63,057 nt of DNA from contig NZ_ML660067.1 in NCBI RefSeq assembly GCF_007004665.1, forward strand, positions 1-63,057. Reading direction: 5' to 3'. Below the pieces are notes generated by a model. It did no database searches, was not told the origin of the DNA, and was given only the letters and a program-made list of their open reading frames with translations. This document shows, piece by piece, positions 1 through 63,057 of the stretch. The position numbers and the translations under genes were made by a program. The stretch comes from Denitrobaculum tricleocarpae (GTDB taxonomy: Bacteria; Pseudomonadota; Alphaproteobacteria; Kiloniellales; Kiloniellaceae). The stretch's first letter is position 1, and each line of letters opens with the position of its first letter.

Positions 1-123
1 TGTTCTGCAGGCTCAAGGATTTCAGGAGGATAGCGACCCGCTACGACAAGCGTGCCGACACCTTCCTCGCGGCCATATGCCTCGCCGCTTCCATCACTTG
101 GTGGATCAATTGAGTCCCGACCC
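1..123 (+). mobile_element. Right end of an IS5-family insertion sequence
   Basis: The window opens inside an insertion sequence. The transposase C-terminus is followed at once by a terminal inverted repeat, CAATTGAGTCCCGACCC (107-123), then TAG. The same repeat in opposite sense, GGGTCTGTACTCAATTG, starts the element at 62935, matching at 15 of 17 positions. Both copies run in the same direction and abut TA, the small target duplication expected of IS5-family (IS427-like) elements. Confidence 0.8.
3..113 (+). CDS. IS5-family transposase, C-terminal fragment
   Basis: Only the last 36 codons are present, in the frame starting at base 3 and ending with TGA at 111-113. The peptide contains RLKDFRRIATRYDK followed by an alanine-rich hydrophobic tail ending TWWIN. 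This is the conserved C-terminal signature of IS5-family DDE transposases (the RLK-x-FRRIATRY-x-K motif that follows the catalytic Glu region). The gene is cut by the window edge, not visibly mutated. The stop codon overlaps the terminal inverted repeat, as is common in these compact elements. Confidence 0.85.
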   Translation, partial: FCRLKDFRRIATRYDKRADTFLAAICLAASITWWIN

Positions 124-152
124 TAGTCCTTTGAATCACTCAAAGGACTAGG
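122..152. repeat. Perfect 13-bp inverted repeat beside the IS end
   Basis: CCTAGTCCTTTGA (122-134) and its exact complement TCAAAGGACTAGG (140-152) flank a five-base loop. The first two bases belong to the IS terminal repeat, so the host part is the 11-bp arm. No T-run follows on either strand, so it is not a clear intrinsic terminator. It may be a host palindrome into whose TA/CTAG the IS inserted. Confidence 0.6.
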
Positions 153-228
153 TTGAGCGGGAGTTGCGGTCCAAAGGTTCGAGTGTTAGCGTCTGCCACT
201 GCCCCTTTCGCGGAATTGAGAGTTAGCT

Positions 229-696
229 ATGCGCTGGATTATTCTGTCGGCCACCCATCTTGCCGTGCTCGCGATCGGTTTTGCGCTCGGGGTTTATTTT
301 CTGCCGGTCCTGACCGCGCCTGAAAGCCTGGACGATGCCATGCTGGCCAGCACGGCGGAAGGCGCCCTCTTCGAGACGAGCTTCAGCCGTGAGCTCAAGG
401 GCAGCGACTTTCTGCACTGGGGGGAAGGCAGCGTGAGCATTTCCGCGCAGAACGTTGTGCATCAGGGAAACCTCGCACCCGGCCCCGACTACAAACTCTA
501 CCTGGTGAAAGACTTCGTCGAGAACGAAGAAGAGTTTCTGCGGGTGAAGAGCGAAGCGCAGGTCATCGGTGACGTGAAAACCTTCGACGGCTTTTTGCTC
601 GAGGTTCCGGCGGGCGTGGACGTCAGCGCTTACTCCACCGTGCTTGTCTGGTGCGAGGCCTTTAACGAGTTCATCACCGCGGCGAAGTATCAGTAA
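229..696 (+). CDS. DM13 domain-containing membrane-anchored or exported protein
   Basis: 155 residues. Residues 1-28 form a hydrophobic N-terminal anchor or signal sequence (LAVLAIGFALGVYFLPVL). The rest (about 45-155) looks like one DM13 domain: the segments GSDFLHWGEGSVSI, GPDYKLYLV and the terminal VLVWCEAFNEFITAAKY carry the family's conserved Cys-containing C-terminal strand. DM13 domains are proposed extracytoplasmic redox or electron-transfer modules related to cytochrome b561/DOMON systems; the biochemical role in bacteria is largely untested. ATG at 229 follows GAGAGTTAGCT. It stands alone between the IS end and a redox flavoprotein. Confidence 0.75.
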   Translation: MRWIILSATHLAVLAIGFALGVYFLPVLTAPESLDDAMLASTAEGALFETSFSRELKGSDFLHWGEGSVSISAQNVVHQGNLAPGPDYKLYLVKDFVENEEEFLRVKSEAQVIGDVKTFDGFLLEVPAGVDVSAYSTVLVWCEAFNEFITAAKYQ

Positions 697-882
697 GCCT
701 GCGCTTTGCGTACGGGTATGCATGCCGGCAGCTCACGCCTGAAGTGTTGGTGCACCCATTGCAGTTCCGATCTTTCGGCTGCAATGAAAGCTTCATAAAA
801 CAACCCAGGTGATAATTCCTTTTCCGGACCTATATTGACTTTGGCACGGCCATCGCCCACCGGAAAACGAGTGACCCCACCC

Positions 883-2571
883 ATGACGACGACTTCCCCC
901 GCGCAAGAAGCCGCCCAAACCTCCGTCGATCCCCTGAACGCCTCCGATCCCTACGCCAGGGAAGCGCAGACCTTCCCGGTCCTGAACGACGACCAGATTG
1001 CGCGGCTCGCGGATTACGGAAAGACGGAAGAACTCGAGAAAGGCACCGTCCTCTTTTCCCGCGGCGACAGGGGCGCCGACTTTTTCCTGCTGCTCGAGGG
1101 CAGCATTGAAATCTACGAGGAGCTCGGCAACGGCAGGACCGAGACCATCACGGTCCATCGGAAACACCAGTTCACCGGCGAGCTCGATCTCTTCAACGAC
1201 CGCAAGATTCTGGTCGGCGGCCGCACCGGCGAAGACAGCAAGCTCGTTCGCCTCACCCGCGCCGACTTCAACCGCATGTCCAGTACGGAACAGGATATCG
1301 GCGAGATCATCATGCGCGCCTTCATCCTGCGCCGCTCGGCCTTCCTGCTGCACAATCAGGCGGGCGTGACGCTGGTCGACCACGGCAACACCTTTAACTG
1401 CCTGCGGATCCAGCGCTTCCTGGTGCGCAACGGTTATCCGGTCCGCGTGCTGAACGATGACGATGCCGCGCGGCGGAAAGTCATCGAGGGCTGTCGCGTG
1501 GATATGAACAACCTGCCGGCTGTGGTGGTGCCCGGCGACAAAGTGCTTCAGAACCCTTCGACGGCGGAACTGGCGGACGAGCTCGGGCTCACCGAAGATA
1601 TCGATGAGGATCACATTTTCGATCTTGCGGTCGTGGGCGCAGGGCCATCAGGCCTCTCCGCTGCGGTGTATGCTGCCTCGGAAAACCTGGACACCATCGT
1701 CATTGAAGAGGAAGCGCCCGGCGGTCAGGCGGGCACCAGCTCGAAGATCGAGAACTACCTCGGCTTCCCGACCGGCATCTCCGGTCAGGCGCTGGCGGGC
1801 CGGGCCTGGATTCAAGGTCAGAAGTTCGGCGCCCAATTCGCCATCGCGCGTGCTGCCGAGGCGATTCGCAAGCAAGGCGACAGCTTCGAGATCGCCATCG
1901 CAGGCGGCGCCCGGGTGCGTTCGCGTGCGGTGGTCCTGGCCTGCGGCGCGACCTACCGGAAACTCTCGCTGGAGAACTACGAGAAGTACGAAGGTCAGGG
2001 TATCCACTACGCGGCGACGGCCATCGAAGGCCAGCTCTGCGGCGATGAGGAGGTGATCGTGGTCGGCGGCGGCAATTCGGCGGGACAGGCCGCGGTCTTT
2101 CTGTCCGGCTTCGCGGCCCATGTGCACGTACTGGTGCGCCAGGACGGCCTGGCCGCCAGCATGTCGGACTACCTGGTGCGGCGGATCGAACAGTCCTCGA
2201 AGATCACGCTCCATACCAATAGCGAAATCTCGGAGCTGCATGGTGAGCGGCTCCTGAACCAGGTGACCTGGAAGAACCGCAAGAGCGGAGAAACCTCGAC
2301 CCGCGACGTGCACAACGTCTTTGTGATGATCGGGGCCGTCCCCAATACGAAGTGGCTTGGCGACTGTGTCGAACTTGACGATCACGGCTTCGTTAAAACG
2401 GGACAGGCCAGCGGGTCCGGTGCGCCTCGCTCACCCTTCGCCACCTCGATCGAGGGCATCTTCGCTGTCGGCGACGTACGTGCCAGCTCGGTCAAGCGGG
2501 TTGCTTCGGGTGTGGGCGAAGGCTCCGTCTGTATCAGCTCGATCCACCAGTTCATGGCGGAGCGGAGCTAA
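883..2571 (+). CDS. Cyclic nucleotide-binding domain / thioredoxin reductase-like FAD oxidoreductase
   Basis: About 560 residues in three parts. An N-terminal cyclic-nucleotide-binding beta-roll (about 15-135, with RGDRGADFFLLLEG) is followed by a thioredoxin-like linker (about 160-225) and a two-dinucleotide-fold reductase with the FAD motif GAGPSGLSAAVYAA and the NADPH motif GGGNSAGQAA. The redox CxxC that normally precedes the NADPH motif is absent: the equivalent segment reads GIHYAATAIEGQLCGDEE, with a single Cys further on. It is therefore probably not a classical thioredoxin reductase. The start is uncertain: GTG at 871 has a weak upstream GGA, and TTG at 835 extends the frame further. 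Cytoplasmic; electron acceptor unknown. Confidence 0.8.
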   Translation: MTTTSPAQEAAQTSVDPLNASDPYAREAQTFPVLNDDQIARLADYGKTEELEKGTVLFSRGDRGADFFLLLEGSIEIYEELGNGRTETITVHRKHQFTGELDLFNDRKILVGGRTGEDSKLVRLTRADFNRMSSTEQDIGEIIMRAFILRRSAFLLHNQAGVTLVDHGNTFNCLRIQRFLVRNGYPVRVLNDDDAARRKVIEGCRVDMNNLPAVVVPGDKVLQNPSTAELADELGLTEDIDEDHIFDLAVVGAGPSGLSAAVYAASENLDTIVIEEEAPGGQAGTSSKIENYLGFPTGISGQALAGRAWIQGQKFGAQFAIARAAEAIRKQGDSFEIAIAGGARVRSRAVVLACGATYRKLSLENYEKYEGQGIHYAATAIEGQLCGDEEVIVVGGGNSAGQAAVFLSGFAAHVHVLVRQDGLAASMSDYLVRRIEQSSKITLHTNSEISELHGERLLNQVTWKNRKSGETSTRDVHNVFVMIGAVPNTKWLGDCVELDDHGFVKTGQASGSGAPRSPFATSIEGIFAVGDVRASSVKRVASGVGEGSVCISSIHQFMAERS

Positions 2572-2722
2572 GGCAAGATTCGGGGCCCGGCGGAACCAAG
2601 GCAGAATTCTATCAAAGGCTGCATTGATTCCGTCGGCGCTCTCCTCACGTCGTGCAGTGGAATGCTCTGCAACGCGTGCGAACAGCAAGACAATAACTGA
2701 CAACAGAGGCGAGGGAGCGGAC

Positions 2723-3181
2723 ATGAACCAGTTCACCCAAAGCGATAACTCCGTACCGGAGATCGTCTTCCAAGGCGCGGTACAGATCGACCCGCAAGCG
2801 CATTGCGACGACGAAATCCTCTCCTTGCTCGAAGAATGGGATTCGAGGCCCACACCCTCCAACCCCGGAGCCGCGATCTTTGAGTTGGACAACACCTTCG
2901 GCTTTACAATCAGCTATGACGGCAAAGCGAGCGGCTACTGGCCGGATCCGGAAAGCAACATGCTCAGCGAGACCCTCGTGCGCAGCTTCCTCTTCTCCAA
3001 CGGGATCTGCGAACTGACCGACCTCGGCCATCGCCTCTATCTGGCGAACTACAAACTGATCGCGATGGACGGGCAGGAATACCAGCTGGTCTGCCCCTTC
3101 CCGACCGCGTCAGGAAACATCGGCGGCCTTGTCGTTGTCTGCCTCAACAAGAGGATCACACAGCCCTATGCCCTTAGCTAG
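2723..3181 (+). CDS. Hypothetical protein, possibly PAS-like
   Basis: 152 residues, no family recognised with confidence. ATG at 2723 has a good ribosome site (GAGGGAGCGGAC). It is soluble, acidic and without signal peptide. The central part (about 45-145) alternates short hydrophobic strands with polar turns (AAIFELDNTFGFTISYDG, then YKLIAMDGQEYQLVCPF and GNIGGLVVVCL), a layout that could suit a PAS/GAF-like sensor fold; this is a guess from pattern only. It lies 150 bp downstream of the flavoprotein on the same strand and is convergent with oxyR, whose stop is 13 bp away. Confidence 0.6.
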   Translation: MNQFTQSDNSVPEIVFQGAVQIDPQAHCDDEILSLLEEWDSRPTPSNPGAAIFELDNTFGFTISYDGKASGYWPDPESNMLSETLVRSFLFSNGICELTDLGHRLYLANYKLIAMDGQEYQLVCPFPTASGNIGGLVVVCLNKRITQPYALS

Positions 3182-3193
3182 AGCAGTGGAAGA

Positions 3194-4099
3194 TCACTCA
3201 GCCTTGGGATCCGGCAGGGTGCCGAGCGCACTGCCGGCAGCGCGCACGACGCCGCCGATCTCGGTCAGCTGATCCTGCAAGGGGTTGGTCTTGCGCCAGA
3301 CCATGCCGATGCTGCGCGAGGGACGCGGGTCGGGAAAGCGGGCAACCGAGATCGCGGCGGAGCGGATTTCGAGCGGCAGGGCCATCTCCGGGATGAGGGT
3401 CACACCCAGGCCCGCGCCGACCATCTGCACGAGCGTCGAGAGCGAAGAGCCCTCCATGAGGTTCTGGGGCTCCGACCCGCTTGCCTCACAGAAAGACAGA
3501 GCCTGATCGCGGAAGCAATGCCCTTCCTCCAGCAGCAGAAGGCGCATCTCCAGGAGCTGTTTGGGACTGGGGACAGGTTTGTCGGCATCCGCCTCCGGGC
3601 GCACCAGAACGAAATCCTCGCTGAAGAGCGCGAACTCGCGCAACGCGGGTTCGGAGATCGGCAGGGCGACGATCGCCATGTCCAGGCGCGATTCCAGCAG
3701 GTCCTCGATCACAACCTCGGTCATCGCCTCGCGCAGGCGCAGGTCGAGTTCGGGAAAGCGGCTCATAATGAGCTTGATCATCTCGGGCAACAGATAAGGG
3801 GCGACCGTGGGAATGACGCCGACACGCAGACGTCCGGCCAGCGGCCCCTGGGCCGCGCGCGCCAGGTCTTGAAGTTCGTCTACGGCGCGGAGGATCTCAG
3901 TGGCGCGCCGCGCAAAGTCTTCCCCGAGCGGGGTCAGATGTATATTCCGCACGGCGCGTTCCACCAGAGGCGCGCCGAGCATCGTCTCCAACTCCTTGAT
4001 TTGTATGGAAAGTGCCGGCTGGGTGATGGCGCAGGCTTCGGCCGCCCGGCCGAAATGCCCCGCACGCGCGAGGGCATCGAAATAGCGCAGGTGCTTCAT
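3194..4099 (-). CDS. oxyR: OxyR, LysR-type peroxide-sensing regulator
   Basis: About 301 residues from the ATG at 4099 (another ATG at 4114 adds five). An N-terminal LysR winged helix (HFGRAAEACAITQPALS, about 15-35) is followed by a substrate-binding-like domain with the OxyR redox pair in EEGHCFRDQALSFCEASG. These two Cys correspond to C199 and C208 of E. coli OxyR, which form the peroxide-induced disulfide. It is divergent from katG across about 190 bp, the usual arrangement for OxyR controlling catalase-peroxidase. I could not find a full OxyR consensus (ATAG-N7-CTAT repeats) between them, but there is a strong Irr-like palindrome. Confidence 0.93.
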   Translation of the reverse strand: MKHLRYFDALARAGHFGRAAEACAITQPALSIQIKELETMLGAPLVERAVRNIHLTPLGEDFARRATEILRAVDELQDLARAAQGPLAGRLRVGVIPTVAPYLLPEMIKLIMSRFPELDLRLREAMTEVVIEDLLESRLDMAIVALPISEPALREFALFSEDFVLVRPEADADKPVPSPKQLLEMRLLLLEEGHCFRDQALSFCEASGSEPQNLMEGSSLSTLVQMVGAGLGVTLIPEMALPLEIRSAAISVARFPDPRPSRSIGMVWRKTNPLQDQLTEIGGVVRAAGSALGTLPDPKAE

Positions 4100-4171
4100 G
4101 GTCAATCCAATCATAAGTATTTTTTATCACACCGGTAAATTCTTTCAACTTCTCTAAATGTCCCATAGTGA

Positions 4172-4186
4172 TTAGAATTATTCTAA
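4172..4186. promoter_or_regulatory. Irr-type (iron control element) palindrome between oxyR and katG
   Basis: TTAGAATTATTCTAA is a perfect 15-bp inverted repeat centred on T4179. It matches the core of the alphaproteobacterial Irr/ICE box (TTAGAA-N3-TTCTAA) and also resembles Fur-family PerR boxes. It lies 103 bp upstream of the katG ATG and 72 bp upstream of oxyR. A 13/15 match occurs at 57297-57311 upstream of the second catalase gene. Confidence 0.7.
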
Positions 4187-4250
4187 GACTAAAGAGCAGA
4201 CGCATCCCTTACCTATCAGAGGTGAGTGCGCTCAACGACCAACCCCTTGA

Positions 4251-6458
<2,208 letters not shown>

Positions 6459-6520
6459 TCATCGTAGTCCGGGCGGAACCGACCGCCCGGACCATCCGCT
6501 TCCATAGAGAAGCCTTGAAG

Positions 6521-6567
6521 ATCGCCCGCGTGCCGATCCATCTGGATTGCGCGCGGGCGATTTTTTT
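6521..6567 (+). terminator. Rho-independent terminator of katG
   Basis: ATCGCCCGCG (6521-6530) pairs with CGCGGGCGAT (6552-6561) and is followed by a run of seven T (6561-6567). It lies 63 bp after the katG stop. Confidence 0.9.
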
Positions 6568-6756
6568 GACCTGGTTCGAGCATCCAACAGGACCTACTGG
6601 CTCTGAGGCGCCCACGACCAGGGCGCGGGCACGGCCTGGGCGATCGACGGCTCCTGGCCGCCCGGCGACTTCAAGGCCGCATCAGAGTTCAACGTGCTGT
6701 TGGTCCGGAGGTTGTGATGGGGTCCGTATGACTCACCCCCCAGCGGCCAACGTCGG

Positions 6757-7950
6757 TTAGATGCCCGGCTTTCTGGCGAAGGACACGAGTGAGAAGGACG
6801 CGGCGTCGTTCAAGAACCTGCCTTTGCTTTTCTGCAGATACACTCCGAACACTCCGACAGCGAAGAGTATGGTTAGCGAATCGATCGGCATCAGGCTGTC
6901 GATGTAGGTAACGCCGCCCACCATCGCCCAGAGCACCGCGGCGCGGAGGTAAGCGTGTGTCAGAGAGAGGCGTTGCCGGTGTTTGTCGAGCGCTTGCAGA
7001 CCCAGGAGCCTTTTGCCCGGTGTGGCGCGCCAGATTGAAGCCTCGCAGGGAGGCGCCAGAACCACATAGAGCGTAAAAATCACGGTGGGCCAGTCATATT
7101 GCGCTGAGAGGCCGAAAAGAAGATCCAGCGGATATACGATCAGGGCAAGCAGGACCACATCAGCCAAAAACGCGAGTCCCCTGACGAAAGGCAAAGACTC
7201 CGCCTCACCATCGAAGAGGGCAGCCCCCGTTTTCCTTTCTTCTTCAATGTGGAGCGCGGCGCCCCCTTTCACACCGAATTTTTTCGATGCCTGTTGTGGC
7301 ACGTAATCCTTCAAATCATTGAGAAACTCAAGATCTTCCGCGCTGTAATCATAACCGTAAAGCAGGTCGTAGTAACGGTTGCTCCACCCGAAGATGCTGT
7401 CCAGGTAATGCAGGACAGCAGACCGCAGCATTGCCGGTTCGTTCCGTTGCTCTTCGCAGGCTTTCCAGTGCGCAATCACACGCGCAAACACAGCATCGCC
7501 GAGGGAGGTGCGGAAGTCCTCGGTCAGAAGATGTTCGTCCTGCTCGAAGGCTTTCCAGTTCTCAACGAAGTAATGATCGTTCTTCGAGGCAAGAAGCGCG
7601 TCCATGTGGTCCAGAAGATACTGAAAGTCGGGCGGCGCTGTGCTTTCGGCCGGTGTTTCGTCCTGCAGGCTCTCGCTCTGCGGATCCCGATCGCCCGACT
7701 CCGGCTCGGAGTGTGACGCCTCGGACACCCCGGGACCGGCGCTGGAAAGCGCTTCATCCTTAGTGTCATCCTGAACTGCGAGATCGTTTTCCACCAGATA
7801 GCACGCAAACTTGTAGGCCTCGTGGAGCTGCTGAAACGCGACAGAATCCTCGTCAGGCCGGGTCTGCTTCAGCTTGCGGGCATAAGCGCGCTTGACCTCG
7901 CGCTTGTCGTCCGTGGGCGCAATCTCCAAAACCGACCAGGGCGCCGTCAC
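6757..7950 (-). CDS. J-domain-like protein with C-terminal RDD membrane domain
   Basis: 397 residues. The first 50 resemble a truncated J domain (PWSVLEIAPTDDKREVKRAYARKLKQTRP), but the HPD tripeptide that stimulates Hsp70 ATPase is not intact: the equivalent reads RPDED. An acidic, serine-rich linker (about 65-110) precedes a helical middle. The C-terminus (about 255-397) is an RDD-type integral membrane domain (VRGLAFLADVVLLALIVYP, then ATPGKRLLGLQALDK). The start overlaps the stop of the HscC-type chaperone by 4 bp, so the two are translationally coupled. By analogy to the E. coli hscC/djlC pair it is probably a membrane-tethered cochaperone. Confidence 0.75.
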   Translation of the reverse strand: MTAPWSVLEIAPTDDKREVKRAYARKLKQTRPDEDSVAFQQLHEAYKFACYLVENDLAVQDDTKDEALSSAGPGVSEASHSEPESGDRDPQSESLQDETPAESTAPPDFQYLLDHMDALLASKNDHYFVENWKAFEQDEHLLTEDFRTSLGDAVFARVIAHWKACEEQRNEPAMLRSAVLHYLDSIFGWSNRYYDLLYGYDYSAEDLEFLNDLKDYVPQQASKKFGVKGGAALHIEEERKTGAALFDGEAESLPFVRGLAFLADVVLLALIVYPLDLLFGLSAQYDWPTVIFTLYVVLAPPCEASIWRATPGKRLLGLQALDKHRQRLSLTHAYLRAAVLWAMVGGVTYIDSLMPIDSLTILFAVGVFGVYLQKSKGRFLNDAASFSLVSFARKPGI

Positions 7951-9638
7951 TGCAACGGCCCCGCTTCCATGGCATCAAGCAGTTCCTTGAGTTGCTGGCG
8001 AGCCTTCGTGATTTCAGTCGCGTTCTGAGCGTCCAGGACGCGTTCAAAGTTCGCGAGGAGCTCACCCAGCATGGTCCGTTCGTTACCGAGATAAAGGCTG
8101 TAGAGATGCTCGCCCCGGGACAGCAGCTCTCTATTCTCTTCCTGTTCGCGCGGGTGAAACTTCAGCGCCGCCAGTCTCTCTTTCGACCTTTCCAGCTCTT
8201 CGGCGCTCAGGGTGCCGGGCGACTGTTCGATGACATGATTGATGAGTGTGCCGGTGGAATTGACCTTAACGTCGACTTCCAGCAATCCGTTCATGTCATA
8301 GCTAAAACGCAGATCGAAGGTCTCCTCGCCCGCTTTGTTGGGTGGCACCTTCACATCGATCGCGCCCAGAAAGACATTCTTTTCCACCAGCCTGTGTTCG
8401 CCCTGATAGACGTTGACCTGGAGCTGTTTCTGATTGTTTTCGACGGTCTGCAGAGTCTCGACCCGGCTGGCCGGGACGACTGAGTTCCGCTCGATGATGG
8501 GCAGGAAATAACCCGCACGGCCCGAACCGCCGGGATCGACCACTTCGGTGCCGAGGGTGTAAGGGCAAACGTCGGTCAGGACGACGTCGTCGAGAGACTG
8601 GTCCTTCGCCTTCAGACCCGCCTGCACCGTCGCGCCCATCGCGATAGCGAGATCCGGGTCCAGATGACTGGAAGGGATCCGGCTGAAGAGCTTGCCGACC
8701 GCATTCCGGAAGATCGCCATGCGCGTCGCACCACCGACCAGCAGCACTTCCTCGATATCCGCAAGGGGAATGCGCGCATCCCGTAATGCTTGCTCGATCG
8801 GATTGCGGACGCGCAAAAGGAGCGGCGTAACACAGGTTTTAAACCATTCACCCGAGGCTTCGAATTCGATCTCACCGCCTGCCAGAGTCAAGGCCAGACG
8901 CTTCGGCCAAGGCGCATTGATATTGCATTTGACCTCCTCAAGCGCCTCGAAGAGCTGTTGAAGCTCCTGTTTGGTAAGCTGCTCCCGCTCCAGGTCATTT
9001 TTTGCCAGGACGTCGCCGACCAGAGCCTCGAGGAAGTCTTCGCCACCCAGGTAGTTGTCCCCTGCGCTGGCATGGACTTCCATGACACCCTCGAAGTACT
9101 CGATCACCGAAACGTCGAAGGTGCCGCCGCCCATATCGAGGACGGCAAAGATCCCTTCCTTGCGCTCATGCAGTCCGTAAGCCAGCGCCGCGGCGGTCGG
9201 TTCATTGATCAGCCGCCGCACCTTCAGTCCGGCGATCTCGCCGGCCTGTTTGGTGGCGTGGCGCTGGTTGTCGTTGAAATAGGCCGGAACGCTGATAATC
9301 GCTTCCTCGACGGTCTCCCCCAGATAGGTCTCGGCGTCTTCCTTCAGGGACTTCAGGACAAACGCACTGAGTTCCGTTGCCGAGAAACGCCGGTCATCGA
9401 GCTCAACTTCATGTTTCGTGCCCATCAGCCGCTTGAAGACCGCGACTGTGGCGTCGGGGTGCGTCATAAGCCGGTGTTTTGCGGTTTTGCCGACAATAAT
9501 GTTCTTCCCGCCATCCAGCCCGACCACTGACGGCGTCAGCAGATCGCCGTGGCGGTTCTCGATCAGCCTGGCCGCACCCTCCTGCCACACGCCGCAGGCA
9601 GAGTTCGTCGTGCCCAAATCAATGCCGATAATCGCCAT
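7947..9638 (-). CDS. hscC: HscC-type Hsp70 chaperone
   Basis: 563 residues, shorter than DnaK (about 640) and equal to HscC. The ATPase domain shows phosphate-1 GIDLGTTNSACGVW, phosphate-2 LDMGGGTFDVSVIEYF, the adenosine motif VEEVLLVGGATRM-like (IEEVLLVGGATRMAIF) and INEPTAAALAYGL. The substrate-binding domain is present (DVCPYTLGTEVV, NSVVPASRVETLQTV), with a short C-terminal lid. HscC is a specialised Hsp70 with its own J-protein, not the housekeeping DnaK. It is transcribed first in a two-gene operon with the J-like/RDD gene. Its native clients are unknown. Confidence 0.88.
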   Translation of the reverse strand: MAIIGIDLGTTNSACGVWQEGAARLIENRHGDLLTPSVVGLDGGKNIIVGKTAKHRLMTHPDATVAVFKRLMGTKHEVELDDRRFSATELSAFVLKSLKEDAETYLGETVEEAIISVPAYFNDNQRHATKQAGEIAGLKVRRLINEPTAAALAYGLHERKEGIFAVLDMGGGTFDVSVIEYFEGVMEVHASAGDNYLGGEDFLEALVGDVLAKNDLEREQLTKQELQQLFEALEEVKCNINAPWPKRLALTLAGGEIEFEASGEWFKTCVTPLLLRVRNPIEQALRDARIPLADIEEVLLVGGATRMAIFRNAVGKLFSRIPSSHLDPDLAIAMGATVQAGLKAKDQSLDDVVLTDVCPYTLGTEVVDPGGSGRAGYFLPIIERNSVVPASRVETLQTVENNQKQLQVNVYQGEHRLVEKNVFLGAIDVKVPPNKAGEETFDLRFSYDMNGLLEVDVKVNSTGTLINHVIEQSPGTLSAEELERSKERLAALKFHPREQEENRELLSRGEHLYSLYLGNERTMLGELLANFERVLDAQNATEITKARQQLKELLDAMEAGPLQ

Positions 9639-10061
9639 ACTATCTGTTCGTCTTTTGAGAGAGAATTTGAGGTCTCGACCGAGGGAGTCTTCGACCTGAA
9701 CCCCACGCCCAAGGGCATGTTCATGATTATGGCAGGCGGTGTCAATCGATGGATTTGGGCCTGGCTGGGGGCATATTCCACCTTAAAACCCGGAGGAAAC
9801 TGAAAACCCAGAGCGCCGGATTTACAAATGAATTCAACGGCTTTTCCGTCGAATGCGCTTTTGAAGCCGCGTCTTAGGCATCGCTCGCTTGAAGAGATCA
9901 CGGAAAAACGGCTAGGCTTTGCGGCAGCCTCGGACACGGCGGCGCGCAGGCGCGATCGGAGATTTATTGCCAACCTAAGGTGGATAACCGGGACCGGTAT
10001 TACAGATTAAGAAAAGACCATGCCCGCAGCGGGCCACCTTTGAGCTTCGAGGGGAAATGAC
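9639..10061. other. Intergenic region between hscC and the MBL-fold gene
   Basis: 423 bp between two divergent genes. It must contain both promoters. I see no RNA gene, repeat or convincing small coding sequence; short open frames here lack ribosome sites and recognisable protein character. Confidence 0.5.
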
Positions 10062-10931
10062 GTGATCATGTTTCGTTTCGGATTACCGGTTGGATTTCTG
10101 GTCGGATTACCGGTCGGAGTGCTGGCCGGCCTCGCCTTCACGCTCGCGGCTGTGCTCACCCCAAATACAGCGCAGGCCAGCAAATGTTTCGCCTACGTCG
10201 AACAAGTGCCCGAGTTCCAGCCGTCACCTTCATCGGCGCCGGGCTTCATTCCCGCCGCTTTCTCCGCCGCTCAGCTGGCGCCTTCGGTGCAGATCACCTA
10301 CGTCACCCACTCGACCTTCCGCCTGGAAACGCCGGAGGGCGTGGTCATCGCCACCGATTATGCAGGTTTTGCCGGGGCCGGAGTGGTGCCGACGGTGGTC
10401 ACCATGAACCACGCCCACGAGACCCACTACACCGCATTCCCCGATCCGGCGATCCGGCACGTGCTGCGCGGCTGGAACCCGCAGGGCGGGCCGGCAAAAC
10501 ACAACCTGACGGTGGAAGACGTTCTGATCCGGAATGTGCCCACCGATATCCGCCGCTGGGACGGCGGTGCCGAGCGTGACGGCAATTCGATCTTTATCTT
10601 TGAAGTCGCCGATCTCTGCATCGGCCATCTGGGTCACCTGCATCACAAACCCACGCCGGAGCAGCTGGCCATGATCGGGCGCCTGGACGTGGTCTTCGCG
10701 CCGGTCGACGGCAGCTATACCCTGGATCTGCCGACAATGATCGAACTGCTGAAGGAGCTCCGCGCCAGTCTCGTGATCCCCATGCACTCCTTCAGTGACA
10801 GCTCGCTCCGGCTGTTCCTGGCCGGCATGCTCTCGGATTTCGAGCTCGATATGGCGAAGGACGCAACCATCGAGATCTCGCTGACCACACTGCCCCGGCA
10901 ACCAACCGTGTTGGTGCTGCCCGGGCGCTGA
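10062..10931 (+). CDS. Exported MBL-fold (UlaG-like) metallohydrolase
   Basis: 289 residues from a GTG at 10062 preceded by AGGGG (an ATG two codons later is an alternative). An N-terminal signal sequence (about 1-39, ending near AQAS) is followed by a beta-lactamase-like fold of the UlaG/L-ascorbate-lactonase type: ITYVTHSTFRLETPEGVVIATDY at the start, a NHAHETHY metal motif in place of the usual HxHxDH, GHLGHLHHKP, FAPVDGSYTL and IPMHSF at the end. The His positions suggest a functional metal site, but NHAHETHY is an atypical form. Substrate unknown. Convergent with the HEAT-repeat gene. Confidence 0.75.
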   Translation: MIMFRFGLPVGFLVGLPVGVLAGLAFTLAAVLTPNTAQASKCFAYVEQVPEFQPSPSSAPGFIPAAFSAAQLAPSVQITYVTHSTFRLETPEGVVIATDYAGFAGAGVVPTVVTMNHAHETHYTAFPDPAIRHVLRGWNPQGGPAKHNLTVEDVLIRNVPTDIRRWDGGAERDGNSIFIFEVADLCIGHLGHLHHKPTPEQLAMIGRLDVVFAPVDGSYTLDLPTMIELLKELRASLVIPMHSFSDSSLRLFLAGMLSDFELDMAKDATIEISLTTLPRQPTVLVLPGR

Positions 10932-10985
10932 AAAACAGCCTCCCAGCGCGAGAGCTGGCCTCCAACAAAGAGAACTTCATCCGGT

Positions 10986-13259
10986 TCAAGCCGAAGCGAT
11001 GGCTTCCAGACCGGCGAGCGTGGGTTTCCGGGCCAGGTCCTCAGCGGCAAGCGCCGTGATCAGATACTTCTGAGCCTCGGCACTCTGGCGGCAGACCTCT
11101 GCCAGATTACTGGAGAAGCCTTCCTCCAACAGGATCGCAATGCTCTGCGTCAGTTCTTTGGGGGACCCGCCCGCCAGGACCCGCTCCATGGCCGCCTGAC
11201 GCACGAAAGAAGAGTCATCGCGCAAAGCCAGAAGAACACGCTCCCCGGGCAAGGAGGCAATGGCGCGTAAAGCGGTGGCGCGCACCAGGGCATCGGCATC
11301 GTCGAGCAGGGCTTCCAGTTCCTTTTCGCCGTGCGGCAGGCATTTGCCAATCGCCTGAGCCGCATAGCCCCGGATCAGCGGGTTTTCATCACCCAGGCCC
11401 TTGATCAGTGCCGGGAGCAGACTCTCCGAGAGCGGCAGGACTTCAGAGCGCTGCACGAGAGTCGCATAAGCTGCGATCCGAAGAGTCAGATCGGTCGCCT
11501 CGGCAGCGTCGCAAAAGGCCTGCTCGAGATCTTCGCCGTGGCAGTCGGCAGAAACGCGCAGGGCCACCAGACGCAAATCCATGGCGAAGCTGTCCGGGCC
11601 GTCGACCGGCACCCGGCGCTTACCCTTGCCCCCCTTTTTCGAAGAAGCCTGCGGCGCATCACCGGAACGCGGACTGACGATCCGGTCGCCGGCGTCCGTA
11701 GAGATTGTCTGGATCGCCGCGAGGGTCGACTTGGGAAAGGTCACGTCGATGACGTTACTCTCGCCGTCTTCCGCCCGTTCCCGGTCTCCTGCACTTTCCC
11801 GGTCTTCGGGCTTCTCCTGGGCCGGGTCACATTCGATCGCTTCACCCCGCGCTTTCCGAGCCTGGACTTCGTCTTCGGAGAGAATATCGCCGTCCTGCGA
11901 GATCGTGACCCGATGGGATGCAATGTCCTCGACCTTAGAGGCTTCGACCGGGCTTTCTTCGCTCTCGGCCCGGACAGGTTTCGCTGCTTCTTCAGTCGCA
12001 AACTGCCCGGATATCGCGCCCACCAGAGCCGCGCGCGCGGACTGCGCAACGGCATCGTCCTCCGCTTTGGAGAGGGTGGCCAGCGAGCTGAGCGCCGAGG
12101 CGCGGATCTGTCTGGTGGGATCGCTGACGCAGGTTTTCAGTACCGCGATGACCGCATCCAGCGGCAGATCCTTGAGCGCACGCAGGGCGGCAATACGGAC
12201 CTCCAGTGCCCGCTCCGGGTCGCAAACAACTTCACACAGCGGCGCATGGGCCGCGGTGCCACAGGCGCGCGGAAGAAACTTGGCGCAGGTCGCCGCCAGC
12301 GTCTGACCCGACATCATCATCCAGGCCTGCATATTGGCAGCCAAATCTTCGGAGATTTGAAACTCCGGCCTGGAGAGCACCACCTCCAGCGCGGCAGACC
12401 GAACCCCCTCACTGCGATCCTCGAGAGCCATCAAAGCGATATCACGGCGCGTCTCGGCGAAGGTCTCCACCAGGGCCTGGCGCACGAGGTCACTCGGATC
12501 ATCCCGCAGAAGGCGCCCGACCCAGGAGCTCTCGGAGTCCAGGCAACTCAGCGCCAGGCGGCGCACCTGAGGACTGGAATCCTGAACCAGGAGCTCGACC
12601 TGTGTTATCAGGACGTCACTGTTGGCTTTGCTCAGGGCGATGAGCGCCTGCTCCCGAACCCGCGGATTGCTGTCGCGAAGCAGGCTGAGAAGTGTGGTAA
12701 TCCCGCTCTCGGGAATTTTGGCCAGTGCCGCGAAAACCACATCATCGAGCTCCTGGCCCATCTCGTCGTCGCGGGCCAGCAGCATGTCCTGGACCGCCTC
12801 TTGCGCGGCCATCTCCCCCAGAGCGGCGATCGCGGCAAGCTGGACGTCGAGCCAGTCGTCCCACATGCCGGCCTCGTCTTCCCAGGCGACATCGTGGTCG
12901 CAGCGGTCTTTGGACAAGGCCATCAGGAGCGGCAGGGAAGCGGCATCCTTCACGGCGGCCAAGGCTTCAATCGCCAGGATTTTGACTTCCTTCACAGGGT
13001 CGCCGAGCAGGGACCTGCGCAAGGCGTCGGCATCCTCGGGCCGGGCGCAGCGGACCAGCGCATACATCGCATCCGTCCGCACGTCGGGGTCCTCATCGAG
13101 GAGCGCCTCGACCAGATGAGGAGCCGCGGCAGCATCGCCGAGCGCTGCAAGTGCGCGTGCGGCCGCGCAACGCACCACCTCGTCTTCCGCTTTCAACCGG
13201 CGCAGAATGATCTCGACAGCTGCGGAAGAAACTTTCGGTGGCAGGTTTTCGGCGATCAT
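10986..13259 (-). CDS. HEAT-repeat protein
   Basis: 757 residues from the ATG at 13259, which has a very strong site (GAGGAGGAG, spacing 9). An upstream in-frame start at 13343 is unlikely. Residues 10-420 are tandem alpha-helical HEAT repeats (EVVRCAAARALAALGD, PQVRRLALSCL, RQIRASALSSLATL); a charged disordered linker (about 425-560) leads to a second HEAT block (about 580-757). Such proteins are scaffolds; some assist maturation of bilins or metal cofactors, but nothing here assigns a partner. It lies directly downstream of the iodate-reductase-like operon on the same strand, separated by a terminator, so a role linked to that operon is possible but unproven. Confidence 0.85.
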   Translation of the reverse strand: MIAENLPPKVSSAAVEIILRRLKAEDEVVRCAAARALAALGDAAAAPHLVEALLDEDPDVRTDAMYALVRCARPEDADALRRSLLGDPVKEVKILAIEALAAVKDAASLPLLMALSKDRCDHDVAWEDEAGMWDDWLDVQLAAIAALGEMAAQEAVQDMLLARDDEMGQELDDVVFAALAKIPESGITTLLSLLRDSNPRVREQALIALSKANSDVLITQVELLVQDSSPQVRRLALSCLDSESSWVGRLLRDDPSDLVRQALVETFAETRRDIALMALEDRSEGVRSAALEVVLSRPEFQISEDLAANMQAWMMMSGQTLAATCAKFLPRACGTAAHAPLCEVVCDPERALEVRIAALRALKDLPLDAVIAVLKTCVSDPTRQIRASALSSLATLSKAEDDAVAQSARAALVGAISGQFATEEAAKPVRAESEESPVEASKVEDIASHRVTISQDGDILSEDEVQARKARGEAIECDPAQEKPEDRESAGDRERAEDGESNVIDVTFPKSTLAAIQTISTDAGDRIVSPRSGDAPQASSKKGGKGKRRVPVDGPDSFAMDLRLVALRVSADCHGEDLEQAFCDAAEATDLTLRIAAYATLVQRSEVLPLSESLLPALIKGLGDENPLIRGYAAQAIGKCLPHGEKELEALLDDADALVRATALRAIASLPGERVLLALRDDSSFVRQAAMERVLAGGSPKELTQSIAILLEEGFSSNLAEVCRQSAEAQKYLITALAAEDLARKPTLAGLEAIASA

Positions 13260-13470
13260 CACAGCGGACTCCTCCTCATCATACTTGCTAGAGGGCGGCT
13301 CGTTCAGGTTCCTGCCTCTCGTGGCAAGAACGATCAGCCTCATTATTTTTATCTGGCAGAGCGATCCGTGATCTTGACGGACCTTGGCAAGAATAATCGC
13401 ACTGCAAGAGCAGATCGCATTTCACAACGCGGCGAAAACACCGTCTCGGCCTTAACTCAGTCTTCGTGGA

Positions 13471-13516
13471 AACAAAGGGCGGTCTCTCATAATCCGAAGA
13501 TCAGGAAAGACCGCCC
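13471..13516 (-). terminator. Rho-independent terminator of the idr-like operon
   Basis: On the minus strand GGGCGGTCT pairs with AGACCGCCC (plus-strand positions 13508-13516 and 13477-13485) around an inner partly paired section with a TTCG loop. TTTGTTT follows. It begins 11 bp past the idrA stop. Confidence 0.85.
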
Positions 13517-13527
13517 CCGGATACAAA

Positions 13528-16203
13528 TCAGGCAATATCGCGACGCGCGAAGGACATCGAGCGGAGCTGCTTCTTGTAGGGGCTCTCACCCATACGCCGC
13601 ACCTGGCCGATACCCATCTTGTAGTTATAGTTGCCGCTGATCCAGTCGACGACCCGACCGGCCAGAGCATTTGCCGGCTGGCTGGTGTGCAGGAAGTCCA
13701 TGTAGCCGACCCCCTTCTTCACCGCCGGCGTCACCATGGCAACCGCCGTAATCGCCGCTTCGGTCAACTCGATATGACCATTCTCCAGCAAGGAGGCGAA
13801 GTCGAAGTCATCCCCCTCGATGCCGATGATCGTATCTTTCTGAACCGGGATCCGGTCGGAGTAGAGCATGACGTAGTCCCCTGATTCGACACCGTACATC
13901 TCGGCATCTTCGGGATGCAGCTCGATCCAGTTTTCCGGCCAGCGCTGGACGATGTACGGGCGGCGGCGGTCATCGTAACCGGACTGCCAACGCTCGTTGA
14001 TCCGGCCTGACGTCATCCAGATCTCACCTTCACGCGGTTTCAGCCACTCCCAGTAACTGGAGAAGAGACTCCAGGGCGCTTTCTGAAGATTGCACTTGCC
14101 GGTCTGGGTGTTGAAATGCGTCAGCTTCTTGTTGAAGACCGTGGGACCGGCAGGGCCATTCTCCGGCAGGACGCGATTGACGTCATGCAGGCGTTTGGTT
14201 TCCTCCAGCGAACCGTCGGCCAGCATCAGGACCGGGCCCTGAATGCCGTTGGTGCCGAACTCACCGAGCTTTTCGTGAAGGGTCTTACCTTCCCGATGCG
14301 CGGCAACCTTGACCGGATGGAAGTCCTTGCGCGATCCGCGTGACCGGCGGGAACCTTCCTCGAGGACCTCGTTGGAGTCCTTCCAGTCGAAGCCCTCGAA
14401 GCCCATCTTCTTGGAGAGCTGAGCGATGATCCACCAGTCCGGCTTGGCTTCGCCCGGCGCATCGTAGAACTTCGGATAGAGCCGGATCCGCCGCTCGCCG
14501 TTGGCACGGGTGAAGGTTTCCTCGCCCCAGCCCGACGCCGGGAACACGATATCCGCGTAGCGGGCCCCGATGGGATCCACCAGATAGATATCCTGGTCCC
14601 ACACCACCATGCCGCCGGAGTCCGCGCGCTTCTTCAAGGTCTCGATAATCTCGGCCTTGTCGTAGGATTGGACCTGATGCGGGTTCCGGGTGGTCAGTTC
14701 ATCGAACTTGGACTGCAGAGACTGCGAGCCAAGCATGGCCTGAACCCAGGTGGTGCCGATAACGTGGGCCAGACGCGTGTGGCCCGACATGAGGTAGCGG
14801 TCGGTGTCCATGGCGCGCCGGCGGCGTCCCGGCAGTTTTTCGGGGCTCTTGTTGCGCGGATAGGAACCGCCACGCAAACCGCCACGCTGGTGCCCGCCCG
14901 CACGGCCGATCACCTGTCCGGGACGGCCGCCACAGCCGCAGATGATGCCGAGCGACGAGATGGCATTGGTGTTGCCGGTGTTGTTGGACCAGTAGAAGCC
15001 CTTCTCGATCATGATCGAGGTCTTGGGCCGCGTTCCGTCCGCTTTCGGCTTCGCCATCCATTCGGCGGCTGTATAGATCTTCTCGACATCGATCTGGGCA
15101 ATCTCGGCGGCTTTTTCAGGCACGGCATAGTCCTGTTCGAGCAGCCATTTCTTCCAGTCCTCGAAACCGTCGGTCTGGAACTTGCCCCAGGTCGTGCGCC
15201 ATTGCCAGGGCGTGTTACGGGTGCCCTGTCCGAAACCCGACGAACTTTCCCACTTGGAGTTGACCCAGTTCTGGATCCACTCCGCGTCTTCCCAGCCCTT
15301 CTCGACGATCACACGGGCAATCGCCAGAACCACGGGCAGATCGGTGCCCGGCTGGATATCGATCAGCATGCCGCCGTTCTTCTCGGCATAGGCGACACCG
15401 GCGGTCCGGCGCGGCAGAAGGAAGATGGTCTTCTGTCCGTTCTGGATACCCGGCATGATCCAGTCCGTGAAGAGGATCGTCTTGGACTCGTAAGGGTCCG
15501 TACCGCACATCAGCAGCGTATCGGCGTCACGCCAGTCCTCGTAACTGGGTCCGAAGTTATCGAAACCGGCATCGCGGAAACCCGGCGTGGAGGTCACGTC
15601 GGAGGGCGTGTCGTGGAAGGTGAAGTTGGCGGTGGAGATATTCCGCAGCGCATACTTGGTGATGGCGTAGGTATTCTCCATGTAACCGTAGGAGAAGGTC
15701 TTCACGCCGTAGGCATTGGTGCCGTGCTTTTCGAGCACGTGCTTGCCGACCTCGGCAGCGATATCCAGGGCAAAGTCCCAGGTCACCGGCATGAGAACGC
15801 CGAACATGCGCACCATGGGGGACTTCAAACGGTCACGCGTCGGGGTCTGCGGATTGTAGACCTTCTGCGCGATGGCACCGCCGCGGATCGAAGAGTTGCC
15901 CCGCGGGTTAACGTGCTTCGTATCCTTGTCGGGAATGATCACCACATGGTGGGGCTCGCCGTTGTGCAGCACGATATTGTGCTGAGTCGGCGCGACCCAG
16001 GCACCGAGCGGTTCGACGGGAAAATCCTCGCCGAAGGCGTTCTGATCGGCGGCGGGACCGCCGACCTTTCCGCCACGGACCGGCCAGCGGTAAACCTTGT
16101 AGCCGCAGGCCACGACGCAGTAGTCGCACGCCGTGGAAATAACGTCCGCGTCGGGCGGCGGCAGGGGAATCGATTCCTCGGGGACATAATATGGGGTGGA
16201 CAT
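13528..16203 (-). CDS. idrA: Iodate reductase catalytic subunit IdrA (AioA-like molybdopterin oxidoreductase)
   Basis: 891 residues, DMSO-reductase superfamily, arsenite-oxidase (AioA) branch. C26-x2-C29-x3-C33 plus S104 (71 residues on, in NSSIRGG) gives the AioA-type [3Fe-4S] site with Ser in place of a fourth Cys. R434 and H438 in GRAGGHQRGG match the AioA active-site Arg/His. The segment at 198-221 that corresponds to the AioA arsenite-binding His/Glu region has neither residue, which argues against arsenite oxidation. There is no signal peptide, so export presumably rides on the Tat signal of the Rieske partner. ATG at 16203 follows GGAGGCGAACCC. It is the last gene of an operon with two di-haem peroxidases, the hallmark of idrABP1P2. 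Substrate IO3- is inferred from this context. Confidence 0.85.
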   Translation of the reverse strand: MSTPYYVPEESIPLPPPDADVISTACDYCVVACGYKVYRWPVRGGKVGGPAADQNAFGEDFPVEPLGAWVAPTQHNIVLHNGEPHHVVIIPDKDTKHVNPRGNSSIRGGAIAQKVYNPQTPTRDRLKSPMVRMFGVLMPVTWDFALDIAAEVGKHVLEKHGTNAYGVKTFSYGYMENTYAITKYALRNISTANFTFHDTPSDVTSTPGFRDAGFDNFGPSYEDWRDADTLLMCGTDPYESKTILFTDWIMPGIQNGQKTIFLLPRRTAGVAYAEKNGGMLIDIQPGTDLPVVLAIARVIVEKGWEDAEWIQNWVNSKWESSSGFGQGTRNTPWQWRTTWGKFQTDGFEDWKKWLLEQDYAVPEKAAEIAQIDVEKIYTAAEWMAKPKADGTRPKTSIMIEKGFYWSNNTGNTNAISSLGIICGCGGRPGQVIGRAGGHQRGGLRGGSYPRNKSPEKLPGRRRRAMDTDRYLMSGHTRLAHVIGTTWVQAMLGSQSLQSKFDELTTRNPHQVQSYDKAEIIETLKKRADSGGMVVWDQDIYLVDPIGARYADIVFPASGWGEETFTRANGERRIRLYPKFYDAPGEAKPDWWIIAQLSKKMGFEGFDWKDSNEVLEEGSRRSRGSRKDFHPVKVAAHREGKTLHEKLGEFGTNGIQGPVLMLADGSLEETKRLHDVNRVLPENGPAGPTVFNKKLTHFNTQTGKCNLQKAPWSLFSSYWEWLKPREGEIWMTSGRINERWQSGYDDRRRPYIVQRWPENWIELHPEDAEMYGVESGDYVMLYSDRIPVQKDTIIGIEGDDFDFASLLENGHIELTEAAITAVAMVTPAVKKGVGYMDFLHTSQPANALAGRVVDWISGNYNYKMGIGQVRRMGESPYKKQLRSMSFARRDIA

Positions 16204-16215
16204 GGGTTCGCCTCC

Positions 16216-16800
16216 TTAGCCCTGAAGATTATCGAAACGGCCGTAGATCAGGCCAAACATGCCGACGGCGTAGATGTCGTCGCCCTCGAGCTCCAAAAGC
16301 ACCTGAGGCAAGGATTGATAAGCCTGGCCGGAAATAAAGATGCCGTGACGCGTGAGGTCGAAGGTGGTCAGGTGCAGGGGACAGGGTCCCAGCGCCTTAT
16401 CCGCCGCCTGGTAAGTGCCCTGCAGAGGGCCGCCCTGATGGGTGCAGGTGTAGTTGAACGCAACCACATCCTTGTCGGGTCCAAGCCCGCCACCGGCTTC
16501 CTTGCCGAGTTTGACCAGGATCGATTCCGCGTAAAGCCCCTCATCGGGATACTCGAAATCGAAAGGTTCATCGACCTCCAGGCTCGAAAGCTTGGTGATG
16601 AACTTCCTGGGATAGGTCGCAACCACTGCCGGCGTTTGCGATTGTACCAGACCTGGAATACCGACCATCACAACGGTGGTCGCAATACCGCCTGAAAGCA
16701 GGAAACTGCGCCGGTTCATCAGACAGGACCGGGTGCCGGCTTTCTCGGCTTCGCCGTTCTCGCCGTTGATCGCGGCGGCTACACGGGGATCGATCGTCAT
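16216..16800 (-). CDS. idrB: Iodate reductase Rieske subunit IdrB
   Basis: 194 residues. A Tat signal (NRRSFLLSGG, twin Arg at 30-31) sits behind a 27-residue hydrophilic extension; the ATG at 16800 with AGGAGAGGG supports the longer form. The Rieske [2Fe-2S] ligands are C119-x-H121 (CTHQGG) and C140-x2-H143 (CPLH). Both Cys of the usual Rieske disulfide are missing (G and L instead), as in some AioB proteins. It should receive or pass electrons between periplasmic carriers and the molybdenum subunit. It lies 12 bp upstream of idrA and 15 bp downstream of the peroxidase gene. Confidence 0.88.
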   Translation of the reverse strand: MTIDPRVAAAINGENGEAEKAGTRSCLMNRRSFLLSGGIATTVVMVGIPGLVQSQTPAVVATYPRKFITKLSSLEVDEPFDFEYPDEGLYAESILVKLGKEAGGGLGPDKDVVAFNYTCTHQGGPLQGTYQAADKALGPCPLHLTTFDLTRHGIFISGQAYQSLPQVLLELEGDDIYAVGMFGLIYGRFDNLQG

Positions 16801-16815
16801 CTCGTCCCTCTCCTC

Positions 16816-17946
16816 TTAGTTTTGAGCCGCTGTGGGCAGCGGTTCCATTACCGGAAGCTCCGGCTCATCCATCAGAATCTCATCGCCCGAGAGTGACTCG
16901 AGAAACGCGACCAGATCGTCGATTTGGCTATCGCTGAGACCAAGCGGTTTGATCAGCGGGCTCTTGGTTTTGGCAAACTCGTTCGTACCGCCGCCCTCGT
17001 TATAGAAGACCACGACATCGCGCAAAGTCTCGATCATGCCGTTGTGCATGAAGGGGAAAGTGTACTTTGTGTAGCGCAGGCTCGGGGTACGGAACTTGCC
17101 CTTGTGCTGCGCATCCTTGCTGCGGAAGTACAGGCCCGGGTCGTCTTTGGTGTTGCGGTACAGCTCTTCGTTCGAACCCTTGGAATAGAGTTGGAAACGG
17201 AAAGTGATCTGCGCAAGTTCGTCTTCTTCCCAGCCGGAATAAGGCGGCACCCCGAGATTGTGGTACTGCTGATCGGATAGCAGCGGCCCATTATGGCAGG
17301 CGACGCAGTTACCCTGGCCGGTGAAGACCTCGAGGCCGCGTTTCTGCTGATCGGTGAGCGCTGCGTCGTCGCCACGCATATAGTTGTCGAAGGGCGTGTC
17401 CGTCTGCACGAGCGTGCGTTGGAACGCGGCGATCGCCATGTAAGCGTGCCGGACGTTGGGCCAGTCATCACCGAACACATCGGCGAAGCGCTCGCGATAC
17501 TCCGGGACGAACGCGAGGCGCGCCTCCATCATATCGTCTTCGCCGTTGCCTGCGACACCGCCGCGGGCAGCCGAACGTGCCTGTGCCTCAAGAGACTTCG
17601 AGGCCCCGGCCAGGAAGAGGTTGTTGTAGTAGGCCGAGTTAATGATGGTCTGGCTGTTGCGCCAGTGCGTCGTTCCGGGATAACCGAAGCTGATCGGCGC
17701 CTGAACGGCCCAGCCTGCCTCGGGCAGATGGCACGCGGAACAAGGCATACCGTAGTTGCCCGAGAGGATCGGATCGAAGAACAGCATTTTGCCGAGCTCG
17801 ATCTTTGCGTCCGTCATGGGATTGTCGGCCGGAATCGGCGGCGGGCCAAGGGCCGCCAAGCCTTCTGGTCGATGGCCGTCCGCCAATGCCGGCACCGTTA
17901 GGCACGAAGCAAGCATGGCGGCAGTGAGTGTCCTGGATAAGGTCAT
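16816..17946 (-). CDS. idrP1: Di-haem cytochrome c peroxidase-family protein IdrP1
   Basis: 376 residues from the ATG at 17946, chosen because GGAGG lies six bases upstream; an ATG at 17958 overlaps the previous stop and has no site. A Sec signal (1-23, ending LADG) is followed by two c-type haem motifs, CSACH (69-73) and CVACH (214-218), in the MauG/CcpA layout with SGNYGMPCSACHLPEAGW and GKFRTPSLRYTKYTFPFMHNG. In known iodate reducers the two peroxidases are thought to remove H2O2 made during iodate reduction. P1/P2 numbering here is positional only. Confidence 0.85.
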   Translation of the reverse strand: MTLSRTLTAAMLASCLTVPALADGHRPEGLAALGPPPIPADNPMTDAKIELGKMLFFDPILSGNYGMPCSACHLPEAGWAVQAPISFGYPGTTHWRNSQTIINSAYYNNLFLAGASKSLEAQARSAARGGVAGNGEDDMMEARLAFVPEYRERFADVFGDDWPNVRHAYMAIAAFQRTLVQTDTPFDNYMRGDDAALTDQQKRGLEVFTGQGNCVACHNGPLLSDQQYHNLGVPPYSGWEEDELAQITFRFQLYSKGSNEELYRNTKDDPGLYFRSKDAQHKGKFRTPSLRYTKYTFPFMHNGMIETLRDVVVFYNEGGGTNEFAKTKSPLIKPLGLSDSQIDDLVAFLESLSGDEILMDEPELPVMEPLPTAAQN

Positions 17947-17957
17947 TGTCGCCTCCA

Positions 17958-19031
17958 TTAATTCTTCGTCTCGCGCCAGTTTTCGATCAGCTCATAACCG
18001 TAGTCATCAGCCCGCCAGACGTATTCGTCCGTATCGAAAGTCTCGCCGCTCAGAGACTGCAGAAAGGCGACCAGATCGGCCTTCTCATCCGCACTCAGAT
18101 CGAGTGGTTTCAGACGCGCATCCTTGAGCGGGTCATCGCCGCCGCCGGCGTTGTAGAAATCAACAACGTCCTCCAGGGTGGCCATGGTGCCGTTATGCAT
18201 GTAAGGCGCGGTCCAGGTCAGTTCGCGCAGAGTCGGCGTCAGGAAGCTGCGTTCGGTGCCGGCAATACGCGTCCGGACCCAGGCGCCCATATCCTGGCGA
18301 AGATTCATGTAGTTCTCGACACCCATAAACTTGGCATAGGTGACGAAGGCCGAATGCCGTTCCGGATCGCTCCAGATGTCGGGATTGTTCGGAACACCGG
18401 TGTTATGCGTCGCATCGTCGGTGTAGCGCGTGCCGGAATGGCAGGCGACACAGCCACCCTTGCCGTTGAAGACGTCCTGGCCCCGCTTCGCCGAATCAGA
18501 GAGCGTACCCTCGTCGATCGGTGCCTTGCGCGACACAATGGTCTTCATAAAGGCTTGCAGCGCGTTCCGCGCTCCACCGTTCGAAGGCTCGCTCATACCG
18601 GCCTTCTTGAACATCTCCACGTAAACAGGATCCTGCTTCATGCGTTCCTGCATGATCCGCATATCCATATTCATCATGTAGGTTTCCGTGATCATCTCAC
18701 GGCTGACGTCGTTCAGGTTGGTGCCCAACCGGCCGTCGTGAAACCAGGCCGCGCGGTATCCCACATTGGCCAGGGTCGGCGAATTGCGGAAGTGAGCAGC
18801 GCCCGTGTAGGCGGCTGAGAGCGCTTCGCCGTCCGTAAAGGCCTTGTCCGGCTGATGGCAGCTGGAACAAGACAGCGTTGTATCCCCCGATAGTCTCGTA
18901 TCATAGAACATCCGCTTACCGAGCTCGGCCAATTCGGGCTTGACCTCCATCGGCTTAAGCTTACCTGAATCTTGCGCAAGCGCGGAGCATCCGGCCAGCA
19001 CAGTACAGGCGAGAGTTAGCATCAGTCTCAT
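17958..19031 (-). CDS. idrP2: Di-haem cytochrome c peroxidase-family protein IdrP2, probable lipoprotein
   Basis: 357 residues from the ATG at 19031 (GGGGAG seven bases before); a TTG two codons earlier is less likely. The N-terminus MRLMLTLACTVLAGC ends in a lipobox (LAGC), so it is probably membrane-anchored in the periplasm. Haem motifs are CSSCH (55-59) and CVACH (194-198), with the family segment FLTPTLRELTWTAPYMHNG. First gene of the operon idrP2-idrP1-idrB-idrA. A perfect Fnr-type box lies 82 bp upstream. It is not a duplicate of IdrP1: the two differ widely outside the haem motifs. Confidence 0.85.
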   Translation of the reverse strand: MRLMLTLACTVLAGCSALAQDSGKLKPMEVKPELAELGKRMFYDTRLSGDTTLSCSSCHQPDKAFTDGEALSAAYTGAAHFRNSPTLANVGYRAAWFHDGRLGTNLNDVSREMITETYMMNMDMRIMQERMKQDPVYVEMFKKAGMSEPSNGGARNALQAFMKTIVSRKAPIDEGTLSDSAKRGQDVFNGKGGCVACHSGTRYTDDATHNTGVPNNPDIWSDPERHSAFVTYAKFMGVENYMNLRQDMGAWVRTRIAGTERSFLTPTLRELTWTAPYMHNGTMATLEDVVDFYNAGGGDDPLKDARLKPLDLSADEKADLVAFLQSLSGETFDTDEYVWRADDYGYELIENWRETKN

Positions 19032-19112
19032 TGACAATCTCCCCGAAACACAGCCGCAAAAGATGATCGCGGCTCGAAGCGGGAACTAGATAGAACGCCC
19101 TCCCGGCTGTAA

Positions 19113-19126
19113 TTGATTGAAATCAA
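19113..19126. promoter_or_regulatory. Fnr/Dnr-type box upstream of the idr-like operon
   Basis: TTGATTGAAATCAA matches TTGAT-N4-ATCAA perfectly. It lies 82 bp upstream of the first ATG of the peroxidase-first operon (minus strand), inside the 338-bp divergent region shared with the Crp/Fnr regulator gene. Confidence 0.8.
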
Positions 19127-19299
19127 TCGGGGTCACAAAACATGTTAAATATTACAGTTCTCGTTATAGTTGATCTGCTAAACTGCAGAGATGCTTAATA
19201 AATCAAACGTCAAAACAAAGATTTGTTACACATCTTGATCTAAAGGTTGTAGTAACGCCAATAAAACCACCAAAGTTTTTTTCGCTGATGCAGCGCGAT

Positions 19300-19313
19300 T
19301 TGATACAGATCAA
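19300..19313. promoter_or_regulatory. Second Fnr/Dnr-type box, upstream of the regulator gene
   Basis: TTGATACAGATCAA is a second perfect TTGAT-N4-ATCAA site, 56 bp before the ATG of the Crp/Fnr-family gene. It suggests autoregulation or cross-control by another Fnr-type protein. The DNA between the two boxes is markedly AT-rich. Confidence 0.78.
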
Positions 19314-19369
19314 CGTCGTGTGTCCCGGGAGTCGTTACCTAGCAGCGGAACAAACCTTGGGGGTATGCA

Positions 19370-20092
19370 ATGGACAAGGTTCCACGCGTTCTATCTATAG
19401 ATACACCGTGTCTTCCCGACTATTCGCCCTGGAATCGACTGTCGGCAGCGAGCCTGTGTGACCTTCTGGACACTGCGACTCCGGCAAATCTATCGCGCGG
19501 CGATGAAGTGCGCTCGGATGTCGGCATCGTGATCTCGGGCGCCTTCGCCGTTCAGCGAGAACTGTCCGACGGACGCAGAGTTCTCTGCAGCCTGTTCCAC
19601 GAAGGCGACCTGGTTGATGTGCGCCGCAGTGAACGGATTCGCCAGGGCAAGCTGATTGCGTTGAAGGACTCGGAATTTCTGATGCTGGATCAAGATCAGA
19701 TCGATGCCTGCATCGCGCAACACAGCGATATCGCCGGTGCTTTCATCACGCAACAGGGCGCACATTTCGCGCGGATGCGCGATCACGTCACAGACCTGTC
19801 CTGCAAGACGCCGTTCGAACGGCTCGCATCCCTGTTGTTCGAATTCAAGCGCTGGCCCGGGCGGCAAAAGAGATCACGGGACGGGGATACCGTGCATATT
19901 CCGATCATGCGGATCGACATCGCCGACTACATCGGGGTCAAAGCCGAGACCGTCAGCCGGGCGATCCGCAAGCTCGAGCAGGAAAAACGCATCGCAATCC
20001 CGACGGCCGACCAGGTTTTCATGATCGATGTCCCGGCCATGCGTCAGATCGCAAACGGCGGCCGTCCCCGGCAATCGACGCGCCGGGCTTAA
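19370..20092 (+). CDS. Crp/Fnr-family transcriptional regulator, putative regulator of the idr-like operon
   Basis: 240 residues. N-terminal cyclic-nucleotide-binding-like beta-roll (about 35-130, ISGAFAVQRELSDGRRVLCSLFHEGD) and C-terminal winged helix (about 160-225). The recognition helix contains VKAETVSRAIRKLEQE; the E-x2-SR signature is that of Fnr-type proteins that read TTGAT. Cys are present but not in the clustered Fnr [4Fe-4S] pattern, so oxygen sensing by that route is unlikely; a Dnr-like haem/NO or other redox signal is possible. It is divergent from the idr-like operon with perfect boxes in between, making it the likely pathway-specific regulator. ATG at 19370 lies a few bases after GGGGG. 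Confidence 0.88.
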   Translation: MDKVPRVLSIDTPCLPDYSPWNRLSAASLCDLLDTATPANLSRGDEVRSDVGIVISGAFAVQRELSDGRRVLCSLFHEGDLVDVRRSERIRQGKLIALKDSEFLMLDQDQIDACIAQHSDIAGAFITQQGAHFARMRDHVTDLSCKTPFERLASLLFEFKRWPGRQKRSRDGDTVHIPIMRIDIADYIGVKAETVSRAIRKLEQEKRIAIPTADQVFMIDVPAMRQIANGGRPRQSTRRA

Positions 20093-20247
20093 GGAATCCG
20101 GGCCTAAAGAAGAAGAGGGCCTGAGGAAGCATCGGCCCCAAGACAGGATAGATCGCGACGCTTCAGCCCGCGTCCCTGCGTGCGGGCCGCTCGAGTGATT
20201 CCAAGCAGTGATTCGAAGCAACGTCGCCGGACCGCCTGGGACCAGCG

Positions 20248-20475
20248 TTACAGATCCAGATCCTGGTCGGTCAGGGTCGCGCGGCGCTGGCGCTCGTCCA
20301 GCACCAGGATCATCCGGGCCAGCATCGCGGTATCCAGATTGGACCAACCCGCCGTGATATGCCCGTCTTTCCAGAGAATACTGGTGGCCACAGCCTGAAT
20401 CTCATCGGCGTGTTCCAATCCGCTTTGGAAGATCTCCGCGGGCTCAACGCCGTGCAGCGTGATGATATCGGCCAT
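20248..20475 (-). CDS. Small hypothetical protein
   Basis: 75 residues, no recognised family. ATG at 20475 follows AAGGTAAGAAAACATC, a plausible ribosome site. Acidic and soluble: MADIITLHGVEPAEIFQSG at the start and a conserved-looking ITAGWSNLDTAMLARMILVLDE in the second half, which might form a helical hairpin. It is divergent from the ABC exporter operon and convergent with the Crp/Fnr gene. The codon usage fits its neighbours, which supports a real gene. No function can be assigned. Confidence 0.6.
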   Translation of the reverse strand: MADIITLHGVEPAEIFQSGLEHADEIQAVATSILWKDGHITAGWSNLDTAMLARMILVLDERQRRATLTDQDLDL

Positions 20476-20717
20476 GATGTTTTCTTACCTTTCGGATTTT
20501 GTGTCCTCACTCGAGGTTCCACCGAACCTATCCAAATCTTGGCATGAGGCACTTGAGTTAGGTCAAACCTTCTTCACAGCGATGTCGATCGCGTGCGCCA
20601 GCGGCGACAGGGCGAGATCTGACCGGGCCAGATCTGATCTGTGTCAAGGTCTGCGCCCACTCCCTTCGCTATTTTGAAGCCTCATGGCAAACCTCATTGC
20701 GTGAGCGGAGATTCTGC

Positions 20718-21461
20718 GTGGTTTCTCAGGCAAACACTCTACCAGAGACCGAGCCGCAAACGCCCTCGATCCGGACCCGTGGCCTGACCAAGATTTACCG
20801 AACGGGCGAAGTTGAGGTGCGTGCGCTGAACGGCGTCGATCTGACGCTTTACCAATCTGAACTGGTTGTCCTGTTGGGGGCATCAGGCAGCGGCAAATCG
20901 ACGCTTCTGAATATCCTGGGCGGCCTGGACCGGCCGACGCACGGCAAGGTCTTTTTTGGCGACGCGGAACTGACGGCCTTCAACGAGTCGGCACTGACCC
21001 GTTTCAGGCGCGATAACGTCGGCTTCGTGTTCCAGTTCTACAATCTCATCCCCAGCCTGACCGCCCGCGAGAACGTGGCCCTGGTGACCGAAATCGCGCC
21101 GGCCCCCATGGCACCGGCCGAAGCGTTGGAAATGGTCGGGCTCGGCGAACGCCTGGATCATTTTCCCGCCCAGCTTTCGGGCGGCGAACAGCAGCGGGTC
21201 GCCATCGCCCGGGCCATCGCCAAACAGCCGCGGATCCTGCTGTGCGACGAGCCCACCGGCGCGCTGGACAGCGCCAGCGGCGTGATCGTCCTGGAAGCGA
21301 TCCAGAGGGTCAACCAGGAGCTCGGCACCACGACAGCCCTGATCACCCATAACGCCGTGATCGCCGATATGGCGGACCGGGTGATTATTTTCGCCGACGG
21401 CAAAATTCACGAGACCCGCGTCAATAAGGACAAACGCCGGGTCAGTGAAATGACCTGGTAA
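20718..21461 (+). CDS. ABC exporter ATPase (MacB/LolD type)
   Basis: 247 residues from GTG at 20718, seven bases after GGAG; a TTG at 20697 adds seven. Walker [11 protein letters not shown]-loop [12 protein letters not shown], signature [14 protein letters not shown], Walker [15 protein letters not shown] and H-loop ITHN are all intact. This is the LolD/MacB branch that energises FtsX-type permeases. It is the first gene of a three-gene operon; the permease starts six bases after its stop. Acts at the inner membrane, probably as a homodimer with the fused two-domain permease. Confidence 0.93.
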
Positions 21462-21466
21462 CGGTC

Positions 21467-23830
21467 ATGAACCCCCTCGACAAAAAGCTCTTCCGCGACC
21501 TCTGGCGCCTGCGCGGCCAGGTCATCGCCATCGCGCTGATCGTGGCTTCCGGCGTCGGCGTTCTGATCATGTCCCTGAGCTCGCTCGAGGCCCTGGAGGA
21601 AACCGCCAATGCCTACTATGAGCGCTACCGCTTCGCGCAGGTCTTCGCGGAGGTCAAACGCGCACCCCGGTCGCTGGAAAAGAAAATCGCGGAACTGCCC
21701 GGGGTTCAAGCGGTCGACACGCGGATCGCTCAGTTTGCGGTCGTCGACATCGCGGGCTTCGGCGAGCCGGTTATCGCCCAATTGGTCTCTATCCCGGAAC
21801 GCGGACAGCCGAACCTGAACCAACTGGTCCTGCGCAGCGGCCGCTGGGTCACGCCTGGCCGGGTCGATGAAGTCATCCTCGGCGAACCCTTTGCAGAGGC
21901 CCATGGTTTCAAACCAGGCGATAAGTTTCAGGCCGTGCTCAAGGGCAATAAACGAACCCTGACCATCGTCGGTACGGCCCTCTCGCCGGAGTTCGTCTAC
22001 TCCATCGGTCCGGGCGCACTGATGCCCGACGATCTGCGCTTCGGCATCTTCTGGATGGGCCGGGATGCCCTGGCGGCGGCCTATGACCTGGAAGATTCCT
22101 TCAACGGCGTCGCGGTCTCCCTGCTGCGCGGTGTCGAACCCAAGGGCGTGATCGAGCGGCTCGACAACCTGCTCGAGGATTACGGCGGCGTCGGCGCCTA
22201 CGCCCGCAAGGACCAGATCTCCAACTGGTTCCTCATGAACGAGCTGGAACAGCTGCGGAGCATGTCGACGATCATGCCGACGATCTTCCTGGCCGTGGCG
22301 GGTTTTCTGACAAACATGGTGCTTGCGCGCCTCATCGCCATCGAGCGAACCGAGATCGGCCTGCTCAAGGCCTTCGGCTACAGCAATCTGGCGGTCGGCT
22401 GGCATTACGCCAAGATGGTGATGGCTATGACCGGGCTGGGTATCGTCATCGGCTGGGGCGTCGGCTATGGCCTGGGGCAGTGGAGCACGCACATCTACGC
22501 GGATCAGTTCCGCTTTCCCTTCCTTCTGTTCCGCCCCGGTCCCACTTCCTTCTCCATCGCGGCCATCGTCAGCATGGCCGCGGCCCTGATCGGCGCGGCA
22601 GGCGCCGTGCGGAGTTCGGTCGCGCTTTCTCCTGCCGAGTCCATGCGGCCCCCGGCACCGCCTGTCTTTCATAAGGGCGGTCTGATGGACTCGGCCCTGG
22701 CGGTTCTGCTGGACCAGCCCAGCCGCATGATCCTGCGGCAGATCATCCGCTGGCCCCTGCGGGCCTTCCTGACCGCATCGGGGATCGCCCTCTCGGTGGC
22801 GGTTCTGATCTCCTCGCTGCAGTGGCTCGATTCCATCGACCACATGGCCGACACCCACTTTTTCCAGGCGCAGCATCAGGACATCATGGTCGGTCTGGTC
22901 GAGGCGGAGCAGGAGAGCGTCGTGCGCGAGTTCGCCAATCTGCCGGGCGTGCTCTCTGTTGAATCCCAGCGGATCGTCACGGCGAACTTCCGCTCGGGAA
23001 CGCGGCTGCACAGAGGCTCCCTCAACGGTATTGAGCCGGACGCCAGACTGCAACCGATCTACGACAATGCCGGCCGGGTCGTGGCGGTTCCGCCGGGCGG
23101 GCTGGTGCTTTCGACCAAGCTGGCGGAGAAACTGGCCGTCGGCCCGGGCGATACAGTGCTGGTCGAAGTCTTGGAAGGACGCCGCCCCACACTTGAGCTG
23201 CCTGTGGTCAGCCTCTTCGGGACCTTCATCGGTATGCCGGCTTACATCGATAAGTCGGCCATGAACCGTCTGCTTCTGGAGCCCCGGCGTGTCGAATTTC
23301 TCGATCTGCTGGTCGATGAGCGGGAGCAGGCGGAGCTTTTCGCCGAGTTGAAGGAACTGCCGAGTATCGCCGCCGTGATGCTGCGCCGCGCGGCGGTCGA
23401 CGAGTTCTACGAGACCCTGGCCAAGACCCTGTTGGTCTATATTTCCTTTTTTGTCGCCTTCTCCTGCACCCTGGCCTTCGGGGTCGTCTACAACACCGCG
23501 CGGATCGCCCTTTCGGAACGCGGACGCGAGCTCGCAACGCTCAGAGTGCTCGGATTCTCCCGTTGGGAAATCTCCTACATACTGCTCGGTGAAGTCGGCC
23601 TGACGGTTCTCTTCGGCCTGCCGCTCGGTTGCCTTGCAGGCCTGGGTCTGGCCTGGCTCATGACCACAGCCTTCGAATCCGAGCTCTACCGCATTCCGAT
23701 GATCATCGAACCCTCGACCTACGGCGTAGGAGTCCTGATCGCGCTGCTGGCCGCTGTGGTGTCGGGATTTATCGTGCGGGAGCGGCTCGACAAACTCGAT
23801 CTGATCTCTGTTCTCAAGACCCGCGAATGA
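21467..23830 (+). CDS. FtsX-family ABC exporter permease
   Basis: 787 residues with two FtsX/MacB cores. A first transmembrane helix (about 19-40) is followed by a large periplasmic MacB-PCD-like domain, three helices near 265-385, a second helix near 430-450, a second periplasmic domain and three final helices (about 650-780). Such duplicated permeases work with a LolD-like ATPase and an HlyD-type adaptor and do not transport like classical importers; they move lipids, peptides or lipoproteins, or act as mechanotransmitters. Substrate unknown. ATG at 21467 follows the ATPase stop by five bases and precedes the adaptor gene by 19. Confidence 0.9.
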   Translation: MNPLDKKLFRDLWRLRGQVIAIALIVASGVGVLIMSLSSLEALEETANAYYERYRFAQVFAEVKRAPRSLEKKIAELPGVQAVDTRIAQFAVVDIAGFGEPVIAQLVSIPERGQPNLNQLVLRSGRWVTPGRVDEVILGEPFAEAHGFKPGDKFQAVLKGNKRTLTIVGTALSPEFVYSIGPGALMPDDLRFGIFWMGRDALAAAYDLEDSFNGVAVSLLRGVEPKGVIERLDNLLEDYGGVGAYARKDQISNWFLMNELEQLRSMSTIMPTIFLAVAGFLTNMVLARLIAIERTEIGLLKAFGYSNLAVGWHYAKMVMAMTGLGIVIGWGVGYGLGQWSTHIYADQFRFPFLLFRPGPTSFSIAAIVSMAAALIGAAGAVRSSVALSPAESMRPPAPPVFHKGGLMDSALAVLLDQPSRMILRQIIRWPLRAFLTASGIALSVAVLISSLQWLDSIDHMADTHFFQAQHQDIMVGLVEAEQESVVREFANLPGVLSVESQRIVTANFRSGTRLHRGSLNGIEPDARLQPIYDNAGRVVAVPPGGLVLSTKLAEKLAVGPGDTVLVEVLEGRRPTLELPVVSLFGTFIGMPAYIDKSAMNRLLLEPRRVEFLDLLVDEREQAELFAELKELPSIAAVMLRRAAVDEFYETLAKTLLVYISFFVAFSCTLAFGVVYNTARIALSERGRELATLRVLGFSRWEISYILLGEVGLTVLFGLPLGCLAGLGLAWLMTTAFESELYRIPMIIEPSTYGVGVLIALLAAVVSGFIVRERLDKLDLISVLKTRE

Positions 23831-23849
23831 AAGAGGGGAGTACGCCAAC

Positions 23850-25061
23850 ATGCAGGTGAAAGGACGCCGTTTGGTACTTTGGGGCTGTCTCGGCGCGGTT
23901 CTCGCGGCAGGTTTGGCCTACGCCTTCTGGCCCCGGCCGATCCCGGTTGATTTCGTCACGGCGGCCCAGGGGCCGCTGGTGGTCACGGTCGCCGAAGAAG
24001 GTGAGACCCGCGTGCGCGACGTCTTCGTGCTGTCCGCGCCGGTCACCGGACATATGCGGCGGATCGATCTGGACGTCGGTGACCTCCTGCGTGCCGAGAT
24101 CACCGAGGTCGCGAGGATCGAGCCGATCGACCCGACCTTCCTGGATGTGCGCAGCGCGGCCCAGGCCCAGGCCGCCATCGAAACCGCCGAGGCGGCCCGC
24201 AGTCTGGCATTGGCCGAGGTCGATGTGGCAGAGGCGGAACTGGACTTCGCGGACGCCGAGGTCAAGCGCGCGCGCAGGCTGATCACCACCGACACCATCT
24301 CTCAGCGGGCGCTGGACGACGCCGAACGGGTCTTCCGGACCAAGAAAGCGAGCCTGGATACAGCCCGCGCCGGCCTGCGCATGCGCGAGTCGGAATTGAC
24401 GCAGGCCCGCGCGCAGCTGGTATCTCCGGCCACCGCGCAGCGCCAGTACGATGCCTGCGACTGTGTCGTGCTCACGACACCGGTCAGCGGACAGGTACTG
24501 AAGATTCATCAGGAAAGCGCGGGCGTGGTCCAGTCCGGCCAGGCCTTGATCGACATCGGCAATCCCCGCCAGTTGGAGATCGTCGTCGATCTGCTGTCGG
24601 AAGATGCCGTAAAGGTCGAGGCCAACCAGCGGGTCGTGATCGAGGATTGGGGTGGCCCGGAGGATCTCAGCGGCCGGGTCCGTCGGATCGAGCCGACCGG
24701 TTTCACCAAGGTCTCCGCACTGGGGATCGAGGAACAGCGGGTCAACGTCATCATCGATTTCACCGATCCGCCCGAAAAGTGGCTGCGCCTCGGCCACGGC
24801 TACCGGGTCGAGCTGCAGGTGGTGCTTTGGGAGGACCCGTCCGTGCTGAAAATACCCCTCACGGCGCTGTTTCGAAACGGCGGCGACTGGACGGTCTTTG
24901 TCGAGCGCGAGGGCCGGGCCCGCCTGCAATCGGTCGAACTCGGACAGCGCACGGACCTGGAAGCGCAGATCCTGGAGGGCCTCAGCGAGGGCGACCGGGT
25001 CGTGCTCTATCCCAGCGACCGGGTGATCGAGGGCGTCAGGCTGAGCGAACGTCTTCTCTGA
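23850..25061 (+). CDS. HlyD-family periplasmic adaptor
   Basis: 403 residues. A single N-terminal membrane anchor (about 8-28, LVLWGCLGAVLAAGLAYAF) is followed by a biotinyl-lipoyl-like strand, a long alpha-hairpin (about 100-200, alanine/glutamate-rich: AQAQAAIETAEAARSLALAE), the second lipoyl half (CDCVVLTTPVSGQVLKIHQ) and beta-barrel domains. ATG at 23850 follows GAGGGGAGTACGCCAAC. It completes an ATPase-permease-adaptor exporter; no outer-membrane channel gene is adjacent, so an unlinked TolC-like protein would be needed if export crosses the outer membrane. Confidence 0.9.
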   Translation: MQVKGRRLVLWGCLGAVLAAGLAYAFWPRPIPVDFVTAAQGPLVVTVAEEGETRVRDVFVLSAPVTGHMRRIDLDVGDLLRAEITEVARIEPIDPTFLDVRSAAQAQAAIETAEAARSLALAEVDVAEAELDFADAEVKRARRLITTDTISQRALDDAERVFRTKKASLDTARAGLRMRESELTQARAQLVSPATAQRQYDACDCVVLTTPVSGQVLKIHQESAGVVQSGQALIDIGNPRQLEIVVDLLSEDAVKVEANQRVVIEDWGGPEDLSGRVRRIEPTGFTKVSALGIEEQRVNVIIDFTDPPEKWLRLGHGYRVELQVVLWEDPSVLKIPLTALFRNGGDWTVFVEREGRARLQSVELGQRTDLEAQILEGLSEGDRVVLYPSDRVIEGVRLSERLL

Positions 25062-25159
25062 GCGCCCTGCAAGGCCTCCGGCAAGCGCAAAGGACAATGC
25101 CCCTCGACGAAGCCTCGTCACCGCATTAGGCTCGCAAGAGAACAGAGTGTGCCAACCTG

Positions 25160-25189
25160 ACAGGCAAAACGGGCGAATAACAGGCAAAA
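25160..25189. repeat. Direct repeat ACAGGCAAAA x2, 20-bp period
   Basis: ACAGGCAAAA occurs at 25160-25169 and 25180-25189, exactly 20 bp (about two helical turns) apart. It lies about 90 bp upstream of a sigma-54-like promoter and could be an activator-binding site. This is speculative. Confidence 0.45.
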
Positions 25190-25278
25190 ACAATCGGCCT
25201 GATCCCGGACTGCCCAGATTATGGGCGGTTTTCCGACCTGGAAAGCGGTAAAGGGTTTCCAGGCGAGAGCTTGACAGA

Positions 25279-25294
25279 TGGCATAGGGTTTGCA
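25279..25294 (+). promoter_or_regulatory. Sigma-54-like promoter of the NMT1-type ABC importer
   Basis: TGGCATAGGGTTTGCA keeps the invariant GG (-24) and GC (-12) with correct spacing and matches TGGCAC-N5-TTGCA except at the sixth and seventh positions. It lies 50 bp upstream of the substrate-binding protein gene. A TTGACA at 25271 has no matching -10 at standard spacing. Confidence 0.5.
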
Positions 25295-25343
25295 GTGCGT
25301 GATCCTGACTCAATCGCACGAGAAAACGGGGAGATAACTGATA

Positions 25344-26366
25344 ATGTTTGACGTCAAAGCCCTGCGCGCCGTCGCGCTGGTTGCCGCTTTTGCCGGCTTC
25401 TCGACCCAGGCCTCGGCCGAAGTCGACATCAAATTCACGCTGGACTGGAAATTCCAGGGACCTACGGCAGCCTTCTTGGTGGCCGCCGATAAAGGCTTCT
25501 ACGCCGAAGAAGGCCTTGATGTCTCGATCGACAGCGGCAACGGCTCCGCCGGCGCGGTCACCCGCGTGGCAGGCGGCGCCTATCAGATGGGCTTCGCGGA
25601 TATCAACGCGCTGGTCGATTTCAACGCCAAAAACCCCGGCCAGTCGGTCAAGGCCGTGATGATGGCTTATGACGCGCCGCCCTTCTCGCTCTTTACCCTG
25701 AAGAAAAACAACATCGCCAAGGCCGAGGACCTGGTCGGCCGGAAGCTGGGCGCGCCGGTCTTCGACGCCTCCTACAAGCTCTTTCCCGCCTTTGCCCATG
25801 AAACAGGCATCGACGAAAAAGCCGTTGAGCGGGTCAACATGGACCCGGCTCTGCGCGAAGCCATGCTGGTGCGGGGCGACGTGGATTTCATCTCCGGTCA
25901 CTTCTTCTCCTCGATGCTGGATCTGAAGTCCAAGGGCGTCTCGGAGGAAGACATCAAGTATTTCCTCTATGCCGATTTCGGGATGGATTTCTACGGCAAT
26001 GCCGTGATTGCGTCCGGCAAGTTCATCAGCGAACAGCCCGAGGCGGTCGCCGGCTTCATCCGCGCCACCGTCCGCGGCTGGCAGGACGTGATTGCCGACC
26101 CCGAAGGCGCCATCGAAATCGTCGCCAAGAGCGATCCGCTGATCGAGAAGAAACTGGAACTGGAGCGGCTGCAACTGGCCCTGGATGTCAATGTCCTGAC
26201 CCCGAAAGTGCTCGAGAGCGGCATCGGCGATGTGGACGAGGCCCGCCTGCGCAATTCCATCGCGCAGCTCGCCATAGCCTACGGCCTGGAGTCCACGCCG
26301 GAACCCGCCGCTGTCTGGACCTCGGAGTTTCTGCCGCCGGCGAAGGACCGGATGCTGAGCCGCTGA
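25344..26366 (+). CDS. NMT1/SsuA-type ABC substrate-binding protein
   Basis: 340 residues. Sec signal (1-25, ending QASA-E) then an NMT1/THI5-like periplasmic-binding fold: FTLDWKFQGPTAAFLVAADKG at the start is typical of the ThiY/SsuA/TauA group, and GNGSAGAVTRVAGGAYQMGF is the ligand-pocket region. Members bind pyrimidines (thiamine precursors), sulfonates, riboflavin or aromatic acids; the sequence alone does not settle which. The 'TLDW' start is common among pyrimidine binders. ATG at 25344 follows GGGGAGATAACTGATA. First gene of an importer operon. Confidence 0.85.
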   Translation: MFDVKALRAVALVAAFAGFSTQASAEVDIKFTLDWKFQGPTAAFLVAADKGFYAEEGLDVSIDSGNGSAGAVTRVAGGAYQMGFADINALVDFNAKNPGQSVKAVMMAYDAPPFSLFTLKKNNIAKAEDLVGRKLGAPVFDASYKLFPAFAHETGIDEKAVERVNMDPALREAMLVRGDVDFISGHFFSSMLDLKSKGVSEEDIKYFLYADFGMDFYGNAVIASGKFISEQPEAVAGFIRATVRGWQDVIADPEGAIEIVAKSDPLIEKKLELERLQLALDVNVLTPKVLESGIGDVDEARLRNSIAQLAIAYGLESTPEPAAVWTSEFLPPAKDRMLSR

Positions 26367-26408
26367 TCCTTTCCCCATTCCTTTCGTTTTCTGTGAGCGG
26401 TACTTTTT

Positions 26409-27200
26409 GTGACGGCCTTCGTTGAACTCGAGCAGGTCACCATGACCTATGGCGGCCCCGGCACCGGCACGGTACCGGCGGTCGCCGACGCTTCTCTGAC
26501 CATCAAACAGGGCGAGTTCGTCGCCATGGTCGGTCCCTCGGGCTGCGGGAAATCTTCTCTTTTGAAGATCGTCTCCGGCCTGATGCCTGCGGACAAAGGC
26601 ATCACCCGTGTCGCCGGGGAACCCGTGACCCGGCCGCTGACCATGGTGGGGATGGCCTTTCAAAACGCCACCCTCCTGCCCTGGCGGACAACCCTGGAGA
26701 ACGTCTTGCTGCCGCTGGAGGTCAGCCGGACACACCGGGGCAGCTTCCGGCGCAAGAAGGCCGAGCATCTGGAGACCGCCAGAGCGCTTCTCAAGACGGT
26801 CGGGCTTGAAGGCTACGAGGATCATGCCCCTTATGAGCTTTCCGGCGGTATGCAGCAGCGCGCGTCGCTCTGCCGGGCGCTGATCCATGCGCCGGATCTT
26901 CTGCTGCTCGACGAGCCTTTCGCCGCCCTCGACGCCTTCACCCGCGAGGAGCTCTGGGGCGTGCTGCAGGATCTCTGGATGCAGCGGAAATTCACGGTCA
27001 TCCTGGTGACCCACGATCTGCGCGAGGCGGTCTACCTGGCCGACCGGGTTTACGTGGTCAGCAAACGCCCGGGCCGGATTGTCTATAAGCGGCCCATCCC
27101 CCTGGCCCGGCCCCGCACCTTGGAGTCCACCTTCGACCAGGATTTCGTCGATCTGGTGCATAAGCTGCGCGATCACATCGGCGAGGTGCGCGCATCATGA
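26409..27200 (+). CDS. ABC importer ATPase (SsuB/TauB type)
   Basis: 263 residues from a GTG at 26409. Walker A GPSGCGKSS, signature LSGGMQQRASLCRA (with GGMQQR, the nitrate/sulfonate/taurine-importer form), Walker B LLLLDEPFAALDAF and H-loop VTHDLREA are intact. It partners the adjacent permease, whose ATG at 27197 overlaps its stop by 4 bp. The end of the protein carries a normal SsuB-like tail. Cytoplasmic face of the inner membrane. Confidence 0.92.
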   Translation: MTAFVELEQVTMTYGGPGTGTVPAVADASLTIKQGEFVAMVGPSGCGKSSLLKIVSGLMPADKGITRVAGEPVTRPLTMVGMAFQNATLLPWRTTLENVLLPLEVSRTHRGSFRRKKAEHLETARALLKTVGLEGYEDHAPYELSGGMQQRASLCRALIHAPDLLLLDEPFAALDAFTREELWGVLQDLWMQRKFTVILVTHDLREAVYLADRVYVVSKRPGRIVYKRPIPLARPRTLESTFDQDFVDLVHKLRDHIGEVRAS

Positions 27201-27958
27201 TTTCGAAAAACAAACTCGCACCCTGGCTCGCCACCATCGGTCTTTTCGTGTTCTGGGAAGTCGTCTGCCGGCTTTTCTCGGTGCCTGAATTCATCCTGCC
27301 CACGCCCAGCGCGTCCATTGCCGCAATGATCGAATACTGGCCCGCGATCTGGCAGAACGCCTTCTACACCTTCTGGGTGACTATGGTCGGTTTTGCGCTG
27401 GCCGTGGTTTTCGGACTGGCCCTGGGCCTGGTCACCGGCGCCTCGGCGGTGGTCTATTCAGCCATCTATCCCCTGCTGGTCGGCTTTAATTCCATCCCGA
27501 AGGTCGCCATCGTACCGGTGCTCGTGGTCTGGTTCGGCATCGGCACAATCCCGGCTATCCTCACCGCCTTCACCATTTCCTTCTTTCCCATCGTCGTGAA
27601 CGTCGCCACCGGCCTCGCGACGCTTGAGCCGGAACTGAAAGACGTCCTGCGATCCCTCGGCGCGCGCAAGATCGATATCCTGCTCAAGGTCGGCGTGCCC
27701 CGCTCCATGCCTTACTTCTTCGCTTCGTTGAAGGTCGCGGTCACCCTTGCTTTCGTGGGCACGGTGATCTCCGAGACGGTGGCCGGAAACGCCGGCATGG
27801 GACATCTCATGCTCACCGCGTCCTCCAGCTTCCGCGTGCCTCTGGTCTTCGCGGGTCTGCTGGTGATCGCCGCCATGGGTGTGGGCATGTATGTGGTCTT
27901 TGTGCTGGTCGAGCGGCGCTTCGTCGGATGGGCCTTCCGCGGCGGGGACAGCGGATAG
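27197..27958 (+). CDS. ABC importer permease (SsuC/ThiX type)
   Basis: 253 residues with about six transmembrane helices (first at 10-27, then 60-85, 90-115, 120-145, 185-205, 220-245). The cytoplasmic coupling motif EPELKDVLRSLGARKIDIL is the EAA loop of the BPD permease family, and the FIGxG-like PLLVGFNSIPKVAIVPVLVVWFG segment is typical of nitrate/sulfonate/thiamine-precursor permeases. It overlaps the ATPase gene by 4 bp. Confidence 0.92.
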   Translation: MISKNKLAPWLATIGLFVFWEVVCRLFSVPEFILPTPSASIAAMIEYWPAIWQNAFYTFWVTMVGFALAVVFGLALGLVTGASAVVYSAIYPLLVGFNSIPKVAIVPVLVVWFGIGTIPAILTAFTISFFPIVVNVATGLATLEPELKDVLRSLGARKIDILLKVGVPRSMPYFFASLKVAVTLAFVGTVISETVAGNAGMGHLMLTASSSFRVPLVFAGLLVIAAMGVGMYVVFVLVERRFVGWAFRGGDSG

Positions 27959-27983
27959 TCATGCCGGAAAGGTGCAGCCTCAC

Positions 27984-28592
27984 GTGACTCTGACAAGGCG
28001 GTCCTGGTGCAAATTATTTCTGGCCGCGGGCCTGATCGGCCCTATCTTGTTGCGTTCCGGCAACAGCACTGCGCAGATCGAAAACATGCTAATTGACGAC
28101 TTTAGCGATTCGGACCTGACCTCAAAACTGGGCACCACCTGGCGGGGTTTCAGCGATCGGGTCATGGGCGGCGTCTCGCAGGCCTCCGTCACGCGCGAAC
28201 AGCTCGACGGACGCTGGGCGATGCGGCTGCGCGGGGACGTGCGCCTGGAAAACAACGGCGGCTTCGTTCAGGCGGCCCTCGATCTCTCGCCGGACCGGGG
28301 GATGTACGACGCCTCCGGCTTTACCGGGTTACGCCTTACGGTCCGCGGCAACGGTGAAGAGTACGGGCTGCATCTGCGCAGCGCCGACAACACCCGGCCC
28401 TGGCAGTCCTACCGGGCACAGTTCGTTGCAGGACCGGAGTGGGAAACGCTCGAACTGCCCTTCGCCTCCTTCACGCCCCACAGGCTGGAAGCGCCCCTGG
28501 TGACCTCCAGGCTCCGAAGGATCGGGCTGGTGGCCATCGGCCGGGCTTTTACTGCCGACCTCGCCGTGAGCGAGATCGCGTTTTACCGTTAA
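27984..28592 (+). CDS. CIA30-family exported protein
   Basis: About 202 residues from a GTG at 27984; an in-frame GTG at 27972 is an alternative. Residues 1-30 form an export signal beginning TRRSWCKLFLAAGL, which is Tat-like (RR-x-W), ending near STAQ. The remainder is a CIA30/NDUFAF1-type beta-sandwich: LIDDF-S, GTTWRGFSDRVMGGVSQASV, GGFVQAALDLS, FTGLRLTVRGNGEEYGLHLR. Eukaryotic CIA30 assists complex I assembly; bacterial exported members are uncharacterised carbohydrate-binding-like proteins. It lies 25 bp after the importer permease and is probably in the same transcript. Confidence 0.78.
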   Translation: MTLTRRSWCKLFLAAGLIGPILLRSGNSTAQIENMLIDDFSDSDLTSKLGTTWRGFSDRVMGGVSQASVTREQLDGRWAMRLRGDVRLENNGGFVQAALDLSPDRGMYDASGFTGLRLTVRGNGEEYGLHLRSADNTRPWQSYRAQFVAGPEWETLELPFASFTPHRLEAPLVTSRLRRIGLVAIGRAFTADLAVSEIAFYR

Positions 28593-28694
28593 CGCATGTC
28601 GCGTTTAATCGCATTCTCTGGCCCATCCGAACGCGTTGTGCTCTGCAAACACTGCCTCGGATCTGCCATAGAATGGGCTTATCCGGTTGAACGC

Positions 28695-28735
28695 GACGCG
28701 CGCTAGAGCGCGTCATGTTTTAACGGAAACGCTCT
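28695..28735. repeat. REP-like intergenic palindrome 1
   Basis: GACGCGC (28695-28701) pairs with GCGCGTC (28708-28714), nested with AGAGCG (28705-28710) pairing with CGCTCT (28730-28735) around TTTTAACGGAAA. AGAGCG...CGCTCT palindromes of this style are dispersed intergenic elements in alphaproteobacterial genomes. Confidence 0.6.
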
Positions 28736-28780
28736 GTGTTTTCGCTAAAAAATGTGAACCCGCTCTACATCATATAATAA

Positions 28781-28840
28781 GAGCAGATTCACCGGTACGA
28801 AGGATCGCCGAAGGCGATTCCATCTAAACCGGATCTGCTT
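28781..28840. repeat. REP-like intergenic palindrome 2 (nested hairpins)
   Basis: An inner perfect hairpin, ATCGCC-GAA-GGCGAT (28804-28818), sits within an outer imperfect stem formed by GAGCAGATTCACCGG (28781-28795) and CCGGATCTGCTT (28829-28840). It looks like a second dispersed extragenic palindrome; alternatively it may be part of structured non-coding RNA at the left end of the IS110 element. Confidence 0.6.
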
Positions 28841-28877
28841 GTCTTATGCTTTTTATCGTTTTTCAGGCCATTATGTC

Positions 28878-28911
28878 CCGCTGGGAGAGGGTTGCCGCCC
28901 TCTCTCAGCGG
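28878..28911. repeat. Strong 14-bp stem-loop upstream of the IS110 transposase
   Basis: CCGCTGGGAGAGGG (28878-28891) pairs with CCCTCTCTCAGCGG (28898-28911) at 13 of 14 positions around a six-base loop. No T-run follows, so it is not a normal terminator. IS110 elements encode a structured bridge RNA in their non-coding end; this stem is a candidate part. Confidence 0.55.
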
Positions 28912-28955
28912 CGGGGGTTGGATCGGAGATCTGCAGGCCGTTTAACGGGCCGTCT

Positions 28956-29999
28956 TAGAGTATGATCTCCCCCGTCTTTTCCATCAGGCCTGAACGGATA
29001 CCCGGGCAATTCGGCCCGAATGACAAGCATAGGACATGGAAAAGATGATACAGACTACCATCGGCATCGACATTTCCAAAGACCATCTCGATACCCACCG
29101 CCTGGCTGATGGCACCACCAGGCAGTTCGCCAACTGCAAAGCCGGCCACAAGGCCCTCATCAAGTGGCTCGCAGATACGCCGCTTGCCCGTATCGTCTAC
29201 GAACCTACGGGCCGCTACCATGGACAGCTTGAGAGCCGTCTGGGCGAGGCCGGCCTGCCTCTGGTCAAGGTCAATCCACGCCGCGCGAGGCGCTTTGCCG
29301 AGGCCATCGGAAAGCTGGCCAAAACCGACCGGGCTGACGCCGCCACATTGGCACAGATGGGAGAAGCCTTGAAACTGCAGCCTCAGCCCGCGACAGACAA
29401 AACCCTGGCCAAACTCAAGGAACTCCAGACCGCACGCGCTGCTCTTATCAAAGACAGAACCGCAGCCCGGAACCGGCAAAAAAACCTCGCGGCTCTCCTC
29501 CTCAAGCAGCAGTGTAAGGCACGCCTCGAACAGATCCACAAAGACCTAGCCGAGATCGATCAGGCAATCGATGACATCATCACCGCCGATCCCGAATGCA
29601 CCAAACGCCGGGACATCCTGGTCAGCATCCCAGGCATCGCAAAGCTAACCGCGCATGCCATGCTCATTCATATGCCCGAACTCGGAACCCTGAACCAGAA
29701 GCAGGCCGCAAGCCTCGCAGGCCTCGCCCCCGTCACACGCCAATCAGGCGCATGGCGCGGAAAAGCCTACATTCAGGGCGGACGCGCAATCCTCAGACAG
29801 ACCCTCTATATGCCCGCTCTCGTCGCAACCAGATTCAATCCCGACCTCAAAGCGAAATACCAGCAGCTCATTAAAGCTGGAAAACCTCCTAAGCTCGCCA
29901 TAACAGCCATCATGAGAAAACTCATCATTACCGCTAACGCTCTCATCAGAGCCAACAGAAACTGGAAACTTAAAACACTTGAGTAAAACGGATACTCTA
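28956..29999 (+). mobile_element. IS110-family insertion sequence (boundaries approximate)
   Basis: An IS110-type transposase gene is bracketed by an 8-bp inverted pair, TAGAGTAT (28956-28963) and ATACTCTA (29992-29999). Only about 13 bp separate the transposase stop from the right-hand copy, and the latter overlaps the tspO stop codon. IS110 elements do not make target duplications and normally lack terminal repeats, so the true left edge could lie further upstream, including the stem-loops from 28781. Confidence 0.6.
29045..29986 (+). CDS. IS110-family transposase (DEDD recombinase)
   Basis: 313 residues from the ATG at 29045 (GGAAAAG just before); ATG 29036 adds three. The N-terminal RuvC-like DEDD domain begins TIGIDISKDHLDTHRL with the first Asp, and VYEPTGRYHG and KTDRADAATLA supply further acidic positions. 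The C-terminal transposase_20 domain has LVSIPGIAKLTAHAML and the serine region SLAGLAPVTRQSGAWRGKAY. The frame is intact, so the element may be active. It is inserted between the CIA30 gene and tspO. Confidence 0.93.
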   Translation: MIQTTIGIDISKDHLDTHRLADGTTRQFANCKAGHKALIKWLADTPLARIVYEPTGRYHGQLESRLGEAGLPLVKVNPRRARRFAEAIGKLAKTDRADAATLAQMGEALKLQPQPATDKTLAKLKELQTARAALIKDRTAARNRQKNLAALLLKQQCKARLEQIHKDLAEIDQAIDDIITADPECTKRRDILVSIPGIAKLTAHAMLIHMPELGTLNQKQAASLAGLAPVTRQSGAWRGKAYIQGGRAILRQTLYMPALVATRFNPDLKAKYQQLIKAGKPPKLAITAIMRKLIITANALIRANRNWKLKTLE

Positions 30000-30476
30000 G
30001 GGACTGTTCAGCACCCACAAAGAACCGGTCAGAAGCGTCGCGAAAGCGACCCATGCGGCGTAAGGCACGAACAGCAGTCCCGCCAAACGGTCCAGGCGCC
30101 AGAAAAGCACTGTGTTGACGACGATGACGAGCAGCAGGATCACGATCTCCACCAGCGACCAGCCGATCTGCTGCAGCCCGAAAAACAGAGCCGACCACAA
30201 GAGATTCAGAGCCAACTGAACGCCATAGACGGCAAGCGCCCGGCTCCGTGCCTGTGACGCCTCCTGACGCCAGACCCGCCAGGCCGCAATCGCCATGAAG
30301 ATAAAGAGCGTCGTCCAGACCGGCCCGAAAACCCAGTCGGGCGGACTGAACACCGATCTCTCGAGCGTCTGATACCAGTTGCCCACGGACGTCGCCGTGA
30401 TCGCGCCACCGACGCCTGATACGGCAAACGACAGCAGAAAAAATCCTGCAAGACCGAACCAGTCGCGACGTGTCAT
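29997..30476 (-). CDS. tspO: TspO/MBR-family tryptophan-rich membrane protein
   Basis: 159 residues from the ATG at 30476 (AGAGAG eight bases before); an ATG at 30506 adds ten. Five transmembrane helices and the family signatures GNWYQTLERSVFSPPDWVFGPVWTTLF, ALNLLWSALFF and VPYAAWVAFATLL identify TspO. In alphaproteobacteria TspO sits in the outer or inner membrane and modulates tetrapyrrole-dependent gene expression. The C-terminus LWVLNSP ends exactly at the IS110 boundary; the stop TAG overlaps the element's end repeat, so the last residues may have been altered by the insertion. Confidence 0.9.
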   Translation of the reverse strand: MTRRDWFGLAGFFLLSFAVSGVGGAITATSVGNWYQTLERSVFSPPDWVFGPVWTTLFIFMAIAAWRVWRQEASQARSRALAVYGVQLALNLLWSALFFGLQQIGWSLVEIVILLLVIVVNTVLFWRLDRLAGLLFVPYAAWVAFATLLTGSLWVLNSP

Positions 30477-30563
30477 TTCCTGTACTCTCTTGTCTTCGAC
30501 CGTCATCCTGATTCGGTCATTTGCACCTCGATCAAAGGTATCTGGTGCGGCTCTCGCGTTCAA

Positions 30564-32123
30564 TCAATCGCATCGGGATCCGGACCGGCAACGGATTGAT
30601 ATTTCCACCCTGCTGCCGTCGGACCCTTTTCCAATAACCCTTGGTGGCCGCTTTCGATTGTCCTCACCGTGTTCGAGAAACGCGCGCGTCCAGAGAACGC
30701 TGTTGGTGTAGGGATCGGGGTCAAAACGCTCAGGCACATGCTGCGGGGCTGTAAAGGGATAGTGCTCGGCACGGCATTCGGATTGCTCAAGCAGCGCACC
30801 GTCTGAACCGATCTGGCACCAGCGTTGCCGGCTCTCGATCGGGACCCAGGCCCTCTCGCCATAAAAGCAATTCATCGCCGGGTATGTCGCAGCAATGGTC
30901 TCTTCGCCCGATGGATCCTTGAACCCCCAGAATTCGCCACTTCGAAAAATCTTACCGCCTCCCGGGCAATCGAGGCTGCTTGACGGCGGCCCCTCTCTCC
31001 TGCTGCCGGCTGTATCGATGCTCGCAGATGCCGGCACCAGTTCGTGCGTCACCTTGGTCATCCGAGATTGTGCAACTGAGGTGGTCGGTTCATCCGTCGA
31101 CTCCAGATCGTACCAGACTCCGTTAATCCGCCCCCTGGGAGGGCGTCGATAGGTCGGACGTTCAACTTCGTCGAAATACTTTCCTCCGAGAAGACGGCCC
31201 GAGCGGTCCAGAAATCCATACTGCTCGCCGCGCTGGACCAAGCCATATCCACCAGTGTGGAAATAGGAAAGTGATTCGTATTCGGTTGGAACAACCAGGA
31301 CGCCGTTTTCATCCACCGCGCCTGCATAGCCCGCCATCAGATGTAACTTCGTACCTGCAGCTCTATAGCGCTCTTTGGAGGGCCAAGGTCCCATTCTGAC
31401 CACAGCGCGTCCAGCATTCAGCCTCTGCACCATCGTATAAGCCGGTTCGACTTGCCAACTGCCGTCGGCGCGCATGAGGCCGAACAGGGCACCGCGTGTA
31501 TTACTAACCTGGGCCCAAATCAGCCCGTAACCTTCTCCGGCATGGGCAAAAAAACTGAAGGTAAAGTGCGGCTTCGTAATCCAGCCTTCCTCTTGGTATT
31601 CCCCAGTGCGATACAAACCCATGTTGCCGCTTAGGAGCGCATCTCTCTTCAGCACGGCTTTGGCCGGCGCCCTGCTGTCTGCCCACTCTCCCTCGCGAAC
31701 AAGCACAACATCTTCCGTGAAGGGTATAGAGCGCGCGAATTTCGGCGCGACGACGACCTCGCCCTTACGGTTGATGACGCCGGTATGCTCTCCCATGAGA
31801 ACTTCGGCGAGGCCGTGCTCAAACGCACCGGCAAGATCAAACCTAGGCTCTAAAACCATCTCGCCATTGAGATCGATGTAGCCGAAACGGCCGTCGACAA
31901 GGACCGCAGCGAGACCTTCGCTGAACGGCATTGCGCGCTCATAGCGCTGCGGGATCACCTCTGTCTTGCTTCTGTGCAGCACGTAACCGCAGAGACCAGA
32001 AGCGCCGCCGCAGTCGACAACGACCCTTTCCGGCCTGTCGTCCCGCGCCGGCATCAGGACCAGCACCAATGACATGACGAGCAGGAGAGAGAGTAAAATG
32101 ACCCTCAGGCTTGGTCTGTGCAT
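30564..32123 (-). CDS. WG-repeat protein, membrane-anchored or exported
   Basis: 519 residues from the ATG at 32123; ATG 32141 adds six. A strong hydrophobic anchor near the N-terminus (about 6-25, LRVILLSLLLVMSLVLVLM) is followed by tandem WG/KWG repeats: FSEGLAAVLVDGRFGYIDLNGEMVLEPRFD, then FEHGLAEVLMGEHTGVINRKGEVVV and FLDRSGRLLGGKYFDEV. WG proteins form beta-propeller-like structures of unknown function, sometimes lysozyme-inhibitor-like. Cys pairs occur near the N-terminus (CGGASGLC). AT-rich DNA lies upstream. Confidence 0.8.
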   Translation of the reverse strand: MHRPSLRVILLSLLLVMSLVLVLMPARDDRPERVVVDCGGASGLCGYVLHRSKTEVIPQRYERAMPFSEGLAAVLVDGRFGYIDLNGEMVLEPRFDLAGAFEHGLAEVLMGEHTGVINRKGEVVVAPKFARSIPFTEDVVLVREGEWADSRAPAKAVLKRDALLSGNMGLYRTGEYQEEGWITKPHFTFSFFAHAGEGYGLIWAQVSNTRGALFGLMRADGSWQVEPAYTMVQRLNAGRAVVRMGPWPSKERYRAAGTKLHLMAGYAGAVDENGVLVVPTEYESLSYFHTGGYGLVQRGEQYGFLDRSGRLLGGKYFDEVERPTYRRPPRGRINGVWYDLESTDEPTTSVAQSRMTKVTHELVPASASIDTAGSRREGPPSSSLDCPGGGKIFRSGEFWGFKDPSGEETIAATYPAMNCFYGERAWVPIESRQRWCQIGSDGALLEQSECRAEHYPFTAPQHVPERFDPDPYTNSVLWTRAFLEHGEDNRKRPPRVIGKGSDGSRVEISIRCRSGSRCD

Positions 32124-32308
32124 CGAGATCTCGCAGTTCAACTTATGGAGATGAAAAACTCAGGGATCTTAAGCCGGCGTCCCGGAGCGCAAGACTCTCG
32201 AGGCGGGGCCAATCTCTCCCGCAAGAGAACCTCGAGGTAGTTTATATCTTGTTAAAAATAAATCTTTAGGTTGTTTCTAACCTATATCAAGCATGAGCCT
32301 ATCGCCGC

Positions 32309-32626
32309 ATGGACACATCAAATCCAAGAGAAAAATCCCGGAAAAGTGCGTCCGGCGCTCCCGAGGAACAACAGGGCACAGGCTCATCAAAAATGGATAA
32401 GGTCATTGAGGAGTTCAGGCGAGAACGTGACAGTCGTGACGCGGTGGAGCGTGAGAGGACTTCCTGGGTGTTGAAAGTGCTGCTGCCAATTTTATTTTTT
32501 GCGGCAGCGTTAGACTTGATGAACATTCTTGGTTACGCCAGTTTCTACAGAACAGGTAGCGGCTTCGGTATCTCAGCCCTGGTGTTTTGCCTGGTGGCAC
32601 TTTGCGTCTTAAGACGCCGGAAGTAA
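32309..32626 (+). CDS. Small membrane protein, hypothetical
   Basis: 105 residues: a charged N-terminus (1-45, EEFRRERDSRDAVERERTS looks helical) and two transmembrane helices (about 53-73 and 84-101) ending in RRRK. No family recognised. ATG at 32309 has no clear ribosome site. The DNA upstream (32230-32300) and parts of the gene are more AT-rich than the surroundings, which may mean acquisition by transfer. Convergent with the histidine phosphatase gene. Confidence 0.5.
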   Translation: MDTSNPREKSRKSASGAPEEQQGTGSSKMDKVIEEFRRERDSRDAVERERTSWVLKVLLPILFFAAALDLMNILGYASFYRTGSGFGISALVFCLVALCVLRRRK

Positions 32627-32686
32627 ACGCCAATCAAGTAGCGTCAGCATTCAATATCACAGCTTTCCGGCAAGGAAGCGAACAGC

Positions 32687-33283
32687 TCAGTCCGTCTGAA
32701 CTCTCCCAACGACAGAAAGGCCACCGCCCACATCGGACTGCTCCAGGACGATCATCTCTCCCGATTGGGGAAAGACGCTGGTCAGCGCGGTGATGTTGAC
32801 CTGATGCGTCACGAGAACCAGCGGTTCCCCGGAGGGCTGAGCGGCCAGCCAGTCTTTGAGCGCCTGTGTTGCAGCAGGTTGTTTCTCGCGCTGGCGGAAG
32901 AAGGAATTGAGGGGCTCCAGCTCTTCCACCGGTCCCAACCCCAAAAGCTCGGCAGTCTCCAGACAGCGGCACCACTGACTTGAGAGCACCCGCGCGGAGC
33001 CGAGGCCTGCGTCGCGCAGGCGCGCACCGATCCGTTCGGCCTGTGCCCGGCCCGTGTCACTGAGATTTCTTTGCGTGCTGCAGTCCCGCAGCGCGAAATT
33101 GCCGGGGTCCCCGGTTCCCGGCGCCAGGGCGTGGCGCATGATCACGATATGCCCCTCCGCAGCCACGGACCGCAGGAGGGCTTCGTCGTCGGCCACGGCG
33201 GCGTCACGGGGCAGGACCGCAAGCAGAAGGCCGAATGCCAGACCGAGTTTCCCGGCGCCGCGCAGTAGCGTGTTACCGAGCAT
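32687..33283 (-). CDS. Periplasmic histidine phosphatase-family protein
   Basis: 198 residues from the ATG at 33283 (GGGG six bases before), coupled to the DUF427 gene by a TGATG overlap. Signal peptide 1-31 (ending AAVAD). The histidine phosphatase core has the RHG-type motif IMRHALAPGTGDP, where Gly is replaced by Ala, then LSSQWCRCLETAELLG and the second catalytic His in LVLVTHQVNI. Probably a small periplasmic phosphohydrolase; substrate unknown. Confidence 0.82.
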   Translation of the reverse strand: MLGNTLLRGAGKLGLAFGLLLAVLPRDAAVADDEALLRSVAAEGHIVIMRHALAPGTGDPGNFALRDCSTQRNLSDTGRAQAERIGARLRDAGLGSARVLSSQWCRCLETAELLGLGPVEELEPLNSFFRQREKQPAATQALKDWLAAQPSGEPLVLVTHQVNITALTSVFPQSGEMIVLEQSDVGGGLSVVGRVQTD

Positions 33284-33783
33284 CACCATCCCCGGGTACC
33301 CGGCGCGCCTTTGAAGGGGCCGACGATGTTGCCGGTAATCCAGCCGCCGTAGAAATCGCCTTCCTGGGACTGGACCTGCTCGTCGCCGACCCAGCAGGCT
33401 TCGACACGCGAGGCATAGAAAGCATAAAAGCCCTGGATTTTGCGGAAGGGCTGAGTGGTCTCCGGATAGTTCCAGGCCGCCTGTTGAGAGCGCGCCTCGC
33501 CAACCTCAAGCGACCAATAGTTGGCCGGCCCTTTGAATTCACAGAAGGAACGCCCCGCTTCCGGCACCAGAAAATCCTCGCGCACATTATCCGGCGGGAA
33601 ATAGTAGACCGGCGGATGGCTGGTTTCGAGCACCCTGTAACCCTCGGTGGTCTCCGCGACAGTCTGCCCGGCAAAGGTAACAATGAGCCGGTCCGTCACC
33701 TTTTCGATCCGCGGCGGCCGCGGGTAATCCCAAACAGATTCCTGACCTGGTCCCGGCACGACACGCAGGGGTCTTTTGAACAT
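33283..33783 (-). CDS. DUF427 domain protein
   Basis: 166 residues from the ATG at 33783 (GAAGGTG, spacing 6); an ATG at 33810 has no ribosome site. The DUF427 fold is seen in PPRIEKVTDRLIVTFAGQTVAET, SHPPVYYFPPDNV and FCEFKGPANYWSL. DUF427 proteins are small beta-barrels of unknown function, widespread in actinobacteria and proteobacteria. Coupled to the downstream phosphatase gene by overlapping stop and start codons. Confidence 0.88.
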   Translation of the reverse strand: MFKRPLRVVPGPGQESVWDYPRPPRIEKVTDRLIVTFAGQTVAETTEGYRVLETSHPPVYYFPPDNVREDFLVPEAGRSFCEFKGPANYWSLEVGEARSQQAAWNYPETTQPFRKIQGFYAFYASRVEACWVGDEQVQSQEGDFYGGWITGNIVGPFKGAPGTRGW

Positions 33784-33857
33784 AGCGGCACCTTCATTTT
33801 CAGACGTCATAAAACATACGTCGCAAGGACCGCGCCGGATCAGGTTTTCGGCAAGGA

Positions 33858-35282
33858 TCAGCTCTTGTGCCAGGGCCCGTGATGCGCCCCGGGCTCGTCA
33901 AAACGCTCAAAACTGTGTGCGCCGAAAAAGTCCCGCTGGGCCTGGATCATATTGGCCGTCGAACGGCCTGTGCGCATCATGTCAAAATAGGCAAGTGCCG
34001 CCGAGAGCGCGGGCGCAGGCAAACCCGACTTGGCCGAAACAGCCACCACTTCGCGCAGGGCCTTTTCGTTGTCCCGCAGGAGCGCGGCAAAGAAATCCGA
34101 GAACATGAGGTTCAGCGCCGGGTTCTGCGTCAAGGCATCGGCCATGTCGTTCAGCATGGTCGAGCGGATGATGCAGCCTGCGCGCCAGACCCGCGCAACA
34201 TCGGGCAGGGGCAGCGACCAATCATAGGCTTCCGAAGCAGAGGAGAGCAGCCCGAAGCCCTGTGCATAGCAGACGATCTTGCCCGCGATCAGGGCCTGCT
34301 CGAGCGCGTCGATCCTGAGCGCGTCCAGATCCAGCGCCGTTGGTGCCGCCCCGAAAAGGCTCTCGCCTGCTTTGCGCTCATCGAGCCTGGAGGACAGATT
34401 GCGCGCGGCAACCGCAGCCTCGATCACCGTTGCCGGTGCCGCCAGATGCAGGGCTTCAACCGCGGTCCAGCGCCCGGTACCCTTCTGACCGGCCCGGTCC
34501 AGGATGATATCGAGCAGCGGCCTGCCGCTCTTGGCATCGCTGCAGCGCGACACCTCGGCGGAGATTTCAATCAGATAGGATTTCAGCGGTCCTTCGTTCC
34601 AGCGCGCGAAAACCTCGCCGATCTGCGCCGCCTCCATGCCGAACCCGTCGCGCATGATGCCGTAGACCTCGGCGATCATCTGCATGTCGGCATATTCGAT
34701 ACCGTTGTGCACCGATTTCACGAAGTGCCCGGAGCCGCCCTCGCCCATCCACTGGGCGCAGGCCTGCCCTTCGTGTTTGGCGGAGATCGCTTCCAGGATA
34801 TGCGAAACCCGGTCCCAGGCGCTGCGTGCGCCGCCGCCCATGATGGAAGGACCATGGCGGGCACCCTCTTCACCACCGGAGACGCCGATGCCGAGATAGG
34901 GCACGCCCGCCGCCTTGGCCTCTTTGGTTCGGCGGTTGGTGTCATGGAAGTTGGCGTTGCCTGCATCGATGATCAGATCATCGGCGTCCAGCATGCCGCG
35001 CAGAACGCCAATCTGCTGATCCAGGATGTCGCCGGCCGGCAGCATGATGATGACGGAACGCGGGGGTTTGATGGCCGCGACGAAGTCTTCAAGGCTCTCG
35101 CAGGGCACGACCTGTGCGGCCAGGTCTCCGGCTTCGGCGTGGAACTTCCGGGTGGTCTCCGTCGTGCGGTTGAAGACGGCTATTTTGAAGCCTTTTTCCG
35201 CGATATTGAGAGCGAGACTCGCCCCCATGGTGCCGAGACCGATCAGACCGATCCCGGCAAGCTCACTGTCACCGAGTACCAT
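33858..35282 (-). CDS. gnd: 6-phosphogluconate dehydrogenase (decarboxylating)
   Basis: 474 residues, the long (dimeric) Gnd form. NADP-binding Rossmann start GIGLIGLGTMGASLALNIAEKG; the 6PGDH signature region LGIGVSGGEEGARHGPSIMGGG; catalytic Lys/Asn in HFVKSVHNGIEYADMQ; C-terminal GCIIRSTMLNDM and AQRDFFGAHSFERFD. Converts 6-phosphogluconate to ribulose 5-phosphate with CO2 and NADPH in the oxidative pentose phosphate pathway. ATG at 35282 follows AGGGGCAGT. No zwf or pgl gene is adjacent. Confidence 0.97.
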   Translation of the reverse strand: MVLGDSELAGIGLIGLGTMGASLALNIAEKGFKIAVFNRTTETTRKFHAEAGDLAAQVVPCESLEDFVAAIKPPRSVIIMLPAGDILDQQIGVLRGMLDADDLIIDAGNANFHDTNRRTKEAKAAGVPYLGIGVSGGEEGARHGPSIMGGGARSAWDRVSHILEAISAKHEGQACAQWMGEGGSGHFVKSVHNGIEYADMQMIAEVYGIMRDGFGMEAAQIGEVFARWNEGPLKSYLIEISAEVSRCSDAKSGRPLLDIILDRAGQKGTGRWTAVEALHLAAPATVIEAAVAARNLSSRLDERKAGESLFGAAPTALDLDALRIDALEQALIAGKIVCYAQGFGLLSSASEAYDWSLPLPDVARVWRAGCIIRSTMLNDMADALTQNPALNLMFSDFFAALLRDNEKALREVVAVSAKSGLPAPALSAALAYFDMMRTGRSTANMIQAQRDFFGAHSFERFDEPGAHHGPWHKS

Positions 35283-35499
35283 ACTGCCCCTGATGTTTGC
35301 TGCTGTAAAATGCTATCGAGGAGCACAAACTAATTACTGGAGGCCACCGCGTCCATCGAAAGAGAGAACTCTGCGCCCAAAGCGATCGATCCGGGAGATC
35401 ACGGCGCAAGGTTCTATCGACAGTGGCTTTGTCCAAGGCTATCTTCGCCTCAGCAAAAAGACCTTACCTCGCCAGATTTCGAGTAGGACTCCCCGGCAA

Positions 35500-35862
35500 G
35501 TGAGAAGACCCAATCTGACGACGGTCGGCTATGCCTACGGCGTACCGGAAGCCGCCATGGCCGCCGCGCTTCTCGAGTCCGCCGGTATCCTGGTTACCAG
35601 ACACCCCTGGCACACCGTCTGTGTAACCTGGAGCAAAACGCACGCCTTCGGCGGGATCGAAATACAAGTCCCTGCCTCTCAGGCTGAACAGGCAGCCACG
35701 ATCCTTGCCGACTTTCAGCCGATAGCGCGGCCGCGAAAAAGGTTGTTCCGGCTCCTGGTCTGCATCGCGGCGACGCTATTCATAGCCGTCCCGCCAGCGG
35801 CCTCGGGTTTCTTCGCGGTCGCCATGCGGCCAGGAACGATGCGCAACAGCGCTCAAGACTGA
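35500..35862 (+). CDS. DUF2007-like small membrane-associated protein
   Basis: About 120 residues from a GTG at 35500 (AGTAGGA upstream, spacing about 11); the start is uncertain. The first 75 residues resemble DUF2007 putative signal-transducing domains (VGYAYGVPEAAMAAALLESAGI, then GGIEIQVPASQAEQAATIL), a ferredoxin-like fold. A single transmembrane helix follows (about 82-105, RLLVCIAATLFIAVPPAASG). Divergent from gnd, convergent with prpE. Confidence 0.6.
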   Translation: MRRPNLTTVGYAYGVPEAAMAAALLESAGILVTRHPWHTVCVTWSKTHAFGGIEIQVPASQAEQAATILADFQPIARPRKRLFRLLVCIAATLFIAVPPAASGFFAVAMRPGTMRNSAQD

Positions 35863-35902
35863 AGGCCTTCACCTTCCCTCATTCTCCAAAAACACGGCGT
35901 AG

Positions 35903-35933
35903 AAAAACCGACGCCTGACAAACTCTGGTCAGG
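35903..35933 (-). terminator. Putative terminator of the propionate operon
   Basis: On the minus strand CCTGAC pairs with GTCAGG (plus-strand 35928-35933 and 35914-35919), followed by GCGTCGG and a T-run (35903-35907). The stem overlaps the prpE stop codon. Confidence 0.6.
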
Positions 35934-37851
35934 GTGCGAAGGACCCGATCCCGCGCGCCTTGAGCGTCTCGGAAATCTCGGAAAGCACCGTGGGGTCGTC
36001 GATGGTGGCCGGCATCTTCCACTCCGCGCCGTCGGCGATCTTCTGCATGGTACCACGCAGAATCTTTCCGGAACGGGTTTTCGGCAGACGCTCCACGCAA
36101 ATCGCCAGCTTGAACGCCGCCACCGGACCGATGACCTCGCGCACCCGCTGAACCACCTCTTTTTCAATATCTGCCGTATCGCGGTCGACATCGGCGCTCA
36201 GGATCAGAAATCCGACCGGAATCTGTCCTTTCAGAGCATCTTCCACACCGACCACGGCGCATTCTGCAACCGCGGGGTGCCCGGCAATGGCTTCTTCGAT
36301 GCCGCCGGTCGAAAGCCGGTGCCCGGCCACGTTAATGATGTCGTCGGTGCGGGACATGATGAAGAGATAACCGTCTTCGTCCATCATGCCCGCGTCGGCG
36401 GTCTTGTAGTAGCCGGGGAACTCGCTCAAGTACGCGTCCTTGAAGCGGTCGTCCGCGTTCCAGAGCGTCGGCAGGCAGGAAGGCGGCAGGGGCAGCCTGA
36501 CCACGATGTTGCCGAGGGTTCCGGTCGGCACCGGATGGCCCTCGTCGTCGAGTACCTGCACGTCATAGCCGGGCATGGGCACGGTCGGCGAACCCAGTTT
36601 GACCGGCAACGCGCCCAGTCCCACCGGATTGCCCGCGATGGTCCAGCCGGTTTCCGTCTGCCACCAGTGATCGATGACCGGCACCTGCAGTTTCTCCTGC
36701 GCCCACTCGATGGTGTCGGGGTCGGCGCGTTCACCCGCCAGGAACAGCGTGCGCAGGGTCGAAATGTCATAGTTGGCGATCAGGCTACCCGAGGGATCTT
36801 CTTTCTTGATCGCCCGAAAGGCTGTCGGCGCCGTGAAAAGGGCCGCAACCTTATGCTCGTCGATCACGCGCCAGAAGGTGCCGGCGTCCGGTGTGCCGAC
36901 CGGCTTGCCCTCGAAGAGAATGCTGGTGCAGCCCTTCAGCAGCGGCGCGTAAACGATGTAGGAATGCCCGACCACCCAACCCACATCCGAAGCCGCCCAG
37001 AAGACCTCGCCCGCGTCGACGCCGTAGATGGCGTTCATCGTCCAGTGCAGGGCCACCATATGCCCGCCGTTGTCGCGGACCACCCCCTTGGGCTGACCGG
37101 TCGTGCCGGAGGTGTAGAGGATGTAAAGCGGATCGGTCGCTTTGACCGGGGTACAGGGTACCTTAGTGCCGCTGGCCTTATGCGCTTCGACGGCGGTCTT
37201 ATAATCCAGGTCCCGTCCCTCGATCAGCTCGCAAACCAGTTGCTCGCGCTGCAGAACAATGCAAGAGCCCGGCTTTTGCTCGACCATGTCAATAGCGGCA
37301 TCCAGTAGCGGCTTGTAGGCGACAGTTCGTCCGGGTTCCAGACCGCAAGAGGCGGAGATGATGGCTTTTGGCGTGCAGTCCTCGATCCGGGTCGCAAGTT
37401 CGTTGGCCGCGAAGCCGCCGAAGACAACCGAATGCACGGCTCCCAGGCGCGCGCAGGCGAGCATGGCCACCGCCGCTTCCAGCACCATGGGCATGTAAAT
37501 GATGACGCGGTCGCCTTTGCCGACGTCCCGGTCCTTGAGCACAGCGGCGAGCGCCTCGACCTCGGCCTGCAGTTCCGCGTAGGTGACGCTGCGTTTGCTC
37601 CCGGTCATGGCGCTGTCGTGGACGATCGCGAGCTGGTCTGCCCGGCCGGACTGAACATGTCGGTCAACGGCGTTGTGGCAGGTGTTGCAGGTCGCATCCG
37701 GGAACCATTGACCATAGACCGCAGCTTCAGGATCGAATGCACGGCTCCAGGGCTCGAACCAGTCGAGTTCCTTCGCGCAGGCTTCCCAGAAGGCCTCCGG
37801 GTCGGACTTCCAGCTGGCGTAGGTTTCCTGGTACTTCGATCTATTCGTCAT
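35929..37851 (-). CDS. prpE: Propionyl-CoA synthetase
   Basis: 640 residues from the ATG at 37851 (GGGAGGG four bases before). AMP-forming acyl-CoA ligase: the P-loop-like ILYTSGTTGQPKGVVRD, WWQTETGWT, GYYKTADAGMMDEDGYLFIMSRTDDIINVAGHRLSTG and the catalytic Lys in RLPKTRSGKILRGTM. The N-terminal SDPEAFWE/CHNAVDRHV segments and the 'VVRDNGGH' variant match PrpE rather than acetyl-CoA synthetase. It activates propionate to propionyl-CoA. Last gene of the bioY-pccB-pccA-mcm-prpE operon. Confidence 0.93.
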   Translation of the reverse strand: MTNRSKYQETYASWKSDPEAFWEACAKELDWFEPWSRAFDPEAAVYGQWFPDATCNTCHNAVDRHVQSGRADQLAIVHDSAMTGSKRSVTYAELQAEVEALAAVLKDRDVGKGDRVIIYMPMVLEAAVAMLACARLGAVHSVVFGGFAANELATRIEDCTPKAIISASCGLEPGRTVAYKPLLDAAIDMVEQKPGSCIVLQREQLVCELIEGRDLDYKTAVEAHKASGTKVPCTPVKATDPLYILYTSGTTGQPKGVVRDNGGHMVALHWTMNAIYGVDAGEVFWAASDVGWVVGHSYIVYAPLLKGCTSILFEGKPVGTPDAGTFWRVIDEHKVAALFTAPTAFRAIKKEDPSGSLIANYDISTLRTLFLAGERADPDTIEWAQEKLQVPVIDHWWQTETGWTIAGNPVGLGALPVKLGSPTVPMPGYDVQVLDDEGHPVPTGTLGNIVVRLPLPPSCLPTLWNADDRFKDAYLSEFPGYYKTADAGMMDEDGYLFIMSRTDDIINVAGHRLSTGGIEEAIAGHPAVAECAVVGVEDALKGQIPVGFLILSADVDRDTADIEKEVVQRVREVIGPVAAFKLAICVERLPKTRSGKILRGTMQKIADGAEWKMPATIDDPTVLSEISETLKARGIGSFAP

Positions 37852-37916
37852 TCGACCCTCCCTTTTTTTCACCGCTCAAAGCCCGGCACGCGTAAGCGCA
37901 ACCGCACAGGCTTTGA

Positions 37917-40052
37917 TCAGCGATTTCGTCTTTCGCCCGTCAAGCAGCCCAGGACTGCGTTGGCGGCCTCAATTACATTGGTGCCGGGACCAAAGATATC
38001 AGCGACACCCGCTGCGCGCAGGAAGTCATAATCCTGCTCAGGGATCACTCCCCCGCAGACCACGGTGATGTCTTCGGCGCCCTTCGCCTTCAGATCCCCG
38101 ATCAGTTCGGGAATCAGCGTCTTGTGTCCCGCGGCCAGCGACGAGACGCCGACAACGTCCGCCTTCAGTTCAATAGCCCGGTTGGCCACCTCTTGCGGAG
38201 TCTCGAACATATCCGAGAGATCTACCGTAAAGCCCATGTCCGCGAAGGCGGTGGCGATCACCTTGGCGCCCCGGTCATGTCCGTCCTGGCCCATTTTCGC
38301 GAGCAGAATGTGGGGCTTGCGGCCCAGGCTCTCGGCATAGTCCAGGATCCGGCGCTGAAGGGCCTCATACTCGACATCGCCGGAATAGGCATCGTTGTAC
38401 ACGCCGGCGATCACTCGTGTTGTGGCTTTGTGGCGCTCAAAGGCGCGTTCCATGGCGCTGGAGATTTCGCCCAAAGTCGCGCGCGCCTTGGCTGCCGTGA
38501 CGGCGAACTCCAGCAGGTTGCCCTCGCCGGATTCGGCGGCGGCCTCCAAAGCATCCAGCGCTGCCTTACAGGCGGCAGGGTTCCGGGTCTTTTTGATCTT
38601 CTCCAGACGGGCGATCTGCGCGTCGCGCACCTTGACGTTATCGATGTCGAGAATATCGACCGGCGGTTCGTTCTCCAGCGTGTACTTATTCACCCCGACC
38701 ACGACGGTCTCGCGCTGATCGACACTGGCCTGCCGCTTGGCAGCGGCCTCCTCGATGCGCATTTTCGGCAGGCCCTGCTCCACGGCCTTTGTCATACCGC
38801 CCAGCGCCTCGACCTCCTGGATCATGGACCAGGCTTCGTCGACGAGATCCTGGGTCAGTCGCTCGATATAGTAGGAACCGCCGAGCGGATCGACCACGTC
38901 TGTCACGCCGGTCTCATGCTGCAGAATAAGCTGGGTGTTGCGGGCGATGCGCGCCGAAAACTCGGTCGGCAGGGCAATGGCCTCATCGAAGGAATTGGTG
39001 TGGAGGGACTGGGTGCCGCCCAGAACCGCTGCCATGGCCTCAAAGGCCGTGCGCACGACGTTGTTGTAGGGATCCTGTTCGGTCAGGGACACACCCGAAG
39101 TCTGACAATGCGTGCGCAGCATTTTCGAGCGCTCCGACTTGGCCCCGAAGTCGGTCATGATCTTTGCCCAGAGCTGGCGCGCGGCCCGCAGCTTGGCGAC
39201 CTCCATGAAGAAATCCATACCGATGCAGAAGAAGAAGGACAACCGACCGGCAAAGGCATCCACATCCAGTCCGCGCGACATGGCGGCGCGGACATATTCC
39301 ATGCCGTCGGCGAGCGTAAAGGCCAGCTCCTGCGCCAGGGTCGAGCCCGCCTCCTGCATATGGTAACCGGAGATCGAGATGGAGTTGAACTTCGGCATCT
39401 CCTGCGCGGTATAGACGATAATATCGGAGATAATGCGCATGGAGGGCGCGGGCGGATAGATGTAGGTGTTCCGCACCATGAACTCTTTCAGGATATCGTT
39501 CTGGATGGTGCCCGAAAGCTGGGAGCGGTCCACGCCCTGTTCCTCGCCCGCGACGATGAACATGGCCAGAACCGGGATCACGGCGCCGTTCATGGTCATG
39601 GAGACCGACATCTGGTCCAGGGGAATGCCGTCGAAGAGGATTTTCATGTCCTCGACGCTATCGATCGCAACCCCGGCCTTGCCCACATCTCCAACCACGC
39701 GCGGATGATCGGAGTCATAGCCCCGGTGGGTTGCCAGATCGAAGGCAACGGAAAGCCCCTTCTGTCCCGCGGCCAGATTCTTACGGTAAAAAGCGTTGGA
39801 TTCCTCCGCGGTGGAAAAGCCGGCGTATTGACGGATGGTCCAGGGCCGTCCCGCGTACATCGTTGCTTTCACGCCCCGCGTAAAGGGCGCGACACCGGGC
39901 ATTTCGGCCGCGGCGTCGCCCGGCACATCGGCGGCGGTGTAGAGCGGTTTCCGCAGCAGGCCGTCCGGTGTCTTTTTCTCGAGCGACGCAGGGTCGCCGC
40001 CCTTGAGTTCCTTCGACGCCAGCGTTTTCCAGTCCTCAAGGTTCTTGCTCAT
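37917..40052 (-). CDS. scpA: Methylmalonyl-CoA mutase
   Basis: 711 residues, a single-chain mutase. The substrate domain has [23 protein letters not shown] and the signature RISRNTQLIL-like ([27 protein letters not shown]). The C-terminal B12 domain carries the base-off motif [22 protein letters not shown] and later [11 protein letters not shown] and [15 protein letters not shown]. It isomerises (R)-methylmalonyl-CoA to succinyl-CoA with adenosylcobalamin. It overlaps the pccA stop by 4 bp. No epimerase or MeaB-type chaperone gene lies in the operon. Confidence 0.97.
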
Positions 40053-42055
40053 GCCGCAAACTCCATCATGACCGCGTCAACAGCGAGACTGTCACCGACG
40101 CTCACCAGAATTTTCTCAACCACCGCCGACTTTTCCGCCCGCAGGACGTTTTCCATCTTCATGGCTTCGACAATGGCCAGGGGTTGCCCTTCCTCGACCT
40201 TGTCCCCCTCGCTGACCTGGAGATTTATCACCAGGCCCGGCATGGGGCAGAGCAGCAGATTCGACGTATCCGGCGCCTCCTTGCGCGGCATGCGATCCAT
40301 CAGTTCGGCCAGACGCGGCGTCAGCACCTGAAGCCTGCAATCCACGCCGCGGTGGCGCAGCCGGTAGCCGCCAGGGATCGGTGCAACCTTGAACCAGAAG
40401 GCTTTGCCATCGATCATCATCTCCGCGACCGGCAGACCCGGCCGCCACTCGGTTTCAACGGAAAGTTCAGGTCCAGCCGCGAGAGAGACCCGATAACCGC
40501 CGGCGCTTTCCTCAAGCTCCACCGAGGTGCGCTTTTCATCGAAGCAGACAACGCGTCTGGCGCTATCGCCCTCGAGTCCCCTTTGGAAACGGGCGCCGGA
40601 GATCTGGGCACGACGTTTCGCCACGATGTGATCCAGCACTGTCACGCAGGCGCTCAGCCGCGCTTCGGTCCCCGCATCAGGCGTGACGCCTTCAAAACCC
40701 TCGGGATACTCCTCCGCGATGAAGCCCGTGGTCAGACGTCCCTCCCGCCAGCGCGGATGATCCATCAGCGCGGAGAGGAATGGCAGGTTGTTCCCGACAC
40801 CCTCCACCACGAACTGATCCAGCGCATCGGACATGGCATCTACCGCTTCGATCCGGGTCGGCGCCCAGGTGCAGAGCTTTGCGATCATCGGATCGTAGAA
40901 CATGGAAATCTCTGAACCCTCGACCACACCCGTATCGTTCCGGATTGCGAGCGTCTCTGTCGCTTCCTCCTCCGGCGGCTGATAACCCGTCAGGCGGCCG
41001 ATCGAAGGCAGGAAGTTTCGATAAGGGTCCTCGGCATAGAGCCGGCTTTCGACGGCCCAGCCGTTCAACTTGATGTCATCCTGGCGCAAGGCCAGTTTCT
41101 CGCCCGCCGCCACGCGGATCATCTGCTCCACAAGATCGATACCGGTGATCAGCTCGCTCACCGGATGCTCGACCTGCAGGCGGGTATTCATCTCCAGAAA
41201 ATAAAAGTTCCGGTCCTTGTCGGCGATGAATTCCACGGTTCCGGCGGAGTGATAGCCAACCGCCTTGGCCAGAGCGACGGACTGCTCGCCCATGGCCCTA
41301 CGCGTGGCCTCGTCGAGGAAGGGGGATGGCGCCTCCTCCACCACCTTCTGGTTCCGCCGCTGGATCGAACACTCGCGCTCGCCGACGTAGAGGCAGTTGC
41401 CGTGCTGATCGGCCAGGACCTGGATCTCGATATGCCGGGGTTCGGTGACGAACTTCTCGATAAAGATCCGATCGTCGCCAAAGCTGGAGGCCGCCTCGGA
41501 CTTGGAACGTTCGAAGCCTTCGCGGGCTTCATCATCGTTCCAGGCGATCCGCATGCCCTTGCCGCCGCCGCCGGCAGAGGCCTTGATCATCACCGGATAG
41601 CCGATCTCTGAAGCGATCTTAATCGCGTGTTCGGCGTCATCGATCAGGCCCATATGCCCGGGCACGGTCGAAACATCAGCTTCGGCGGCGATCTTCTTCG
41701 AAGTGATCTTGTCGCCCATGGCTTCGATGGCATTGGGCGGCGGGCCGATAAAGGTGATGCCCTCGGCTTTCAGGCGCTCGGCGAACTCGCGGCGCTCGGA
41801 GAGGAAACCATAGCCCGGATGAACCGCGTCGGCGCCGGTCTCTTTGCAGGCATCGATGATCTTGTCGATGATCAGGTAGCTTTCGGCGGCGGCAGCGGGT
41901 CCGATATGCACCGCTTCATCGGCCATCTCCACATGCAGGGCCGACTTGTCCGCATCGGAGTAGACTGCGACAGTGCCGATGCCCAGGCGCTTGGCGGTCT
42001 TAAAGACCCGGCAAGCGATTTCCCCGCGATTGGCGACCAGTATTTTCTTGAACAT
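40049..42055 (-). CDS. pccA: Propionyl-CoA carboxylase alpha subunit (biotin carboxylase and BCCP)
   Basis: 668 residues. Biotin carboxylase domain (1-450): [20 protein letters not shown], the ATP-grasp glycine loop [17 protein letters not shown], catalytic [17 protein letters not shown]/linker region follows, then the C-terminal biotinyl domain with the biotin attachment motif [12 protein letters not shown]. It carboxylates biotin for transfer to propionyl-CoA by PccB. ATG at 42055 lies 20 bp after pccB; it overlaps mcm by 4 bp. Confidence 0.97.
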
Positions 42056-42075
42056 ACGCGCTCCCCAATCTCTGC

Positions 42076-43608
42076 TTAAAGCGGAATATTGCTATGCCGC
42101 TTTTCAGGCAGGCGTTGATTTTTGGTTTTTAAGGCTTCAAAGGCACGCAGGACGCGGCGGCGCGTCGAATGCGGCATGATCACATCATCAATAAAGCCGC
42201 GTTGCGCCGCGATGAAGGGATTCGCAAAGCGGTCTTCATATTCTTTGGTGCGCTGCGCGGTCTTCTCAACATCGTCCAGCTCGGACCGATGGAGAATTTC
42301 GGTCGCGCCCTTGGCACCCATCACCGCGATCTGCGCCGTCGGCCAGGCATAGTTGACATCGGCGCGGATGTGCTGCGACGACATAACGACATAGGCGCCG
42401 CCATAGGCTTTGCGGGTAATCACCGTGACCTTGGGCACGGTGGCCTCGGCATAGGCAAACAACAGCTTGGCGCCGTGCTTGATGATGCCGCTGTATTCCT
42501 GCCCGACACCTGGCAGAAAGCCCGGAACGTCGACAAGCGTCAGCAGCGGGATGTTGAAAGAATCGCAAAAACGAACGAAGCGGCCGGCCTTTCTTGAACT
42601 GTCGATGTCCAGACACCCCGCCAGCACCATGGGCTGATTAGCTACAACCCCGACGGTCGAGCCGTTCAGGCGGATATACCCGCAGAGAATGTTACCGGCG
42701 TGCGCCTCCTGAACCTCGAAGAACTCCCCCTCGTCGGCAATCTTTGTGATCACCTCACGCATGTCATAGGGCTTGTTGGGGTTCTCCGGCACGATCGTGT
42801 CCAGCGACATCTCGACCCGCTCGGGATCGTCCGCAGTCGGCAGGACCGGCGGTTTTTCCTTGAAAGACAGGGGCAGGAAATCGAAGAGCCGCCGGATTTC
42901 CAGCAGCGCTTCCAGGTCGTTCTCGAAGGCGCCGTCGGCGACCGAGGACTTCTTGGTGTGGGTCGAGGCCCCGCCCAATTCCTCCGCCGTGACGATTTCG
43001 TTGGTAACGGTCTTGACCACATCGGGACCGGTGACGAACATATAGCTGCTGTCCTTCACCATATAGATGAAATCGGTCATGGCCGGCGAGTACACGGCGC
43101 CACCGGCACAGGGCCCCATGATCACGGAGATCTGAGGCACCACGCCCGAGGCCTGGACGTTGCGGTAGAAGACCTCGGCATAGCCGCCGAGCGACGCAAC
43201 GCCCTCCTGAATCCGTGCGCCGCCGGAATCATTCAGGCCAATGATGGGTGCCCCGTTCTGGACGGCGAGATCCATGACCTTACAGATCTTTTCGGCATGG
43301 GTTTCCGAGAGAGAACCGCCCAGAACCGTGAAGTCCTGGCTGAAGACGTAAACCGGGCGGCCGTTGATCGTACCCCAGCCGGTAACCACGCCGTCGCCGG
43401 GGACTTCGACCTTATCCATGCCGAAATCGACGCAGCGGTGGGTCTTGTACATATCGTATTCTTCGAAGGAGCCCTCATCGAGAAGCACCTCAATCCGCTC
43501 GCGCGCGGTCAGCTTGCCCTTGGCGTGCTGAGCATCGATCCGGCGCTGCCCGCCACCGAGGCGGGCCTGGACGCGGCGTTCCTCGAGCTGCTCGAGAATC
43601 TCCTGCAT
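42076..43608 (-). CDS. pccB: Propionyl-CoA carboxylase beta subunit (carboxyltransferase)
   Basis: 510 residues from the ATG at 43608, which shares a base with the bioY stop (TGATG). In-frame upstream extension to 43713 would read through bioY and is rejected. Crotonase-like carboxyltransferase: [71 protein letters not shown] and [14 protein letters not shown]. With PccA it forms the dodecameric enzyme making methylmalonyl-CoA. Confidence 0.97.
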
Positions 43609-44186
43609 CAGCCGAGCCCTCGCGCCTTCAGGAAGCGCCAGGCAGCGGGGAATACGGCAGCAGCCAATGCCGCTTTCGCGAAGCCACCCAGGATGAAGGG
43701 ATAGAGCCCCCATTCCAGGATCGGCTTATCCCACCCGAAAAGAACACCAAGCCACAGCACACCAGGGAGCATAAGGATCGCCGTTCCAATCACCGCCACG
43801 GCAAAGGCCGTGAAGATATTCCGGTCCCAGCCGCGTTCAGCCAGCATACCCGATACATAAACGGCAATCAGGAAGCCCAGGAGATAACCGCCGGTCGGAC
43901 CCATCATGTAGGCCCAGCCGATGCCCTTTTCCGGCGTGCCTGTGAAGACCGGCAGACCCAGCGCACCCTGCGCAAGATAAAAGGCGACAGCCGCCAAACC
44001 CAGACGTGGACCGAGTGCCAGGCCAAGACCGATCACCACGAAGGTTTGCATGGTCATTGGCACCGGATAGAAAGGGATCGAGACCTTCGCCGAGAGCGTA
44101 ATAAGCAGCGAGGCAGCGGCCACAATGATGATATTGCGCAGCAGGGAATGGTCGAAATTTCTCGAAAGCGCGGCATGCAGTGTCAT
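43608..44186 (-). CDS. bioY: BioY biotin transporter S component
   Basis: 192 residues from the ATG at 44186, with GGAGG six bases upstream. Six helices; BioY hallmarks [20 protein letters not shown] and [15 protein letters not shown]. Binds and takes up biotin, alone or with an ECF AT module. Being first in the carboxylase operon, it would supply the cofactor covalently bound by PccA. The protein has a normal length; the upstream in-frame codons to 44288 are not needed. Confidence 0.94.
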
Positions 44187-44251
44187 TTGATCCCTCCAGA
44201 TCCTAAAACTGAAGATCTTTCTATACACCCTTAACCCCGGGGAGTTCACGC

Positions 44252-44303
44252 TTGAAAGCGTAGCAATGTTAAAACTATAATGTTGCAACTTTTATTTTGC
44301 AAA
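44252..44303 (+). promoter_or_regulatory. pccR promoter with overlapping TTGCAA operators
   Basis: TTGAAA (44252-44257), an 18-bp spacer and TATAAT (44276-44281) form a near-consensus sigma-70 promoter. Two TTGCAA palindromes follow: GTTGCAAC (44282-44289) and TTTGCAAA (44296-44303), centred 14 bp apart at and after the predicted start site. TTTGCAAA-type elements are the known PccR/RamB recognition sequence. The transcript would be nearly leaderless, since the ATG is at 44312. Confidence 0.7.
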
Positions 44304-44311
44304 ATTGTGTA

Positions 44312-45730
44312 ATGCGCGCGAGAAAGCTCTTTGTCGGCCGCAAAATCCGGGAGATCCGTCAGGCCCACGCCCTGACCCAGGCGGCCTTCGCCGAGCGGCT
44401 GGAGATTTCCACGAGTTATCTGAACCAGCTGGAAAACAACCAGCGGCATGTGACGGCCCCTGTTCTCCTGGGCCTGGCGGAGGCCTTTTCGGTCGACATC
44501 GCCAGCCTTTCGGAGAACGACGACGACCGCCTGATCGCGGATCTGGCCGAAGCGGTGGCCGACCCCCTGCTCGGCGGGCAGCAACCCAGCAAGCAGGACC
44601 TGAAGGTCACTGTCCAGAACGCGCCCACCATGGCCCGGGCCTTTCTCTCCATGCATCAGGCGCTGCGCCGCGCGGGGGAACAGCTGGCCGAGTTGGACGA
44701 AACCCTGGAGCGCTCCGGCGCGCTCAACGAGCCGACGCCTTATGAAGAGGTCCGGGATTTCTTCCATTACCAGGACAACTACATCCACGATCTCGATCTG
44801 GCAGCGGAAGACCTGGCCAAGGGACTGGCCAGCGGATCGCGCAACCGGGTGCGGGTGCTGGCGGACTACATCGAGCGCCGTCACCGGGTGCGGGTCGTGA
44901 TCGGCAACGATGCCGAGACACCGGGCGCGATCCGCCATTACGATCCGACCGGGCGGGTGCTGACGCTCAACCCCAAAGTTGAGCCCTCCACCCATGCCTT
45001 TCAGATCGCCCACCAGATCGCGATCCTGGAGCACGGCCGTGCCATCGACGCCATCGCCGAAGCCGCCGATTTCCGCTCCCAGGATGCCGCGCCGGTCTGC
45101 CGGATCGGCCTGGCCAACTACTTCGCAGGCAGCGCCCTGCTGCCCTACGAGAGCTTCGCGGCGACCGCGCGCGAACTCAAACACGATCTGGACTTGCTGG
45201 GCGATCGCTTCGGGGCGAGCCACGAACAGGTGGCCCATCGGCTCAGCACCCTGCAGCGGCCGGGACAGAAGGGCGTGCCTTTTTTCTTTGCGCGGGTCGA
45301 TCAGGCCGGCACCATCACCAAACGCCACAGCGCCACGAAGCTGCAGTTCGCGCGTTTCGGTTCGGCCTGTCCGCTCTGGAACGTGCACCGCGCTTTCGAA
45401 ACCCCGACCCGCATTATCAGACAACTGGCGGAAACCCCGGACGGCGCCCGTTACCTCTGTCTTGCCATGGCAGTGACCAAACGCGGCGGCGGTTACAGCG
45501 ATCCGACCCAGCGCTACGCCCTGGCCTTGGGCTGCGAGATCAAGCACGCCAAGGAATTGATCTACGCCGAGGACCTCGATCTGGAGCGCGACCAGGCCTT
45601 CGAGCCCATCGGCATTTCCTGCCGGATCTGCGAGCGGCGCAGCTGCCACCAGCGCGCGGTCCCACCGCTGAAGCGCAGCCTGGAAGTCGATCCGAACCTG
45701 CGCAACATCATTCCCTACGCCTTCAAGTAA
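44312..45730 (+). CDS. pccR: PccR/ScfR-type short-chain fatty acyl-CoA regulator
   Basis: 472 residues from the ATG at 44312. An XRE helix-turn-helix (5-65: KIREIRQAHALTQAAFAERLEIS) precedes an IrrE/ImmA-like domain (about 170-260) and a C-terminal DUF2083 domain with Cys motifs CPLWNVHRAF and ISCRICERRSCHQRA. This is the short-chain acyl-CoA sensing ScfR family; PccR of Rhodobacter activates propionyl-CoA carboxylase genes. Divergent position next to bioY-pccBA-mcm-prpE and TTGCAA palindromes in between fit autoregulation plus operon control. Confidence 0.92.
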   Translation: MRARKLFVGRKIREIRQAHALTQAAFAERLEISTSYLNQLENNQRHVTAPVLLGLAEAFSVDIASLSENDDDRLIADLAEAVADPLLGGQQPSKQDLKVTVQNAPTMARAFLSMHQALRRAGEQLAELDETLERSGALNEPTPYEEVRDFFHYQDNYIHDLDLAAEDLAKGLASGSRNRVRVLADYIERRHRVRVVIGNDAETPGAIRHYDPTGRVLTLNPKVEPSTHAFQIAHQIAILEHGRAIDAIAEAADFRSQDAAPVCRIGLANYFAGSALLPYESFAATARELKHDLDLLGDRFGASHEQVAHRLSTLQRPGQKGVPFFFARVDQAGTITKRHSATKLQFARFGSACPLWNVHRAFETPTRIIRQLAETPDGARYLCLAMAVTKRGGGYSDPTQRYALALGCEIKHAKELIYAEDLDLERDQAFEPIGISCRICERRSCHQRAVPPLKRSLEVDPNLRNIIPYAFK

Positions 45731-45814
45731 CGGCACTTCTTCCTGAGCCACTCTCCCGCGCTAAGGATGCCCCCCGGGCGCCGGCGTTTCATCGCACTCC
45801 ATGGTCCTTTCTTT

Positions 45815-45875
45815 CATTTAACAATTTTGTTGAATGAATCTGAGGATTTGCTATATTCAACAAAATTGTTAAATG
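45815..45875. promoter_or_regulatory. Double ArsR-type operator around the arsR promoter
   Basis: A perfect 21-bp inverted repeat: arm 1 at 45815-45835, arm 2 at 45855-45875, 19 bp apart. Each arm itself contains the near-palindrome TTCAACAAAATTGTTAA (or its complement), so there are two operator copies. A TATATT -10 (45852-45857) lies at the edge of the second copy, so a bound repressor would block it. Confidence 0.8.
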
Positions 45876-45920
45876 ACAACCGAGGACAAACGCGGCATGG
45901 TCCGTCAATCGAGGTCAGAT

Positions 45921-46229
45921 ATGGATTCCGTCTTCGGAGCACTGGCAGATCCCACGCGCCGGGCGATCCTGGCGCGCCTGTCTCAGGGTGACGCGACCGT
46001 CAGCGAGCTCTCCGAACCCCACGACATGTCGCTTGCCGCGGTCTCCAGACACATTCACGTGCTGGCGGATGCCGGCCTCATGAGCCGGGTGAGAGAAGGC
46101 AAAAGGATCCGCTGCCGCCTCAACGCCCAGCCGCTGCGCGAGGCCACCTCGTGGCTTGCCGGTTATCAGGCCTTCTGGGATCAGACTCTCGACGCACTCG
46201 GCGAATTTCTGGAGGGCAAGGATGTCTGA
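45921..46229 (+). CDS. ArsR-family winged-helix repressor
   Basis: 102 residues from the ATG at 45921 (GAGG six bases before); ATGs at 45897 and 45873 are in frame, but the latter lies inside the operator. Begins MDSVFGALADPTRRAILARL, the standard opening of ArsR proteins paired with SRPBCC genes; recognition helix SLAAVSRHIHVLADAGL. No metal-binding Cys motif is visible, so the inducer is probably not a metal. It overlaps the SRPBCC gene by 8 bp. Confidence 0.9.
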   Translation: MDSVFGALADPTRRAILARLSQGDATVSELSEPHDMSLAAVSRHIHVLADAGLMSRVREGKRIRCRLNAQPLREATSWLAGYQAFWDQTLDALGEFLEGKDV

Positions 46230-46710
46230 CGACTCACTTTGGGCAAGCGGCGGTAATCCTCGGCGTGTTTTCGTGGAACGTACCTACCGGGTATCTCCCG
46301 AAACCGCGTTCGATGCCTGGATCAATCCTGATTCACTGACGCGTTGGTTTGGTCCGCCCGGCTTCACGGCCAGGATCCTGACCCACGACCCCCGGGTCGG
46401 CGGCACCTGGCGCTTTAACATGAGAAGTGTCGAGGGTGAGAGCTACCACCACTTCGGCCAGTTCGTAGAAGTGACGCCGCCGCGCAAACTGGTCTTCACC
46501 TGGGCATCGGAAGAACAGGTGGAGGGTTGGCGTGACGAGAAGAACGCGCCGACGGTGGTCACGGTCGAATTCACGCCCTGCCCCGAGGGTACCAAGGTCA
46601 CGGTCACCCACGAGAAGCTGATTTCGGATATGGCCCGGGATGCCCTGACCCGCGGGTGGGGTGGCGGACTGGAATGCCTCGAAGACTTTTTTGCGGATCA
46701 GTCTGCATAG
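46222..46710 (+). CDS. SRPBCC (AHSA1-like) protein
   Basis: 162 residues, START/Bet v1-like fold: VFVERTYRVSPETAFDAWINPDSLTRWFGPPGF at the start and GWGGGLECLEDFF at the end, as in AHA1/SRPBCC proteins. These bind hydrophobic ligands in a deep cavity; the ligand here is unknown. The ATG overlaps the repressor stop, so the two genes are coupled and presumably co-regulated by the double operator. Confidence 0.9.
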   Translation: MSDDSLWASGGNPRRVFVERTYRVSPETAFDAWINPDSLTRWFGPPGFTARILTHDPRVGGTWRFNMRSVEGESYHHFGQFVEVTPPRKLVFTWASEEQVEGWRDEKNAPTVVTVEFTPCPEGTKVTVTHEKLISDMARDALTRGWGGGLECLEDFFADQSA

Positions 46711-46737
46711 GCATCATCTTGATAAAGGGACAGCATA

Positions 46738-47136
46738 ATGAATAAACAATCAGGCGGCTGCGCCTGCGGGGCCGTGCGCTACGAAGCCAGCGGCAAAACC
46801 GAGTTCGCTTTTCATTGCCATTGCCGCAAGTGTCAGCGCATCACAGGCAGCGGGCATGCGTCGGCCTTTGCTCTGCATCGCGATGACATTGAACTGACCG
46901 GCGAGGTAAGGGAGTTCGAGCAGATGGCGGACAACGGTGCGGCAACCTACAGCGGGTTCTGCCCCAAATGCGGTTCGCCGATTTTCAGTAGGACAGTCCG
47001 CTTTCCGGACCGCCTCTATCTTCATGTCGCGACGCTCGACGACCCCTCGCGTTTCGAACCGAAGTTCGTTGTTTACGAGCAAGCCGCCCAGCCCTGGGAC
47101 TATATCGACCCGGCCCTCCAGGCCGCCCCGAGATGA
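46738..47136 (+). CDS. GFA/CENP-V-family zinc protein
   Basis: 132 residues. Zinc ligands are C8-x-C10 (GGCACG), the HCHCRKC group near 26-32, and CPKCG near 75. This is the glutathione-dependent formaldehyde-activating (GFA) fold; many members are not formaldehyde enzymes, and glutathione S-lyase-like roles are possible. Follows the SRPBCC gene by 27 bp with GGGACAGCATA before the ATG. Probably the third gene of the ArsR-controlled unit. Confidence 0.9.
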   Translation: MNKQSGGCACGAVRYEASGKTEFAFHCHCRKCQRITGSGHASAFALHRDDIELTGEVREFEQMADNGAATYSGFCPKCGSPIFSRTVRFPDRLYLHVATLDDPSRFEPKFVVYEQAAQPWDYIDPALQAAPR

Positions 47137-47165
47137 AGCGGCCCGGAGCCTGAATGACCTTCCCC

Positions 47166-47504
47166 TCAAAGAGGCAGCTTGGTCCAGACCGCCAGTTCAT
47201 TTCCGGATGGGTCGGTAAAATGAAAGCGTTTGCCACCGGGAAATTCGTGCCGCTCGATAATTTCGCCTCCCGCACCGGTGACGGCTTTCTCCGCCGCACC
47301 CAGGTCCTCCGCCAGGAGAATGATTAGACTGCCGCCACGCGGCGGCGGCCCCTCGGCCCTGCGGAATCCACCCTCGAGACCGGCGTTGGAGAAGGCGAGA
47401 TATTCCTCGCCCCACTCCTCAAACTCCCAGCCAAAAGCGGAAGTATAAAAGGCCTTGGTCGCGGCAAAATCCGACGACGGCATTTCCACATAATCGATTT
47501 TCAT
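47166..47504 (-). CDS. VOC-family protein under a LexA-type box
   Basis: 112 residues from the ATG at 47504 (GAGGGTG before it). Vicinal-oxygen-chelate fold: KIDYVEMPSSDFAATKAFYTSAFGW and FHFTDPSGNELAVW, with a possible metal Glu at the end. Glyoxalase/bleomycin-resistance-like; substrate unknown. An SOS-type GTTC-N7-GTTC box lies 25 bp upstream, which suggests DNA-damage control. Convergent with the GFA gene. Confidence 0.88.
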   Translation of the reverse strand: MKIDYVEMPSSDFAATKAFYTSAFGWEFEEWGEEYLAFSNAGLEGGFRRAEGPPPRGGSLIILLAEDLGAAEKAVTGAGGEIIERHEFPGGKRFHFTDPSGNELAVWTKLPL

Positions 47505-47528
47505 AGCACCCTCAGCAGACAATCAAAT

Positions 47529-47543
47529 GTTCTTTCTTTGTTC
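47529..47543. promoter_or_regulatory. LexA (SOS) box, alphaproteobacterial type
   Basis: GTTCTTTCTTTGTTC is an exact GTTC-N7-GTTC direct repeat with the usual T-rich spacer. It is 25 bp upstream of the VOC gene start on the minus strand. The rest of this 302-bp intergenic region (47505-47806) shows nothing else I can name. Confidence 0.7.
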
Positions 47544-47806
47544 TATAACGACATGAAACCGCTGGGAAGGCAAATATCAACCGACGGCCACAAGAAACGA
47601 CTCCGGTTGGATCTGGAGTGCGCGATCTCATCGAATTTCATGGGAAGAAATTTATGGCGGTTTTCCCACAATAGTATTGAAAAGCATACTATCTACGAAA
47701 ATTCTGCCTTCTTGTGAAAACAAACCAAGAAGATCACCTTTCCCGCAGTCTGATTGCGGGACGGCATAGGCCCTCCCGCGTTTGCCAAGAGCCGGAAGGG
47801 AAAGAC

Positions 47807-48502
47807 ATGACACTCACAGTTCACACGATCAGCGGTGCCCCGCGCGGCTGGCGGATTCTGCTCGCCCTGACCTTCAAGGGCCTGGACTATGATATTCGCT
47901 ATCTGCAGGCATCGGCACAGGAGCAGCGCTCCGCGGAATTTCTTGCCCTGAACCCCAGGGGCAAGGTCCCCGTTCTTGCGGTCGGCGGTGACATCGTCCT
48001 GCGGGAGTCGCTGGCAATCCTGACCTGGCTCGAACGACAGCATCCCGAGAAGCCCATCTTCGGCGAGACACCGGAAGAAGCCACCAGGATCTGGCAAAGC
48101 ACATCGGAATCCTGTCACTACCTGCGGGACGCGATCCATGACGTGCTCTCCGTCGTCTTTAACAGCGACGGCAGCGTGCCGGTGGACGGCAGCCACGAGA
48201 TGACCGCGCTCTCGGAGGCAGCGGCCAGTCTGCACGCGGAATGCCGCGCTCTGGAAGGTCTGCTTGGCGATCAAGCCTTCCTGGCGGGCGAGCGGCCAAG
48301 CGCCGCGGACGCGGTGGCGTTTCCCGAAATCCGGCTCATACAGCGCGGCATTGAGATCCGGCAGGCCCTGATGTCGGCGATCGGATTTGCAAACCTGCCC
48401 TTCAGCTATCCGAAACTCGCCGCCTGGATGGACCGCATTGCCGCAGTTCCCGGCTTCGAAAAAACCCTTCCCGCGCATTGGAAGGCGCAGCCCGCCGCAT
48501 GA
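47807..48502 (+). CDS. Glutathione S-transferase
   Basis: 231 residues from the ATG at 47807 (GGAAGGGAAAGAC). An N-terminal thioredoxin-like domain (TVHTISGAPRGWRILLALTFKGLDY, ALNPRGKVPVL, VLRESLAILTWLE) and an all-helical C-terminal domain (FLAGERPSAADAVAFPEIRL). The catalytic residue position has S in ISGAPRGWR, as in many bacterial GSTs. Substrate unknown. The next gene starts 20 bp downstream. Confidence 0.92.
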   Translation: MTLTVHTISGAPRGWRILLALTFKGLDYDIRYLQASAQEQRSAEFLALNPRGKVPVLAVGGDIVLRESLAILTWLERQHPEKPIFGETPEEATRIWQSTSESCHYLRDAIHDVLSVVFNSDGSVPVDGSHEMTALSEAAASLHAECRALEGLLGDQAFLAGERPSAADAVAFPEIRLIQRGIEIRQALMSAIGFANLPFSYPKLAAWMDRIAAVPGFEKTLPAHWKAQPAA

Positions 48503-48522
48503 CAAAACCCGAGAGGCCAAAA

Positions 48523-49305
48523 ATGAGAGTATCCCGAACCCGCAGCGATCTATGCGCCGTGTTTCTCTCACTCTTCACTCTCTCCGCGATGGGAATGCCG
48601 TCCGCAGCGTCAGCTGAGGACATGATCGACCTGCCACAGGATCTGGAGATCGAGCTGGCTCTAAGTGCGTTGCCGGAACGCCTGCAGGCGGACTCGACCG
48701 TCTACAGGCTGGATCCGTCAAAGGGCTATGTGCTCCACCGCGAGGGAAAGAACGGCTTCGCGACCTTCGTGGCACGCACCAGCATACGCTTTTACAGCGC
48801 GGCATGGCCGTACAGCTACCCCGCCGATCAGCTGATTCCGATGGCATTCGACAGCGTCGGCATCGAACATCACATGCGGCCCTGGTTCGCTATCGCGAAA
48901 ATGCGGGCTGAGGGCGTATCCGCAAAAGACGCCAAGACAAGACTTCAGCGGGATTTTCGCGACGGTTTCTACAAGGCGCCGGTGAAGGGCGGGCTCTCCT
49001 ATATGCTTGCGCCGATCCATCGCGCCTACATGGCGCCGGAAGCCTCTGACGAGATGATCACAGTCAGCATGCCGCACTACATGCCCTATGCCCCCTATGT
49101 CACACCGGCGCAACTGGGCAACGATACGCCAATGAACGGCGGCCCCTTTGTTCTCAACCATGGCGGCAGAGACAGCGGCCCGCACGGCTACATGATGTTC
49201 ATGCTGCCGACGCCCAAGGCCGACGGCCTGCGCGCCAAATATGCACCTCTCCTGGAAAGGCTGTGCGGTCTTCATGACAACTGGTGCCTTGCAAAGGAAG
49301 AGTAG
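48523..49305 (+). CDS. Exported hypothetical protein
   Basis: 260 residues from the ATG at 48523 (GAGAGG six bases before); an ATG at 48499 overlaps the GST stop. Signal peptide about 1-31 (LCAVFLSLFTLSAM...ASAED). Mature part contains TVYRLDPSKGYVLHREGKNG, FYSAAWPYSYPADQLIPMAFDS and an abundance of Met/His/Tyr in the C-terminal half (SMPHYMPYAPYVTP, GGRDSGPHGYMMFMLP), possibly metal- or aromatic-ligand-binding. No family I can name. Lies between GST and an SRPBCC gene, all in one direction. Confidence 0.7.
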   Translation: MRVSRTRSDLCAVFLSLFTLSAMGMPSAASAEDMIDLPQDLEIELALSALPERLQADSTVYRLDPSKGYVLHREGKNGFATFVARTSIRFYSAAWPYSYPADQLIPMAFDSVGIEHHMRPWFAIAKMRAEGVSAKDAKTRLQRDFRDGFYKAPVKGGLSYMLAPIHRAYMAPEASDEMITVSMPHYMPYAPYVTPAQLGNDTPMNGGPFVLNHGGRDSGPHGYMMFMLPTPKADGLRAKYAPLLERLCGLHDNWCLAKEE

Positions 49306-49315
49306 GAGCAAAAAC

Positions 49316-49777
49316 ATGACGATGGAAAACTACAGTGAATGCATCTCGGTCAGCGCAAACCCCGAGGCGGCCTATCACGCTTTGACGCAAGGCATTGCGC
49401 AGTGGTGGACCAAGCCGGACCACCCCATTGCCAAGGTCGGCGACCGTGCGAAATTCACCTTTCCTCCCGGAAAGTCCTACTGGACCTTCGAGGCGGTGAC
49501 GCTTATCCCGGGCGAACGGGTGGAAATGAAGTGCGTCGAAGCCCTGCACCTGCACGAAGGCCAGCCGCGCGAAATCGAACAGGAATGGCTCGGCACCAAG
49601 GTCATCTGGCAGATCTGGCGGGAAGGTGACAGGACCGAGATCGCCCTGGAGCATATCGGCCTCAAGCCGGAACTGCTCTGCTACGACATCTGCCGGCAGG
49701 GTTGGGATTTCTTCTTTGCCGATAGCCTGAAGGCCTATCTCGATACCGGCATCGGCAAACCCCATACAGGAAATTAA
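49316..49777 (+). CDS. SRPBCC (AHSA1-like) protein
   Basis: 153 residues from the ATG at 49316 (AGGAG ten bases before). Bet v1-like fold: ECISVSANPEAAYHALTQGIAQWWT, FTFPPGKSYWTFEAVTLIPGE and QGWDFFFADSLKAYLDTG. It differs from the SRPBCC protein at 46222 and is not a recent duplicate. Its stop codon lies within a 26-bp palindrome that precedes the ECF41 promoter. Confidence 0.88.
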   Translation: MTMENYSECISVSANPEAAYHALTQGIAQWWTKPDHPIAKVGDRAKFTFPPGKSYWTFEAVTLIPGERVEMKCVEALHLHEGQPREIEQEWLGTKVIWQIWREGDRTEIALEHIGLKPELLCYDICRQGWDFFFADSLKAYLDTGIGKPHTGN

Positions 49778-49795
49778 TTTCATGAAATTAATTTC
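49770..49795. promoter_or_regulatory. 26-bp perfect palindrome made of two GAAATTAATTTC copies
   Basis: GAAATTAATTTC at 49770-49781 and 49784-49795, two bases apart, give a 26-bp sequence identical to its own complement. It covers the SRPBCC stop codon and ends eight bases before the ECF41-type -35 element. It could be an operator for another regulator or form a hairpin. Confidence 0.65.
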
Positions 49796-49803
49796 AGCAG
49801 AGG

Positions 49804-49830
49804 TGTCACAAAACGCGCGCCTCAAACGTC
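49804..49830 (+). promoter_or_regulatory. ECF41-dependent promoter
   Basis: TGTCACA (49804-49810), exactly 16 bases, then CGTC (49827-49830). This is the published ECF41 consensus TGTCACA-N16-CGTC, 42 bp upstream of the AhpD-like gene that is coupled to the ECF41 sigma factor. Confidence 0.85.
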
Positions 49831-49872
49831 TCCTTTTTGACAGCGAAACAAACGTCAATGAAGGAACGAAAC

Positions 49873-50304
49873 GTGACGAGTGCAAATACCATTAATTATC
49901 TCGAAGAATCCGCCGATGTGCTCGGCGCCCTAGAGAACGTCGAAGGCGTCATCGCGAAGCGCGGCATAGAGCCGTCCCTGCACCACCTGGTTCTGCTGCG
50001 CGCGTCGCAGATCAATGGCTGCGCCTTCTGCGTCAGGATGCATACCAGCGATGCCAGAGAAGCCGGTGAAACCGACAGGCGCCTGGATCATTTGATTGTC
50101 TGGAAGTGCGTGAACGACTTTACGGCACGCGAGAAAGCCGCCTTCGCCTGGACCGAAGCCCTCACGGAGCTGCATAAGGTACCGGATCTCGACGCTCTGC
50201 GCGGCGAGCTGAAAAAACACTTTTCCGAGCATGAGATTGCGAGCCTGACGTCGATCGTCGCCATGATCAACCTCTGGAACCGCATCCAGATTTCGAACCA
50301 CTGA
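49873..50304 (+). CDS. AhpD-like carboxymuconolactone decarboxylase-family protein (ECF41 partner)
   Basis: 143 residues from a GTG at 49873 (AAGGA seven bases before); an ATG at 49858 is in frame. The AhpD core motif INGCAFCVRMHTSDAREAGE has the redox CxxC and His. Proteins of this class (carboxymuconolactone decarboxylase, oxidoreductase or epimerase, 'COE') are the usual partners of ECF41 sigma factors and the only known conserved targets. The stop overlaps the sigma factor ATG (TGATG). Confidence 0.9.
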   Translation: MTSANTINYLEESADVLGALENVEGVIAKRGIEPSLHHLVLLRASQINGCAFCVRMHTSDAREAGETDRRLDHLIVWKCVNDFTAREKAAFAWTEALTELHKVPDLDALRGELKKHFSEHEIASLTSIVAMINLWNRIQISNH

Positions 50305-51185
50305 TGGTGCAGTTCACCAGAAGCAACGATGCCTTCGAGGCGGCCAGACCTATGCTGACGGGTCTGGCCTACCGGATCCTCGGGTCGATGGCCGAGGCCG
50401 AAGACGTCGTACAGGATACTTACTTAAGCTGGATGGCGGCTGCGCGAAGCGGCATAGAGCGGCCATCCAGCTGGCTGGCGACGGTCTGCACGCGCAAAGC
50501 CATAGACAGCCTGCGCTCGGCACACCACGCCCGCACGAATTACGTCGGGACCTGGTTGCCTGAACCGATCCATACCCGGGTTCTTGAGACACCGGAGAGT
50601 GAGCTGGCGTTGTCGCAGAATGTGACCACTGCGTTTCTGCTGGTGCTGGAACGTCTCGCGCCCAAGGAGCGGGCCGCCTTCCTGCTGCGCGACGTCTTCG
50701 CCATGGACTATGCCGAGCTCGCCGAAGGCCTTCGGATCTCCGAAGCGGCCTGCCGTAAACTGGTTTCGCGCGCTCGCGCGAACCTTCGCAAAAGCCAGAG
50801 CGCGCACAGCGTGCCCCTTGATCGGCAGGATGAGCTGGTAACCGCCTTTAAAACGGCGATCGTGGAGGGCTCCGTCGCCCAGCTGACGGATCTGCTCGCC
50901 AGCGATGCAACCCTGAGCGCCGACAGCGGCGGCAAGGTCACCGCAATCCGGCAGACGCTTGAAGGTGCGGACGCTGTCCTCTCCTTCATCGCGAGAGTTC
51001 TCTCCCCTGCCTGGCAAAACCTAGAAGTCTTTACGAGCGAGCTGAATGCCCGCCGTGCGCTGGTCGCGAGAGAGGCAGGCCGGACGGTCGCCGTCGTGTC
51101 CTTCGATTACGATAAAGACTTGAAAGCCTCCCGGATTTATATCGTGCGCAATCCGGACAAGCTTGCACGCGTAGGCACAGCATAG
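50304..51185 (+). CDS. ECF41-family (SigJ-like) sigma factor
   Basis: 293 residues. Sigma region 2 (MLTGLAYRILGSMAEAEDVVQDTYLSW), the linker motif WLPEPI, region 4 (RLAPKERAAFLLRDVFAMDYAELA) and a SnoaL-like C-terminal extension with the DGGGK-type motif DSGGK and the terminal NPDKL. The three motifs WLPEP, DGGGK and NPDKL define ECF41. The extension modulates activity in place of an anti-sigma factor. Translationally coupled to the AhpD-like gene; both are probably driven by the TGTCACA promoter, making an autoregulatory loop. Confidence 0.95.
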   Translation: MVQFTRSNDAFEAARPMLTGLAYRILGSMAEAEDVVQDTYLSWMAAARSGIERPSSWLATVCTRKAIDSLRSAHHARTNYVGTWLPEPIHTRVLETPESELALSQNVTTAFLLVLERLAPKERAAFLLRDVFAMDYAELAEGLRISEAACRKLVSRARANLRKSQSAHSVPLDRQDELVTAFKTAIVEGSVAQLTDLLASDATLSADSGGKVTAIRQTLEGADAVLSFIARVLSPAWQNLEVFTSELNARRALVAREAGRTVAVVSFDYDKDLKASRIYIVRNPDKLARVGTA

Positions 51186-51340
51186 AAAAACTTTAAGACC
51201 TCAATCTGGTCACGGCTTCTGAAGCGAATACGGGAATCTCCCAACTTCTTCGGCACGCTGGAACATGGTTCTAATCGTTCCCTGTTGCCGGGCTCCGGCA
51301 CAGGAATTGCCATCTTCTCCGCTTCCCTGAAGGCCCGCCG

Positions 51341-51790
51341 TTGCCGATACGTCCTCTCTTTGCCGCTGCTCTCCTTGTCTGTTTTTCACTTGGAGCCGGG
51401 TCCCGCCCGGCAGACGCGATCCCCGTGCAGCATTTTGACAATGAGCTTCTGCGTCCTGAGCTGGTGACCCGGGAAAGAAGACAGATGGGAATTGGAGGAC
51501 AGGACAGCTTCACATTGCGTGAGCTTTATCCCCTCAAAACGCCATCGCGCCCGCAGTACGTCAGCAGCGATCCCTGCGCCTTTTCCCGGGGCTGGCTGCC
51601 CCAGCGAAAGGCCGGAGTTATCATCTGCGGCACCCTGGCCGATTACTATGCCCCCAAGGTTACGCCCTATCCGGATCCACGCTCCGCGGATCTTGGCGGC
51701 GGATCCGGACTGGCGCTGTTACTCCTGGGGATTGGTGCCCTGGGTCTCGCCACCCGCCGGCCGGTCTGGATTTCGCATTTGATGCGCTGA
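51341..51790 (+). CDS. Small exported protein with C-terminal membrane-anchor-like tail
   Basis: 149 residues from a TTG at 51341; the start is uncertain. Signal peptide (1-26, LFAAALLVCFSLGAGSRPADA). The C-terminus GGGSGLALLLLGIGALGLATRRP is a hydrophobic helix followed by Arg, the layout of PEP-CTERM-like sorting signals, though the proline-glutamate motif is not evident. No family recognised for the middle part, which has two Cys (SDPCAF, GVIICG). Convergent with the large secreted gene. Confidence 0.5.
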   Translation: MPIRPLFAAALLVCFSLGAGSRPADAIPVQHFDNELLRPELVTRERRQMGIGGQDSFTLRELYPLKTPSRPQYVSSDPCAFSRGWLPQRKAGVIICGTLADYYAPKVTPYPDPRSADLGGGSGLALLLLGIGALGLATRRPVWISHLMR

Positions 51791-51791
51791 A

Positions 51792-51820
51792 CCAGGAATG
51801 CGCAGTGAACGCATTCCTGG
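51792..51820. terminator. Bidirectional hairpin terminator
   Basis: CCAGGAATGCG (51792-51802) and CGCATTCCTGG (51810-51820) are perfect complements around a seven-base loop, between two convergent genes. Only a short CTTTAT follows, so termination may be moderate. Confidence 0.75.
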
Positions 51821-51837
51821 CTTTATCCACGCAGGCC

Positions 51838-53700
51838 TCAGTTTGCGTTGCGTGGCGCAAGACGCCGGGTCTTGCCTTCCTTGACCGGGGCATCGGCACC
51901 CGAGCGTGCTCCACCCATTCTCGGCAGGCGGAAATCCGACGTCTTGCAGCTCTGGGCGTTCGCGATGCCCGTGGATCCCGCCGGACAGATTTCAATTCGC
52001 CAGACCCGGCTGCCGCTCAGCGCCCCCAGATCGAAGTTGGCCCGCGTGCCTCTCATCCGTCCCGGCAGTTGAGCCGAGCGGACAGGCTGAAAGCTGCCGC
52101 CGGTCTTGCGGTAGAAGCGCAAGCTATAGTTCGCATTGGCCTGGCCGCCGGAAAGACGAATCTCACCCTTTCGCACCCGGCCCTGGGGCGCCTGGATCGC
52201 GAAGCCTGATACCGCAGCTCCCGGACGCGCAAGCTGGGCGTTGGCCGTGCCGCCCGGCCGGACCATTTGATGACCGCTTCCCTGCTGAGGCGTCACAAGA
52301 CGGTTGCCGGCGATCTGTCCCGATTGGGTTGACGGACGGCAGGCGAAGCTGTGCCTGCGAAAGGCCGTATCGATGATACGCCCCTGAGCATCAGTGATCT
52401 TGAAATGCATCATGACGCTCTTCTTCGGCGGCTCCGTGTTGCTGCCGGCACCGAGCGTGAGACCACCACTGGGATTTCCCCAGGTCAGACTGTCAAGATA
52501 CCTCACCGTCTCGGTGCCATCCTCGGAAACGCTGAAGTCCTGCCGTAACTTGTGGCGATTGTCCAGCAAGATGGCGGCACTGCCCGTAGCCATCAAGCCA
52601 CGCGCGGTGATCGTGCCGTCAATGCTAATCCGGTCCGGGCAGACGAAGCCCTGAAAGACTCTCTCGCTCACTACCGAGCCCGCTACCGAGGCTTCCGGGG
52701 GTTGGGGAACAGCCTGCGGCATGACCGTTGTGATGCCTGTGGCCTGGTTACAGTCCAGGTTATAGTCCTGCCAGGGCGTATTGAAGACGGAACTGACGCC
52801 GATGATGCGGACTCGGCCGCTGTTGGGACCACTCGGCAGCTTGTCGGTATGACTGAACGTCGCAAACCTGGTGCCATTCGTCCGGACCGTGATGACCGAA
52901 CTCTGATTACCCACTTCATCGGCGTAGCGGAAACTGACCTCCTCATTCGGCCGCGTGGTGACGATGCGACCGTTAAGACGCAACCTGCAGACACCAGCGA
53001 TAAAAGCTTGTTCGACAACCTCAAGGCTTGACGTTTCAACCGGCTCGTGACCCTTGCAGTTTACCGTAACCGTTGGGTCGGCGGGCCGGACTTCAGGCGG
53101 GACTGGAGCCCCCACAATACCCGTCGTCTCATACTCAACGATACCTTTAACGGCCACTTCAACCTGCCGGTCCTGGCCAAAGATCTGGGTATTGCTCAGG
53201 CCCTGCGCCCTCAGTCGCTCGGAATGCCGGATACAGGCTGTTGCCATTGTGGAGCTATAGTCCGTCTTTGAAATAACGAAGTCCTGATCCCTATCGACAG
53301 CCTTCGGGTAGGGTCTCTGGTAGTTCATGGCCCCCCCGGCATCCCTGAAATCCAATCTGGAAACACCGTCTGGCAAAACCAGCATGGGCCAGGCTTTCCA
53401 GCGCTTGACCCGGCCGGACACTCCGGCATCGACCTCAAGACTAATCGTGCCTTCTATAGGGATCGCCGGGGACGAGACTTGGGTATACGCCGATCCTTGA
53501 CTTTGCACGACGATCGGCGGAGCGTTCAATTGCGTGACGAACGCATCCGCATGGTCCGCGACCGCGGACCCGGTCATTGCAAAGACTGCGCCGACGGCGG
53601 TCGCCGCACACAGACCGCGGCGCCACGCGGTGTGCGTATGACAGGGGGTTGGCAAGGGCTGATGAAGGCGCTGAGCGCCTGGGCTGGTCCGATCGGACAT
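51838..53700 (-). CDS. Large exported protein of unknown function
   Basis: 620 residues from the ATG at 53700 (GGAG six bases before); upstream in-frame ATGs are less likely. Signal sequence after a 28-residue leader (GLCAATAVGAVFAMTGSAVAD). Beta-rich, with four or more recurring blocks of about 100 residues that contain paired Cys (VNCKGHEP...GVCRLRLNGRI, DCNQATG, FVCPDRISIDGTITARG), suggesting repeated Ig-like or carbohydrate-binding-like domains. The C-terminal block (FAIQAPQGRVRKGEIRLSGG) is basic. No family identified. Confidence 0.65.
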   Translation of the reverse strand: MSDRTSPGAQRLHQPLPTPCHTHTAWRRGLCAATAVGAVFAMTGSAVADHADAFVTQLNAPPIVVQSQGSAYTQVSSPAIPIEGTISLEVDAGVSGRVKRWKAWPMLVLPDGVSRLDFRDAGGAMNYQRPYPKAVDRDQDFVISKTDYSSTMATACIRHSERLRAQGLSNTQIFGQDRQVEVAVKGIVEYETTGIVGAPVPPEVRPADPTVTVNCKGHEPVETSSLEVVEQAFIAGVCRLRLNGRIVTTRPNEEVSFRYADEVGNQSSVITVRTNGTRFATFSHTDKLPSGPNSGRVRIIGVSSVFNTPWQDYNLDCNQATGITTVMPQAVPQPPEASVAGSVVSERVFQGFVCPDRISIDGTITARGLMATGSAAILLDNRHKLRQDFSVSEDGTETVRYLDSLTWGNPSGGLTLGAGSNTEPPKKSVMMHFKITDAQGRIIDTAFRRHSFACRPSTQSGQIAGNRLVTPQQGSGHQMVRPGGTANAQLARPGAAVSGFAIQAPQGRVRKGEIRLSGGQANANYSLRFYRKTGGSFQPVRSAQLPGRMRGTRANFDLGALSGSRVWRIEICPAGSTGIANAQSCKTSDFRLPRMGGARSGADAPVKEGKTRRLAPRNAN

Positions 53701-54145
53701 AGCGTACTCCATAGTTCTGTTCATAGAGCGCGCGGTATAAGTAAACCGGGCGGTTGCAGATCTGTCGGGAGGTTCGCCGGATTGGTTCAATAAAAAATGG
53801 CGGGGCGGTCTGGCACCGCAGGTTTGCCCGGCCCAACCCAAGGCAGGGGCAGTAAAGCACCGTGATACATAGAAAATTAGATAACTGAATCGAATACCAG
53901 GCCGGTCGGAAGCGCGGTTTTGCCCCTAGAGCGCGGCCGGGCATCGCCGTGCAGAAAGGCCGGGGATGGAAGAAGCTTCCAAACCAGTCCTGTCGTGGCG
54001 GGAAACTGCGTTCGCTCGAGACCGGATCGAACTCACGCAGCCCGCCGAGACCAAGAACCGGGTCCGCCTGCCGCTGATCTGCAGAAGATCAACTCACGTT
54101 TAGATGGCATTGCCGAGGGTGATATATCGCCCCTGCAAGCCTGAT
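53701..54145. other. Intergenic region, 445 bp
   Basis: Between the secreted-protein gene (leftward) and the end of the DUF4272 gene (also leftward). It must contain the former's promoter. Short open frames here show no ribosome site or protein-like composition. I see nothing else. Confidence 0.5.
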
Positions 54146-54802
54146 CTAGGTATCGGTCTCGACCTCGTCCCAATTGACGTCAGGTTCAATCAACCAGTTG
54201 AGGGCATAGTTCCGCTCGTAGACAATGCTCGGGTTGATGTCATCGGGCAGGTCCTCGCCGGTTATCCAGGATTGGCGCACTGCCCAGTGCATACGATATG
54301 CAAGATCAGCCTGATCCAATATCTCCGTGAAAGCGACCGGCTTGGCTTCAGCCAGGAAGTCGCCCCCGGGCCGGTCCGCAGCCATCTGATAAGCGCGGTG
54401 CACGTCGCAAACCTCCTTTGGCGGAGATAGTCCCTCCTCGACATAACCCAGCGCCCAAAGCAGCACCCAGGCGGATTCGAAATGCCAGCAAAACTGGACC
54501 CGGACCGGGTCCGGAGGCGATGAATCTTTAATGTAGGCCTGTTCCGCCGGCGTAAAATGCGCCGTCAGGCCGTGATTTTGAATCATCCAGGCTTCGTCCT
54601 CCGGCTCCAGTCCGCAACCGCGTCCCGAGATCGGTAAAAGGCACAAAGCCCGGTAAGCGATCTCTTCGACCTGGCGCGGTCTCTCGCCGTCATCAACGCC
54701 AATCAAAGGCAGAGCCCGGTTGACCGGCAGACCCTGTGCCTCAAGCAGGCTCTCGGAGCGTGCTTTACGTCTGATCGCATCCTGTGTTCTCTGATCTGCC
54801 AT
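54146..54802 (-). CDS. DUF4272 protein under a LexA-type box
   Basis: 218 residues from the ATG at 54802 (AGGTG six bases before). DUF4272 signature: ARSESLLEAQGLPVN, EEIAYRALCLLPI, FTPAEQAYI and VRVQFCWHFESAWVLLWALGYV, then a helical tail ending RNYALNWL. Function unknown; soluble. An exact GTTC-N7-GTTC box lies 17 bp upstream, so it is a predicted SOS gene, the second in this window. Confidence 0.88.
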   Translation of the reverse strand: MADQRTQDAIRRKARSESLLEAQGLPVNRALPLIGVDDGERPRQVEEIAYRALCLLPISGRGCGLEPEDEAWMIQNHGLTAHFTPAEQAYIKDSSPPDPVRVQFCWHFESAWVLLWALGYVEEGLSPPKEVCDVHRAYQMAADRPGGDFLAEAKPVAFTEILDQADLAYRMHWAVRQSWITGEDLPDDINPSIVYERNYALNWLIEPDVNWDEVETDT

Positions 54803-54818
54803 TTCACCACACCTAATG

Positions 54819-54833
54819 TTCACTTTTTGTTCT
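54819..54833. promoter_or_regulatory. LexA (SOS) box, alphaproteobacterial type
   Basis: GTTCACTTTTTGTTC is an exact GTTC-N7-GTTC repeat with a T-rich spacer, 17 bp upstream of the DUF4272 ATG on the minus strand. Confidence 0.75.
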
Positions 54834-55025
54834 TAAATCGACAGTGACTCAACGGAGCAGATAGTTCAACCTAAAAGATTCGTTTATGTGATAAAAATTC
54901 AACCATGACTCAGATGGCACACAAACCCGTTCATACGTTTCGCTTCACTGCTTCCGGTCTACCGCGTGCGTCAACAGCGCGTATCATTCCCGTCTCCGCC
55001 GCCAGCTGACCTTGAAGCTCTCCGG

Positions 55026-55598
55026 TCAGTTCGCGTCTTTCGCAAGCCTTGACGCCATCTGCGCATTTCCCTGTTGCTCGGCCAGGCTCCGCGCGGTGTT
55101 GCCGGCGGCGTCCTGAACATCAGGATCGGCGCCTTGGGCCAGCAGGAGATCGACCTGAACGGTCCGGTTGAAGAGTGCCGCCATCATGAGGGCCGTTTGC
55201 CCCGAGGCGTTGGTCGCATTCACGTCACAGGCGGTTTCCAGCAAACGGGCCGCCATGGTGTCGTCGCCCCTGAAGGCCGCACCCATCTGAGCGGTGTTAC
55301 CCTGATGGTCCGACGCGCAGGCGTCTGCGCCACGTTCGGACAGGAAATCGACCGTCTCGATGTGACCGCTGTAGGCAGCGAGTACGAAGGCCGTGAAGCC
55401 GGCACTGTTGCGCGCTTCAATTTCAGCGCCCGCGTCCAGCAGGTCATTCAGGATATCGGTCCGGCCACTGCGTGCCGCATCGAAGTAGATCGCCGAAATC
55501 TCTTCTGCCGTGAAGCTCCGGCTCTCGGCTCTCGCACCCGCCGGAACCATGAACAGCAGCAGGGTAAAAACGGCGAAGACTGATTTGAAATACGGCAT
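55026..55598 (-). CDS. ankB: Exported ankyrin-repeat protein AnkB
   Basis: 190 residues from the ATG at 55598. Signal peptide (1-24, ending ARA-E), then four ankyrin repeats: IYFDAARSGRTDILNDLLDAGAEIEARNS, GFTAFVLAAYSGHIETVDFLSERGAD, GNTAQMGAAFRGDDTMAARLLETACDVNATN, GQTALMMAALFNRTVQVDLLLAQGADPDVQD. Located 105 bp downstream of an exported catalase, the katB-ankB arrangement of Pseudomonas, where AnkB in the periplasm is needed for optimal KatB activity. Confidence 0.9.
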   Translation of the reverse strand: MPYFKSVFAVFTLLLFMVPAGARAESRSFTAEEISAIYFDAARSGRTDILNDLLDAGAEIEARNSAGFTAFVLAAYSGHIETVDFLSERGADACASDHQGNTAQMGAAFRGDDTMAARLLETACDVNATNASGQTALMMAALFNRTVQVDLLLAQGADPDVQDAAGNTARSLAEQQGNAQMASRLAKDAN

Positions 55599-55703
55599 GG
55601 CAAGAGACCTTTGAGTTTGATTGGAGTGTCGTGTCGGCATTGGTGAAGAAACCGCCGGGCCCGGAAGCACTACTGTCCGGGCCCGGCCGGCGTCCCGTCA
55701 GCT

Positions 55704-57230
55704 CTATTGAAGTCTTGCCTGCCGCACCCGCTCGATGTCGACATCGACGGCCTTGGCGAGACGTTCGCCGAAGTCACTGTCCGCCGCATAGAAGTGGCCG
55801 ACCATGATCTCCCTGACCTCCTGATTGACCACCTGACCCAGGTCGCCGGCCAGGTTCGAAATCAGATTGCCTTGCTGTTCCGGCGTGAAGGCGCGATAGG
55901 CCTCTCCCGCCTGCTTGAAGGGTTGCGGCTTCTTGATCGCAAGTTGCTGGGTCAGGCCTTCAAGCGGGTACCGGCTTTGACGCTTGCTGTTGTCATCGAC
56001 GAAGACATTGTCGTTCTGCGCACGTGACGGCTGGAAGTTAATCTCGCCCGATTGGGGCACGAAGCTCATCTTGCCGTCCTGGGTATGGTTTCTGACCTCT
56101 ACCTTTGGCGCATTGATCGGCAGGGATTGGTAGTTCCCGCCGATGCGGTAGCGCTGGGTATCGGCGTAAGAGAACAGGCGGCCCTGCAGAAGGCGGTCCG
56201 GCGAGGCCTCAATGCCCGGGACCATGACACCCGGCGCAAAAGCGGACAGTTCGGTGGCCTGGAAGAAGTTGTCGGGCACGCGGTTCAAGGTCATGGTGCC
56301 GAGCTTGATTTCTTCAATTCCGGGCCAGATCTTGGTGGCGTCGAAGGGGTTGAAGTCCAGCTCCGCGATATCTTCCGGCCGCAGGATCTGGGCGGAAAGC
56401 TCCCACTTGGGGAAGTTGCCTGCCGTAATGTTTTCGTAGAGATCCCTGGTCGCGTAGTTGAATTCGGCAGCCGCGGCTTCTTGCGCATTCAGCGTCCGTA
56501 CACCCTGAAGGCTGGTCCACTTGAACTTCGCGAAGACCGTTTCTCCTCCGGCGTTGACCAGCCGCAAAGCATGTACGCCGTGACCGTCCATTTCGCGCAG
56601 TGAAGCCGGCGTGCCCAGGTCCGAATAGACCAGCGTCAGCATGTGTGTCGATTCGGGGATATGGGAGAAGAAGTCGAAGAAGCGGTTCGGGTCCTGGACG
56701 TTGCGCACCGGAGACGGCTTCAGGGAATGCACCATGTCGGGAAACTTGATGGCATCGCGGATGAAGAAGACGGGCAGGTTGTTGCCCACCAGATCCCAGT
56801 TGCCCTCATCGGTGTAGAACTTCACTGCGAAACCGCGCGGATCCCGCAAGGCCTCGGGCGAACCTTTGGGATGAATCACGGTTGAGAAGCGGACAAAGAC
56901 CGGCGTGGTCTTGCCTTCTTCGAAGAGGGAAGCCTTGGTGAATTCCGAGAAGTCGCGACTGGCGACGAACTCACCGTGCGCGCCGATGCCGCGGGCATGC
57001 ACCACCCGCTCGGGAATGCGCTCCCGGTCAAAGCGCGCGAGCTTTTCGATCAGATGAAAGTCCTCGAGCAACACACCACCGAACGCGCCGGCGGTCTTGG
57101 AGTTCTGGTTGTCGCCGACCGGTGCCCCGCTGTCTTGGGTCATGGTGGGGCGTGTCTCGGCCACCGCCTGCCCCGTCATCGAAAGCAGCAGGCCTGCGGC
57201 GAATAATCCGGATATCTGTTTGACGTACAT
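55704..57230 (-). CDS. katB: Exported monofunctional haem catalase KatB
   Basis: 508 residues from the ATG at 57230 (ATG 57242 adds four). Signal peptide 1-24 (GLFAAGLLLSMTGQAVAE), so it acts in the periplasm. Distal His in RERIPERVVHARGIGAHG, Asn in GNWDLVGNNLPVFFIRDA, haem-ligand Tyr in RLFSYADTQRYRIG. Clade-3-like small-subunit catalase. It forms a unit with ankB. An Irr-like box (57297-57311) lies 67 bp upstream. Confidence 0.96.
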   Translation of the reverse strand: MYVKQISGLFAAGLLLSMTGQAVAETRPTMTQDSGAPVGDNQNSKTAGAFGGVLLEDFHLIEKLARFDRERIPERVVHARGIGAHGEFVASRDFSEFTKASLFEEGKTTPVFVRFSTVIHPKGSPEALRDPRGFAVKFYTDEGNWDLVGNNLPVFFIRDAIKFPDMVHSLKPSPVRNVQDPNRFFDFFSHIPESTHMLTLVYSDLGTPASLREMDGHGVHALRLVNAGGETVFAKFKWTSLQGVRTLNAQEAAAAEFNYATRDLYENITAGNFPKWELSAQILRPEDIAELDFNPFDATKIWPGIEEIKLGTMTLNRVPDNFFQATELSAFAPGVMVPGIEASPDRLLQGRLFSYADTQRYRIGGNYQSLPINAPKVEVRNHTQDGKMSFVPQSGEINFQPSRAQNDNVFVDDNSKRQSRYPLEGLTQQLAIKKPQPFKQAGEAYRAFTPEQQGNLISNLAGDLGQVVNQEVREIMVGHFYAADSDFGERLAKAVDVDIERVRQARLQ

Positions 57231-57296
57231 TGGTTCGTCCATTCCTGTGGGAAGTCGGGAGATTCCACAGGTAGGAACTATCTGAGATAGATTCCA

Positions 57297-57311
57297 CTAG
57301 AATTATTCTGA
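57297..57311. promoter_or_regulatory. Irr-like palindrome upstream of katB
   Basis: CTAGAATTATTCTGA matches the katG site TTAGAATTATTCTAA at 13 of 15 positions, keeping the whole central TAGAATTATTCT. It is 67 bp upstream of the katB ATG (minus strand). Confidence 0.6.
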
Positions 57312-57743
57312 TTCTAATTTGCATCACATTTTGTTGATAAACATCACATTATATCTGTTGTTCACCATAAACGCTGATCACCCTCTATATCCTAAGGAGA
57401 AATTTTTCGAAGAGTCAGTACCGAACCTCAAGCTCTCAATTCTCATAAAATACTCTTCCTTTATTTGTTTTTATAAAACGCGTGCTCGTAGATGGAATTT
57501 GAGTCTAAAAACGAAAACAGGACCCGTTTGGCAAGCCTCAGGTCTTTGCAGTAGGCCGCTTATTCTTTTGGGACGAGAAGTTCCCCCTAGAACAGGAAGT
57601 AGAGCAGTTCGAGCATATTCCGAACATACGGAGCCGGGCTCTCGTGTTTGCACCGATGGCAAAGTCCGAAGTGCTGCGTCTTTCAGAGTTGCAAAAGGTC
57701 TGGACGCCGATTGCGGCTGATCGTCAAAAAGGGCCCCTAGAAC
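57312..57743. other. AT-richer intergenic region between katB and the VOC gene
   Basis: 432 bp with an AT content well above the surroundings between about 57310 and 57480. A 133-codon open frame on the plus strand has no ribosome site and low-complexity hydrophobic start; I do not call it a gene. CCTAG repeats cluster near 57735-57755. Nothing else is seen. Confidence 0.5.
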
Positions 57744-58208
57744 CTAGCCCCTAGGACCACTCACCAATGTCAGGATGTTGCCGTCCGGGTCGAAAAAATG
57801 TGCCGTCGTGCCGCCCCACTCCTGCAGCTCCGGCGGTTCGTCAAAGCGCACGCCGCGCTGCTGCAGCTTTTCATAGGCATCGAAAGCATCGGGCACGCGA
57901 AAGGAAACGCCGACGAAGCGGCCGGTCAGGCTGCGGTGCTCCAGATCCCCCAATTCCAGACTTTCCAGTACGAGATCGCAGTTGCCGGTCGAGAAAAGAG
58001 CGACACCCTCCGCCTCATAGAGGAGCGGAAACCGAAGGCTGTCCCGATAGAAACCCAGGGCTTCATCGAAACGCTGCGAAAAGATCCGCACCGCCGCAAC
58101 CGGCCCCAGCAAAGGGTCGGACTGGGACGCCTCGCCTGGCTTGTCCTGGCTCTGGGATTGCTTCTTGGCCTTTGGCTTTTCAGATTTACCCGACTTCTTT
58201 GCTTTCAT
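57744..58208 (-). CDS. VOC-family protein with lysine-rich N-terminal tail
   Basis: 154 residues. The first 31 are an unusual low-complexity basic tail (KKSGKSEKPKAKKQSQSQD), followed by a glyoxalase-like VOC domain: VAAVRIFSQRFDEALGFYRDSL, VALFSTGNCDLVLESL and WGGTTAHFFDPDGNILTLV. The tail may bind nucleic acid or be disordered. Substrate unknown. Not related closely to the SOS-boxed VOC gene at 47166. Confidence 0.85.
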   Translation of the reverse strand: MKAKKSGKSEKPKAKKQSQSQDKPGEASQSDPLLGPVAAVRIFSQRFDEALGFYRDSLRFPLLYEAEGVALFSTGNCDLVLESLELGDLEHRSLTGRFVGVSFRVPDAFDAYEKLQQRGVRFDEPPELQEWGGTTAHFFDPDGNILTLVSGPRG

Positions 58209-58243
58209 CGTCTTCCTTGGGCCGGATATTCCGGTGCTGTCAT

Positions 58244-58480
58244 TTAAAAAAATCTGGTCCGCGCCAGAACCTGAGTGCGCGGCCAGCGGTCATAGTGAGA
58301 GGCGAAGACAAGTCCGCGGTTCTCGCCCAGGGCCGCCCGGCCGCTCAGCAAGGCGGTAATTTCCGCGGCCTCAAGTTTCCGTTCCTGCCCGTGAGAAGCC
58401 GTCATCCCCGAGAAGAGCGCAGCCGCCAGAAGGCAGGGCCATAGACCCCTGAACCGGAGCGTCAGGGAGAGGCGTTCCAT
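58244..58480 (-). CDS. Small exported protein
   Basis: 78 residues from the ATG at 58480 (AGGA five bases before); ATG 58495 adds five. Signal peptide about 1-30 (GLWPCLLAAALFSGMTASHGQ). The short mature part has KLEAAEITALLSGRAALGEN, which resembles the opening of longer secreted domains with an 'ITALLSGRT' motif, then ends abruptly with WPRTQVLARTRFF. It may be a truncated remnant. No function assigned. Confidence 0.5.
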   Translation of the reverse strand: MERLSLTLRFRGLWPCLLAAALFSGMTASHGQERKLEAAEITALLSGRAALGENRGLVFASHYDRWPRTQVLARTRFF

Positions 58481-58500
58481 TAACATCCTATCCATGTGCG

Positions 58501-59925
58501 GTGCTCCTGACTTTCTGCCGTCTGTTAGGGCGGTCCATCTGTTTTTTTACCCACGAAACGAGATCATCTTGCCAAAGCGGCGCAGGAGGCGCGATCCTTA
58601 TTCTTACTTCGACTCGAATTTTCCATCACCGCAATATCCGGAGCCGTCTTCTGTCCAACTCGCTGTCGCTTTCAAACAAAGAAGCCCGCCGCGTTGCCTT
58701 GACGGCACAGGGCTTCGCGCCGTCGGAGCCTAAACGCAAGCGTCACGACCGACGGCACCTGGACTCCGTGCTCGACAAAGTCGGGCTGCTGCAGATCGAT
58801 TCAGTAAATGTCCTGGCCCGGGCGCATTACCTGCCGCTCTTTTCCAGGCTCGGTCCCTACGCGACCGATATCCTGGACAGGGCCGCCTTCACGCCCGAGA
58901 AACACTCGGCGGCGAAAAAGAATAAACGCCTGTTCGAGTACTGGGCGCACGAGGCCTCCCTCCTGCCCTTCGAGGTTCAGCCTCTGCTGCGTTGGCGCAT
59001 GGAACGGGCTCATGAGGGCGAAGGGGTGTGGAAGCACATCGCGAAATTTGCCCGCAAGAACCCGGAGCTCATCGCGTCGGTGCTGGCCCAGGTGGCAGAG
59101 CGTGGCCCCATCAAAGTTTCGGAACTCGAAGAGAAGAAAGCGCAGGCCGGCAGGAAGCGCGAGACCGCCTGGTGGGGTTGGGACGACAGCAAGCGCATTA
59201 TGGAATGGCTCTTCTGGACCGGGCAGGTCACGGCCGCCGGGCGGCAGAATTTCGAGCGCATCTACGATCTGCCGGAACGTGTTCTTCCGGAGGCCGTCAT
59301 CGCCACGGCAACCCCCAATGAAGCCGAAGCACAGCGCGGACTCTTGCGGATCGCCGCGCGTTCTCTGGGTGTCGCTTCCGAGAGCGATCTGCGGGATTAC
59401 TTCCGGCTCAGCGCCGTCGATTCCAAACAGCGGGTCGCAGAATTGGCCGAAGCCGGTGACCTGATCCCGGTCGAGGTCGAGGGTTGGGAACAACCCGCCT
59501 TTCTAGACCCTAGCTTCACAAACCTCGACGCACTGCCGAAACGCATCACCAGCCGCGCCCTGCTCTCGCCTTTCGACTCTCTGGTCTGGGACCGTCCGCG
59601 CACCGAGCGAATCTTCGGCTTCCGCTACCGCCTGGAGATCTACACACCGGAAGCGAAGCGTCAGCACGGCTATTACGTCCTGCCCTTCCTGCTCGGCGAC
59701 AAACTTGTGGCGCGCGTGGACCTGAAGGCGGACCGCCAGTCATGCTGCCTCAAGGTTCAGGCCAGCCATGCGGAAGCGCGCGTCAAAAAAGGTACGGTCG
59801 CGAAGGCACTCAGCCAGGAGCTGGAGTCCATGGCCGCGTGGCTTGGACTGGAGCGGATCGAGATCCGCGAACGCGGCGATCTCGCGGACGCGCTTAAGGA
59901 TGCGGCAGGCACCAGCGTTTCGTAA
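58501..59925 (+). CDS. YcaQ-family DNA glycosylase (interstrand crosslink repair)
   Basis: 474 codons open from a GTG at 58501, but the family-like part begins near codon 57 (LSLSNKEARRVALTAQGF). A CTG at 58651 has GGAG seven bases upstream and would give 424 residues, close to the usual size. The HTH_42/YcaQ motifs are clear: LLQIDSVNVLARAHYLPLFSRLG (with the catalytic QxD), LFEYWAHEASLLPFE and LLSPFDSLVWDRPRTERIFGFRYRLEIY. E. coli YcaQ unhooks nitrogen-mustard and similar interstrand crosslinks. Convergent with the CGNR regulator gene. Confidence 0.9.
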   Translation: MLLTFCRLLGRSICFFTHETRSSCQSGAGGAILILTSTRIFHHRNIRSRLLSNSLSLSNKEARRVALTAQGFAPSEPKRKRHDRRHLDSVLDKVGLLQIDSVNVLARAHYLPLFSRLGPYATDILDRAAFTPEKHSAAKKNKRLFEYWAHEASLLPFEVQPLLRWRMERAHEGEGVWKHIAKFARKNPELIASVLAQVAERGPIKVSELEEKKAQAGRKRETAWWGWDDSKRIMEWLFWTGQVTAAGRQNFERIYDLPERVLPEAVIATATPNEAEAQRGLLRIAARSLGVASESDLRDYFRLSAVDSKQRVAELAEAGDLIPVEVEGWEQPAFLDPSFTNLDALPKRITSRALLSPFDSLVWDRPRTERIFGFRYRLEIYTPEAKRQHGYYVLPFLLGDKLVARVDLKADRQSCCLKVQASHAEARVKKGTVAKALSQELESMAAWLGLERIEIRERGDLADALKDAAGTSVS

Positions 59926-59931
59926 TCAGCC

Positions 59932-60507
59932 TTACTCCAGGCCTCCCTCAATTTGCCGTTGATAGTGACGGCGTGCCTTGGCCCGGTTCCCGCAGGTCTC
60001 CATGGCACACCAGCGGCGGCGGCGGTTCTTGCTTTCATCCAGGAACAGCCATCCGCAGTCTTTCGAGGGACAGATCTCCACCCGCTCAATTTCCTGCGGC
60101 AAAGTCAGAGTAGCGAGCGCCGAGAGCCCCACCGTCTGCGCAACGGAGAGGTCCTTGCTGTAGGCAAAAGCGCCCCGGCGCACGGCCAGGGGTGCAAGGG
60201 GCGTCCTGAAGTCAAGCACCTGGTTAAAGCGTATCAGATCACTCTTCTTTGGCTTCTCACCCGAGATTGCCGCCAGAAACAGCCATCGAAGGCTGGCTCT
60301 GAAAGCCTTGAGCTCACCCATCGCGGCCGGATCGTCCAAGTCGGGCCGCTTGCCCAGACTCACGGCGCGGCACCAGATTGCGAGGTCCTTTGGACCTGTC
60401 AGTTTCTCGTGGACGACGTCACCGCGCGCCGACCAGTCCGCGGTGTTGAGAAAATCAAGGCAGAGCCGTCCTCCGATCAACCGGACAGGTTGCGTTTGAT
60501 AAGACAT
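59932..60507 (-). CDS. ABATE/CGNR zinc-finger transcription factor
   Basis: 191 residues. N-terminal ABATE ligand-binding domain (GGRLCLDFLNTADWSARGD) and C-terminal CGNR zinc finger: EICPSKDCGWLFLDESKNRRRRWCAMETCGNRAKARRHYQR with the four Cys and the CGNR signature. Probable stress-responsive regulator. Divergent from azlCD across a 13-bp palindrome, which is a candidate binding site. Confidence 0.93.
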   Translation of the reverse strand: MSYQTQPVRLIGGRLCLDFLNTADWSARGDVVHEKLTGPKDLAIWCRAVSLGKRPDLDDPAAMGELKAFRASLRWLFLAAISGEKPKKSDLIRFNQVLDFRTPLAPLAVRRGAFAYSKDLSVAQTVGLSALATLTLPQEIERVEICPSKDCGWLFLDESKNRRRRWCAMETCGNRAKARRHYQRQIEGGLE

Positions 60508-60566
60508 GAAAATTTCTAACCCTTGTTCTGGTTGACCCAGGAACGGCCGTAAACTAACCTAACCAT

Positions 60567-60579
60567 TATAACAGTTATA
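60567..60579. promoter_or_regulatory. 13-bp palindrome between CGNR regulator and azlC
   Basis: TATAACAGTTATA is a perfect inverted repeat, only five bases upstream of the azlC ATG and 60 bp from the regulator start. Candidate operator, and its position would block azlC translation initiation or transcription. Confidence 0.6.
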
Positions 60580-60583
60580 GTGA

Positions 60584-61297
60584 ATGAAATCGATGCCGAA
60601 TTCCCAGACCGCGAACGTCCGGTTGACGATGGCAGGTGCGGTAAGAGGCGCCAGAAGCCTCGGACCGATCTCGCTTTTCGTAATCCCCTTCGGTATCGCG
60701 TTCGGCGCCGCCGCCATCGAGCGCGGGGTCACGCCCGATCAGTCGATTGTGATGAGTCTCTCCGTCTTCTCGGCAGCTGCTCAGTTTGCCGCCCTGGATT
60801 TCTGGGAGGGGCCGCTCCCCACCATATCTCTCTTGCTGACCGTATTCGCGGTAGGCACCCGGCTCATCCTTATGGGCGCAACCTTGGCGCCCTGGCTGAA
60901 CCGCTTAAGCCGCCCCAAGCGCCTGCTCGCGCTCTCGGTGCTCAGCGACGTGAATTTCGCAGACAGCTATGATGCCTTTCGCCGAGACGACCGGGACGTC
61001 GGCAGATTGGTTGGAGGCGGTCTCGCGCTCTGCATCTGCTGGGCGCTCGGAACGGCTATCGGTGTCATCGCCGGTGCCAGCCTGGGAAATCTCGAGCGCT
61101 TTGGCATCGATGTGGTGATGGTCGCCTTTTTTGCCGCCATTGCCGTTGGACAATGGGAAGGGCTGCAAGACCTTCTGCCCTCTGCTGTGGCGGCCACCGT
61201 CGCGGTTCTCGGCCTGACTCTTCTGCCGCCCGGCTGGAACATCGTGCTTGCCGCAATCGCGGGCGGTATCGCGGGGTTACTCTGGCATGGGCGCTGA
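60584..61297 (+). CDS. azlC: AzlC-family branched-chain amino acid exporter, large subunit
   Basis: 237 residues. AzlC motifs GPISLFVIPFGIAFGAAAIERGVTPDQSIVMS, SAAAQFAALDFWEGPLP, LVGTRLILMGATLAPWL-like and NFADSYDAF. About six helices. Exports branched-chain amino acids with AzlD. Overlaps azlD by 11 bp. Regulation by the divergent CGNR protein is inferred. Confidence 0.93.
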   Translation: MKSMPNSQTANVRLTMAGAVRGARSLGPISLFVIPFGIAFGAAAIERGVTPDQSIVMSLSVFSAAAQFAALDFWEGPLPTISLLLTVFAVGTRLILMGATLAPWLNRLSRPKRLLALSVLSDVNFADSYDAFRRDDRDVGRLVGGGLALCICWALGTAIGVIAGASLGNLERFGIDVVMVAFFAAIAVGQWEGLQDLLPSAVAATVAVLGLTLLPPGWNIVLAAIAGGIAGLLWHGR

Positions 61298-61589
61298 AGC
61301 GACTGCTTATCTGACCATTTTTCTCATGGCAGCCGTGACCTACGGCACCCGAATCCTTGGGGCGGAACTGATGTCGTTCATCCGCATCACACCGCGGATC
61401 GAAGCCTTACTGAAATCCATGGCCATCTCGGTCATGGTGGCGATTGTCGCCTCGGCCGTCGCACAAGGCGGCTTTCGCGAGAATACCGCTACCCTGATAG
61501 CGGTTGCTGTCATGGCGGTGACGCGCAGTGCGATCGCCGCTGTCACCGCAGCTATGGCCACTGCCGCGGCCTGGAGTTGGCTGATCTAG
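61287..61589 (+). CDS. azlD: AzlD-family branched-chain amino acid exporter, small subunit
   Basis: 100 residues from the ATG at 61287, overlapping azlC by 11 bp. Three to four helices with the family segment AAVTYGTRILGAELMSFIRITPRIEALLKSM followed by ISVMVAIVASAVAQGG. Completes the AzlCD exporter. The end is convergent with the XRE gene, five bases away. Confidence 0.92.
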   Translation: MGAEATAYLTIFLMAAVTYGTRILGAELMSFIRITPRIEALLKSMAISVMVAIVASAVAQGGFRENTATLIAVAVMAVTRSAIAAVTAAMATAAAWSWLI

Positions 61590-61594
61590 AAGAG

Positions 61595-62368
61595 CTAAAG
61601 ACCGGGAGTCATCGCGAGCAGCATCCGCCGCGTCGCGTCATCGGCCGGGAACATCAGTTCGATCTTCAATTCGGCCAGCGCGATATCCTCGGCGGTTCCG
61701 AACTGTGCGATGGTCGAAAAGAGCGAGAGCGTATCCTCGCCGGCCCGGTAACGCGCAGGTACGACTGCGGGGAGCACGCCTGAGGGGTCGGCGTACTCAG
61801 TCCCGAGAGACTCGGCCAAGCGATCCGAAGCCGCGTCTAAGATCCTGTCCCCGCCCAGATGACCGCTCTCAGTCCTCAGGCGCGCCAGCATGTGCTGGGC
61901 GACCTCTTGCCAGTTCTCGAACATCACCGTCAGTCTCTCGACATCCGTCATAACCGAGAGAAGACTATCTCCCTCTTCCAAAGAGATCGCGCCCAGCAAC
62001 AGCCGGGCGGACTGGTTTATCTTGACCAGCGTCCAATGGCGATCCAGAGCTAGGGCCGGATAGGGATCGTGCCGCGCGAGGGTCCAGTCCACAGCCGACC
62101 GGACCTGTGCCATATCAGCTTCGTTCAAATCCCGCCGCCGGTAAGCAGGCGCAAACCCCGCCGCATTCAGGAGAGAATTGCGTGTGCCGCGCGGCGCGTC
62201 CAGCACCTCGCAGAGCTGCAGAACCATCGCCCGGCTCGGCTTTGCCCGCCCGGTCTCCAGGAATGAAATATGCCGGGCAGAGACGTTTGCATCCAAACCA
62301 AGAGCAAGCTGACTCAAGCGCCGCTGTGTGCGCCAGTCTCTCAGCATCGTTCCGAAACTCTGATCCAT
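61595..62368 (-). CDS. XRE-family regulator with MmyB-like ligand domain
   Basis: 257 residues. N-terminal helix-turn-helix (about 8-65: LRDWRTQRRLSQLALGLDANVSARHISFLETGRAKPSR) and a C-terminal MmyB-like PAS fold (about 85-257: VDWTLARHDPYPALALDRHWTLVKINQSARLL), which may bind a fatty acid or other small ligand. A 15-bp palindrome (62430-62444) in the divergent region is the probable operator. Confidence 0.93.
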   Translation of the reverse strand: MDQSFGTMLRDWRTQRRLSQLALGLDANVSARHISFLETGRAKPSRAMVLQLCEVLDAPRGTRNSLLNAAGFAPAYRRRDLNEADMAQVRSAVDWTLARHDPYPALALDRHWTLVKINQSARLLLGAISLEEGDSLLSVMTDVERLTVMFENWQEVAQHMLARLRTESGHLGGDRILDAASDRLAESLGTEYADPSGVLPAVVPARYRAGEDTLSLFSTIAQFGTAEDIALAELKIELMFPADDATRRMLLAMTPGL

Positions 62369-62429
62369 GCGGCCCGTCTTCCCTTGCGAATGACTTGCCG
62401 CATCATACAGATCGCGGCGGCTAAATCAC

Positions 62430-62444
62430 TTACCTCCGAGGTAA
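62430..62444. promoter_or_regulatory. Palindrome TTACCTC-N-GAGGTAA, probable operator
   Basis: TTACCTCCGAGGTAA is a perfect inverted repeat with a single central base, midway between the divergent XRE gene and the membrane protein gene (62 bp from each start). Probable site for the XRE protein. Confidence 0.7.
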
Positions 62445-62506
62445 TTGCGGCACGCTGGGCGGATCATCATGCTCACGTCTTCCCCAACAATGCAGGAGAC
62501 CGGTTT

Positions 62507-62935
62507 ATGTCCCGTGAGAAAACAGAGAATTGGCTCAAAGCCGCATCCGCGATCGTCATTGGCTTCGGCCTGGTGATGCTTCTGGGCACCCTTCCGGCGA
62601 CCTCCGCACCCGTGGCTTTCCTGACGGACCTGATTTTCTGGCCCGTCGATGGCCGGCAGGTCGTTTCTGCCCCCGAAACCCGTCTGCTCTGGGCCATCTC
62701 CGGCGGCATTCTGACGGGTTGGGGCCTGCTGCTCTGGCAGATCAGCACGCGCCTTTATCCCCAGGACCCGTCTCTGGCCCGGACGCTTATCCTCTCCAGT
62801 ATCGGTATCTGGTTCCTGGCCGACGGCCTTGGGTCTATCCTGGCGGGTGCGCCCCTGAACGCCGTCCTCAACATCGGTTTTCTACTGCTGTTTTTTGTGC
62901 CGCTCTGGCGGCCAATCCAAAGAGCTGAAGTCTAG
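62507..62935 (+). CDS. Membrane protein of unknown function, C-terminus at IS junction
   Basis: 142 residues from the ATG at 62507 (AGGAG eight bases before). Four helices (about 11-30, 58-78, 90-110, 115-132). No family recognised. Divergent from the XRE regulator, which probably controls it. The last base of its TAG stop is the first base of the IS terminal repeat, so the original C-terminus may have been longer. Ends RAEV. Confidence 0.7.
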   Translation: MSREKTENWLKAASAIVIGFGLVMLLGTLPATSAPVAFLTDLIFWPVDGRQVVSAPETRLLWAISGGILTGWGLLLWQISTRLYPQDPSLARTLILSSIGIWFLADGLGSILAGAPLNAVLNIGFLLLFFVPLWRPIQRAEV

Positions 62936-63057
62936 GGTCTGTACTCAATTGGTGCTTTTCGTGACATTGGAACTGTGATTCAAGCTTTCTGATGATAGGA
63001 GGTTTGGATGGGCAGAAAGTTATTTTATCTAAGCGACGAAGAGTGGTCTCGGATCGA
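62935..63057 (+). mobile_element. Left end of an IS5-family insertion sequence
   Basis: GGGTCTGTACTCAATTG (62935-62951) is the terminal inverted repeat, followed by a 56-bp leader and the transposase start. Same orientation as the copy that ends at 123. The window stops inside it. Confidence 0.85.
63008..63057 (+). CDS. IS5-family transposase, N-terminal fragment
   Basis: Sixteen codons from the ATG at 63008 (AGGAGG before it): GRKLFYLSDEEWSRI. The L-SDEEW-x-RI opening is the standard N-terminus of IS5-family (IS427-group) transposases. The gene runs off the window. Confidence 0.85.
   Translation, partial: MGRKLFYLSDEEWSRI

Follow-up and report, generated by a model that had tools for sequence, protein, structure and literature searches.

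Judged from its sequence, Denitrobaculum tricleocarpae carries a genuine iodate-reductase (idr) gene set, and one whose kind has been described before. The linked set probably does not end at idrA, and a gene for a HEAT-repeat protein appears to be a previously unreported fifth member. The window analysed here is a stretch of 63,057 nt (GCF_007004665.1, contig NZ_ML660067.1, positions 1 to 63,057), and its relevant features are collected in Table 1. As an explanation of the whole, we favour with moderate confidence a marine-alphaproteobacterial iodate reductase locus with low-oxygen control and a HEAT assembly factor.

Table 1. Features of the idr locus and its flanks, in window coordinates.
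Feature	Position	Strand	Remarks
HEAT-repeat protein	10986-13259	-	757 aa counted from the ATG at 13259, which GAGGAGGAG precedes; fifth gene, conserved in idr loci of this type
Hairpin	arms 13477-13494/13499-13516	-	TTTGTTT follows; lies in the gap from idrA to the HEAT gene
idrA	13528-16203	-	AioA-like molybdenum subunit, 891 aa, CX2CX3CX70S 3Fe-4S motif
idrB	16216-16800	-	Rieske 2Fe-2S subunit, 194 aa, Tat-like signal NRRSFL
idrP1	16816-17958	-	di-haem CCP/MauG-type, 380 aa, CSACH and CVACH
idrP2	17958-19031	-	di-haem CCP/MauG-type, 357 aa, CSSCH and CVACH; LAGC in signal peptide of doubtful meaning
FNR/FixK-type box	19113-19126		perfect TTGAT-N4-ATCAA, 82-95 bp upstream of the idrP2 ATG
Second box	19300-19313		perfect TTGAT-N4-ATCAA, 57-70 bp before the crp/fnr ATG
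Divergent Crp/Fnr-family regulator	19370-20092	+	240 aa, ETVSR in recognition helix

A sequence-only reading of 13528-19031 had recognised an AioA-like subunit, a Tat-exported Rieske subunit and two di-haem peroxidases there, and the ORFs, protein families and motifs confirm this. The four genes are unbroken ORFs in a single run on the minus strand, with a 1-base overlap between P2 and P1 and spacings of 15 (P1-B) and 12 (B-A). IdrA scores 434 bits against TIGR02693 (cut-off 359) and has Rieske_3 3Fe-4S, Molybdopterin and Molydop_binding domains, while IdrB scores 117 bits against TIGR02694 (cut-off 96). P1 and P2, which are 37.6% identical, both match CCP_MauG and have two CxxCH motifs apiece. 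Signal peptides of IdrA, IdrB, P1/P2 and the HEAT protein were called by eye; on this basis NRRSFL in IdrB, which also has CxH...CxxH, is Tat-like, and none was seen in IdrA. The expected idr motif set (CX2CX3CX70S; CxH-CxxH with Tat; two CxxCH with Sec in P1/P2) is present, and gene content, cofactor motifs and the IdrA tree together support the identification of the four genes as the idr set.

Both subunits exceed the NCBIfam cut-offs for the Aio large and small subunits, under the name 'arsenate reductase (azurin)', i.e. Aio, although these models do not separate Idr from Aio; the nearest solved structures to IdrA are likewise AioA. Nevertheless, that the enzyme is an arsenite oxidase or another Aio-like enzyme rather than an iodate reductase is very improbable. 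In a quick LG+G4 tree, with long branches flagged by the tool, the 12 AioA rows group in a clade of their own (support 100), and the window lies deep on the other side with all idr loci. In the IdrA trees, proxies stand in for SCT, Denitromonas and R. azorensis, and these, an Aliiroseovarius MAG (L025, same genus as a tested species) and Azonexus L113 (SCT-like by its neighbours), fall on the window's side. The sequence-only reading had staked its assignment on the large subunit not branching inside AioA and, since IdrA lies outside with full support, the assignment stands.

The arsenite pocket of AioA, which we take to be His, Glu, Arg and His, keeps both His and the Arg in IdrA, but the Glu is replaced by Ser. 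At the position equivalent to AioA Glu203, the alignment has E in 12/12 AioA rows, S in 90 of 91 rows from the branch that holds the window (the remaining row has A; 86 distinct sequences) and D in all nine other rows (6 distinct). Furthermore, the two di-haem peroxidases are missing from the three AioA loci examined (NT-26, Thermus and Agrobacterium plasmids), and the top protein of the iodate-reducing gel band of R. azorensis is an IdrA homologue (PMC11445184). Given the separate clade and the replaced Glu, arsenite oxidase was rejected as the identity of the enzyme. The organism's own genome has a single match to the IdrA query at E 1e-20 and thus no separate AioA.

The peroxidase-first gene order and a lipoprotein peroxidase had been proposed as marks that may distinguish this locus, and neither is borne out. 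The order P2-P1-B-A occurs in all 69 relatives with P2 on the contig (among the best 80 of 162 loci, two of which, L059 and L079, come from one MAG; P2 is a fragment in two of the 69). It is also the published order, described as characteristic: a passage of PMC10989891 gives the organisation as 'the same as in Pseudomonas sp. SCT and Denitromons sp. IR-12', and one of PMC8801600 states that the two peroxidases 'always' precede idrAB. The LAGC lipobox of P2 is confined to the window and its same-genus relatives L002/L003, and was therefore rejected as a conserved feature. The P2 proteins of L011 and L037 have loose lipobox matches elsewhere near the N-terminus, many others have, by eye, an ordinary signal peptide ending in AxA before Q, and the window itself retains ALA before Q after the Cys, which makes P2 a doubtful lipoprotein.

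Only two perfect TTGAT-N4-ATCAA boxes are found in the window, against 0.06 expected, and they are the pair in Table 1. In a comparison of 65 of the best 80 of 162 loci, with the list of Crp loci made by hand, a box matching at least 9/10 positions is present at 17 of 20 loci with a Crp gene versus 14 of 45 without. The Crp/Fnr protein was found to have no FNR N-terminal cysteine cluster. A dedicated Crp/Fnr gene had also been offered as distinctive; it does set the locus apart from the two-component regulator of SCT-like islands, but it is common to about 20 relatives. A promoter scan gave 1 site versus 2.9 expected. In Roseovarius azorensis, induction occurs at low oxygen and by iodate (PMC11445184), and the boxes are a possible, testable explanation of this response to low oxygen. 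Here, low oxygen would switch on the operon via the divergent Crp/Fnr-type regulator and the two boxes.

The hairpin 3' of idrA (-31.1 kcal/mol, z -4.15 versus 200 shuffles) is, from its sequence, a candidate terminator or attenuator. It was not listed by a consensus terminator scan, possibly because of its stem mismatches. The description of a tight operon with its own terminator thus holds for the close spacing and the hairpin, but the linked genes probably continue past idrA; since so strong a hairpin lies before the HEAT gene, co-transcription is not assured.

By homology to tested relatives, iodate is the likely substrate in this organism. Following published models, IdrA (molybdenum, 3Fe-4S) and IdrB (Rieske) would mature in the cytoplasm and be exported together via the Tat pathway on IdrB's signal; once in the periplasm, IdrAB would draw electrons from c-type cytochromes to reduce iodate. 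P1 and P2 would remove peroxide or other reactive by-products. The earlier statement that the organism can respire iodate exceeds this evidence and is only plausible: in static culture, 2 mM iodate was reduced by the three idr-bearing marine aerobic Alphaproteobacteria tested, but they did not grow anaerobically on it (PMC11445184). The same result favours the view that iodate is an electron sink at low oxygen only, with no growth by respiration, and we give this a substantial chance, if somewhat short of even. On the other side, the genome has NarG and a TorA-type enzyme above cut-offs, so anaerobic respiration is likely available. No chlorite dismutase was found in the organism's own genome (0/1), while the same search was positive in 7 of 14 control genomes; according to a section of PMC8692401, all but two of 145 idr genomes are without it.

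In 75 of the 78 loci that could be assessed, which span several families, the HEAT gene is the immediate downstream neighbour of idrA and has the same orientation. This count includes some short pieces at contig ends (the weakest at 42 bits) and uses a profile made from HEAT proteins encoded behind idrA. The genome searches at order and class level and the clustering of neighbouring ORFs are independent of position. In the clustering (86 loci; an antisense shadow ORF cluster of 28 loci between IdrB and a histidine kinase was disregarded), HEAT ranks third with 67 loci, below the peroxidases and IdrA and above IdrB. At order level, it is present in 10 of 11 genomes with an IdrA of at least 74% and in 0/50 others. 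At class level (385 genomes), the figures are 10 of 11 with an IdrA of at least 57% and 0/374 others (Fisher p 6e-19), using a cut at the gap between 69.7 and 56.3 bits that was chosen after the scores were seen. At most 2 candidates were scored per genome, so weak orthologues could be missed; matches of 41-56 bits in nine genomes without IdrA, mostly to the C-terminal block, were counted as generic repeats.

In the Aliiroseovarius MAG L025, the one genome representing its genus group and a member of the window's IdrA clade, the HEAT gene is 65 bp after idrA. Both the IdrA and the HEAT tree place Sulfitobacter algicola with Kiloniellaceae/Pelagibius (HEAT branch support 92), from which the HEAT gene seems to have moved along with idrA. 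Searches of G039, G118, the L059 genome and one Vibrio replicon did not find the gene, and the protein has no match at E 1e-5 among 72,556 plasmid records. A literature search found no paper in which 'HEAT repeat' occurs together with either iodate reduction or arsenite oxidase. The sequence-only reading had covered neither this gene, which lies beyond its interval, nor the FNR-type boxes. Also near the HEAT gene are a katG-like peroxidase, Hsp70, an adjacent J-like protein and a metallo-beta-lactamase gene, which were dropped as candidate members; among the 86 loci they recur only in L002/L003. No HEAT gene was seen to accompany the genome's other molybdenum enzymes: the remaining PF13646 matches are on contigs 20 and 2, away from PF00384 genes.

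The HEAT protein, for which a further in-frame ATG exists at 13343, has two HEAT solenoid blocks and a disordered linker carrying a conserved STLxAI. No signal peptide was seen by eye, and the protein is probably cytoplasmic. In the alignment, the linker columns hold S in 52, T in 51, L in 49 and I in 48 of 53 sequences, although an alignment can flatter a motif. Strict regular expressions find a Trp motif in 48 and STLxAI in 46 of 65 full-length proteins (the L133 protein has neither), and alignment columns were used because such expressions are too strict for variants. The modelled fold is a HEAT solenoid; the 50 fold-search matches listed are generic HEAT-type scaffolds with low TM-scores and give no functional pointer.

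Could this be an ordinary idr cluster in which the HEAT gene merely rides along with idrA in one branch, as a passenger with no role in iodate reduction? The gene was not found in the SCT-like genomes or records searched, so it may be dispensable for iodate reduction as such, and the SCT-like branch comprises the proven respirers by the description in PMC8801600. The HEAT protein also evolves much faster than IdrA (window versus L006: 38% versus 93% identity). Nevertheless, we judge a passenger unlikely. Next-gene linkage holds across several families; the arrangement differs in two gammaproteobacteria, where the orthologues are placed divergently, and in G344, which retains the gene 13.5 kb away; none of the 374 class genomes without IdrA has an orthologue above the gap; and the conserved linker motif indicates selection.

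It is similarly doubtful that the protein, rather than aiding maturation, serves as a scaffold in signalling or regulation of an iodate or oxidant response. HEAT repeats are generic protein-binding scaffolds, regulator genes near idr differ from locus to locus, and iodate induces idr in relatives by a sensor that is not known (PMC11445184). However, the HEAT gene is placed after the structural genes and occurs alike in loci with a Crp/Fnr gene and with two-component genes.

Our best guess is an assembly factor for IdrAB: the cytoplasmic two-block protein would most likely be dedicated to assembly or quality control of IdrA/IdrAB before export. It should be noted that HEAT proteins in general do many things. 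A review expects an 'unidentified chaperone' for Aio-type enzymes and leaves the role vacant (PMC10609526); the HEAT gene is a concrete candidate for it. In its fullest form, which we advance tentatively, the protein may be the first factor known to be dedicated to maturation (or Tat quality control) of Aio/Idr molybdenum enzymes, of a chaperone class unrelated to NarJ/TorD, gripping apo-IdrA or the IdrAB pair via its two solenoid arms and the STLxAI motif. If true, iodate reductases would divide into a HEAT-dependent marine and a HEAT-independent SCT-like branch. While idr is usually counted as four genes, the fifth tracks the marine alphaproteobacterial branch and can serve as a marker for it, as well as a deletion target in culturable relatives. 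Marine iodate reduction affects iodide supply and surface ozone loss (PMC11445184).

Among known systems, the idr clusters of Roseovarius azorensis, Notoacmeibacter marinus and Aliiroseovarius sediminilitoris belong to the same class and have the same gene set as the window; the term 'HEAT repeat' is absent from the text of the paper on them (PMC11445184). The idrABP1P2 islands of Pseudomonas sp. SCT, Denitromonas sp. IR-12, Azoarcus sp. DN11 and Aromatoleum sp. TC-10 share the four genes, their order and the cofactor motifs, and their P1 and P2 are about 37% identical, as in the window. IdrA of the SCT-like rows is about 49-54% identical to the window's. Compared with Azonexus L113, a stand-in for these islands' own sequences, the 63-kb window has no homologue of the sensor, sigma-54 regulator, c-type cytochrome or moaA; the HEAT gene and the divergent Crp/Fnr gene take the place of these neighbours. 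Of the four SCT-like rows, only the plasmid rows L113 and L114 are flanked by the cytochrome, moaA and sensor/regulator genes of the published islands; L138 lacks them and L139 is too short to judge.

AioAB shares with IdrAB the sequence family, the 3Fe-4S and Rieske centres and the subunit pair, but AioA is only about 26-33% identical to the window's IdrA over most of its length, and differs in clade, pocket Glu and, in the three plasmid loci, peroxidases. Finally, NarJ/TorD-type chaperones are cytoplasmic, all-helical and encoded with their enzyme. The role proposed for the HEAT protein would be analogous to theirs, yet profile searches matched it only to HEAT and other solenoid families, not to the NarJ/TorD fold family, and its model is a HEAT solenoid.

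The sequence-only reading had described a four-gene set, idrP2-idrP1-idrB-idrA, and our analysis confirmed it; all four genes lie on the minus strand (see the table for coordinates and families). P2 and P1 overlap by one base, followed by gaps of 15 and 12 bases. IdrA (the AioA-like molybdenum subunit) carries CX2CX3CX70S, IdrB (the Rieske subunit) carries CxH...CxxH plus NRRSFL, and the di-haem peroxidases P1 and P2 carry CxxCH twice each, all in agreement with the published motifs. The two peroxidases are 37.6% identical in the window; the value in the accessible text of PMC8801600 is 37%.

Features of the idr locus and its surroundings in the window
Feature	Position	Strand	Basis or remark
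LysR-family regulator	3194-4114	-	OxyR-like by position
Two-domain haem peroxidase, katG type	4290-6458	+	Pfam peroxidase
RDD-domain protein with J-like N-terminus	6757-7950	-	J-like part by eye
Hsp70 protein	7947-9638	-	HscC-like by eye
HEAT gene	10986-13259	-	HEAT-repeat protein, 757 aa
idrA	13528-16203	-	above arsenite-oxidase large-subunit cut-off in family scan
idrB	16216-16800	-	above arsenite-oxidase small-subunit cut-off in family scan
idrP1	16816-17958	-	CCP_MauG match in family scan
idrP2	17958-19031	-	CCP_MauG match in family scan

The LysR regulator and katG-type peroxidase (3194-6458) lie about 7 kb from idrA, and a katG-type peroxidase near idr was seen again only in the same-genus loci L002 and L003. 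The window's Hsp70 and RDD/J-like genes, on the far side of the HEAT gene, likewise have counterparts only in these two loci among the relatives examined.

In a 59-row tree (quick method, long branches flagged), AioA, including the NT-26, Agrobacterium and Thermus plasmid records, formed its own clade of 12 sequences with support of 100, and the window IdrA fell outside it, on the opposite side of the tree together with all idr loci. The column of the AioA pocket glutamate, Glu203 of the Alcaligenes enzyme, holds E in 12/12 AioA rows. The window's branch comprises 91 rows (86 distinct sequences), of which 90 have S and one has A; all 9 other rows (6 distinct) have D. The remaining pocket residues, His, Arg and His, are conserved throughout the alignment. 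The locus genuinely belongs to the idr kind, within its marine alphaproteobacterial branch, and its enzyme is very likely an iodate reductase.

The host's own genome (6.4 Mb, 34 contigs) yields only one match to IdrA at E 1e-20, and hence no separate AioA; a family search there gave no match to the chlorite dismutase family. Its molybdenum enzymes include NarG and a TorA-type reductase, both above curated cut-offs, and the host is therefore probably a facultative anaerobe. The same-genus genomes G036 and G037 hold a 46%-identical IdrA-like pair in the order B-A (L140, 2940-6174; L141, 10067-13332), with a P1-like gene nearby and no P2 seen; in the tree, with a long-branch warning, these IdrA-like proteins form a separate branch basal to idr. 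G037 also holds an AioA-clade protein (L148). A Vibrio sp. THAF190c plasmid (L112, a 1.7 Mb replicon) carries a P2-P1-B-A set at 6187-11682, unannotated in its record, with an IdrA 65% identical to the window's; no HEAT orthologue was found on this replicon (best match 21 bits).

The gene directly after idrA in the window encodes a HEAT-repeat protein, and it is a constant, apparently unreported companion gene of this locus type. Its orthologue, in some cases a short piece at a contig end, is the next same-strand gene in 75 of the 78 assessable loci (idrA end plus at least 200 bp beyond present), and in four loci there is a 4-bp overlap between its ORF and the idrA stop. Two exceptions are gammaproteobacterial, and their orthologue stands upstream of P2 in divergent orientation; in the third, L059, none was found. 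Of 61 genomes in an order-level search ignoring position, 11 have an IdrA that is 74% or more identical, and the orthologue was returned in 10 of these and in no other genome; the miss, G039, holds just an IdrA fragment. The equivalent class-level search covered 385 genomes, 11 of which have an IdrA at 57% or higher. Ten of those 11 gave an orthologue scoring at least 69.7 bits, and in the miss, G118, idrA lies at a contig end; the other 374 gave no match above 56.3 bits, and the two AioA-only genomes of this set lack the HEAT gene. It is likewise absent from the genomes or records searched of the SCT-like IdrA branch, to which the published proven iodate respirers belong, and in G026, which has both IdrA types, the HEAT gene adjoins the window-type one.

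In unsupervised clustering of neighbouring ORFs from 86 loci, only the peroxidases and IdrA (76 loci each) rank above the HEAT gene, which is third (67/86); IdrB (60) comes below it, and histidine kinase (27), response regulator (21) and Crp/Fnr (20) genes rank lower still, the first two clusters being confirmed by a Pfam check on one member each. The HEAT tree also agrees with the IdrA tree at a point where IdrA and taxonomy disagree, in that both join Sulfitobacter algicola to Kiloniellaceae and Pelagibius. In searches of the running text of mostly open-access papers, 'HEAT repeat' and 'iodate' co-occurred solely in two papers, both on eye or brain disease by title, and no paper was found pairing 'HEAT repeat' with 'arsenite oxidase' or joining HEAT repeat, molybdopterin oxidoreductase, chaperone and gene cluster; in the 15 papers listed, of 24 matching ones, from the iodate-reduction literature (a list without the first SCT paper, Yamazaki et al. 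2020), 'HEAT repeat' did not stand beside idr terms.

The likely HEAT start is the ATG at 13259, preceded by GAGGAGGAG. An AlphaFold model with 53 homologues (mean pLDDT 86.6) shows two solenoids, one at about residues 13-422 and the other from about 560 (model numbering), and between them a linker that is mostly disordered. The otherwise poorly alignable linker retains S-T-L-x-A-I (S 52/53, T 51/53, L 49/53, I 48/53), and these four residues stay at 90% or more in a set that includes the gammaproteobacterial and deepest forms; the L133 protein lacks the motif. Pfam finds nothing but HEAT and related solenoid families in 53/53 homologues. Inspection by eye shows no signal peptide, so the protein is probably cytoplasmic. 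Its gene follows that of a molybdenum enzyme exported by Tat, and in these searches it turned up only alongside that enzyme; such a cytoplasmic protein is best interpreted as an assembly or quality-control factor, the assembly role being the leading reading, held tentatively at somewhat less than even chances. According to the accessible text of a review, PMC10609526, Aio operons carry no chaperone gene and an unidentified chaperone may be needed. In the window a strong hairpin separates idrA from the HEAT gene, and one was also seen by eye in 7 of the 12 relatives folded; it may reduce HEAT expression without shutting it off.

The Crp/Fnr gene is divergent from idrP2. The whole 63 kb has just two perfect TTGAT-N4-ATCAA sites (0.06 expected), and both lie in the 338-bp gap between these two genes. 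ETVSR, the kind of helix sequence that reads TTGAT, stands in the regulator's recognition helix; the FNR cysteine cluster is not present in its sequence. Within the set of the best 80 of 162 loci, 17/20 that have the Crp gene carry a box matching 9/10 or better, versus 14/45 that lack the gene (Fisher p 1e-4, kinship ignored). Low-oxygen control of idr is plausible. Histidine kinase and response regulator genes (27 and 21 loci) lie upstream of idrP2 in L010-L032 and others, mostly without a Crp/Fnr gene, although L006 has both regulator types; they are alternative regulators of idr loci. In a cluster of the SCT-like branch (L138, 8164-14616) the gene order is the same, a Crp/Fnr homologue lies divergently, a box, TTGATTGCAGTCAA, matches at 9/10, and no HEAT orthologue was found.

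According to the accessible portions of PMC11445184, static cultures of three idr-bearing marine alphaproteobacterial aerobes reduced 2 mM iodate, and anaerobic growth on it was seen in none; in one of the three, both iodate and static growth induced idr, and the top protein of an active gel band was an IdrA homologue. The sequence-only reading had taken the peroxidase-first order as a possible distinction. This falls, because P2-P1-B-A is published as characteristic of the idr gene set (PMC8692401, PMC10149662, PMC8801600, PMC10989891 and PMC10746228, in part); the 69 relatives' loci with P2 on the contig (among the best 80 of 162 loci, from named genomes) also all show P2, P1 and B ahead of A, in the same order and on a single strand. 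The accessory genes do differ: two-component genes, cytochrome c551 and moaA are frequent in the proven-respirer clade (same sources), and their Azonexus versions have no homologue within the 63-kb window.
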